A stretch of 45,879 nt of DNA, taken from positions 1 through 45,879 of the forward strand of contig BRYA01000487.1 of NCBI GenBank assembly GCA_030267965.1. The letters run 5' to 3'. The stretch's first letter is position 1, and each line of letters starts with the position of its first letter. Both the position numbers and the translations under genes were made by a program. Origin of the DNA: Triparma columacea. Taxonomy: Eukaryota; Sar; Bolidophyceae; Parmales; Triparmaceae. The notes under the pieces were generated by a model that was not told where the DNA came from, ran no database searches, and worked only from the letters and a program-made list of their open reading frames with translations. This document shows positions 1-45,879 of the stretch, piece by piece.

Positions 1-69
1 CTAACCCTAACCCTAACCCTAACCCTAACCCTAACCCTAACCCTAACCCTAACCCTAACCCTAACCCTA
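1..69. repeat. Telomere, (CCCTAA)n
   Basis: About 11.5 perfect copies of the 6-base unit CTAACC start at base 1 and stop at 69. The C-rich strand reads 5'->3' on the plus strand, which is the orientation expected at the left end of a chromosome (TTAGGG on the outward 3' strand). Seen directly in the sequence. TTAGGG telomeres are known from animals, fungi, diatoms and other protists, so the unit alone does not identify the organism. Confidence 0.97.
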
Positions 70-292
70 TAATACCATTATACTCACAAACCACTTTCAC
101 ACTCCCACAATATATCTACTACTCTTCCAAATACTCTCAATCTTCTTTAAAAATCTTACAATACATCTACTACACTTTCATAATACTCACAAACCACGAT
201 AACATGCCCTCAATCACCTAAAACACTTCCGCACTAATCAAAACCATAACAAATGAAATCATTTCATCTTACAAATGTTGCTACCCTATTAG
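70..292. repeat. Subtelomeric A+T-rich spacer with a degenerate repeat of about 51 bases
   Basis: No gene is seen here. Near-identical words recur: a 15-base word containing ACTCACAAACCAC at 80 and 183 (103 apart), and ACAATATATCTACTAC at 107 matched by ACAATACATCTACTAC at 158 (51 apart). This suggests two or three decayed copies of a 51-52 base unit. The 3' end of the giant minus-strand gene is only 224 bases from the telomere repeat, so this stretch must also hold its 3' UTR and polyadenylation signal. Confidence 0.5.
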
Positions 293-3200
293 TCACTCCC
301 CATCCTCATCTTCCATCGGCTTTACACTGCTTACTTTATATCTCCCACCTCCATGCTCAACCCCTGTAATAGCTCTACCATCAGCGCCTTCAATACTTGC
401 TCTCCTAATGCTTGCTTTAAAAGCACCTGCTAGACCACCCTCAGCATCAGCGTCAACACTTGCTCTCCTTACACTCTCTCTTTTTCTAGCATCTCCATCT
501 TGTGGAATGTATTCAACTGGCACTCTTGCTTTATAGGCATCACTTAACCAAGGTGGGTTCTCCTCTTCCCATCTATCCCAGTTAGCCACTACCCAAGCTC
601 TTACATCCTCTTCAACTGATTTCCAGTGTTGCTTACTTGTATCAAAAGCTGCATCAGCTTTTACAGAATCGTTACCTTCTTTGAATTTCTTGACAGTCAA
701 GTCCTTTCCTCTTTCCAAACTGATGAAGGTGCCCCAGTAGGTGCTCATAATGCTCATGAAAAAGGCAGCAAAGCAAATTATAGTGATTGGTATAAATGTT
801 TTAACTACTTGCCATGCCAATTTAAGCCCCACTTCTACTACATCACCTCTTTCGGCCAGGACTATAGCTACTGGAAGACTTCCAATTGTCAATACAAGTC
901 CAAACATCCAATACATCCCTCCAACCTCATAAGGATGCCTAAACTGCACAATTGATGTAAAATCTGTGACTACCTTCACCAGTACTCTAGTTACAATGCT
1001 ACTCACTATTTCTGCGTTGCCACCAAAAGGCATCCAATACCAAAAGTCTCCTCTTAAGACCTTCACCAACAAGTATAAACCAAGATCAGCCCCAACATAG
1101 AGAGAGACCCATCTACCACCAAGTAGCCCTAACAAAACTATTGTCATGCACCTTATCACAAGCATACATGCGCTAAATAGCATCAGTGTTGTAAATACAA
1201 TCAATCTTTTGGCAGGATTTGCAGGCACATACCCATAGAAGTCAGGCACTAGTTCTCTCTTCACTGGGTCAGTGTCAAAATCATAACTTATTGTTGCAGA
1301 TGCATAGCCTGTTGTCAGTGCTGAAACTGAAATTGATACCCAAGCTGCGACGGCAACATCTCCATCGTTTGTTGCAATAGCCATAAGTTGGATGATTACT
1401 CCTGGTATGGCCTCAGCAAACATTTCTGCCATCTTCATTGCAGTCATCTCTGTCAAGGCGTCTGTTGCTCGTCCAGCCTCTTGTTTTTCTCCAGTTGCAA
1501 CCCTATAAGCATCAACAGCAGGCTTAAAGCCAATCAAAACAGGAAACCACTCCCTAACCACCCTCAACATCCCCAACTTCCTGTTTGATAACCAAACAAA
1601 AAGCATTTGTATCCCAATTGACACTGCCAAACTTGCCAGAGAAGCCTTGAAGTACCCATACTTCTCATCACTCCAAAACATGTACGTCACATACACATCA
1701 GTCACTAAATCAGTCATACTAGTGATAGCCCCAACAGTTACTCTTGCCTTCAACCCCCAAGGAACTTCCTCCAATAGCCTGTAGCTAATTGTCTCCAACA
1801 TAGGTCTGAACCATTCATATTCCTCGTCAAGCTCCTGTAGAGCAGAGAAATTTAATATGAATGCATCAACAGCAGCAACTGGCTGAGTATTAATAGCCAA
1901 GCTCCTTGCTAAAGACTCTCCAATCTCCCTCCCCTCCTTCTTCCCTACCTCTCCAGCCTTCCCCTTGACATTCCTCAGCCCATGCAATCTATTTTTCACA
2001 ATAGCTGCAAGCATTGGTATGACAAACTCGTACTTTTGAGCCACATCACTCAATATATCGCCATTTATGACAAATTTTCTTACAGAATGTTCTTTTGACA
2101 TTCTCTTCTTTCTAGACTTAACTGCATGTAACAGTTGTCTACCTAGCTCCTGTCCTATAAGTTTAGGATCTGAGATATCTTGTAAATTGTCTCTAAAGAC
2201 GGCTGGAGCTATTCTCACAACATCATCTCCAGTTCCATATCCAATGCTTTCTCGTCTAAGGTTTGCAACCAAAGCACCTCCCACGCCATTTTCTCCATCA
2301 AGATCAGCACTTGCACGCCTGATACTCTCTCTTTGTCTTGATGTAGCTGAAGGAATGTATTCCACAGGCACTCGTGATTGTGTTGCTTCATCAAACCACT
2401 CTGGCTTCTCCTCCTCCCATCTATCCCAATTTGCCTCTACCCAAGCTTTTACTTCCTCTTCTATCGACTCCCAATGGTGCTTTGAGTTACTGAATATTGA
2501 ATCTGCCTTTAATGCATCATCAGCTGAATCTCTAAAGCGTTGTACTGTTAAGTCCTTTCCCCTTTGCAAACTGAAGAAGGTGCCAAAATACTTCCTCTCA
2601 GTACTCAAGAGAAAGATAAGAAAAGATACAAAAGCGAATGGTATAACTGATCCAGCTACTGCCCATGCCAATTTAAGTCTCTTGTCTGCAACATCTCCCT
2701 TTTCAGCTAGAATTATGGCAAATGGAAGACTTCCCAACGTCATCACAAATCCAAACATCCAATATATACCTCCAATCTCATTAGGGTGTCTAAACTGCAC
2801 AATTGAGGTAAAGTCTGTCACAACTTTTACCACCACTCTATTGACAATACTATTCACAACTTCTGTATTGCCACCAAGAGGCATCCAATACCAAAAGTCT
2901 CCTCTCAAGACCTTCACCAACAAATACAGAAGCATATCAGCACCAACATAGAGAGAGACCCATCTACCATCAAGGAGCCCTAACAAAACTATTGTCATGC
3001 ACCTTATCACAAGCATACATGCGCTAAAGAGCATCATTGCAACAAATATGATTGATCTCTTTGTGGGATTTGCAGGCACATACCCATAGAAGTCAGGCAC
3101 ATTTTCTCTATTCACTGGGTCAGTGTCCCAGTCATAACTAATAGTTGCAGATGAATAGCCTGTTGTCAATGCTGAAACTGAAATTGAGACCCAAGCTGCA

Positions 3201-3620
3201 TCTGCAATCTCTCCATCATCTGTTGCAATAGCCATAAGTTGAATAATCACTCCAGGTATGGCCTCAGCAAACATCTCAACCATTTTCATTGCAGTCAACT
3301 CTGTCATAGCATCAAGTGCTTGTCCAGCCTCTTGTTTTGCCCCCTTTGCAACCCTGTAAGCATCAACAGCAGGCTTAAAGCCAATCAAAATTGGAAAGCA
3401 CTCCCTAAGCACCCTTAACATCCCCAACTTCTTGTTTTGTACCCAAACCAAAAGCATTTGTATCCCAATTGACACTAACAAACTTGCCAATGATGCCTTA
3501 AAGTATCCGTACTTCTTATCACTCCAAAACATATACGTCACATACACATCAGTGAGCAAATCAAACATGGATGTAACAGCACCAACAGTAACTCTCCATA
3601 ACATACCCCACGGAGCCATT
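293..3620 (-). repeat. In-gene tandem duplication of the membrane module, about 1.85 kb
   Basis: Two adjacent blocks of the last exon match at both DNA and protein level with a constant offset of about 1850 bases. TSMTDLVTDVY (about 1700) pairs with TSMFDLLTDVY (about 3550); DFYGYVPANP (about 1230) pairs with the same word at about 3080; the RESVRRAS tail (about 470) pairs with RESIRRAS (about 2320). Much of the protein appears above 80% identical by eye, so the duplication looks younger than the split from the single-module gene at 43561-45447. Confidence 0.9.
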
Positions 3621-6600
3621 TTCACCACCCCCTTCCCAATCTCCACAAACATGCCCTCCATCCACGGAAACTCCTCAAACAGCTCCCCAACAGCCCTGTT
3701 CTGCAACCTCCACATATCTACTCCAGCCTCAATCACCTTCCTGCTCTTCAAACAAGGCATCAAATTGTTCCCAATCACCCTTGCTTCCTTCTCCTCCACA
3801 CACTCAAGCTTGGTAGACACTGAGCTGTTGGAGCTATACTCACAAAGCCTTGCCCTCTTCAGCAAAGTAACAAACCAAGGGTACTTCTTCACAACCTCTC
3901 TCAAAGCGACATTCTTGTTGCAAACCTCCTCAACATGTCTCTCTCTGTCCTTCCTTGAGTGTGCTCCTCCAAGTTGTCCTCCATCCCAAACCAAATCAGC
4001 ACCCAATGCCTCGCCAACTTGCTTAGACATCTCCTTTAAGGGGACAAGGTCAATAAAGTAGCGTTCTGCTTCAGCAGCTTCATCTAGGTGCCTCTCCAGA
4101 GTTGATCTTGTTGCCTTCACACTCAAGCTTTCCCCAAGCTCTACCTTGGTGACAAATTCTACCTTGGTTGCCTTCTCTCCCCTCTTTGTGAACTTTATTG
4201 CGACTTCTTCAGATGCCCTTTGTGCAGTAGATCTCTGACTGTTCCTTACAGCATTTCTTCTCTCCCTGTTAGGGTTAGGGTGAACCCTAACCTCTTTCTT
4301 TATTGGCTCCATTATAATCACAATAGTATTTTCATCCATCTTGTGCAGCTTCATCACATTCAAGAACTCCCTATCTCTATTTTTGACACCATGTTGTGAT
4401 TCCAACTTCTGCCTTCTCCTTACAACCACTTCCCATTCTCCCTTCTTCTCCTCAACAACCCTCTCAACGTCTCCTGTTGTTTCTTGATGGACTCTGCTCT
4501 CAAAGTCCCAGAAGTAGGCAGCACATTCCTCCAAACCTGCTCTAACTGTCACTGTTGTCTTTCCCCATCCCTTTCCCTTGTCTTCCACCTTAATCCAGGT
4601 ATCTGAAAGAGGGAATGCACCTTTAACCTTTTGCTTGCCTTCAAGCTCTAGAAAATTGGCATCAAATGTCTTAGTGGACATTTCTTTGATTTCACCTATT
4701 CCACTTATTATCTGGATCCTTGTTGAAGCATCAATGTCTCTGCTTCTGTCAAACTTCTTCCTCAAGTTTGAGACTTGTGCAAGAAACCTTGGTGCAATTT
4801 TGTTTATGATGGAAGAGTAGAAAACACCACCAAGATCTACCTTTGTTGTGAAAGTCGCTGATGTTTGTGGCACACCTCCAATAGGGTCAAGCGGCTCAAA
4901 TATCCATACTGTGTGTGCCTTCCCTAAAACATTCCCAGCCTTCACTGGAAAGTCTACATGAATATCCTCTGTGTCTGCAACATCAATGATAACTTTGCCA
5001 TCATCTTGCTTGCACCAGGTCACTTTACTCCTCCCATCACGCGGAACAAATCCAGGGATACCAAGATTCCTTGTTGTGATATAGTAGAGAGTGTGGAGGT
5101 TCACATTGATGGTTTTTAAGAAAGTGAGTCCCCATTTCTTTACATCATTTCTGAGCTCTCTGCTGTACAATAATGATATTTGTCTTGCAGCACACTCCTC
5201 CACACTCGCATCAACCACAGTAGTGGCAAAACCAGTCCCACTGCTTTCCCCATCAACATGAACTAGCTTCATCTTGACCCTCTCATCAGGACTCTTCAAA
5301 TCATCAAAATTCCTCCCCTCCTTGCATTTCTCATAAAACTCTTTCCCCTTCCTGATTGCCGCCTTCTCCTCATCTGTATAATCTTGAGTCTCATTCTTGA
5401 TGATGTTGGCAAGAGAGGCTAGTGCAGCTTTGTCAACTTCCTTGCTCTGATCAAAAGTTCTTGAAATGCTGTCTAAAATTTTCAGAGCTTTTGGCAAACT
5501 TTTGTCCAAAACGGATGTGGGAACAAATCCACCAAGGTCAAAGTACTGCTGCATTCTAATGTTACACTGAGGTATGCTCCCAACACTCTTTATGTTGGTT
5601 GCAGTGATAAGCAACTTTGAAGTTCCTCTCACCAGCTTTCTTGTATTTTCTCCGTAATCTGGGTCCCCGTCCACTGATATCCCTGCTACAGTGTAACTAC
5701 CATTTTCTTCCTTCCTCCAGACAAACTTGATCATAAAGTTGCGGTTGTTGAGAAGTTTTGGCATCTTCTTGATGAAGGCGACGAGCTTCTCGTTTATCCT
5801 ATTATCTGCCTTTTTAATCTCAAATCTTGCATGATTTCCCTCTTCCCTGTCAATTCGCGTCCTCTCCCTGCTGCAGTACTCAAAGAACCATGCAGCTGCC
5901 TCCTCCGCAGTGCAATCTGCTGTGCTTTCTCCTTGTCCAAGAGCAAGGCTCCTCTCTCCCTGTACCTGTTGCTGGTATTTGATCTTCATCTTCACTCCCT
6001 CGTAAGGTGACTTCAGAGGCCTCCATCCTCCTTTGCCCTCCCCACCAAAGAGCTTCTCCAACTCCCCAAAAACCTTCTTCTGGTCCTCCTCCAACTCAAA
6101 CCCTTCCCTCATTCTTTCCACCAAGGCCTCCCTGACCTCAGCATCAACCTTCTTCCCATTTCTCCTGAACTTCTCCTGTAACCTGTTGGCCTCAACAAGC
6201 TGATTCTTTGTAAGGTACTCAATTGCATTGTCCATCAATGTCTTTTGAAGAAGGCCAGTAAATTTCAGATCTACTGTTTGAACGCGTGTCACTCTGCAGA
6301 CATTTGGGGCAATCTCATTGAAAAAGTAGACACCTGTACTCTCTGCTAGCACAAATCCTTCCTTACTGAGGTCCTTGAAGCCTCCTCCAGGGTACTCTGT
6401 CAGTGGCACAAAAGCTAACATGTATGAAGTCCCTCCATTCTCAAGTTTGACTTCCTTCCAAGAGAACCAGGATTCAAAGAGACGGTCTTTTGCTGGGTTA
6501 GGTAAGTGAATTCCTTGGTGTTGATGGTGACTTCTAGTTCCATCAACATTCTGTCTAAAACCCCTAGGCAGATTGCCATTCTCTTTCAGATGGTCTCCTG

Positions 6601-9600
6601 CATAAGTGTATGTGTTGCCTAAACTTAGCTCAGCCAGCATACCCTCTGTTGACTTGTCCACAGTGACCCCAAAGGCTCCCCACACCTTGTCCCCCTGTCT
6701 CCACAGGAACTTGTCCACTCCCTCCTTCAATGTCCCCTTGACTCTCTTTCCCTTCTCATACAGCTCATTCTCCAACCCTCCAACTCCATCTAGCATGCTC
6801 TCCTCCTCAACTGTCAGTGGAGGTGGTCTTGGAATAACCTCCTCCACAAAGTGCTTCTTCCTCCTCTCATCAATAACCTCAGGATTGTGAAAGTTCTTCT
6901 CGATCTCCTCCACAAGGCTTTTGATTGACGCGTAAATGGTGTTGACGTCCCCCCTTTCCCCCCCCTCACTTGCCATTAGCCCAGATGGTTTGTTCCGTTT
7001 GACCATACCTTTAGTTTTCTGACGAAACAACCCTTTGCCTGGACTTGGTGAGCCTGGAGTTCCTGGCGCACTCCCCTCGACCTCCTCGACTTCCATCATT
7101 CCGACAAGAGTAAGCGCGGTTTGCCCATATTCGTAGCTCGCAAGCCTGAGCTCACCCTTGACCCTCGCTCTCAGCGCATTCGTGGAAGTCACAATCTTTA
7201 CAAGTTTCATCTTCGCCTTCTTCGGTAAGCTTTTCTCCTCCTCCGACTTTATCACTACGCACCGGCTGGAGCCTTGATTTCTCACGTGAATTCTTAGGAG
7301 ATACTCGACGACTGTTGTCCCCTTGTAATGCTGCCAAAGCACAATCCTTCCTCCCTCCCCACCCCCTCCCACATGAATAATCTCACGTCGGAACGCTCCC
7401 ACACTTGAACCAGCGAGGATGTAATCGAGGACACGCTCTTTCTCGTCGTGAACGACTACGCCGACGTTCGCTCTCTTACTATTCCAAGACTCCTCGATGA
7501 TTCCTTCAACGGCACCCCTCTCCACGAGCTTTCCCATCATGCTGTCATGAACCTTACCATTCTTCTCTTCCCTTAGAATGTCGGAGTCGCTTCCAAGACT
7601 GACTGCTTTCAACACATATCTGGCGTCCTCATGAGACGTTTCAGTTGCTGCGGATGGCGTTTGTAAGTCAATATGAAAAAGATATCCACGCGTGCCCCTC
7701 GATGCCGCATGCCATCGCCGCAGAAGTGCCCCATGCGGTCGCCACAGACGGAACCCACGCGGTCGCCGGGGACGGCACCCACGCGGTCGCCAGAGACGGA
7801 TCCCATGCGGTCGCCGCAGACCGGCGCGCACGGGCGTGCGCCATGGCCTCCGCCCGTCGAGCTTGACGCCGAGGGCCAGGCCCTCCGCAAATGGCTCCGC
7901 GCATTCCACACTCAGGCAGGGAGAAAAAACTACAAAGTTTCAACGCGCCCTCCCGCGACTCTCTCGCTCTCCCCTAGAGTATTAAAATGTGTTATTCCTT
8001 TCCCCGCTCTCAACGCACAACTCACCTTGTTCCGCGTCCTCGTGGCGGTTTTTGGAGTCTGCGGTAATGGCGATCGTGGTGTTTGTGAGTCAACATGAAA
8101 AGATTTCCATGCGTGCTCCTCGTTTCTGTGTAGCATATCAAGCGCCCCACGCAGTCGCCGGAGAAGCGTCCCATGCGGTCGCCGCAGAAGCATCCCATGC
8201 GGTCGCCGCAGAAGCGTCCCATGCGGTCGCCGCAGACGGAACCCACACGGTCGCCGGGGACGGATCCCATGCGGCGCCGGAGACGGATCCCATGCGGTCG
8301 CCGCAGACCGGCGCGCGTTTCTGTGTAGAATATCAAGGGTCTCCCCCCCTACAACCCCTTGAAACGAACTTACCTCGGTCTCGTCCAGCGTCCTCGTGAG
8401 AGCTTTTAGATTTAGAGACTGTGAAGGGGACAACACAACACATTGCAAAAGTGAGAAAAAAATACAGAGCTTCAACGCGTCCTCCCGCGACTCTCCCACT
8501 CTCTCCTAGAGTATTAATTTGTCCTTTCTCTCTTCCGGCTCTCAATGCACAACTCACCTCGTCCGGCGTCCTCGTGATCATTTTCAGAGTCTGTGGTAAT
8601 GGCGATCGTGGTGTTTGTGAGTCAACATGCAGAGATTTCAGCGCGTGCTCCTCGTTTCTGTGTAGCATATCAAGCGCCCCACGCGGTCGCCGGAGAAGCT
8701 TCCCATGCGGTCGCTGCAGAAGCGCCCCATGGCGGTCGCCGCAGAAGCGCCCAATGCGGTCGCCGCAGACGGAACCCACGCGGTCGCCGGAGACGGATTC
8801 CATGCGGTCGCCGCAGACCGGTGCACGCGCGCGTGCGCCGCGGCCCCGCCCATCGAGCTCGTTGCCGAGGGCCAGGCCCTCCGCGAACGGCTCCGCGCGT
8901 ACCACACTCAGGCAGTGAGAAAAAACTACAAAGTTTCAACGCGCCCTCCTGCGACTCTCCCACTCTCTCCTAGAGTATTAACATATATTTTTTCTTATCC
9001 GGCGCTCAACCATAACTCACCTCGTCCCGCGTCCTCGTGAGACATTTCAAGTGCTGCAGAGGAAACGACAAAGAGGGGGGAAAGTGAGTAAAATTTGCAA
9101 ACTTCATCTTGTCCTCCCACACATCTACCGCCCTCTCCTTGAGTATAAATATATTCTTTTTCTCCTCGAGCACTCGACGCTCACTCACCTCGTCTGGCTT
9201 CCCCATGATCATCTTCAGATTCTGCGGGTGTGGAAATGTTGATATTTTTGAGCTTTTTTTTATCATTTCATCAGGCTTCCCAACGACCTATCTTTTTCCC
9301 ACTGCACCACCGAATGGCATCCTTCTCATCTCACCCCCTACGCAAACTCACCTCGTCTGACGTCTCCATGAAGCCCATCAATATCAGCAGTTGCCCCAAG
9401 GTTGACAGCATAGTCATTTGCCTTAACGACATCAGCGGCAATTTCGTGGTCTTCGGTTGCGTCAGCATGCCCGACAATAGCAGACTGATCCGCGGCGGAA
9501 TCAGCGGCGGCGGCAAGAAGGACAGCAAGTTCAGTTGCAGCACTGACAATGTCAGTAGAGGTGCCATCGTGCGCAGTGCCCTTGACGGCGGCAACAAGGT

Positions 9601-11897
9601 TGTTGGCTGCTGATGCTGTAGACGTAAGATCGGCAGTATGTTGAGCTTTAGTTGCCCTTAAGTCGGCTTTCAATCCAGCTATCTCTTTGTCCCTCTGCTT
9701 CAGGAGAATGGTTAAATCCATCTCACTGTCCGCCATCAGGGTTACGGAAACTTTCTCGCCCACCGACGCAGTTCCGCGGGGAATCGAAGACCTCTCTGCG
9801 CCAACTCTAACCGCAGCTCCGTCTCCTCCAACCACACCTCTTACTTTCTCTAGCCCCAGCCCATAGTCCACTTCGCTCCCACCCTTATCATTTACCATTC
9901 GCCTCACCCCAGCAGACTTGATGGACCCTTGTGACCCACCTACAAGGTGCGACACATTATCCCTGCCTATTCCCACCGTACTCCCTCCTCTTCCTCCTCC
10001 CATTCTTGTCCCAACACCCATATTCATAACCTTTCTCCTCTCCTGCGCCTGTGTGAGGAGCGAAGCAAATCGCGAAAGCAAAGACGTTAGTAAGTTAGGA
10101 ATAGTAACGTCGACCGTAGGGGATGCGAGATTATATTTAGAGACAAAATCAACACGTGCATGGGCGTGGCTTGCAAGGTGCGACATCGTTTTTACTCCGA
10201 TTCCTTTCTCACCTGTGACAAGCGTGGAGGGTTGTGCAAGAATGGGGTTTTACGAAGAGTTAGTATCGCAGCGGCAGTGTGTGAGGCTTGAGGTGCATCT
10301 TATATAGAATNNNNNNNNNNNNNNNNNNNNNNNNNNNNNNNNNNNNNNNNNNNNTTTGTTAATGAAGATATACGTGTTGGTGGGGTTGACACATATACTA
10401 AATGATATTTGACGAGCCTCTGCAGTCACACAAACTCCGCGTGCTAAACCCCCCTTATCATCTACCTCCCCCCTTTAACCCCCATCTACCCTTATCTCAC
10501 CTCTTTCAGCTCCCTCGGTTTTAGTGTCGAGCGCACTCTTCTCACTTGACGTGTTTAATTTCACGCCCTCGCTTGTACTGTCGACCTGCGACGGCAGCGA
10601 GACTCCATCACCTTCAGAGAGGGATCCCTCTTGAGGATATACGTACCCGCCTCGAGGCCCTGCTGTGATGGTAAGTGTGGTTACATCCGCAACGGTGCGT
10701 TTCGAGATGACATTGGCTGTTTTAGTTAGCATTGGATGAAATTTGACGAGCTTCAACTGCCCTACGAACGCCGCAAGCAGCCTCTCCTTGTCCTTCTCCT
10801 CTATCTCCCTCCAAGCAGACCAAACTACCCGAACTCACCTCGCTCAACCCACTCAGCGTTTGCGTTGCGCGAAACCATCCTCGAGACTTCCTCCTTTTTC
10901 TCGATTGAAATCTCAGTCCCATTTGCACCTTTTGACGGCGTTGGGTCTCCCTTATAATTACGAGGGTCTTCTACATTGCGCTGCAGTTGTGAAAGAATGG
11001 GTACCCTCCCCTCCAGATCATCTCTTTCCCGATTCACCATTTCGTTCGCCCCTGACCAATCGTATACATCCTCCCTCTCCTCCCTTTGAAACTTCGACTT
11101 CCCTAAGCTTCTATTTCGCTCCTCTTTTACTTCCCCTGCCCTCCTCTCCCTCCTCCGAGCCTCGGCTCGTCCTCCTGCAAAGAGCGAAGCAGATGGTGAA
11201 AAGTGTTTAGTTTAATTGTTCGACTCGTGTAAGGGCGGCTAAAAACAAAGTAGATGGTCACGAGCACAATTTGTGCCGGTATTAAATGTTTCTCCGTTTT
11301 AATCTCATGACGTTCTTTCCCTTTTTCGTCCATTCTCACCTTCCTGCCAGAAACCTTCACCCTCCTCATGAGACCTAGGCGACGCTACGAACTTAGAATC
11401 GCTTTCTACTACGGGTGGTAGACCCTCCTCAAGCTCCCTGTTGACCTCAATGACTGCTCCGTCCGACTCTTCTTGGTCATCAATGGTATTTGCAGCAGAC
11501 ATTACCTCTCTCGATGCAGGCATGCCTTCATTTGAGTTCACGACTTTCGATGGTTCTGAAACTCCTTCAGTTTGAAAGAGGTCCCCATCCTCGGCTATCC
11601 CCCGAGTCTGAGGATCTCTGCTGGACGTTTCTGCGGTGGTGGAACGATGGCAGGGGGGGGAGGTTGTTAGCTCGTAAGCTTTGAGACTTTGAACGTTCCT
11701 CAGTCGGACAGAACCCCTCCGCCCCCCTTAACATTCCCTAACGAATACTCGCAACCTATTTACGTACCTTCCTTGACTCTGTTAGTCCTCTCACTAACCT
11801 CTATCATGTCCTCAAAGGCCAGTTCGCCCAACAGGTTTGACTGTGAGGGGTCGGTATGCCCTTCTTCTTGTTGTCCGGTCTTGGAAGAATTACTCAT
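293..11897 (-). CDS. Giant START-domain / polytopic membrane protein, 12 exons, about 3110 aa
   Basis: Exons, right to left: 11897-11768 (ATG), 11630-11340, 11174-10839, 10761-10501, 10298-10213 (5' edge uncertain, beside an assembly gap), 10048-9352, 9221-9189, 9053-9021, 8590-8558, 8418-8374, 8058-8026, 7647-293. Every junction is GT-AG and the frame is kept throughout: all introns are phase 1 except the one before 10048, which is phase 0. Five START-like segments (ECAA near the start, DLGG...KFDxS...D near the end) lie at about 7600-7095, 6730-6090, 6005-5400, 5290-4690 and 4615-4010. Two membrane modules follow, about 3620-2560 and 1755-695, each containing TDVYVTYMFW, IPGVIIQLMAIAT and DFYGYVPANP and a tail with RRAS phospho-like sites. 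START domains bind lipids; the modules faintly resemble XK-related scramblases. A role in lipid transfer or scrambling is inference. Alternative: a sensor or adaptor with unknown ligand. Confidence 0.75.
7717..7820. repeat. GC-rich intronic minisatellite, block 1
   Basis: Diverged copies of a unit of about 24-27 bases built on GCGGTCGCCGCAGA lie inside the intron that precedes the last exon of the giant gene. Related blocks occur in two other introns of the same gene. Downstream, about 100 bases (7823-7925) are also shared with 8818-8925. Open frames through the block on both strands are a by-product of a unit length divisible by three. Confidence 0.85.
8142..8318. repeat. GC-rich intronic minisatellite, block 2 (24-base unit)
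   Basis: The clearest block. The 24-base unit beginning CCATGCGGTCGCCGCAGAAG repeats nearly perfectly three times around 8168-8240, then grades into longer variants containing GACGGA. It lies in the 315-base intron between the 33-base exon 8026-8058 and the 45-base exon 8374-8418. Confidence 0.9.
8672..8825. repeat. GC-rich intronic minisatellite, block 3
   Basis: Same family as the blocks at 7717 and 8142, in the 430-base intron between exons 8558-8590 and 9021-9053. It is followed by the 100-base GC-rich segment (8818-8925) shared with 7823-7925. The arrangement shows that whole intron-exon units were copied with the minisatellite inside. Confidence 0.88.
10311..10354. other. Assembly gap (44 Ns)
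   Basis: A run of 44 N lies in the giant gene. To its left (minus-strand downstream) an exon ends at 10213 in phase 0, which the next exon (10048) needs. To its right (10355-10419) is a segment after a CTGCAG acceptor that resembles the start of exon 10761-10501 (both read LVK[YF]H). At least part of one duplicated exon may be missing or collapsed here. Confidence 0.95.
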
Positions 11898-12552
11898 CTT
11901 CTATCACTCTGTTTTTTAATCTTGCGTAAAGCTCAATCTGGGGGTGGGATGGGGATAATAGTGTGAGGATATCGAAGGTGATGGGGGCAAGTGAATCTTC
12001 CAATGAGTAGGTTCGTCATAAATATATGTAGATGTCGTCTCCCGTAAGTGATAACGGTAAAACCAGTAACCGAAGACCAAAAAAATCAGTGATCATGCCA
12101 AAAATGGGGGACCAGCCAAGCCAACAGCCCGTGGACAACATTCCTTTGGCACAAGTCCCACTCCACTTAACGCAGTTTTGACATAACTTTAGAAGATAAC
12201 TTAACTCAACGGCTGGCCCTCTCGCCTCGTCCGTCCCCACTTCTCACTTACAAATATAGAATTGAATATTAAAGAACAGCATTCATCTGGGGTGTGGGAA
12301 AAGGGAAAAGGGAAAAGGGAAAAGGAAAAATCTTGGAATTAGGGTTCCTAAATTGAAGTGTCTCCTGGGCAAGCCAGAGGTAATGGAAGGTGAATTTACA
12401 ACAAAAGATGCAAGTTTCATCGTAGGGAATGGAAGCTGGGAGTTAAGACAAGATAAGCATTTGCTAACTGCAACGTTTCACTTCTTGACGAGTACAACAC
12501 ACCAAAGCAAAAACTAACCATTTCCCCGAACCGTACGCTTTGCTACACTAAC
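11898..12552. other. Intergenic region with (AAAAGGG)n simple repeat
   Basis: This 655-base stretch separates the start of the giant gene from the 3' end of the RAP-domain gene, both on the minus strand. It must hold the promoter of the giant gene. A short run of GGGAAAA units lies at about 12296-12330. No convincing gene or TATA box is seen. Confidence 0.6.
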
Positions 12553-15506
12553 CTAGGAACCCCCCATCCCTCCTGAATTCCGCAGGGGTAAGCCAAGGAG
12601 GACTCCCGCTCTCTGTAACCGATTTTTCCAGTATTCCTGGACAGCTATCTCGTTTGTTGTGTCTGCCACACCCTCGGCGACGTGCTTGATAATGTCCCTG
12701 TGTTCGAGGTAGGAGTAGTTGAATGTTCTCCAGCCAAGGCTTTCCAGGAGCCTCTTCTTTGCCATTGTTGTGCCCGACGGCCTCCCCGTGTTCCTGTGTT
12801 TTTCGTTGACGTTTGAGAGGAAGTGAAAGGGTCCATCCACCTCTATGGCGATTCGCTTCTCCCTGTTAGCGATGTCGATGGCAAAGCTCTTCTTGTCTCC
12901 CGTCTTCCATCCTAGCGTGGATGGGAAGGGGTAGACTTCGCGTTCGTGCTGGGGGGGGAGAGGTGGTAGGATGGGGGGTGGTTGGGGGGGGGGAGGGCTG
13001 AGAACTCATGCAGCACAAAGAAACAAATGATGTCTTCCCGCGCCAATCCCTTCCCATTGCCAATCCCCTCTCTCTAACCTGAAAACCAATCTCATTTAGC
13101 GCTTCGGAGACAAACCTTTCGAAGCCACTCTCCCTCTGGTCAGCATAGACCTCGTTCGTGAAGGTCTTGAAGTTAGTCAAGCGCTCTCCAATGTCGATCC
13201 CCTCCATAAGCAGGAAGCTGAGATGAGCGAGCGAAAGGGCTGCGTCAGCGTCTGAAATAATGTCGGGTTTTTTTTTGTATTTTCACTTGCGCCCACTTCT
13301 ACTAACCTTTCTAGCTGGCGTAGTTGCGTAGCATCCTTGACATTCCATGAGTTCTGAGGGTAGTTTTCAAGGGCAAACTGTCGCAACTGCGATGAACGAA
13401 GCAAAGGATTGAACGAAGCAAAGGAATAAACGAAGCAATTAACGAAGTGATGAGCTAGAAGTAGGGTTGCGTTGCAAAGGACATAGGACGTATCATGTTG
13501 ATACAGTAAGGAGCCATGCTGAGTATCGTATCGTTGCTGAGAAGTCCTTTCTTTTCTTGCCCATCCTCACCTCCATCACCGCCTCTAGGCGTTGGGCTCC
13601 TTCCTGCGACGAGCGAAGGAAAGTTAGCAGTTTTGCATTAATTGATGCCTTCAGTGAGCTCCTGAGCTCTCGTGACGGTCTTGCTTTGCAGTCCATTCTC
13701 ACCTCCTCAGCAATCCCCGGGGAGGCGATCGTCAGCCCCCACGCAATTCCGATGACGTCGTGGAGGGTGGATTGGAAATTGTAGGTCGCGCTTTTTCTGC
13801 TTTTATTACCGCGAAACTTCACATTTTCAATCAAGTCGTCAAGGACACCGTTCCTCCGGACAACATTTTTCGATAGTGCGTCTAAAATCGGGGCCGATTC
13901 TGAACATGAAGGGTTTTATGTCAGTGTATTTCATATTGTTGTGCTGTTCATAACGACCCGCGTCATTCGTTGTTCCTTTTTCGCCCATCCTCACCTTCCC
14001 ACCTTCCCTGCATAGCGAGGCTCACAGCAAGGGCCGACAGATTACTTGGAATTATACCTTTCTTGTCGAAATAGAAGCTGCGGAGGCCGCGGGAAGGAGG
14101 TAGGGTGTGAGGGGGGGGAGGAGAGAGGGGGGGGGAGGGTCTAATGATTCGTGATTTCATCTCACCTGTTTGGATTGCGGGAGAGTTGATCGATGAAATT
14201 TGGTGCCTCGTACCCCATGGTGGTCATGGCCCAAACTGCGTGGGGAGAAGAGGTGAGGGGTGAGGACTTTATCAATCAGTGCGAATCTAAAGCACTTTTT
14301 TTTCAACCCCCGTCCCCATACTCACGAATCATCGAAATCTCCTGGGCAGATCCCAAATTCATCACGCAGTTGAGGAACTGCGAGGAGCCGGGAGGTAGGG
14401 AGGGGGGGAGGGCGTTAAATGAGAAAAGTGAAGAGCACAGGAGAAGCGAGGCGACAGAACGGAAGGTTGCTCTATCAAAGAAGCCACAAGAATTTATAGT
14501 GCGCCAACGAAGAGAAAATGAATGGCACGTCTAGAAGGTTGCACATTTTGCGTAAATTTTTGCTTCTCCATACCACCACCCATTCTCACCTTCTCGTCGT
14601 TTTCAGCCCTTCGGGCAAGGTTGGGAAAGGGGGCATTTAAAACGGCAAAGGAGTGAAGGGTATTAGAGACGGACTGGACTTTGCGATCTCGAAAAAGCTT
14701 GTCGACCCCTCGCAAGTCGACGGCATTCAAGTAATTCGGAATCTTGTGGGTCCCTTTCTTTATAGTTGCCGACCTCCCCTCGAACCTCTCTACCCTGTGG
14801 TTAAGGGTTTGGGGTGGGGTCAGAGCTGGAGGTTTTAATTCTTTATTTCTCTTTCGACCTCTCTCTCTCTCTCTCTCTCACCTAAATGCTAGTTGATTCC
14901 CCACCTTAATCTTTGCCAAGGCAACTGAAGTACTGCAGGAGGGGGGAGACGCGGGAGGGAGCGAAGGTAGGTCAAACACGACGTAGTGAGTGTTTATGTG
15001 TGAGAGGGGGTGTGGAAACTGAAGCGGAAATAGATTCGCCAGCACACTAACCTTGAGAGGGACTGGGGCTGCCCCTCATCCACCAACCTCTTGGAAACAC
15101 GAACGTCGTCAATCATTCTAAAAAAAGGCTCCGAATAAACGTTGAAGTAACCAAGTCCGTGTGCAATCATTGCACAACTGAAGGCGCTAAACTTCTTTGC
15201 AGACTTGGAGGGTTCCTCCATACACATCCTCTCAAGTTGAGCGACACACTCCAAGAAGCGCACGTCGCGAGAAATCTCCCGCCTCCGAAGCCTCTGCAGA
15301 CGGTTAAACAGGGTCCCAAAATTTACGGCGTCGAAGCTCATAACATGGGCAACTGTAAGGTCCAACAACCTCTCGGAGTCCCTTTCCCTCGCTACAATCA
15401 TTTTGTTGAGCTCCCGGGGCGTTTCCTTCTTCCCTGAGCTAGAACTGAAACGAAATAACCTAAGGGTGCAGGAATGAGAGCGGCGAGAAAGCATTGTCTG
15501 GAGCAT
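12553..15506 (-). CDS. RAP-domain protein, probably organellar RNA-binding, 11 exons, 586 aa
   Basis: Exons: 15506-15052, 14932-14882, 14794-14590, 14377-14326, 14235-14166, 14077-13995, 13899-13703, 13603-13571, 13386-13307, 13217-13079, 12948-12553. All junctions are GT-AG, phases agree, and the total is exactly 587 codons including stop. The start MLQTMLSRRSHS, rich in R and S and poor in acids, looks like a mitochondrial or plastid transit peptide. The middle holds helical repeat-like sequence (LLDLTVAHVMSFDAVNFGT; WAMTTMGYEAP). The last exon (residues 456-586) is a clear RAP domain: FAIDIANREKRIAIEVDGP, HF, then KRLLESLGW. RAP proteins act in organelle RNA processing or translation; the target here is unknown. 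Exon 13571-13603 is only 33 bases. The ATG at 15494 is an alternative start. Confidence 0.88.
14859..14880. repeat. (CT)n microsatellite at a splice donor
   Basis: A run of CT dinucleotides directly abuts the CTCAC that is the donor (GTGAG on the minus strand) of the 51-base second exon of the RAP gene. On the transcript it is a GA-rich run right after the donor. Confidence 0.85.
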
Positions 15507-15659
15507 TTGGAAACCAATATGGCGTGGAGATTCGAGGGATTTGAAGTTTTTTCCGATTTCTAGCTGATGATCTTTCAAATACTCGCAGATTTCGAGGTTA
15601 CTATGGAAGCGGGTGGAAAATAAGCACGGGTTGGCGCAGAATTACCAAGAATTCTCCAA

Positions 15660-16080
15660 AATTTTGACAAGTGTAGAAATTGGATAAGTAGAAATTTTAT
15701 TTATCATATATTTTCATATTACTGATACAAATTTGATATTCCTGATACTTTTAAAATCTCTATAAATGTTTATTCAAAATATTTTTTGTTACGTCTTCTT
15801 ATTTTGCTCTAATAGTTTCAGGTTGAAAAATTAAATTTATCAATCATTGAATAGCTTCCTCAAGCAATCAAAAGATATAATTTTTAACTAATCAAATTGA
15901 ACATATTCAAACATTTTATAATTTATTCTAAAAAAAATTTAAGCAGGAGTAAATAATATTTAATCATCAAATTACAATATATACCTACAATAAAAGATGA
16001 GAACATTATTGGCAATATGAGCGAAAAATTTTGACAAATTTTGAACAACAAATTCTTAGGTATTTAAGAGGTTCGCGTGT
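15660..16080. other. A+T-rich intergenic spacer
   Basis: About 420 bases that are roughly three-quarters A+T by eye, in sharp contrast to the neighbouring genes. They lie between two divergent genes (RAP protein to the left, phosphatase to the right), so two promoters are expected here. No gene, tandem repeat or obvious palindrome was found. In diatoms, short low-GC stretches can act as centromeres or maintenance sequences; here that is only a possibility. Confidence 0.7.
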
Positions 16081-16149
16081 CATTTTCGACCCTATCCGTT
16101 TATCTTTAGGGCCATTATAATATTGATACAAAGATCTGTCTCCCTTCCA

Positions 16150-17974
16150 ATGATATTTTTGTCAATCGCTCTCTCCCTTGTTGCCGCTGTGGTCTTGTTT
16201 GGGGTCCATAGGCGCTTTCGGGCTCGATCCCTTGGTTTTCGAGGGTCTATTGAGCTCAATGCTACTGCTGTTGAGCCCGATACTTCGGAAACTGCATCTC
16301 TGGCTGAGAGTGGATCTTCTATCCAAGATACTATCATTGACACCATATATGCCATTGGAGATCTTCATGGAGACGCTAAGTGCGCCAAGGAGTGGATTTC
16401 GGCGACTGGTCTTGTTGACGAGTCGTTCACGAAGTGGCTCCAGCCGACAGCGAACTTGGTGTTTGTTGGTGATTACATTGACAAGGGTCCGACATCCTTG
16501 CAGACTGCTCTTATGGTAAAGGTGAGAATGCCGTTCGCTAGAATAGAAGCGAGGCGATGAATACTAACTCCACCCCCACCCACTCTTCCTTCCTACAGTC
16601 TCTGACGGAAACTTTTCCATCGCGAGTGACTGCATTGATGGGAAACCATGAGATGGAGGCTCTCATGGATCGTTCCTCTGCTTCGGACCGCCGTATGTAC
16701 TTTTATCAGCTTCCTTACTCGACAGTTCACCCGGACGACCTCTTGAACTACATCCCTCATGGTGCGAAGACTGCTAACACTACCAAGGCTCTGGACGTTC
16801 TTTATGACCTCGCCCTTGACGAGGTTTACGGCAAGAACAAGTAGGTTGATAGGAAATTCCAATCCTTCTTCCCTCGGGCCTCCCTTTCTCACCCCCCCCC
16901 CCCCCAAACAGGTTCCGCTCCGTGGACTTTTCCCCCTATGGTTCCAAATCTGTGTGCAATCTGATTGACGATCCTGACCTAGCCTCAATGGTCCGCGAGG
17001 AGGTGAGAGAGACGTGGTTCCTCCCTTCATAACCCCCGTCACCCTGCTCACCCCCCCCCCACACGCCCTATCTCTCTTTCCTCCCCACCTAAAAGCTTGC
17101 AATGCTTCAATCTCACTACATTGCCGCTTTCGCCTCGTCCACCCCCCTCGGGCAGTGGATGGAAAAGCTTCCCATCACCTACGTGTTTGAGGTGAGAAGG
17201 GGACAGCCGCACAGTGACGAAAAATGTGCCTCATTTCGCTCGCGCTCACCCCTCCTTCTCCCACACCCCCACCCTTCCCTACCCAAAGGACCTCATCTTC
17301 ATGCACGGAGGGCTTAATCCCGCTATTCTTGAGGTTGACGGCGGGATCCGTAGCCTCTCTGACCTCTCCGCCCTCAACTCGAATTTCCATGCCCACTCCT
17401 CGGACTCCTCCATCGCTTCTTTCATGCGAACCCTATCAGGGCAGATTGTCTACGATCTCTTGACGTACAGGGGAAACCATAAAAGCTGTGCGGAGGTATC
17501 CGGTGTGGCGGAGGCTCTAGGGCTGTCGAAGGTCATCGTAGGCCACACACCGGATGACGATGTTAGGTGAGTTTGGTCAGGAACAGGAATGAGGTGTATA
17601 CAACTTGATGTCTATATAACATTATAACTCAATTATATAGTTCTAACCTCCACCGACTCTCTCTACCCCCAAAGGATGTCATGCGGCGGTAAGTTCCTCG
17701 CTATAGACTCCGCCTTGGGACGCTGGATCCGAAAGAATGGCAACCAGTACTGCCGTGGCGAGGAGACCAAAGTCTCTCAAAATGGCCGCTATGCTTGTGA
17801 GAAGATTGATGAGTCTTGTGGCGGTCAGATAGGTGAGAATAGTAGGTGCCGAGGTTACCTCCCTCCAGCAGAAGCCAACCGTATCTCTAACCGGCTTCTT
17901 TCGTCGCAGTAAAAATGGTGAAAAAGAATGGCGAATGGGCTGTCGAGCTGCTGTCGCTAAGTGGCGCTATATAA
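16150..17974 (+). CDS. Membrane-anchored calcineurin-like (PPP-type) phosphatase, 7 exons, 433 aa
   Basis: Exons: 16150-16521, 16599-16840, 16912-17002, 17096-17191, 17289-17566, 17675-17832, 17910-17974; all GT-AG, in phase, exactly 434 codons with stop. Metallophosphatase motifs are in order: GDLHGD (70-75), GDYIDKG (107-113), GNHE (139-142), the MHGG histidine (273) and VGHTP (His 353). These ligate a two-metal centre in the PPP/Shewanella-like phosphatase families. The second motif has DKG where canonical PPP enzymes have DRG. Residues 1-20 are a hydrophobic signal-anchor or signal peptide followed by HRRFRAR, so the enzyme is likely membrane-bound or lumenal rather than cytosolic. The substrate cannot be told. 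The ATG at 16150 is chosen because the upstream in-frame codons lack ATG and the hydrophobic segment starts there. Confidence 0.88.
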
Positions 17975-18307
17975 TGGACTGTTCCTCAAGAATGCGTTTT
18001 CTCTTCCTTTTCAAATTTGTAATTTGTCCACGTGAGAAATGAATCTCATCTTGGATATTATTTCACTTCCCTCCCTCAACCCCAACACCCGACAAAGCCA
18101 ACCAAATCTTATCGGTAATTTGGATCCAACACTCTACGCTTTCCGTAAAACTCCCCCCCCTCCCCAAAATCCCCCCCCCTTCTCTCCGCACGTTCCGCCC
18201 TCCCCTGCCCCCCCTCCCCTCCCTCGGTTCCTTAAAGCCCTCCCTCTGCCCCCCTTCGCTGTTTTTTTTAGCAGCTCCCCCCAATAGTCTCCACATACAT
18301 TGCAATT
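17975..18307. other. Intergenic region with poly-C/CT tracts
   Basis: No gene seen. It holds the 3' flank of the phosphatase gene and a long pyrimidine-rich stretch (about 18060-18290) with several C runs just before the small acylated-protein gene at 18308. The C/T richness on the plus strand resembles the intron 3' ends in this window and may be a leader or promoter feature. Confidence 0.5.
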
Positions 18308-18585
18308 ATGGGAGCGTGCATGTCAACGGACGCATCTGAAAATAACCCCCCCCCAAAAGGCGACAACGCGCCATCAACGCCCTCTAACCTGAATATCAAA
18401 ACTTCAGCTGTAACTCCTGTCCCGGAAAACAAGGTGAGGAACCCTTGCCGTCCCCGTCCCCGCACCCGCCATCTCCTTCCCACCAGCTCCCACCCCCCCT
18501 CTCTCCCCCCTACCTCTCGCAGTTCATGGCGGGCATAACACCTGCTCACAAGAATAAGCCAACAGATGGTAACCCTTGGAAGTGA
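18308..18585 (+). CDS. Small predicted dually acylated protein, 2 exons, 62 aa
   Basis: Exon 18308-18433 ends in AAG before GTGAGG; exon 18523-18585 follows a pyrimidine-rich CTCTCGCAG. Both halves are in phase 0 and the total is 63 codons. The protein starts MGACMSTDAS: Gly2 with Ser/Thr at position 6 fits an N-myristoylation signal and Cys4 fits palmitoylation, which would tether it to a membrane. The rest is Pro/Thr/Asn-rich and probably disordered, ending TDGNPWK. I do not recognise a family. The good splice sites and the acylation start support a real gene; its small size is the main reason for doubt. Confidence 0.6.
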
Positions 18586-18703
18586 AAATATCCCCCCCTT
18601 CCTTTCCCCGTAATCAATTTTAATTACGATTACTTTTTTGCTGCAAACCTAAGCGACAATTATTTCATCCCCCCTCCCCCCCCCCCCTCCCCCGCCCCCC
18701 CTC

Positions 18704-21700
18704 TCACTCCCCACCACCCAAAGTGCTCTTCCTTTCAACCCCACTCCTTCTTCTCATGACGGCTCTCTCATCTCCCCCCGCAGCGCCGACCAACTTCCCC
18801 AGCTCCACCACGCCCACCTCGAATTTCAAGTTAAAGATGCTACCGCTAACTTTCGAGAAGTTCGCGTAGTCTTTTATCAGCGCCTTCCCTAGCTCTCCCC
18901 AAACCAGATCCAGTCCCCCACTCTCCTCGCACATGTGCTTTTCCATCCTCTTCCTGATATCCCCCACTTTCTCCTTCACCTCCACTCCCCCCGCCTCCTT
19001 ACCCAGGGTACGAGAGAACGAGGCCCTCGGGCAATGTATCAGCACGTCGTCGTCCCCCACATCTTTCCTGATCCTGGAAATGTTTGCAAACAGGGTGTAA
19101 AGGCCCTTGAACTCCCTCTTTATCATCCACTTCACGTACTTGTCACAGCTCCTCTTAAACATAACCTTGGCCTCTTGCAGCAGTTCGTCGAAACAGGTTC
19201 CCAGCCCATCGTCCCTCCTCTTCCCAATTGCCTTCATGAAGAAATTGCAGTTCTCCAGCACAACCACGTGGCACGCGTACTGCTTGTCAGTCCCATCTCT
19301 CTCCACGACGGATTTCAATGACGAGAAAAGGGCGCCAGCGATCTTTGCTATGCTCCCGGTTATGGCCTCTGACCCCTTTCCGCTCTCACCGACGTTGGAA
19401 AGCACCCTATCGACAAACGTGGGGAACTTTGCAAAGCTGCTAAACACCCCGGCCCTCTTCCCGTTGTACGGGATCCCATGACACTCCCCTATCCATGCGA
19501 TCTGGTCTTCTACCCAGGCCTCCCAAACCTTATCCGTCCCTTCCTTCATCTTGGTCAGGATCTCCATGGCGTACCTTTCTCCCCCCTCCTTCCCCAACGT
19601 CGACAATGCCTCCTCAATCTTTAGGCTTCCCACGAGATTACTAAGCACATCTACCCCCCCGACCCCTGCAAGGATATTGAGCCCCTCCTCTACGAATTTG
19701 GCCCCTACCTGGATGCACCCGCAAACGCTTTCAATCTTCCTCTTTCTCACAGCTTCGTTGTCCCCTTCCTCCTCATCGAGACCAAACAAAGACGACACGA
19801 AGTACCCCTCCCTGGCAACCATGGGGACAAAGTCAGAGAGCGCCTCCTCTAGCAACGTCCCAAGCGATGATATCTGCGGGGTATTGAGTTAGGTACATTT
19901 GGGCCAACCTCCTTTTCCTGGAAGCAAACCAAGACCACCCCGCGCTGCCTCACCTTACTGTCCTTATCATCACTCCCGATCCCTCCCCTCCCCCCCCCGC
20001 CCCTCAAAATAGCAACCTCATAGTCTTTCAGTCCCATCCCCCCCCCAAAGAACCCCCCACCCCACCCCTCCCCCCCCACGGGCTCTAGCCCCTCCCCCTC
20101 CCCCACGTCCCTTAACTTTTGAAAGTACTCCTCCGCGAGCTTCCTATTAAAGACCCCCTTTCCCACAGCGTCAGCGTATCCCCTCCTCAGACTGACGACC
20201 TTCTCCGGCTTGAGGCTACCCAAGGTTTCGACAAGAGGTTGAAACTCCATGATGAGGGTCTGGAACCTCCTTTGCGTGTTTCTGATCCTCAAGGCGACCC
20301 CCGACTTGCTGCTATCATGCCCGCAGCCCTCAATGACGTACAGTCCCTGAGCCATGTCCTCGCCAAGCTCGGCGAACATATTGAGGAGGGCGTCTCCCAA
20401 GTTCTGGCAGAACGTGTTGCTGATGACGAGGAGCGTTTCGACCCTCTGATTGACAGCAGCCAGGTGCACTCCACCCCCCTCCGCCGCTCTGTCCAGCGCC
20501 GCCCGGAGGGCCTGTCCTGCCTTGTGCGTGATATCAATGGCATCGCCGTCTATCTGATCGATCTGTATCCTCTCCCTCCCATCTCTTATCCCCAGGGTCC
20601 CCAGCGGGTCCCTCAGCACCTTCTCCAGCTCCCCATCTATGCTGAGTCCGTTCAAGAGCCTGTCCATCTCCTTCGCGAGGGCACCGTAGCTCCTCCACGT
20701 CTGTTCCAACGCGTTGTTCTCGTTCTCGATTTCCCTGCAGTCTACCGTGAGAGGTTTGATGGCGAGGTTTCTGAGCAAAGGGGGGGGCGGGGAGGGGGGG
20801 GGTCAGTTGCAGTCTTTTTGGCAGGCGCACCTCCTTACTCACCTTTCCGTCAGCCACTCCTCCATCTTCTCGAGCTCCTCGTCCAGTTCCGTTAGCGTCT
20901 TCACAAGCGACCCCAAACTCTCCTTCCTCCCCTCTTTCTCATTTTCTCCTCCTCCCCCCCCCTTACCCTCCCCTCTCTCGTCTTCCCATTCGATGAGCTG
21001 CTCACAACAGTCCACCTCCAGTGCCTCTAGCTTTTCCTGGAGCATTACCTTCAGGCCGTCCAGGTCAGTGCCGGCCCAAGGAAGCGAGTTGAGGACTGCT
21101 TCGGCATCCATCTCCTCCTGCCTGTCCGAAAACAAATTCACCGCCCTCTTCTTGCTGGGGGAGAGGCTAGTGGCTCCTGGCGAACCTCCCGCCTTGAACA
21201 CAGGGACCCCGCCGTGGGATCCGGAGGCGGAGCCGCCGGGGGGACCGTGTAGCACGTCCTCCTCGAGCTGGTCGATCAACTCGCACAGGGCGTTATTGTC
21301 TGCGAGAAACCCATGAACGGAGGACAGGAACTCGAGCTCTTCACTCTCGATCCCGTCGACGAGGAGCGTCTTCTTAAACAGGTACTTCTGGAGCTGCATT
21401 AAATTCCAGACCACCGCCTCCCTCGTGTCGTAACCGTTGTCGTTCTCCCCTGCGAACATCTGCGGAGTCGCCGAAAGCTCCACCGCTGTGCCGTCGTCGA
21501 ACTTGAGCTCCAGGTTCCCCCCAACCCTGCTTGCCCCTACGTCCCCCCCTGGGCATACTACCTTCCGGAGGCCCTGAAGAGGGAGCTTGTGCCTGCGAAG
21601 AGCGGTAATTGACGAAGCGAGTCAAGAAATTCATTGCGTTAATGGATTAGAATTGCGCGTCTGGCTTCGCTCGTCGCTTTGATTTTGCCGCCCCCCCTTC

Positions 21701-22295
21701 TCACCTAATCTCCACGTCTGCCCCCCCCGCACCCTCTTGCCCCTGCTCAGCTGGAAGCACCACAACGTACAAGACGTAGACCTCCTCAGCACCCCTGACG
21801 ACGCCGAGATATCTCTCCTTGCCCTCCTTCCAGAACGCGTAGGCGTTGTAAAGGCCGGCAGACTCGCCGCCGTTATACGAGTGGTCAGGCTTATGGATCC
21901 TGCTCACGAAGAGGCAGGAGTATTCTAACCCACGACACCAGGAAGGGAGTTAGACAGGTTCGAATGAGTAAGAAGTGTGCATCTTTTCGGAGCACACCCG
22001 CACGCTTGCTCTTACCTGCATCCTTGTCCACCTTATCGTCAGGTTCCACCTTGTCATCCTTCATACACGACAGACACATTGCTGTGGCAACTGCCTCCTT
22101 CTTCTTCAGGCTATCTACTATCCCATTGTTGTTGCTGTTGCCACCCGACGACGTTGCGTTGTCAATGTTGTCATCTCCACCCCCCCCGCCCCCAGAGGAA
22201 TCATACTTTGATGCTTTTCTAATTGATTTCGTCGTAGAATTCAAAAATGCGACAATTGAGGATTTACGACGATGCCTAACTGGCGTTGACGACAT
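18704..22295 (-). CDS. SEC3: Exocyst complex subunit Sec3 (EXOC1-like), 5 exons, 1078 aa
   Basis: Exons: 22295-22016, 21924-21705, 21592-20843, 20770-19954, 19873-18704; GT-AG, phases 1, 2, 2, 0, exactly 1079 codons. After a Ser/Gly/Asn-rich head (residues 1-93) comes the Sec3 N-terminal PH-like lipid-binding fold (YSCLFVSRIHKP, RYLGVVRGAEEVYVLYVVV, then LELKFDDG). A coiled-coil region follows (LDEELEKMEEWLTE; IENENNALEQTWRSYGALAK). The long C-terminal helical region matches Sec3 in length and character. Exocyst tethers secretory vesicles to the plasma membrane, and the PH-like fold binds PI(4,5)P2 in the known proteins. The length is within the usual range. The middle (about 20050-20110 and 20940-20990) has Gly-rich insertions from poly-C runs in the DNA. 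Confidence 0.82.
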
Positions 22296-22641
22296 TAATG
22301 CGTTCCAAGAAGTCTTGTGAGGGGAGAAAAGAAAGCTCTCAATAAAGATTGGAATCCTTGTGGAGCTGACAGATGGTCTTACAAAGGCGCCCTTCACAAA
22401 CGGAAGAGAGGAAAGGGTTCACTTCGATATCAAAGGCGAATTAGCAGGACGGAGAACCCACTGACGTTGTATCAGCTGATTATTTAGTTTTTTAGTTTTT
22501 TGCTGAATCCGGGTGCAAATCGGAGATTTCACAGTTTCACACTATCAACAAGAGGAGCAAAAATACGTCACGCATCACTACCGCGATGTATGACTCTAAG
22601 GCTGCGAGGCCGCCGTATTTTTCCAAGTAAAAAAATTCGCT
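22296..22641. other. Intergenic region
   Basis: About 346 bases between the Sec3 start and the 3' end of the prolyl-hydroxylase/TPR gene, both on the minus strand. It is moderately A+T-rich near 22480-22510 and contains no supported gene or repeat. Confidence 0.5.
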
Positions 22642-24735
22642 TCAACCATTAGCCCCGCCATTAGCCCTGCCCCCCCCCAATGCCAAAACCTTCGCCTTAA
22701 TCCTCTTGATCTCCTCTTCGTCTCCTCCCATCATGTCCAAGATCCTCCCCAGCCCCATCCAACTCATTGCCTCCTCTGGGAAGTCCTTCGTTAGCGTCCT
22801 AAAAACAGCCTCTGCCTCCTCCATCTTTCCCTCTCCAACCAAAACTTGTCCCAGCATGGTCTGCATCTTCATCACCAGCCCCTTCCCCATCTCCAAGTAC
22901 TTAACAACCTCCTCCCCCCCTCCCCCCTGCTTCAACCCCCCAACAAGCTCCTTCAACCTCCCCATTCCCTCCCTCAGCGTCGTCTCGGCACTCTCCAAGT
23001 CACCCCCCACTGCCATCTTGTTCGCCCTCATGTTCTCAACCATCCCCAGATTAACCCCTGCCTTCATCTTGACCAGAAAGTCCCCTCCCTTCCCCGCTTG
23101 CATAAATTTCTCTGCCGCCCCGTCTAGTTCCCCAGCTTCCGCCAAGCTCGTCCCCCAGTTAAGCCACGCGGGTCCATAGTCTTCCTTCACGCTCACGCAC
23201 TTTCCGTAGTACTCCCTCTCCATTTTAGCGTCCCCCATCTCCCCGAATTTCAGCGCGAGATTATAAAGCAGCTCGTGGTCGTCCGCGTTGATGGCTGCGC
23301 TTTTCATGTACGCCTCCCTGCTCTCTTCTTCCCTGTCTCCCATTTCGCTTAGCAGTACCCCCAGGCTGAACAGGGCGTCCGAGTCGTTTGGGATAAGGTC
23401 GAGGGCGCCCCGAAGGACGGTCTCGGAGGAAGAGAGGTCCCCGAGGGTCATGTGTAACTCAGAGAGATCCTTCATGCACGTGCAACATTTAGGTGAGAGA
23501 GCAAGGGCCCAAGTGAAGCTGAAGGCTAGGTTAGACAATTGGGAACAAAACGACAATAGCACCCTCTCCAGGAATTCACCATCTCTATGCTCACCATTTC
23601 TTCGCCTCCTCCAATTTACCTTCTCTCCTAAATGTCGCACCTCGGTTCTTGAGTCTCCTCACATGTTCCACCCTGTCCTCGATCAGCAGAAATCCCCCCA
23701 GTATGAACCTCACACCCTCCGTTACTTTGCTCCCCCCGTGCCTCACACTCCCCGGCCTGAACGTAGCTCCCCCTACCTCCATGTCGATTGTCTTGTTTAA
23801 GCCAAGGTGCTCAAAGAAAGTCCCACCGCCTACGTAGTCGGACATTGGGGAGAGTGCAAGAGTCATGGCGAGAATACCGTTGTCGACGTGTATGTCTGTA
23901 CGTGGGTGTGAGGAGTTGTAACGTAGGAGGGCGACTGAGTGGGCACGAAGGACTGCGGGCGACTTCACTATCTCCGGGAAGAGGGCGGCGATCTCTGGGA
24001 ATATTACGGACTCGAGCTTGGAATTGAACCAGGAACGCGTGAGGGGGAGGTTGGAGAGCCAGTCGCCGCCAAGCTTGTACTTGCCACTTATGTACTCGCC
24101 GTTTAAGACACCCTCGGACTCGGCGATCTTTATTATGGAGGAGGCCTCTTCTGGGGAGATGAGGGGGGTAGATCGGGAGGTCACCTTAATGAGATCAAGC
24201 GGAAACTGGGAAAGAGGGAAGTATTAGTCGCCGCTTTACACTTTACCGCGTCACTCTACGAACTACTACACACCTTGAACTCATTCGCAAAATCCTCAGG
24301 AGGCACTGAGCCCATGCTGTAGCTGGTGTAGGACAGATTTTGGGTTCCGGTCCAAACGCCGTTCTTGTCACCGCAGTAGAAGTTCTCGCACGACTTCTTG
24401 CAATCCTCCTTGTGCTCTTTCTCATTCAACTCGAGAGCCTCCTTGAACTCAGATCCAAATTTTAACAGTAGGCCATCGATATCAACCTCCTGCACACATG
24501 TTGCCTTTATCTCATCACAACCATCACTTCCTCCCCTAAACTTCATCACAGGAGGGCTGTATAGGAAGGTTGAAGGGTGTGTCAGGCTGTCATCTCGCTC
24601 ATCTGACCATCTTTGCCACCTTCTGAACCGCTGTTGCCGTTGGAAAATATCGTCTCCTTGCTCGCTGTCGTAAGTATTGACTACTTCCAGAAAAAAGAAA
24701 GCTAGAAAAATAGCGGAGACGTGCAGAAATGTCAT
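22642..24735 (-). CDS. Secretory prolyl-4-hydroxylase-like 2OG-Fe(II) oxygenase with C-terminal TPRs, 3 exons, 649 aa
   Basis: Exons: 24735-24274, 24205-23595, 23518-22642; phases 0 and 2, exactly 650 codons. The N-terminus MTFLHVSAIFLAFFFLEVV is a signal peptide. A cysteine-containing region follows (ATCVQEVDID; CKKSCENFYCG). Exon 2 is a P4H catalytic domain: iron ligands His260 and Asp262 (DIHVDN) and His310 (RHGG), with Arg320 (VRF) for 2-oxoglutarate, plus GGGTFFE. From about residue 343 there are TPR-like repeats (FRREGKLEEAKKW, then ALALSPKC; LFSLGVLLSEMGD; WLNWGTSLAEAGELDGAAEKF). The split TPR joins perfectly across the second junction, which supports the model. It probably hydroxylates prolines of ER or cell-wall proteins. 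Animal P4H alpha subunits also have a TPR-type domain, but N-terminal to the catalytic domain; here it is C-terminal. Confidence 0.88.
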
Positions 24736-25002
24736 GAAAGAAAAGCAAAAATTGACCCTCTGAAATTCCCCGCTTTAGCAAGTAAGCCGATCAAATTTTC
24801 TGCACTCCTAACCGCCTAACGAATCCAACTGGTTGATACGGGCTTGATAGCGTGACGAAATATCAGTCTGGAAAACAAAAACCAAACAAACTTTGTTTGG
24901 TGGTGAAAGGTGTGCCTAATTTGTGAGCTTAAAGGGGAACAAACGCGTATAGGTTGCAACCACGCCATCACTCATTAATATATACCACCAACAGGCGCCA
25001 AC

Positions 25003-25836
25003 ATGTCAGGCTTCGACTATTCAAAGTGGGATAACTTGGATTGCAGCGACAGTGAAAGTGAGGGAGAGAATGATGGAGGCCCTCAGGTGACCAGGCTAGA
25101 CGAGTCCAGTTCCGTGACCTTTGGAGGTGGAGGTGACAGCATAACCGTTGCGCAATCTCCCTCTGTTCCTTCTTCTTCTCCATCTCCTGCCTCCACTTCT
25201 TTCCCCACACCTACCCCTACCCCATCTCCAGCCGCTGCGGCTTCCAAACCGTCCACGACGAACGGATCCAGCTTCACGTACAACTGGGCCGAGTCCGATG
25301 GCACGCAGTCTCCCCTCCACTGGTCCCAAACCAGGGACGAGGTGGTGCTGAACCTTGGCCTTCCAAGTGGCGTAAAGTCCAACCAAATTACCGTCTGCGG
25401 TACCTTCCTCCGCTGGAACGAGAGACAGACAGCAGTTGGTACGACCAAGAGTAGCATCGAGGTGAAGGTATCCCTCCCCGACCGGCCCCACGACCTGCTT
25501 CTGCAGCACAGGTTAGCCCACAGTGTGTTCCTGGGGGAGGAGGACGACGACCCCAACGTTGAGCTCATCACGCCGGACTGGGAGATCGTCGCAGCGGGGG
25601 GGACGAGATACCTGAGGGTTGTGCTGGGGAAAGCCGTGCCGATGGCCGGAGTGTCAGTGTGGTGGAGCAGGCTTTTCGAGAAGGGCTCGTGCGATGGGGA
25701 GAGGGAGGACGTTGATGTGGAGACGATGGAGGGGAGGGGGAACAGGAAGAAGGGAGAGAAGGCGGCGACGATGAAGGAGGCCTGGGACGAGGCGCACAAG
25801 ATGTTCGTCGAGAAGATGAAGCAGAAACAGAAGTAA
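25003..25836 (+). CDS. CS (p23/NudC-like) domain protein, 277 aa
   Basis: Single exon starting MSGFDYSKWDNL, followed by an acidic DSESEGEN stretch and a Ser/Pro/Ala-rich linker (about residues 50-85). A CS-type beta-sandwich follows: PLHWSQTRDEVVLNLGLP, then IEVKVSLPD, and the terminal WWSRLFEKG typical of NudC/p23-like proteins. The C-terminus is basic and helical (MKEAWDEAHKMFVEKMKQK). CS proteins are usually cytosolic co-chaperones working with HSP90 or HSP70; the client here is unknown. A TAATATATA element about 30 bases before the ATG (24974) may be its TATA box. Confidence 0.82.
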   Translation: MSGFDYSKWDNLDCSDSESEGENDGGPQVTRLDESSSVTFGGGGDSITVAQSPSVPSSSPSPASTSFPTPTPTPSPAAAASKPSTTNGSSFTYNWAESDGTQSPLHWSQTRDEVVLNLGLPSGVKSNQITVCGTFLRWNERQTAVGTTKSSIEVKVSLPDRPHDLLLQHRLAHSVFLGEEDDDPNVELITPDWEIVAAGGTRYLRVVLGKAVPMAGVSVWWSRLFEKGSCDGEREDVDVETMEGRGNRKKGEKAATMKEAWDEAHKMFVEKMKQKQK

Positions 25837-25926
25837 TAGCGCCTAGCACTCATAAAATAAATTTCGAGCCATTCAGCCCCCCCCCCCTTCTCCCTCCTTA
25901 ACCTTGTCTCCCCCTCCTTATATTCG

Positions 25927-27647
25927 TTAATAGGGTGTGACGGCAAAATTTTGCCTCTCCTCATCCTCCCCCCCATGTTCGCTTCCTACCCCCACAAGTT
26001 CCATCTTATCAGACTCGTCGACTTCCGCGATCCGCTCCGCGAACTGTCTCCCAGTAATAATAACGCTAAGCATGAACGCCATCGTGAAGAGCATCGAGAA
26101 GCTCATGGCCGCTACTCCTGGGACGAACCTCTCGCAGTAGCTGGAGTAAACCAAGTCCTGAATGTGGGGGTTAAGCATCTCGCAGCTCGCGTCTGAGACC
26201 ACTCCGGGTATGATCGCTCGGGACTCGTCGATAGCGGCGACGAGGGCGTCGTAGTAATCGTTCCCCGCCTGGGGGCATATGGAGACCTGGGTATGATGCA
26301 GCTGTTCCTTGAACGTGACGAGGGCGGCGTCGGCCTCTGCGAGCTTCTCCTCCATGGGGTTCACGCCCTCGCAGAGGGTGTAGTACTTAGTGATCTCCAC
26401 CTGCGTCTCCGTGCCGTAAGCGCTGGCCAGCGACACCATGTTCTTGTTGGGGGAGATGCAGAAGTCGCTGAAGAAGATGCCGAAGCCGAGCTCCGCGGCG
26501 GCGAAGAATCCAAGGAGGACAACGGTCACGAATCCTGACACGTTAGAGATGTAGATGAGGTGACGGCAAGAGCAGGCGTTCTTGCGGAAGCTAGTCGAGC
26601 ACCCGAGCGTCGTTAGGAACATGTTGTTGAAGACGAAGATGAGAGGAACGGCTAGTGCGGGAGCTCCGTAAAGTCCATATTCTTGGAATAGTTCGTTGAT
26701 TCCGTCAAGGAAAGGAGGGAGAGCCCTGGCCTCGTCCGTGAAAGCCGTGACCGCCTCAGAGTATACTTCAATGTCCTCCTCCATAGTTTCAGCGATTGGG
26801 CAAACGGTGACGTAATCGGCGAAACTACGAAGGGCGAAGGGGAAACGAGCGTTCGATGGGTAAGGACTCCGGGTGCGGTCAAAGGTGTTATCAGGATAAG
26901 GGGCCTTACCTCGCTTTCAGGAGGTCCGTCTGGTCGCCTAGTTCGGCCCCGTCGTCGGCGAGGTCATCGAGTGAGCCGACGAGGCTGTCGAAGAAACCTT
27001 GCGCGAGGTGGAGGCCGTTGAAAACAGAGTAACCACCAACGCCTGAGGAGGCGGCAAAGATGAAGAGGAGGACGAGGAGGATTATTAGAGGGGTACGCTT
27101 CGTTACCTTATCCGCCTTCTACGGAGGGGGGGAGGGGGGGAGGGGGGTGGGCGACAAGCGGTGGGCAGTCGTTAGAGGTGATGTAAAAATAGCAGACAAT
27201 AAAAATGGAGCGTCCCAGGGTTAGGGTTAAGCATTACTCCAGCTTCTCCCGGCCATTACTCCACCTTCTCACCTCCTCCTTCCCCCTACCGTTGCACTTG
27301 CAGCAGCAGCATACACCGTAGAAGAAAGAAACCGCCGCGAAGACCACGGCCACCGCTAGCACGATGCTCGGGTAGAATCCCACCCCCGCCATGTAGCTCT
27401 TAGGGATTGGATGGAACTCTTTAGGGAAGGAGGAAGGTACTGAGGAGAAGGTTAACCAGCTGAAACGGGGGAGGGAGTGAAGCTCGATTATAGGACAGTA
27501 GGTGGACTCTATGCCTGTTTCCGAGCAGGGAACATCTGTAGGGGGGTTGGAAAAAAAGGTTAGGGGTTGAGGGTAGGCCGGGGCGTGTCAAAATCGCGGC
27601 GAGGGGAAGGACTTACAAACTTCAGGGTGGTATTCGTCTTCGCCCAT
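25927..27647 (-). CDS. Five-TM tweety/prominin-like membrane protein, 4 exons, 466 aa
   Basis: Exons: 27647-27617, 27535-27273, 27118-26910, 26824-25927; GT-AG, phases 1, 0, 2, exactly 467 codons. Predicted TM helices lie at about 64-85, 107-128, 219-241, 257-286 and 404-426, with two large loops (129-218 and 287-403) on the same side and a short acidic tail. A cysteine cluster CCCCKC directly follows TM1. This five-TM, two-ectoloop plan with Cys-rich first inner loop is that of the tweety and prominin families. Loop sizes near 90 and 117 residues are nearer tweety. The loops contain several Cys that could pair (FCISPN; YTLCEG; SICPQ; ASCEML; SYCERF). The match is by topology and motif, not strong sequence identity. 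Function (membrane curvature, lipid or ion handling) is inference. Confidence 0.72.
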
Positions 27648-27752
27648 GCTGTCCTTGAGAGTTTTTGATAGGGGAGGCTTGACCCCGACTTTTTGGATCG
27701 CAAGATTTTAGGAACCCTATTCTGAAGGATGTGAAAAAAACATTCTTTTCCT

Positions 27753-29757
27753 CTACAATGTCGTGTTAGGTGTTCTCCCCATAGCGAACCCCATTTCTAT
27801 CCCCCCCCCATCTAAATTAAACTCGTTAATTTCCCTCCGTCTACTTTCCAAAATAGCCCTCTCAAGTTGGTCTCTCCTCCCCAAATCCCTGCAGTACGCG
27901 TGTGCCCTATAGAAGCACGCCGCCCATACTCCCAGCGTAAGGAACGACGCGAACAGAGCAGAGTAGAAAACGTCCTTCTCATCGCTGCTCATATCCCCGT
28001 ATCCTCCTCCATCATTCGCCGCGTCACCGCTGTCTGATATATCACCATTCCCCCCCCCCCCATCGTACCCCCCTCCACCCCTCAGTCTCCCGAAAGTCTT
28101 GTAGTAGCTGAATGATATCCACGCTGTCCCCACAATAATTAGTCCCTTAAAGTACCTTCTCGCCGTCCTGGCGCTCTCATCTTGCGTAGCTTTTAGTCCA
28201 GTCATACCTACCCATGTACCTAGTAAGCTTATCCCGAGGTCCACGTAATCGCTACCCGTCCAATCCCTCTTTACGTACGCCGGTGAACCCTCGTCACCAT
28301 CGTCAGGTGGTCCATGGCAATTAACCGGGTCATCACAATCTAACCCATTCCCATACCCTCCCCCCCAGTTAGGGTTAGGTTCAGACTGCAGACCCGCGAG
28401 GACTGTGAAGAGGGTTAAGAGCTGCATGAGAGATACGAGAACGAGGAGCGCGCAGAGCATTTTAACACGACGACGGTTCTCGGATGCTCCTGTCCAATCG
28501 TTTGCTAGACTTCGCATTTCTGAATCCGTTATTGGGGGGGTTGCTGATGGAACGTTATCAACGTCGGAAGGGAGGGAAGTTGAGGGGGGAGGGAGGCCGT
28601 TTATTGTACGACGGATGGAATCGGCTACGGTTGAATCTGAGATTAGGATACGGGGGATGTGGGCGGAGGTTGGGGAAGACTGGGGGGAGGGAGAAACTAA
28701 TGGAGATGAACCGAGGTCGGTGGTGGCGATACCTTGATCGTCGTCGTTCGTGGTCTGGAGACAATATATGGGAGAATGGGAGCGAGGGGGAATGGGGGGG
28801 GGGGGGGGGGAGGGGAGGTGCCGAGGGAGTTGAGTGTAAGTTTGGAGGTGCAGAGGGGTTGAGTGTAAGTTTGGAGGTGCCGAGGGGTGGAGTGTAAGTT
28901 CGGAGGTGCAGAGGGGTTGAGTGTAAGTTCGGAGGTGCAGAGGGGTTGAGTGTAAGTTTTCCCTCGCGTGTGTCGCCCCTCCATTTCACGTCGCCCCTCC
29001 CTTCCCCTTGTTGTGTTCTCCGAATTCCTTCTTTTCTCATCCTCACCTCAACAATGGGTCTTGGAAACAAGTGAACCGTAACCTCCGTCCCTCCCTCCAT
29101 CCCCAGTTCCCCTAGCGTGACCGTCCCTACATTCAAAGGTCGGCCCATGTATATAAGCCGCTGCTGGGGGGGAGGGACTGAGTGGATGGGGTAGGAGGAC
29201 GTCTTGAGGGCGTGGATGGTTGTGGTGGGGGTAGCGGTGAGGCTGAATTTTCTGCCTGTCATGTCCATGATGTTTATTCTAATTGTTGTTGTTGATTGTG
29301 GTGTTGTTGTTGAGGGTGGTGTTGTTGTTGAGTGTGTTATTCCCATTAGTCTATCATTCCATTGTCTTATTTCTTCTTGTTCTTGTTCTTGTTGGTGTGA
29401 GTGTTGTTGTTGTTGTCTATCTCGTTGTTGTCCATCTCGTTGTTGTTGTCCATCTCGTTGTTGTTGTTCATTCTGTTGTTCATTCTGACTTAGAGGTTGA
29501 AATGATATTGGATTGTTTGGTGTTGACGTTCCTATGTTATCATAATGATTATAACGAGGACTATAACGAGGATTAGGCCGATTATTAGCCGTAGATTGAC
29601 TCATAGATTGGCTATAAAATGAAGAAGGAGACGAAGAAGGTGCAGAGTTTGTTGAATTTATTGATTCAGCAACCACATTTGATACATTATTTATATGATC
29701 ATCGGATAAAAGATCCTCAGATGAAGATGACGTTGGAAGTATGTCAGGTATAGTCAT
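27753..29757 (-). CDS. Ubiquitin-like domain protein with four TM helices, 2 exons, 545 aa
   Basis: Exons 29757-29047 and 28679-27753; donor GAG before GTGAGG, acceptor CCCCCCAG, both phase 0, exactly 546 codons. The start MTIPDILPT leads into Ser/Asn-rich sequence and a Gln-rich tract (about residues 90-130). A ubiquitin-like fold spans about 158-232 (IRINIMDMTGRKFSL; QQRLIYMGRPL; LGELGMEGGTEVTVHL). Exon 2 begins with a linker, then TM helices at about 310-334, 381-399, 414-430 and 474-494, with Gly/Asp-rich loops. UBL plus C-terminal TM helices is the layout of ER quality-control ligase components (TMUB, Dsc3-like), so an ERAD role is a reasonable inference. The two halves look like separate genes unless the 367-base intron is removed. 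That intron carries a minisatellite. Confidence 0.82.
28813..28962. repeat. 29-base minisatellite in the UBL-TM gene intron
   Basis: About five copies of a 29-base unit beginning GGAGGTGCAGAGGGGTTGAG, with C/G and T/C variants, sit inside the intron (28680-29046). It is preceded by a long G run (about 28793-28812). The unit contains GTAAGT on the plus strand only, so it does not add minus-strand donors. Confidence 0.9.
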
Positions 29758-29869
29758 AAATTGGACAACAAAAAGGAAAACCAAAATGGACAGAGGAGAT
29801 CCCTGCCCTGCTGTTTTCACGGAATCTGGAGTCACCTGTTTGCTGAATTCTGCTACAAGAGAGAGAATC

Positions 29870-32504
29870 ATGCCCAATTATGATGACTATAGTGATGACT
29901 ATAGTGACGACAATAGTGATGAGGATAGTGATGACTATGACGACCCAGATGACGACCAAGATGAATACTATCCCCTATCCTATCCCCCACACACAGCAGT
30001 TTACGGGAGCTTCAGAGGCAATCATGAACTCACAGAAGTTACTTTTGCACCAGGAGTTACGTCGATTGCCGAGGGCGCCTTCTACAGATGCACCTCCCTC
30101 ACGGCCATCACCATCCCGGACGGAGTGACGACAATTGGCAAATGCGCCTTCAGGAAATGCTCCTCTCTCACGGCCATCACCATCCCAATTGGAGTGACGA
30201 TGATTAGCGAGTGCGCCTTCAAGGGATGCTCCTCCCTAACGGTCGTAACCATCCCGGACTCAGTGACGATGATTAGCAAGTGCGCCTTCAGGAAATGCTC
30301 CTCTCTCACGGCCATCACAATCCCTGACGGAGTGACAGAGATTGGCAGTGAAGCCTTCAGAAGTTGCTCCTCCCTCACGGCCATCACCATCCCGGAGGGA
30401 GTGACGACAATTAGCGATTACGCCTTCTGTGGATGCTCCTCCCTCACGGCCATCACCATCCCGGATGGGGTGAAGATGATTGGCCGTTGCGCCTTCTCTG
30501 GATGCGACTCCCTCACTGCCATCACCATCCCGGATGGAGTGACGACGATTGGCGGTTTCGCCTTCTCTGACTGCTCCTTCACCGCAATCACAATCCCGGA
30601 CGGAGTGACAACGATTAGCAATCACGCCTTCAGAGGATGCTCCTCCCTCACGGCCATCACAATCCCAGACTCAGTGACAATGATTGGCAATTACGCCTTA
30701 TCTGGATGCTCCTTCACGGCCATCACCATCCCGGACGGAGTGACGATGATTAACGAGGGCGCCTTCATTGGATGCCGCTCCCTCACGGCCATCACCATTC
30801 CTGACGGAGTGACGACGATTGGCTATGCCGCCTTCAACGGATGCTCCTCCCTCACGGCCATCACAATCCCGGACTCAGTGACAACAATTGGCGAACGCGC
30901 CTTGTACGGATGCTCCTCCCTCACGGCCATCACCATCCCTGATGGAGTAACGATGATTAGCGAGAGTTCCTTCGAAAGATGCTTCTCCCTCACGGCCATC
31001 ACAATCCCGGACGGAGTGACAACGATTGGCAAACACGCCTTCGCAGAATGCTCCTCCATCACGGCCATCACTATCCCAATTGGAGTGACGACAATTTGCG
31101 AAAGCGCCTTCTACAGATGCTCCTCCCTCACGGCCATCACCATCCCTGATGGAGTGACGATGATTAGCGAGAGTTCCTTCGATGGATGCTTCTCCCTCAC
31201 GGCCATCACCATCCCGGACGGAGTGACAACGATTGGCAAACGCGCCTTCGCAGAATGCTCCTCCCTCACGGCCATCACCATCCCGGACGAAGTGACGACA
31301 ATTGGCGAACGCGCCTTCAAAGACTGCTCCTCTCTCACGGCCATCACTATCCCAATTGGAGTGACGACAATTTGCGAAAGCGCCTTCTACAGATGCTCCT
31401 CCCTCACGGCCATCACCATCCCTGATGGAGTGACGATGATTAGCGAGAGTTCCTTCTATGGATGCTTTTCCCTCACGGCCATCACCATCCCAGATGGAGT
31501 GACGACAATTGGCAATTACGCCTTCTCTGGATGCTCCTCCCTCACGGCCATCACCATCCCAGATGGAGTGATGTCGATTGGCCGTGCTGCCTTCAGGGAT
31601 TGCCCCGCCTTGACGAAACTCATTCTATCTCCTGGCGTCTCCATCGGTGATGAATGCTTCTTGAACTGCACTGTCCTAATCGCTGCTGCTGCTGATAAAA
31701 ATATGCCGTCTGTCAAGGACCTCCTCCATTACAGGTGGCACCGTAACGTCGCTGTGATGGAACGCGTCACCGCTCTACTGTGCCTCAAGGCTGGGGGCCA
31801 GCCAACTGTCGTCAAGCTGCAGCAGGTAGGGATGTGGGGGGGAGGAGAAAAACACTGAGGCAGAGCAAAGGCTCCTTATCGTGTCAACTAACGCAACTCC
31901 GTTTCTTCCGCCTCCCCTACAGAGCAACCCCGCAATGACGGCCAACCCCAACGCCAACGCTGATGGGTTACCCAACGTCGCCCCCACCACCCTCAACGCT
32001 AACCACTCCATGGCCGCCGGGAACCTCCAGCCTGGTCAGCAAGCCCCCGCCAACGGCGACGGGGCCGCTGCCGCTGGAACCGCCAACAACACCAACCGGC
32101 AGCAGGTGCTCCGGCACCAGCAGCAGCACCTTCTCCTCCTTCGCCACTCCGCGAAGTGCCCCCACGAGAACGGGAAGTGCCCCGTCACGCCTCACTGCGC
32201 CGGCATGAAGCGGCTCTGGAAGCATATTGTCGAGTGCAAGGACCAAAAGTGTCAATTCCCTCACTGCATCTCCTCCCGCCACTTGCTCTCCCACTACCAC
32301 CGTTGTAAGGACGCCCGCTGTCCCGTCTGCATACCCGTCCGCGAGGCCATCAACGGAGCCGGGGTTCACGTGGAGAATCAACCCGGGACATCGGGGAGTC
32401 TGAAGCGGAAGCGAACGGACGGAGTTGAAGCCCCGCTAAAGGCAACTGAGGCACGTGAGAAGATCCCGAAAGTTTTGTGGAGAGTAATTCTGGAGTTTGT
32501 CTAA
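29870..32504 (+). CDS. BspA-type LRR protein with C-terminal TAZ zinc finger, 2 exons, 845 aa
   Basis: Exons 29870-31825 and 31923-32504, phase 0, exactly 846 codons. An acidic DY/DD tract (residues 1-34) precedes about 24 leucine-rich repeats of the LRR_5/BspA type, 23 residues each (consensus SSLTAITIPDGVTTIGxxAFxxC; two copies are one residue short). A conserved cap follows (NMPSVKDLLHYRWHRNVAV). Exon 2 has an Asn/Ala/Gln linker, then a TAZ-type zinc finger at about 716-790 (HSAKCPHENGKCPVTPHC; MKRLWKHIVECKDQKC; HYHRCKDARCPVC), and a basic KRKR stretch that may be a nuclear signal. TAZ domains bind transcription activators in CBP/p300; the LRR array is a binding surface. There is no signal peptide, so a nuclear or cytosolic role is likely. 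The ATG at 29870 is preferred to 29741 because it matches the paralogue and does not overlap the divergent gene. Confidence 0.85.
30040..31620 (+). repeat. 69-base LRR unit array in the first LRR gene
   Basis: Tandem 69-base units coding 23-residue repeats. Two units are 66 bases (reading CSFTAITIP). A block of three to four units (SESSF / GK[HR]AFAEC / ICESAFYRC) recurs within 30950-31460, showing recent local copying. Confidence 0.9.
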
Positions 32505-33057
32505 CTCTTTGCGCTAATACTAGATGATTATACATTTAAACTCTTTGCGCTTGATTATGATAGTTGGATTTAAGGCTGTCCGAACTAAAGTTTCTTTGGT
32601 AAAAAAATAGAAATATTTTAGGGCGTCAAGTTTAATTCTTCGAAACAACCGCGTACTTTAACACCCCTCTCCTCTGAATCGGATAAGAACTGTGGGGAAA
32701 ACACACACAATTCTGGCAAAACCCACCCTCAGTGGAGGGAGAAATAGGGGCAATAAATAAATCTATCAAAATAAAGGTAAGACGGACAACAATGACAATG
32801 ATGACCCTTGTTAAGGCTTTAACCAGTTGTATTTTGTCCTGTCGTTGATTTTAGTCTCCTATTCACGCCAAGGAACCAAGTTATTTCCCCCAGCAATGAC
32901 GCACACCATCCCTCTCCCTTGTTCTTCGTCAATCACACCGCACTAACCCTGCTTATCCCGTCAATGATGCAGGAAATCGTTGAGTATTGCAACTGTTAAC
33001 GACAAGACTATATAAGTTACCGAAAGTACGGTGTAAAAGATCCTCTCCATCCCTACA
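32505..33057. other. Intergenic region with TATA box before the second LRR gene
   Basis: About 550 bases, A+T-rich at the left. No gene seen. A short word containing AACTCTTTGCGCT recurs at 32502 and about 32539. The right end holds the promoter of the gene at 33058. Confidence 0.5.
33009..33015 (+). promoter_or_regulatory. Probable TATA box
   Basis: TATATAA lies 43 bases before the ATG at 33058 of the second LRR gene, a spacing compatible with a TATA box and a very short leader. Not tested. Confidence 0.5.
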
Positions 33058-35505
33058 ATGAGTGAATTAGACTTTGCTTATGGTGATGACTATAGTGATG
33101 ACAATGGTGATGAGTATGGTGATGACTATAGTGATGACTATGGTGGTGACTATGGTGATGCCTATGAAATCCCAGCTGGGTACTATCCCCTTCCCAAAAC
33201 AGCAGTATACTCCGGAACAGAGAGCTTCAAAGACAATCATGAACTCACAGAAGTGACTTTTGCACAAGGAGTGACGTCCATTGGCGATGAAACCTTCAGG
33301 GGATGCTCCTCCCTCCCGGCCATCACCATCCCAGATGGAGTGACAACGATTGGCGATGGCGCCTTCTGGGGATGCTCCTCCCTCACGGCCATCACCATCC
33401 CGGACTCAGTGACAACGTTTGGCAATAGCGCCTTCTACGAATGCTCCTCCCTCGCGGCCATCATCATCCCGGAAGGAGTGACGATGATTGGCGAATACGC
33501 CTTCTGCCTCTGCTCCTCCCTCATGGCCATCACAATCCCGGATGGAGTGACGATAATTTGCAAGGAAGTTTTTTGCGAATGCTCCTCCCTCACGGCTATC
33601 ACCATCCCGGACTCAGTGACGATTATTCGCCATCAAGCTTTTAGGGGATGCTCCTCCCTCATGGCCATCACCATCCCGGACGGAGTGACGATCATTGGCG
33701 GTGGCGCCTTCAGGGAATGCTCCTCCCTCACGTCCATCACAATCCCGGACAGAGTGATGACGATTGGCAATAGCGCCTTCTACGAATGCTCCTCTCTCAC
33801 GGCCATCACCATCCCGGAAGGAGTGACGATGATTGACAAATGGGCATTCTTCGAATGCTCCTCTCTCACGGCCATCACCATTCCGGACGGAGTGACAATT
33901 ATTTCTCTTCAATCTTTCTGCAGATGCTCCTCCCTCACGGCCATCACAATCCCAGACGGAGTGACGACGATTAGTGAGGGCGCCTTCTACGGATGCTCCT
34001 CCCTCATGCCCATCACCATCCCGGACTCAGTGACAACGATTGGTGAACGCGCCTTCTGCGAATGCTCCTCCCTCACAGCCATCACCATCCCGGACAGAGT
34101 TATGATGATTGGCGAAGACGCCTTCAGGGAATGCTCCTCCCTCACGTCTATCACCATCCCAGATGGAGTGACAACGATTGGCGATGGCGCCTTCTGGGGA
34201 TGCTCCTCCCTCACGGCCATCACCATCCCGGACTCAGTGACAACGTTTGGCAATAGCGCCTTCTACGAATGCTCCTCCCTCACGGCCATCATTATCCCGG
34301 AAGGAGTGACGATGATTGGCGAATACGCCTTCTGCTCCTGCTCCTCCCTCATGGCCATCACAATCCCGGATGGAGTGACGATAATTTGCAAGGAAGTTTT
34401 TTGCGAATGCTCCTCCCTCACGGCTATCACCATCCCGGACTCAGTGACGATTATTCGCCATCAAGCTTTTAGGGGATGCTCCTCCCTCATGGCCATCACC
34501 ATCCCGGACGGAGTGACGATCATTGGCGGTGGCGCCTTCAGGGAATGCTCCTCCCTCACGTCCATCACAATCCCGGACAGAGTGATGACGATTGGCAATA
34601 GCGCCTTCTACGAATGCTCCTCTCTCACGGCCATCACCATCCCGGAAGGAGTGACGATGATTGACAAATGGGCATTCTTCGAATGCTCCTCTCTCACGGC
34701 CATCACCATTCCGGACGGAGTGACAATTATTTCTCTTCAATCTTTCTGCAGATGCTCCTCCCTCACGGCCATCACAATCCCAGACGGAGTGACGACGATT
34801 AGTGAGGGCGCCTTCTACGGATGCTCCTCCCTCATGCCCATCACCATCCCGGACTCAGTGACAACGATTGATGAACGCGCCTTCTGCGAATGCTCCTCCC
34901 TCACAGCCATCACCATCCCGGACAGAGTTATGATGATTGGCGAAGACGCCTTCAGGGAATGCTCCTCCCTCACGTCCATCACAATCCCTGACGGATTGAC
35001 GTCGATTGGCGATGGCTCCTTCAGCGGATGCTCCTCCCTCACGGCCATCACCATCCCGGACGGAGTGACGACAATTGGCAACTGGGCCTTCAGCGGATGC
35101 TCCTCCCTCGCGGCCATCATCATCCCGGACGGAGTGACGTCGATTGGCGATTTCGCCTTCTACGAATGCTCCTCCCTGACGGGATTCAATTTATCTCCTG
35201 CTGTCTCCATTGGTGAAGTTTGCTTCTCAAACTGCACTGCCCTAATCGCTGCCGCTGCTGATAAAAATATGCCGTCTGTCGAGGACCTCCTCCATTACAG
35301 GTGGCACCGCAATGTCGCTGTGATCGAACGCGTCAACGCTCTACTCTGCCTCAAGGGAACCTGGGATCACGTGGAGAATCAACCCAGTGGACCTAATAGT
35401 CTGAAGCGGAAGCGAACGGACGGAGTTGAAGCCCCCCTAAAGAGGACTGAGGCACGTGACAAGATCCCGAAAGTTTTATGGAGAGTAATTCTGGAGTTTC
35501 TGTAA
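33058..35505 (+). CDS. BspA-type LRR protein lacking the TAZ finger, 815 aa
   Basis: Single-exon paralogue of the gene at 29870. An acidic GDDYSDD tract precedes 29 LRR_5/BspA repeats of 23 residues. The same cap follows (NMPSVEDLLHYRWHRNVAV) and nearly the same C-terminus (KRKRTDGVEAP; KIPKVLWRVILEFL). Between the cap and the tail the first gene has an intron, linker and TAZ finger; here CLK runs almost directly into HVENQP, so those parts were lost here or gained there. Twelve repeats (33307-34134) are copied next door (34135-34962) with only a handful of base changes seen. There is no signal peptide. Likely a protein-binding scaffold; ligand unknown. Confidence 0.85.
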   Translation: MSELDFAYGDDYSDDNGDEYGDDYSDDYGGDYGDAYEIPAGYYPLPKTAVYSGTESFKDNHELTEVTFAQGVTSIGDETFRGCSSLPAITIPDGVTTIGDGAFWGCSSLTAITIPDSVTTFGNSAFYECSSLAAIIIPEGVTMIGEYAFCLCSSLMAITIPDGVTIICKEVFCECSSLTAITIPDSVTIIRHQAFRGCSSLMAITIPDGVTIIGGGAFRECSSLTSITIPDRVMTIGNSAFYECSSLTAITIPEGVTMIDKWAFFECSSLTAITIPDGVTIISLQSFCRCSSLTAITIPDGVTTISEGAFYGCSSLMPITIPDSVTTIGERAFCECSSLTAITIPDRVMMIGEDAFRECSSLTSITIPDGVTTIGDGAFWGCSSLTAITIPDSVTTFGNSAFYECSSLTAIIIPEGVTMIGEYAFCSCSSLMAITIPDGVTIICKEVFCECSSLTAITIPDSVTIIRHQAFRGCSSLMAITIPDGVTIIGGGAFRECSSLTSITIPDRVMTIGNSAFYECSSLTAITIPEGVTMIDKWAFFECSSLTAITIPDGVTIISLQSFCRCSSLTAITIPDGVTTISEGAFYGCSSLMPITIPDSVTTIDERAFCECSSLTAITIPDRVMMIGEDAFRECSSLTSITIPDGLTSIGDGSFSGCSSLTAITIPDGVTTIGNWAFSGCSSLAAIIIPDGVTSIGDFAFYECSSLTGFNLSPAVSIGEVCFSNCTALIAAAADKNMPSVEDLLHYRWHRNVAVIERVNALLCLKGTWDHVENQPSGPNSLKRKRTDGVEAPLKRTEARDKIPKVLWRVILEFL
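33307..34962 (+). repeat. Near-identical 828-base tandem duplication (12 LRR units x 2)
   Basis: The block 33307-34134 recurs at 34135-34962 with an exact offset of 828 = 12 x 69 bases. Differences noticed: AFCLC versus AFCSC, TIGER versus TIDER, and a few silent changes. The underlying 69-base unit is itself tandemly repeated through the gene. Confidence 0.95.
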
Positions 35506-35644
35506 CCACTCTTTGTTGTTCAATCAATCATTCAATTGACTTTTACGGACTTACGCATTCATCACAATAAAATACATACACGCTTATACAAACACGCTAA
35601 ATTTCACACTCAGACGTTCCTCCCCTCATCCTTTATTTCATCCG

Positions 35645-36856
35645 CTATTTTGATCCCTTATTTAAACCATAGCACGTGAGGTTATCATTCTTATCCCCTA
35701 TAACTCTCTTCCCAAATTTCTGCTTCGCCAGCGGATACATCCTTCCCACCTCGTCCTCCCCCTCCTTCCCTCCGTTCCCCCCAGCTTCCTTGATGAGTCC
35801 CCCTGCCCCTGTCCCCCCCTCCTTCGTGTTTTGCAACCTCCTCTCGTTCCTTATCTTATTCTTAATCGAGCTCCTTAACCCCGCCGGTCTCCCCCCTTCG
35901 TCCCCTCCCCCCGAAAACCCCCCGTCCCCTGAATCGTCGAAGCTCCCCCCCCCCTCAACTCTCTTCTTCCCTCCCCTCCCCTCCGTCTCCTCCTTACTCC
36001 CCCCTTTCAGTGGTGTCATTTGAATAACCTCAGACATATTCTCACTTCTTAACCACCTCGGTACCTCCTTCTTCCTCCCTCCCCCCCCAAGCCCCCCCCC
36101 ATCTACTGGGCTAGGGCTAGGTACAAGCATGTCATAAGTGCTGTTTGTGTAACTCCTATCTCTCCCCCCCTTCATTTTAGACCTCCCAAACTCAGCCCCT
36201 TTTCTCTCTCCTGTTTTAACACCCGCAGCGACCTGAGCCCCCCCCCTCCCCCCCCCGGCCCCCCATAAGGCTAACATTTCCTGATCTCTAGGAGCTCTGT
36301 AATCCCTCTTCTCCTCCTCCCTCCTTCTTGTTCTGTCTTCTTTCTGCCTTTGTGCTACTTGAGGGTCAGATTCATACCTGTTAGTATCTTTACCCAAACC
36401 TTCTAAGGGTGAAGTTATGGAACGTGATGCGTCCTGACCTAACTTGTAGGTAACGTCAGCTTTTGGTGTCGTGGGTGGGAAGGATGTAGACGGTGGTGAT
36501 GGTGGTGGTGGTGAAAGTAGGCTTCCAAGAGGAACGGGTGGGGCGCGACGGGAGGGAGGGGGAGGGGTGGAGGGAGAGAGGGAGGATATACGACGGAGCT
36601 CGTTAGGGTGGGGGTGGTAATCAGACCAGTCGGATGGGGCGGAAGAGAGGATACTTGATATTCCTACACCTGAGGGCTGCTTTGAATTTGGGGTTGTGTA
36701 AAGTTGGGATTTACTAGTAACCGTACCGCTATCAGTTGGGGGATGGAAGGACGAGGGGTGGGGAGAGTTTAGGATTGTTAGGATCTCAGCCGTCTGGGCA
36801 GGGGAACAGATGTTGTTGAGGGCACGGATCTGGGAATGACTGAGGGGGGAAGACAT
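35645..36856 (-). CDS. Disordered Pro/Ser/Gly-rich protein of unknown function, 403 aa
   Basis: One open frame from ATG at 36856 (MSSPLSHSQIRALNNICSP) to a stop at 35645. The N-terminal 45 residues could fold (AQTAEILTILNSP). The rest is low complexity: Pro/Ser-rich to about 135, a charged RRREEEKRDYRAPRDQEML segment near 180, then Gly/Lys/Glu-rich sequence to a basic end (AKQKFGKRVIGDKNDN). No domain, signal peptide or TM helix is seen. Part of the Gly richness comes from poly-C runs. It is divergent to DGAT2, with a 283-base shared upstream region. The long frame and plausible ATG support a gene, but an intron-containing alternative is possible. Confidence 0.6.
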   Translation of the reverse strand: MSSPLSHSQIRALNNICSPAQTAEILTILNSPHPSSFHPPTDSGTVTSKSQLYTTPNSKQPSGVGISSILSSAPSDWSDYHPHPNELRRISSLSPSTPPPPSRRAPPVPLGSLLSPPPPSPPSTSFPPTTPKADVTYKLGQDASRSITSPLEGLGKDTNRYESDPQVAQRQKEDRTRRREEEKRDYRAPRDQEMLALWGAGGGRGGAQVAAGVKTGERKGAEFGRSKMKGGRDRSYTNSTYDMLVPSPSPVDGGGLGGGGRKKEVPRWLRSENMSEVIQMTPLKGGSKEETEGRGGKKRVEGGGSFDDSGDGGFSGGGDEGGRPAGLRSSIKNKIRNERRLQNTKEGGTGAGGLIKEAGGNGGKEGEDEVGRMYPLAKQKFGKRVIGDKNDNLTCYGLNKGSK

Positions 36857-37139
36857 TGTAGGGAAACGGGGAGAAGGGACCGTTCGGAAAGTTGTGGTGG
36901 TTGGGGATTTGGGGGAGCGCTCGTTAACTTGGGTTTTCTGTTGACCTTCTTTGCTTCTTCCATGCTGAAAACATTATTGTGGATTCCACCCACACCCTGA
37001 ACCTATTATACGCAAACTGCACCTCCTCGGCCGCACTTCCCCCCTCTCGACGTAGCTCAAACATCCCAACACAACTTCCTGCACACCCTACTCTCCTGGC
37101 AACCCCCCCCCGTTCCCTCAAAGGATCTCGCCCCTCCAA

Positions 37140-38282
37140 ATGTCCTCCTCAGAAAAGAGCCACAAATGGGAAGCCGGGAGCGCTACTGCACCCTCCACGC
37201 CCTTTAGCCTAATGATCGGATACGGGTTGCAGTTATCGCTGGTTGCATGCTGGGTTGGGGGATTTGCTAGTCCTGCCTTTGCATATCATTGGTACAAGAC
37301 AAAGAACTCCGTCGCCCTCTCCTTCTATGCCGCCGTCGTAGCCTCCGGTTACGTCTTCCCCTCTTCCTACACCGGCTCCCCCTCCTTGAAGGAATTCTAC
37401 ATGCGCTACATCTTCCTACCCTTCAAGTCGTCTCAGCGACGTTTCAAGCACATCCCCAACCGCGACAATCCAGGGATCGTCTTGTACCACCCCCACGGGA
37501 TGTTCAGCTGGGGCTTCGCTAACGGAGGGGCTTGGAATTTGTTCTATTACAAGGAAGGGTTCCAGGGTTTGGTCGCCAGCAGTCTTTTGCACGCTCCAGG
37601 TTTCAGGCTGCTATTCGTTAAGCTCTTGGGCGGGATCAACTCAGCGGAGAAGCCCGAGCTGGTCAAAAAGATGAAGAACAAGGAATCCTTCGGCCTCATA
37701 CCGGGGGGGTTCCACGAAGCCACCATTGCCTACCCGGGGACATCCAGGGTTTTCCTGAAGAAACGCAAAGGTGAGTGCGGGACAGAGCATAGTGGTGGAA
37801 AGCGAGCTTATGAACGGGGTCAGTAATTCTTCACACACGGCTGGTCTCGAAAGCCAGGGTCCCGTCCATCTCCGTCCCTTTCCCCAGAATTCTCCCCTTA
37901 CTTCTCTCACCTGTTTTCCTCAGGCTTTGTTAAGTACGCCCTCCAGCACGGCTTCTCCCTGATCCCCGTCTACACCTTCGGTGAGTCCGACACCTACTGG
38001 AACGCCCCCGGCTTCTGGAAGTTCCGTTGGGGTATCCTAAACGACAGGAAGCTACCGGCTATCGTCCCCTTTGGGCGCTGGTGGTTCCCGCTTCTTCCTA
38101 GGCCCGTTGAGCTAAACACGATTGGAGGGGAAGCTTTGAAACTGCCGAAAATTGAAAAACCGACGAAGGAGGACGTGGACAGGTGGCACGAGGCATACGT
38201 GCAGCACTTGAAGAAACACTTCAACACTTACAAGAAGGAGTTCGGGGGGAGTGAAGCTAATTCTGAGCTGGAGATTTGGTAA
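37140..38282 (+). CDS. DGAT2: Diacylglycerol acyltransferase type 2 (DGAT2), 2 exons, 329 aa
   Basis: Exons 37140-37770 and 37924-38282, phase 1, exactly 330 codons. The hydrophobic N-terminus (about residues 25-75) gives one hairpin or two TM helices in the ER membrane. The catalytic HPHG is at 117-120, followed by PGGFHE (188-193) and the long DGAT2 signature RKGFVKYALQHGFSLIPVY, then FGE. The intron splits the Gly codon of that signature, and the rejoined motif confirms the splice. The enzyme transfers an acyl group from acyl-CoA to diacylglycerol, the last step of triacylglycerol synthesis. Length and motif order are typical of algal DGAT2; monoacylglycerol or wax acyltransferase activity cannot be excluded by sequence. 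Confidence 0.92.
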
Positions 38283-38521
38283 TGAATCGCCGTCTTCAAT
38301 TCTTACCCGTTGAAAAAGTTGAGGCAGAAAAAAGATCTCCAGACAGACAAGGGCAAGGAAGAGGAGAAAAGATTTCTTCCTCAACCCACAAATCCCCTCA
38401 ACTACGTCCTATAAATACGAAATTTCAATGCTGCGAATCTTCCCCTAGCAAAGTTTAGTTCCGTCCTTTCATTTCTTTCCAAACTTCCTTCAAACCCCTC
38501 CTCTCCCCCCCCCCAAATAAG

Positions 38522-39118
38522 ATGTCGTTGTTACCAGAAGAGATATACTACTTGGGTCCTGCAGGTACATGGTCTCACCGCGCATGTAATATCTACCTTT
38601 CAACCCTCTCCCTTCCCCCCCCCTCAATTTCCCTCAATCCTTGTCCCACCATATTCTCAGCCCTCTCCGCTGTGTCCTCCTCCCTCCTCCCTACCATGGC
38701 GATCGTTCCTAAGCACAACACTAAGTCAGGTCAGGTTCCAGACACTGAAGAAGCCCTATCCTCCCTCCCCTGCCTCTCCGAAGTCCTCACCTTCCCCGTA
38801 GAAGTGTCGCACTGTCTATTAACCCACAAGTCCTTTGCAAATCGTTCACCAACACACTTGCAAGAGGTTCACTCGAAGGAGCAGGCCCTAACCCAGTGTT
38901 CGTCTGCCCTTTCCAAGCTCTCCTCCGTAGCCGTCCTCGTGCCCTCCCCTAGCACGTCCTCCGGTATGTCTTCCGCCTTATCCACATGTGCGACGGGTGT
39001 GTTTGCAGGCGCTGTAGGGTGTGAGGATCTAAGGGAGGTGTTCGAGGACGCCGTGGTTATCGAGAGGAACTTAAACGACGGGGGGGATAGGACGTCACGG
39101 TCTTCGCGTGCTACGTAA
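38522..39118 (+). CDS. Prephenate/arogenate dehydratase-like protein, no ACT domain, 198 aa
   Basis: Single exon. It starts MSLLPEEIYYLGPAGTWSHRA, the conserved GPxGTxS opening of prephenate dehydratases. MAIVPKHNTKSG corresponds to the IVPIENS region, and VEVSHCLLTH with HSKEQALTQC corresponds to the SHPQALAQC region. The family's TRF motif near the C-terminus is not clear: the protein ends DRTSRSSRAT just after a G7 run. No regulatory ACT domain is found downstream. It may be a short PDT-fold protein, a divergent enzyme, or a gene whose end is mis-sequenced at the G run. If active it would act in phenylalanine synthesis, usually plastidic in algae, but no clear transit peptide is seen. Confidence 0.7.
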   Translation: MSLLPEEIYYLGPAGTWSHRACNIYLSTLSLPPPSISLNPCPTIFSALSAVSSSLLPTMAIVPKHNTKSGQVPDTEEALSSLPCLSEVLTFPVEVSHCLLTHKSFANRSPTHLQEVHSKEQALTQCSSALSKLSSVAVLVPSPSTSSGMSSALSTCATGVFAGAVGCEDLREVFEDAVVIERNLNDGGDRTSRSSRAT

Positions 39119-39311
39119 GAGAGGGAGCGTAACACGATGTATGGAGATGATGTTTAATTTAAGAACATGGAACCTTTTTGGAGCTTTTCTGGGAGAACTC
39201 AAATAACCCATTCTTAAAACCCCCCCCCATACCACCCCCCCTCTACCAACATGACCGTCTCCATCTCTTTCTTCCCTAACCTCCCCCCCCCTCCCTCCAC
39301 CTCCACTCCCT

Positions 39312-40184
39312 CTACACAGGTTCAGGTAGTGCGAGTTCATCCCCTTTCCATCCCACCATCCCCACAACCCCGAAGAAGAGTAGAAAGTTTTTGAACCTCC
39401 ATACTTTCATCCCTTTCTCCATCCCCCATTCCTTAACCTTCCCAATTTTCCCCCAGATTCCCTTCTCATTCTTCTTCTGGTTCCCTCCGTTAAGGAAGCC
39501 CTTCTTCACGGCTTGTCCTTCCCCCCCTGCGGCAGACATTTCCAGTGCCTTCTCCCTCCTTAGTGCGTTAATAACTTCCCTCCTTTCCTTCTCAAGTTTC
39601 TCATACTCCACCCTAAGTTCCTCCATGGCGTCTCCTGTACCTTGCGTGTAACTGAACTCGAGCTTAACGCTACCTCCCCCCTCCCCTCCTTCCTCTCCCT
39701 CGGTCCCCTGGTTAGCAGGGATGTCGATTTCTTCAACAGCCTTTACTCCAACCTTGCAGAGTGGCTCTACGTCCATGGCCTCACCCTCGCCTAGTACAGT
39801 GGACCCGTCTTTCACGGTGACTCCAACGGTCGCGAGGGACTTCTTTATACCGGAGATTGTAACGGGGGTATCGAGGGTTAGGACGTAGTCAGCGATCGGC
39901 TGACTGCAGGATATTGTGACCTGCGCTGCTTCGGGGTACGTGCTTGATAACAGGGTCACGGTTAAGGCGCTCGAGGCCTTGGAGTCGTACTCTTGAGTGT
40001 AGTCCGAGAGGTCCTTTGCGGCGGCCTCCTTGGCGGAATCTGTATCGGCGCTCTGGAGGCTGAGCTCTAACTCGCGCACGCGGAGGAGGTGCTTCTGCTT
40101 GGAGGAACCGGCGGCGCGGATGGACTGAGAGACACCGGCGATTGAAGCGGAGAGAGCGCGGAGCTTCTGCTCGTTGGTGGACAT
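39312..40184 (-). CDS. Coiled-coil, probably tail-anchored protein of unknown function, 290 aa
   Basis: One open frame from ATG at 40184 (MSTNEQKLRALSASIAGVSQ). Heptad-like helices occur at the start and again in AMEELRVEYEKLEKERREV. Between them is a beta-rich stretch (ALTVTLLSSTYPEAAQVTI; ADYVLTLDTPVTISG) and a Glu/Gly-rich linker. Close to the C-terminus is a hydrophobic segment NFLLFFGVVGMVGW flanked by basic residues, consistent with a tail anchor. No family is recognised. The reading frame starts cleanly and has no competing frame, which supports a real gene. Confidence 0.7.
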   Translation of the reverse strand: MSTNEQKLRALSASIAGVSQSIRAAGSSKQKHLLRVRELELSLQSADTDSAKEAAAKDLSDYTQEYDSKASSALTVTLLSSTYPEAAQVTISCSQPIADYVLTLDTPVTISGIKKSLATVGVTVKDGSTVLGEGEAMDVEPLCKVGVKAVEEIDIPANQGTEGEEGGEGGGSVKLEFSYTQGTGDAMEELRVEYEKLEKERREVINALRREKALEMSAAGGEGQAVKKGFLNGGNQKKNEKGIWGKIGKVKEWGMEKGMKVWRFKNFLLFFGVVGMVGWKGDELALPEPV

Positions 40185-40270
40185 TTTGTTCTTTGCAAGA
40201 AGATTGCTTGGAGAAGTGGTGGGTTAGGAGTGGAGTGAGGGACTTGGGTGATGTAGAGTTGTTAAGGAGG

Positions 40271-40272
40271 TG

Positions 40273-40309
<37 letters not shown>

Positions 40310-40316
40310 AGAAAGA
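40271..40316. repeat. (TG)n-(AG)n compound microsatellite
   Basis: About 17 bases of TG repeat (40271-40287) run directly into about 25 bases of GA repeat. It lies 90-130 bases upstream of the coiled-coil gene start on its promoter side. Confidence 0.95.
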
Positions 40317-40773
40317 GTAGAGTGTTTTGACGTTTGAACGTGATGTGAATGAGTGTGATGTGAATAAATGTGATGGAGCGGTAAATATCTCGTAAATAAT
40401 TCAAGCTGCGATGTGTTTATTTGTGCATGTGTAAGTATGGGTATTGTTTGGGTTACGTTAGTCGTATATGTGAGTAATGTGTAAATTGGGTAGATATTGA
40501 GGAAGAAAATGGGAAATAGATGGAAGGTCCCGTCCGAGGAGCAATTGTTTATGCCCTATTTATTTTCTCTGTGTGGATATTATTACTCATTTATATCATC
40601 AAACGCGATAGTAATATCATTCAAATCGAATCACACTAGATTTATCTACATTACATCAACTACAACAATCGAAATTAAGCTCACCAAGACAGGAATATTG
40701 GCTGAAAACATTTTGGCTGGGAATACTGTAGCTTCAAGGCTTTGTTGATAAGTTTCACATCGCACTTTTCCGC

Positions 40774-40779
40774 TATAAA
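40774..40779 (+). promoter_or_regulatory. Probable TATA box of the first ankyrin-MYND gene
   Basis: TATAAA in CCGCTATAAACTTACA lies 49 bases before the ATG at 40823. The same word is preserved before the duplicate gene (42207), and the region around it is conserved between the two copies, which supports function. Confidence 0.65.
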
Positions 40780-40822
40780 CTTACACTTGGGAAACTTACA
40801 CCTGGGGTAGCTTCGCTCAAAA

Positions 40823-41944
40823 ATGGAATCAAAACCAGATGAACAATCGTCACACAATTCATCAGAGACCATAACTGTGGCAGTAAATAGTTTGGCAGAC
40901 GCTCAGCAGTTGTGCATAAATTGGGCTTTCGCCCAAGACTGGGATCGCATCAAGGGGCATGCCAAGGAACATGGTCCTGAGGTTTTGTTGGGCGTAGTTG
41001 GTGATGTGGAATTGAAGGTGCATTCAGTCCTCACAATGGCCTCAATTCACGATAATGTTGAGATGGTCAAGCTTACCTTAGAGGCCGGTTTCGACCACAA
41101 GGAAGCCATGTACATTGCCGCAGATATGTCAATGGAGAATAGTGATTCAACAATCTTGAGGTTGCTCTTAGAACATGGACTTGACCCCAATATGGACCTA
41201 CAAGTCGAAGGGGTGTTGGTAGACTCTTCCAACCTTTTGATGCGTGCTACTGCAAATGGACACATTGATCAGGCCATAGCACTTCTCGATCATGGAGCAA
41301 ATGTGAACAAGACAGTGGTTTCCCCTAATGGAAATGTTCTTTCACCACTTACTTTTACTATGAGTTATGGAGCACACGACATATGCAGGCTGTTTCTCAC
41401 GCGCGGTGCTATCCCAACCACCAACGACGTGCATAATGTGTTTAATAATTGCCTCAAAGCGTGCAGAGGAGAACACCCTAACCCTAGCCTTAGTAGAGAT
41501 GTCGCGATAAAGATTTTCGCAACATTTCTTCATCTCGGAAAGCCCGATTCCGACGTAGTTCGAGACAAATTCGATTCAGTCCCTCCTTTCTATCACGATC
41601 CTACAATCACCAACATCACGAAACATTACCTTCAAGGCCGTCCCTTCTGCTGCTATGTTTGCGAGGCTCTAACTGCCAAGTCACGCGACAAGCTCCTAAT
41701 GTGTCCCTGTCGCAACGTCGCCTACTGCTCTCGCTCGTGCCAGGTCAAGCACTGGAAGGAGCACAAGGTGCTATGCACGGGACCTCTGAACGAAAGGGGG
41801 GAGAGTGAGGCAATGGTCAAGAAAAGATCTAAGACAGGGAAGGGGATGAAGGGGGGAGGAGCGGATGTGGGAGTAGCGGAGGGAGCAGGTGCGACGGGGA
41901 AGAATGGCAAGAAGGGGAAGAAGGGTAGGGGTAAGAAGAAGTGA
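40823..41944 (+). CDS. Ankyrin-repeat MYND zinc-finger protein, copy 1, 373 aa
   Basis: Single exon. A Ser-rich start (MESKPDEQSSHNSSET) leads to ankyrin-type helices (DNVEMVKLTLEAGFDHKEAM; STILRLLLEHGLDPNMD; GHIDQAIALLDHGANVNK; HDICRLFLTRGAIPTTND). A MYND finger follows at 277-318 with Cys277, 280, 294, 296, 302, 306, His314 and Cys318 (the third pair is spaced C-x-C rather than C-x2-C). The Lys/Gly-rich tail (GKNGKKGKKGRGKKK) is strongly basic. MYND fingers bind short proline-containing peptides, so a scaffold or adaptor role is likely; partners unknown. The copy at 42242 is a tandem duplicate. Confidence 0.88.
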   Translation: MESKPDEQSSHNSSETITVAVNSLADAQQLCINWAFAQDWDRIKGHAKEHGPEVLLGVVGDVELKVHSVLTMASIHDNVEMVKLTLEAGFDHKEAMYIAADMSMENSDSTILRLLLEHGLDPNMDLQVEGVLVDSSNLLMRATANGHIDQAIALLDHGANVNKTVVSPNGNVLSPLTFTMSYGAHDICRLFLTRGAIPTTNDVHNVFNNCLKACRGEHPNPSLSRDVAIKIFATFLHLGKPDSDVVRDKFDSVPPFYHDPTITNITKHYLQGRPFCCYVCEALTAKSRDKLLMCPCRNVAYCSRSCQVKHWKEHKVLCTGPLNERGESEAMVKKRSKTGKGMKGGGADVGVAEGAGATGKNGKKGKKGRGKKK

Positions 41945-42206
41945 ACGAAACAATACAGGAATGCGGCGGCTATAAGCAATTGTTGAGAATTCGATGCACA
42001 TCAAATTGCTTATTTTTTATTGCGATTAGCGTGAGAATGAACAATTTCATATTTCTCCAACTAATTAATTTGTCCCCTCCGCCCCTCCTGCTTCCAGATG
42101 AAACTTTCTGAGAGGTGGACTCCAATATTAGCACCTACACGACTTTTTTGCCTAAGTGGAGTAGCTTCAAGGCTTTATAAATCACTTTCATATCGTAATT
42201 TACCGC

Positions 42207-42212
42207 TATAAA
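42207..42212 (+). promoter_or_regulatory. Probable TATA box of the second ankyrin-MYND gene
   Basis: TATAAA in CCGCTATAAACTTACA lies 35 bases before the ATG at 42242, in the same conserved context as the element before copy 1. The interval to the ATG is 14 bases shorter because a short near-repeat (TACACTTGGGAAACT-like) is present only in copy 1. Confidence 0.65.
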
Positions 42213-42241
42213 CTTACATTCGGGATAGGTTCGCTCAAAAA

Positions 42242-43390
42242 ATGGCATCAGAATCAGAGGTACAATCGTCACACAATTCATCAGAGACCACAAATGTGAC
42301 AGTATATAGTTGGGACGATTTGACAGACGGTCAACAGCGCTGTATAAACTGGGCTGCTGACCAAGACTGGGATCTTATCAAGGGGTATGCCAAGGAACAT
42401 GGTCCTGAGGTTTTGTTTGGCGTTTATACAAAGCATGATGATGAGGGATGGAAGGTACTTTCAGTCCTCACCATCGCCTCTCAACACGATAATATTGAGA
42501 TGGTCAAGCTTACCCTAGACGCCGGCTTCGACAACAATCAAGTCATGTACAAGGCTGCAAATATATCAATAAAGAATAGTGACAATTCAACAATCTTGAG
42601 ATTGCTCTTTGAACATGGACTTGACCCCAATATGGACCCACGATTCGAAGGATTGGTGGAAGACTTTTGCCCCAACCTCTTGATGTTTGCTACTACTGTG
42701 GGGCACATTGATCAGGCCATAGCACTTCTCGATCATGGAGCAAATGTGAACAAGGCAGCGACTCACCCTAATGGAGTTGTTGCTTCACCACTTATGTTTA
42801 GTATGAGTTATGGAGCACACGACCTATGCAGGCTATTTCTCACGCGCGGTGCTATCCCAACCACCAACGACGTGTATAATGTGTTTAGATTGTGCCTCCT
42901 AGCGTGCAAAGGAGAACACCCTTACCTTAGTAGAGATGTCGCAATAAAGATGTTCGCAACATTTCTTCATCTCGGAAAGCCCGATTCCGACGTAGTTCGA
43001 GACAAATTCAATTCTTCCAAGGATTACTATCACGATCCTACAATCACCAACATCACGAAACATTACCTCCAAGGCCGTCCCTTCTGCTGCTTTGTTTGTG
43101 AGGCTCTAACTGCCAAGTCACGCGATAAGCTCCTAATGTGTCCCTGTCGCAACGTCGCCTACTGCTCTCGCTCGTGCCAGCTCAAGCACTGGAGGGAGCA
43201 CAAGGTGCTATGCACGGGACCTCTGAACGAAAGAGGGGAGAGTGAGGCAATGGTCAAGAAAAGATCTAAGACAGGGAAGGGAGCGGCGGTGGGAGCAGCG
43301 TTGGTGGGAGTAGCGGAAGGAGCAGTTGCGACGGGGAAGAATGGGAAGAAGGGGAAGAAGGGCAAGAATGGTAGGGGTAAGAAGAAGTGA
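42242..43390 (+). CDS. Ankyrin-repeat MYND zinc-finger protein, copy 2, 382 aa
   Basis: Single exon, collinear with copy 1 at 40823. Same ankyrin helices (DNIEMVKLTLDAGFDNNQVM; STILRLLFEHGLDPNMD; GHIDQAIALLDHGANVNK) and MYND finger (FVCEALTAKSRDKLLMCPC; YCSRSCQLKHWREHKVLC). It differs by insertions such as YTKHDDEGW near residue 60 and a longer basic Gly/Lys tail. The N-terminal half has diverged more than the MYND half. It is probably redundant or subfunctionalised with copy 1. Confidence 0.88.
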   Translation: MASESEVQSSHNSSETTNVTVYSWDDLTDGQQRCINWAADQDWDLIKGYAKEHGPEVLFGVYTKHDDEGWKVLSVLTIASQHDNIEMVKLTLDAGFDNNQVMYKAANISIKNSDNSTILRLLFEHGLDPNMDPRFEGLVEDFCPNLLMFATTVGHIDQAIALLDHGANVNKAATHPNGVVASPLMFSMSYGAHDLCRLFLTRGAIPTTNDVYNVFRLCLLACKGEHPYLSRDVAIKMFATFLHLGKPDSDVVRDKFNSSKDYYHDPTITNITKHYLQGRPFCCFVCEALTAKSRDKLLMCPCRNVAYCSRSCQLKHWREHKVLCTGPLNERGESEAMVKKRSKTGKGAAVGAALVGVAEGAVATGKNGKKGKKGKNGRGKKK

Positions 43391-43560
43391 ACGAAACAAT
43401 ACAGTAATGCGGCGGCTATAAGCAATTTTTCAGAATTCGATGTGCATCAAATTTTTTTTTTCTTCGAAGGGGCAACACGTGTTCCCAAAGAAATCCTGGT
43501 TGTAGAAGATTTAATTTGCGAAAGTGTTTGTCGCATTACTATTACTGTTATGCTCGTCAC

Positions 43561-45447
43561 CTACTCCTTCGCCTCCTGCTGCTCTTCGACAGGGACAGCG
43601 GCACCGGATATCAGTACCCCGAAAACGGAACTCCGTCGCCGCTCTTCTAATATTGCCTTGACGTTATTCGTGCGGAGTCTGACGAGGATGGCGGGGTCGG
43701 AGATGAAGTCGTCGGGGATTCGAGACTTGCAGAGATCGTCGAACCACTCTGGCTCATCCTCAAGCCAGACAGGAAGGCGCTCGTTTAACCAGGACTTGAC
43801 TTGGGGTCCGATCTTGTACTCCCATTTATATCTGTTGCGGTCGAAGATAAGAACTCTTCTCCATTCTTCCTCAAAGTCTGTGAAGAGTTCCTGATTAGAT
43901 TTATCACCAGTCTTCGGGTCGATAAATGTTTGTACGTATTCCTTGTTTATGGATAGTAGAAGCGTGCCGAGAGAAATAATGGTCCCAACGCAAGCGATTA
44001 CCATCGTCGTGACTACAGTGCTCTCCTCGATTCCCGCACCCTCACTTCCGAGATTGATTTCATCACCCTCCAAAACTTCGTCGACCGCCTTCTTTTCGTA
44101 ACCAAGAGCAGCAATAATTCCACCAGTGATAGTGACAAATATACTGAAGGTGAAATATGCACCACCAACGTCATTAGGATGACGCAGTTGTACCAAAGCA
44201 GTCCAGTCCACGACTATTTTGACAAGAACTCTTGCAAATGCACTTACCATGTATCCAGCAAATCCATAGATGGGCACGTCAATCCAGAGATCCCGTCTCA
44301 GCGCCTTCATCAACAAAAAAAGCAGCATCTCACCACCAAACACGATAGATATCGCTGTAAACCCACCCTCCATGTAGAACAGAATACTCGCATATGTACG
44401 CACGAGCAAGTTGAACGCCGCAAGAGCGAACAGGGACAGGAAAACTTTTGCCTTTCTAATCAAATTACGCGGCGTATATCCATAAAAGGAGGTCTCATTC
44501 TTCCGATTTTCCTGCGATATGTCAAAATCGTAGCTCACTATGGTTGAAGTGAATGCTGTGGTGAATATGCAGAACACAAAAGAAAAGAGAGCGGCACTCG
44601 TCGTCTTTGAGCCGGCCCTTAAGATTGCTGACAGTTGGATCAAGGCTCCTGGTATCGACTCAGCAACGATCTCACAACTTTTGATAAGGGCCATCTCAAA
44701 ATAAGGATCAAGCACTTTCCCAACCTCTTGTTCGGTCTCGCTAGCCACTCTCCAAGCATCAACTCCAGGCTTCACCATCGTCCATACATACACTTGTTCC
44801 CAAATTCGTGTCCGCAATGGAAGCGTCCTGTTCTGAAAGTGTACCGCCAGGGCTTGAAGGAAAAGGTTGACCAAGATGCTCGCCAGTGTGGCCCACGCGT
44901 ACCCGGTCCCATCATCCATCCCAAAATACTGGATCACCATCATGATGTCAGTAAAGAGGTCCCCCATGCTCAGCGCCGCGGCAACAAACAGTTTCACCTT
45001 GGCCCACTTCTGCTTATCAGCGAGCAGCCTCTTGCTCTGCTCCTGCAAGCTCTTCTCGAAACTAGGATAAGCTGCATTCAGATCTTTAATCGCCTTGTAC
45101 GTCTCTACGAACGTAGCCACGGCGTCCTCCACATTCGCCTCGTACTTGAGCATGTAGTTGAGGGCCCCTACAAGTGTTGTAAGGTCCCTCCCTGTCATGG
45201 CAGCCAGAGCTACGTCGCATACGGGCTCCGACGCTGGTGTGCCTCGAGCGGAAGCCAAGATTGTGTAGAACTCAATCACCAACTCGGTGTTGTCTTTGAT
45301 CTCTTTCACCATTGAAGGGCGCATGGACATCCTCATGACTGAGGTTGGTTCAGGGTCCTCAGCACCACCTTCAACAAAATGCGACGACGAGGCGGCGAGT
45401 GATTTATCCAATGCACTTCCCTTATCGGGGTGGATCTGGGTTGCCAT
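43561..45447 (-). CDS. Polytopic membrane protein with one XK-like module, 628 aa
   Basis: Single exon from ATG at 45447. A soluble helical N-terminus (about 1-165) is followed by a membrane module of roughly eight or more helices with LSMGDLFTDIMMVIQYFG, AESIPGALIQLSAIL, VSYDFDI, TSFYGYTPRN and VQLRHPNDVGGAYFTFS. These align one-to-one with both modules of the giant gene at 293-11897 (TSMTDLVTDVY; IPGVIIQLMAIA; SYDFDTDP; DFYGYVPANP; QFRHPYEVGGMYWMF). The tail keeps the signature EDEPEWFDDLCKSRIP. It lacks START domains. The TD-containing first helices and the IPG/Q helix loosely resemble XK-related proteins; scramblase activity is speculation. It is head-to-head with the gene beginning at 45577. 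Confidence 0.8.
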   Translation of the reverse strand: MATQIHPDKGSALDKSLAASSSHFVEGGAEDPEPTSVMRMSMRPSMVKEIKDNTELVIEFYTILASARGTPASEPVCDVALAAMTGRDLTTLVGALNYMLKYEANVEDAVATFVETYKAIKDLNAAYPSFEKSLQEQSKRLLADKQKWAKVKLFVAAALSMGDLFTDIMMVIQYFGMDDGTGYAWATLASILVNLFLQALAVHFQNRTLPLRTRIWEQVYVWTMVKPGVDAWRVASETEQEVGKVLDPYFEMALIKSCEIVAESIPGALIQLSAILRAGSKTTSAALFSFVFCIFTTAFTSTIVSYDFDISQENRKNETSFYGYTPRNLIRKAKVFLSLFALAAFNLLVRTYASILFYMEGGFTAISIVFGGEMLLFLLMKALRRDLWIDVPIYGFAGYMVSAFARVLVKIVVDWTALVQLRHPNDVGGAYFTFSIFVTITGGIIAALGYEKKAVDEVLEGDEINLGSEGAGIEESTVVTTMVIACVGTIISLGTLLLSINKEYVQTFIDPKTGDKSNQELFTDFEEEWRRVLIFDRNRYKWEYKIGPQVKSWLNERLPVWLEDEPEWFDDLCKSRIPDDFISDPAILVRLRTNNVKAILEERRRSSVFGVLISGAAVPVEEQQEAKE

Positions 45448-45576
45448 ATCGCTAAATGATTAAATTTTTCAAAGGCAACAGAATTTGCTCATCCTGGCGA
45501 AATCTGATCCGAATATATCCGATCTATCTGAAGAGAGAACATACTAGTGTTCTCCGTTGTGAAACTAATAAACAGA

Positions 45577-45879
45577 TGAAAATCGTTCCCAAATCTGACC
45601 CCCCCGATGCCACTGCAGTACATAAGCTGCCTGAGACGAAACAAAAGATCTCGGCTAACGAAGAGGAGGGTGAAAACAACCCATCAACAACATTTTCACT
45701 CGCGAGGGCCTTTGAGGGAAAGGACACCGATAACGAGGGCGCTGATAACGAGGGCGACGAAGCTGTGATCGTCGAGGATGATGCTGTCGGTGCTGCTCCC
45801 AGTTCTTTAACCGTGGATGTCAAACTGGATGTTGCCCAAGTAATCTACTTATATATCCAAGAGCTAACCAAAGAGACGT
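45577..45879 (+). CDS. Acidic protein, 5' part only, cut by the window edge
   Basis: An open frame starts at ATG 45577 (MKIVPKSDPPDATAVHKL) and is still open at the last base, 101 codons later. The sequence is acidic with a short repeat (DTDNEGADNEGDEA) and ends in more hydrophobic sequence (VAQVIYLYIQEL). It lies 129 bases from the divergent start of the membrane-protein gene, a spacing typical of a shared promoter in this window. No family is recognised; coding status rests on the long frame and codon composition. Confidence 0.6.

Follow-up and report, generated by a model that had tools for sequence, protein, structure and literature searches.

Why does a gene of Triparma columacea, a free-living marine stramenopile alga related to diatoms, divide a short repetitive stretch of its protein among a run of tiny exons, and what does this arrangement do for the gene? 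The locus lies on the minus strand near one end of a 45,879-nucleotide stretch of DNA (contig BRYA01000487.1), which as a whole is called the window here. An earlier note on this DNA had described five consecutive mini-exons between two large exons and had proposed that the repeat they encode was built by tandem duplication of whole intron-plus-exon units. Our own reading, to which we assign a probability of roughly 80%, is that the region is a spliced array of symmetric (1-1) mini-exons in a telomere-proximal gene family, that its units are gained, lost, and exchanged, and that it serves as a frame-safe recombination joint.

Anatomy of the window gene

The exact coordinates read on the minus strand agree with the anatomy first described: five mini-exons of 33, 33, 33, 45, and 33 nt stand between two large exons, every junction is in phase 1, and all six introns are GT..AG. 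In the order of transcription, and with all positions on the minus strand, the 5′ large exon (9352–9736), which belongs to a class we call alpha, runs from a likely start ATG at 9736 to a half repeat, HGDVRR. It is followed by intron 1 (9222–9351, 130 nt) and mini-exon 1 (9189–9221, 33 nt, A type, ESEDDHGEARR), by intron 2 (9054–9188, 135 nt) and mini-exon 2 (9021–9053, 33 nt, B type, ALEMSHEDAGR), and by intron 3 (8591–9020, 430 nt) and mini-exon 3 (8558–8590, 33 nt, D type, DSENDHEDAGR). Intron 4 (8419–8557, 139 nt) leads to mini-exon 4 (8374–8418, 45 nt, C type, VSKSKSSHEDAGRDR), intron 5 (8059–8373, 315 nt, GTAAGT..CAG) leads to mini-exon 5 (8026–8058, 33 nt, D type, DSKNRHEDAEQ), and intron 6 (7648–8025, 378 nt, GTGAGT..CAG) leads to the 3′ large exon (293–7647), which opens with the copy ATETSHEDARY and continues with a START-like and XK-related body to a stop near 293. 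The expectation of half repeats at both flanks was right for the 5′ exon, which carries the second half only, but not for the 3′ exon, whose copy is nearly whole. The introns do form a short and a long class of related copies, and a GC-rich minisatellite with a 24-nt unit occurs in intron 3 (8672–8817), intron 5 (8146–8308), and intron 6 (7703–7821).

Once joined, the gene has a single open frame to the stop near 293 and encodes 2638 aa from the ATG at 9736 or 2788 aa from an in-frame ATG upstream of it, at 10186. Because 35 of the 40 matches to the 5′ region of the gene begin at query positions 452–454 (window 9739–9737), the ATG at 9736 is the likelier start; in the same search, three of the 40 (the window and two others) span both halves of the query and two cover the upstream half alone. 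Farther upstream, 44 consecutive N (10311–10354) presumably mark a scaffold gap. At its 3′ end, the gene stops some 220 nt short of the telomere repeat (CTAACC)n that opens the contig (1–69, 11.5 copies, 100% match).

Pfam identified two XK-related stretches in the body. The better-scoring one (PF09815; 2801–3589, minus strand; E 3.8e-12) reached 46.3 bits against a curated cut-off of 24.8 and covers residues 1348–1610 of the translation window:293-7630:-, and the same family was matched at E ≤ 0.01 by 10 of 12 aligned proteins. A simple hydropathy scan marked nine hydrophobic segments in the window protein. The body is also predicted to contain a START fold (5381–6088, minus strand): a model of this part, with a mean pLDDT of 78, had CERT START structures as its top PDB matches in Foldseek (E about 1e-10, TM about 0.6), and the Pfam START match of the window protein fell below threshold (E 0.0026), while such a match was present in 4 out of 12 relatives, the best at E 2.7e-5. 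Since the family profile matched no PDB sequence at E ≤ 1, the START assignment rests on the predicted fold together with the weak Pfam matches; Parmales are enriched in START according to the genome paper (PMC10328945). Pfam found no family in the N-terminal 529 aa, array included, Rfam at gathering thresholds found no match in window 7000–10600, and self-BLAST of the window protein for internal repeats returned the self line only.

Recurrence of the arrays and evidence for coding

Mini-exon arrays are a genome-wide feature of T. columacea. Our search covered 37.85 Mb in 789 contigs; the genome paper gives its T. columacea assembly as 43.0 Mb in 1,858 scaffolds (PMC10328945). Scoring 40 of 196 candidates yielded 115 matches on 40 contigs, and we analyzed 40 loci, that is, the window and 39 other places, one per contig. 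The architecture of the window array was present in all 40 loci read, which goes beyond chance, and a profile built from the five window mini-exons gave 273 matches.

When the best acceptor and donor were chosen without a length rule, 197 of the 198 mini-exons in these loci, which as homologous copies are not independent events, were multiples of three, whereas the lengths of 210 introns were distributed 65/71/74 over the three remainders. The odd one out (53 nt, in L026) is in fact a 3′ flanking exon to which a false donor was assigned. For later counts we removed it and added 12 exons with weak acceptors that have an AG exactly 33 nt before the donor, giving a set of 209 (158 of 33 nt, 49 of 45 nt, and two of 39 nt); since this rule itself fixes the 12 at 33 nt, the figure free of bias stays 197 of 198. 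Excluded from the set were four matches fitting 30, 39, 39, and 45 (or 29) nt, a piece of L043 fitting no rule, six 3′-flank rows marked “?”, and the other 5′ and 3′ flank rows. In L043 (contig C2), a piece resembling the end of a 5′ exon of another class, beta, sits within the array and gives the impression that recombination had carried a gene start into it.

Beyond the loci read, we used a wider pattern made of a D-exon start, 10–36 free bases, and a donor, which allows exon lengths of 20–46 nt and detects only D exons with the commonest ends. It had 181 matches in the genome and none in either control. The 100 of these 181 matches that were listed, which reach contig 327 of 789, are all exactly 33 nt, and 69 among them lie outside the loci read, on 40 contigs.

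The last base is G in all 209 mini-exons and likewise in the 5′ flank exons detected, 37 of 37. This makes each junction codon GNN, so that none can be a stop, and in combination with lengths divisible by three and a constant phase 1 it means that the frame stays open whichever units are present, in whatever order and number. Copy number had been expected to be free to vary in frame and does vary in the assembly, with 2–11 mini-exons per locus (median 5, 40 loci). Alternative inclusion of mini-exons, also proposed in the earlier note, would likewise be permitted by the frame. Stops by themselves fail to single out this frame because the third frame has a stop in 1 of 209 exons, as does phase 1; the second frame has one in 185. 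The sole in-frame case is L015 (C277), where a 45-nt C45 mini-exon ends in a stop (..GQD*), and this gene may be broken or may skip the stop-bearing exon.

Substitutions within the D exons (87 distinct sequences) point to the same frame. Their pN/pS was 0.31 in the true frame (0.33 when the junction codon was left out) but 1.12 and 0.92 in the alternative frames. The values were 0.47 for B, 0.56 for C33, 0.61 for C45, and 1.54 for the A exons (12 distinct sequences); purifying selection is therefore clear for D exons alone and weaker or unclear in the other types. Splice signals were regular, with the donor being GTGAGT in 147 exons and GTAAGT in 56 (together 203 of 209) and the acceptor CAG in 208 of 209. 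A branch-point-like motif, CTNAC or CATAAC, lay within 60 nt upstream of 182 of the 188 B, C, and D exons (a raw count without a shuffled control), mostly 30–37 nt from the acceptor, and before none of the 21 A exons. Judged from these signals, the mini-exons are probably spliced.

If they were not, the array could be old exon debris, non-coding and decaying, with the living gene starting in the 3′ ORF, either at GTG 7909 or within the last intron. A 2538-aa ORF (293–7909) is indeed open without splicing, database models of relatives start within the last intron (P0004 and P0010 begin MLTNITNTIIAIT), and P0011, the protein of a relative's MMETSP transcript, is without the array. However, length is conserved in the exons and not in the introns, the low pN/pS of D exons appears in the right frame only, and canonical splice sites accompany every counted exon. 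Furthermore, a search for the family body, with or without array, gave 373 first-look candidates, and all 150 that we scored were stop-free within the match, so the family is not decaying. Unspliced reading from 7909 was rejected for the same region: it is open, yet it conflicts with exon selection and length conservation. We consider a decaying relic improbable and retain the reading of a coding, spliced array.

The RNA of the genome paper came from strains other than T. columacea (T. verrucosa, T. laevis f. inornata, T. retinervis, and “Scaly parma”), and its gene models were built from protein hints alone (PMC10328945). The gene models largely miss the arrays; among the models inspected, P0010 of T. 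columacea is the one with repeats, and it joins just two units. A comparison of the spliced array region with 5.8 billion proteins gave 217 candidates, none at E ≤ 10.

Copying of units and pairing of 5′ and 3′ modules

The protein repeat is carried by intron-plus-exon units, as had been suggested, and the copying of such units can be seen in L002, L011, and L009. An exact 205-nt repeat within L002 and an exact 123-nt repeat within L011 each include a whole mini-exon; other exact within-locus repeats, of 246 nt (L040, intron only) and 151 nt (L009), are without an exon. At a threshold of at least 93% identity over at least 200 nt, only two near-identical pairs were found, in L009 (96%, 254 nt) and L016 (93%), with an exon in each. 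Recent duplications being so few, most unit copies would be old or only partly homogenized. Tandem duplication of units, as first proposed for the window, is thus borne out by exon-bearing repeats in other loci but not for the window array itself, which was mostly inherited rather than made there: its A-B pair opens 20 of the 40 arrays, the window included. Alpha genes mostly open with A-B, in the order A-B-C45-D in 11 of 20, and beta genes carry runs of D and C45. The median length of the preceding intron was 339 nt for D, 137 nt for C45, 133 nt for B, and 120 nt for A, with overlapping ranges.

That exons travel with their own intron class speaks against introner-like mobile introns, an alternative in which an intronic element was inserted repeatedly into a pre-existing protein repeat and no unit was duplicated. 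The introns are alike across arrays, as this alternative has it, and intron-only searches gave 246 and 400 first-look candidates (40 of each scored). Among the 81 intron rows that we checked (41 of 73 and 40 of 40), however, 29 lie within the loci read and a further 35 lie near a listed exon or a START body, making 64 of 81. The other 17 had no neighbor among the matches listed; five were later explained and 12 remain. Three of the five, on C380, proved to belong to an array, one on C57 adjoins an alpha 5′ exon, and one on C565 adjoins a family body. The C380 locus (L049), picked because its intron matches had no known neighbor, contains the array D-C45-D-D behind a beta-like 5′ exon. Repeated insertion of mobile introns is, in our judgment, very improbable, and the copying of whole units is preferred.

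We assigned 5′ and 3′ classes by eye. Four kinds of 5′ exon were distinguished, namely alpha (21 loci), beta (15), gamma (2), and delta (1), with one unread, and the 3′ parts form classes I–VI. Across the 40 loci, alpha exons are combined with class I (6), II (13), V (1), and an unknown part (1); beta exons with II (1), III (8), IV (2), V (1), VI (1), and unknown parts (2); and gamma (2), delta (1), and the unread exon (1) with class III. For L010 and L032, only short tails were available for classing, and in L020, which we counted under class II, the 3′ exon starts differently. A maximum likelihood tree built from at most 330 nt of the alpha 5′ exon in 20 of the 21 loci (L012 was omitted since it has no 3′ class), in which support is weak on 11 of 17 inner branches, requires six changes of 3′ class. 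A single clade for class I was rejected with an AU p value of 0.0001, which does not amount to a blind test because the mixing had been noticed beforehand.

The main threat to reading these combinations as shuffling is assembly chimerism. The arrays would then be real, and their mixed 5′ and 3′ parts would come from short-read contigs of different chromosome ends joined through near-identical introns. The assembly is an Illumina-only Platanus assembly from 150-nt pairs (PMC10328945). Exact stretches of at least 100 nt are common to another locus in 32 of 40 loci, and of at least 150 nt in four (median 118 nt, maximum 155 nt), and in 4 of 40 loci the array match ends less than 200 nt from a contig end. 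With short reads and such long exact sharing, single-locus copy number and 5′/3′ linkage may be artefacts. On the other hand, classes I and II both occur in both subclades of the alpha 5′ tree, and monophyly of class I is rejected. Moreover, repeats of this kind usually make an assembler end a contig and not fuse two of them. We regard chimeric joining as an unlikely source of the mixing, though one to be taken seriously; the shuffling of 5′ and 3′ modules is supported but open to assembly error.

In the reading we favor, that of a spliced, frame-safe array, the unit consists of one intron and one 33- or 45-nt exon. Each exon encodes an acidic/His-rich linker repeat of 11 or 15 residues; the repeats follow an N-terminal module and precede the START/XK-related body, which has several hydrophobic segments. 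Whole units would be gained, lost, and swapped, most likely through unequal crossing over or gene conversion in common intron sequence, and any 5′ module could be joined to any 3′ module via the array with the frame staying open. The array may in this way act both as a length-variable protein linker and as a frame-safe recombination joint of the gene. Arrays are common to, and have seemingly been recombined across, a large telomere-proximal gene family.

A different repeat is found in one paralogue, TrCOL_g6642 (P0001), whose first 364 aa match contig C378 at 100%. Within its first 190 residues this protein (C378:4748-5839, L047) carries an in-exon repeat of the NTAAPEAAD type in one open frame, and the HEDAGR-type repeat is absent from those residues. 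The linker repeats of the family may therefore have two origins.

Chromosome ends and known exon arrays

Family genes point toward contig ends. The array is closer to the 3′-side contig end in 39 of 40 loci, at a distance of 4.5–9 kb in 29 loci, less in nine, and 10.5 and 14.4 kb in two; 38 of 40 thus lie within 9 kb of a contig end, these ends being partly non-telomeric. In the main text of the genome paper the string “telomer” is absent (PMC10328945). At least three contigs, C70 (75,484 bases), C71 (84,296), and C75 (67,733), have (TTAGGG)10 at both ends in the correct orientation and look like complete chromosomes of 68–84 kb. The genome contains 1116 telomeric 24-mers, with about six per end among the matches listed, which suggests that telomeric ends number well above 100. 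The chromosomes of T. columacea may be tiny and very numerous, and an N50 of 63–83 kb in five of eight parmalean assemblies fits with this (PMC10328945, Table 1). Elsewhere in the window, a 69-nt (23-residue) repeat forms long arrays at 30053–31598 and 33268–35182, in ORFs of 705 and 815 aa. The 23-residue unit reads like BspA-type leucine-rich repeats.

Symmetric 1-1 exon shuffling is familiar from metazoan modules, which can be inserted, lost, or swapped because they are bounded by phase 1 on either side. Those modules are whole folded domains, whereas the Triparma units comprise 11–15 residues. Tandem exons of 81 bases were reportedly described by Davis et al. in 1988. In the micro-exon genes (MEGs) of Schistosoma the exons are mostly unlike one another; the Triparma exons, in contrast, are mutual copies and stand between large modules of a protein for which membrane segments are predicted. 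MEGs likewise have very short exons in runs, with lengths for the most part divisible by three, and so allow alternative splicing, but they encode secreted proteins and have introns from 100 to almost 5000 nt (PMC10526429).

The nearest precedent, and the best-described case of such genes near chromosome ends, is provided by the 90-bp-exon leucine-rich repeat genes of Tetrahymena (Xiong et al. 2019, PMC6564038); the earlier description of a repeat built from splice units as unusual holds despite this precedent. Tens of thousands of these exons are reported, with RNA-Seq support and a LINE-like element beside the units, and the arrays are explained by exon shuffling by way of unequal crossing over; the authors suggest that the exon-array design might have evolved once only (PMC6564038). 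Both systems have tandem exons of fixed length divisible by three (33 or 45 nt here), a single intron phase, and a concentration near chromosome ends (in Triparma, contig ends). They differ in that the Tetrahymena exons are 90 bp, in phase 2, and encode leucine-rich repeats (PMC6564038), whereas those of Triparma are 33 or 45 nt, in phase 1, and encode an acidic/His linker of the DSENGHEDAGR type; in addition, the Triparma array forms a joint between differing 5′ and 3′ modules and has 24-nt minisatellites in the long introns of the window. Exon length, phase, and repeat type speak against homology between the two. Searches of open-access papers gave no report of the Triparma array.

Tentatively, and with somewhat less than even confidence, we propose that the arrays belong to a telomere-based system for diversifying proteins, in which hundreds of START/XK-type genes near chromosome ends would share a universal joint, recombination between any chromosome ends would create new linker lengths and new 5′/3′ pairs, and splicing may add further variants. 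If true, a free-living relative of diatoms would have invented exon-array genes near its chromosome ends independently. The T. columacea genome, in which no fewer than 181 exons match the strict pattern, offers a natural test of phase, exon length, and end bases as the makings of a recombination-tolerant joint, and it opens for study the part that such joints may play as drivers of gene-family diversity at telomeres.
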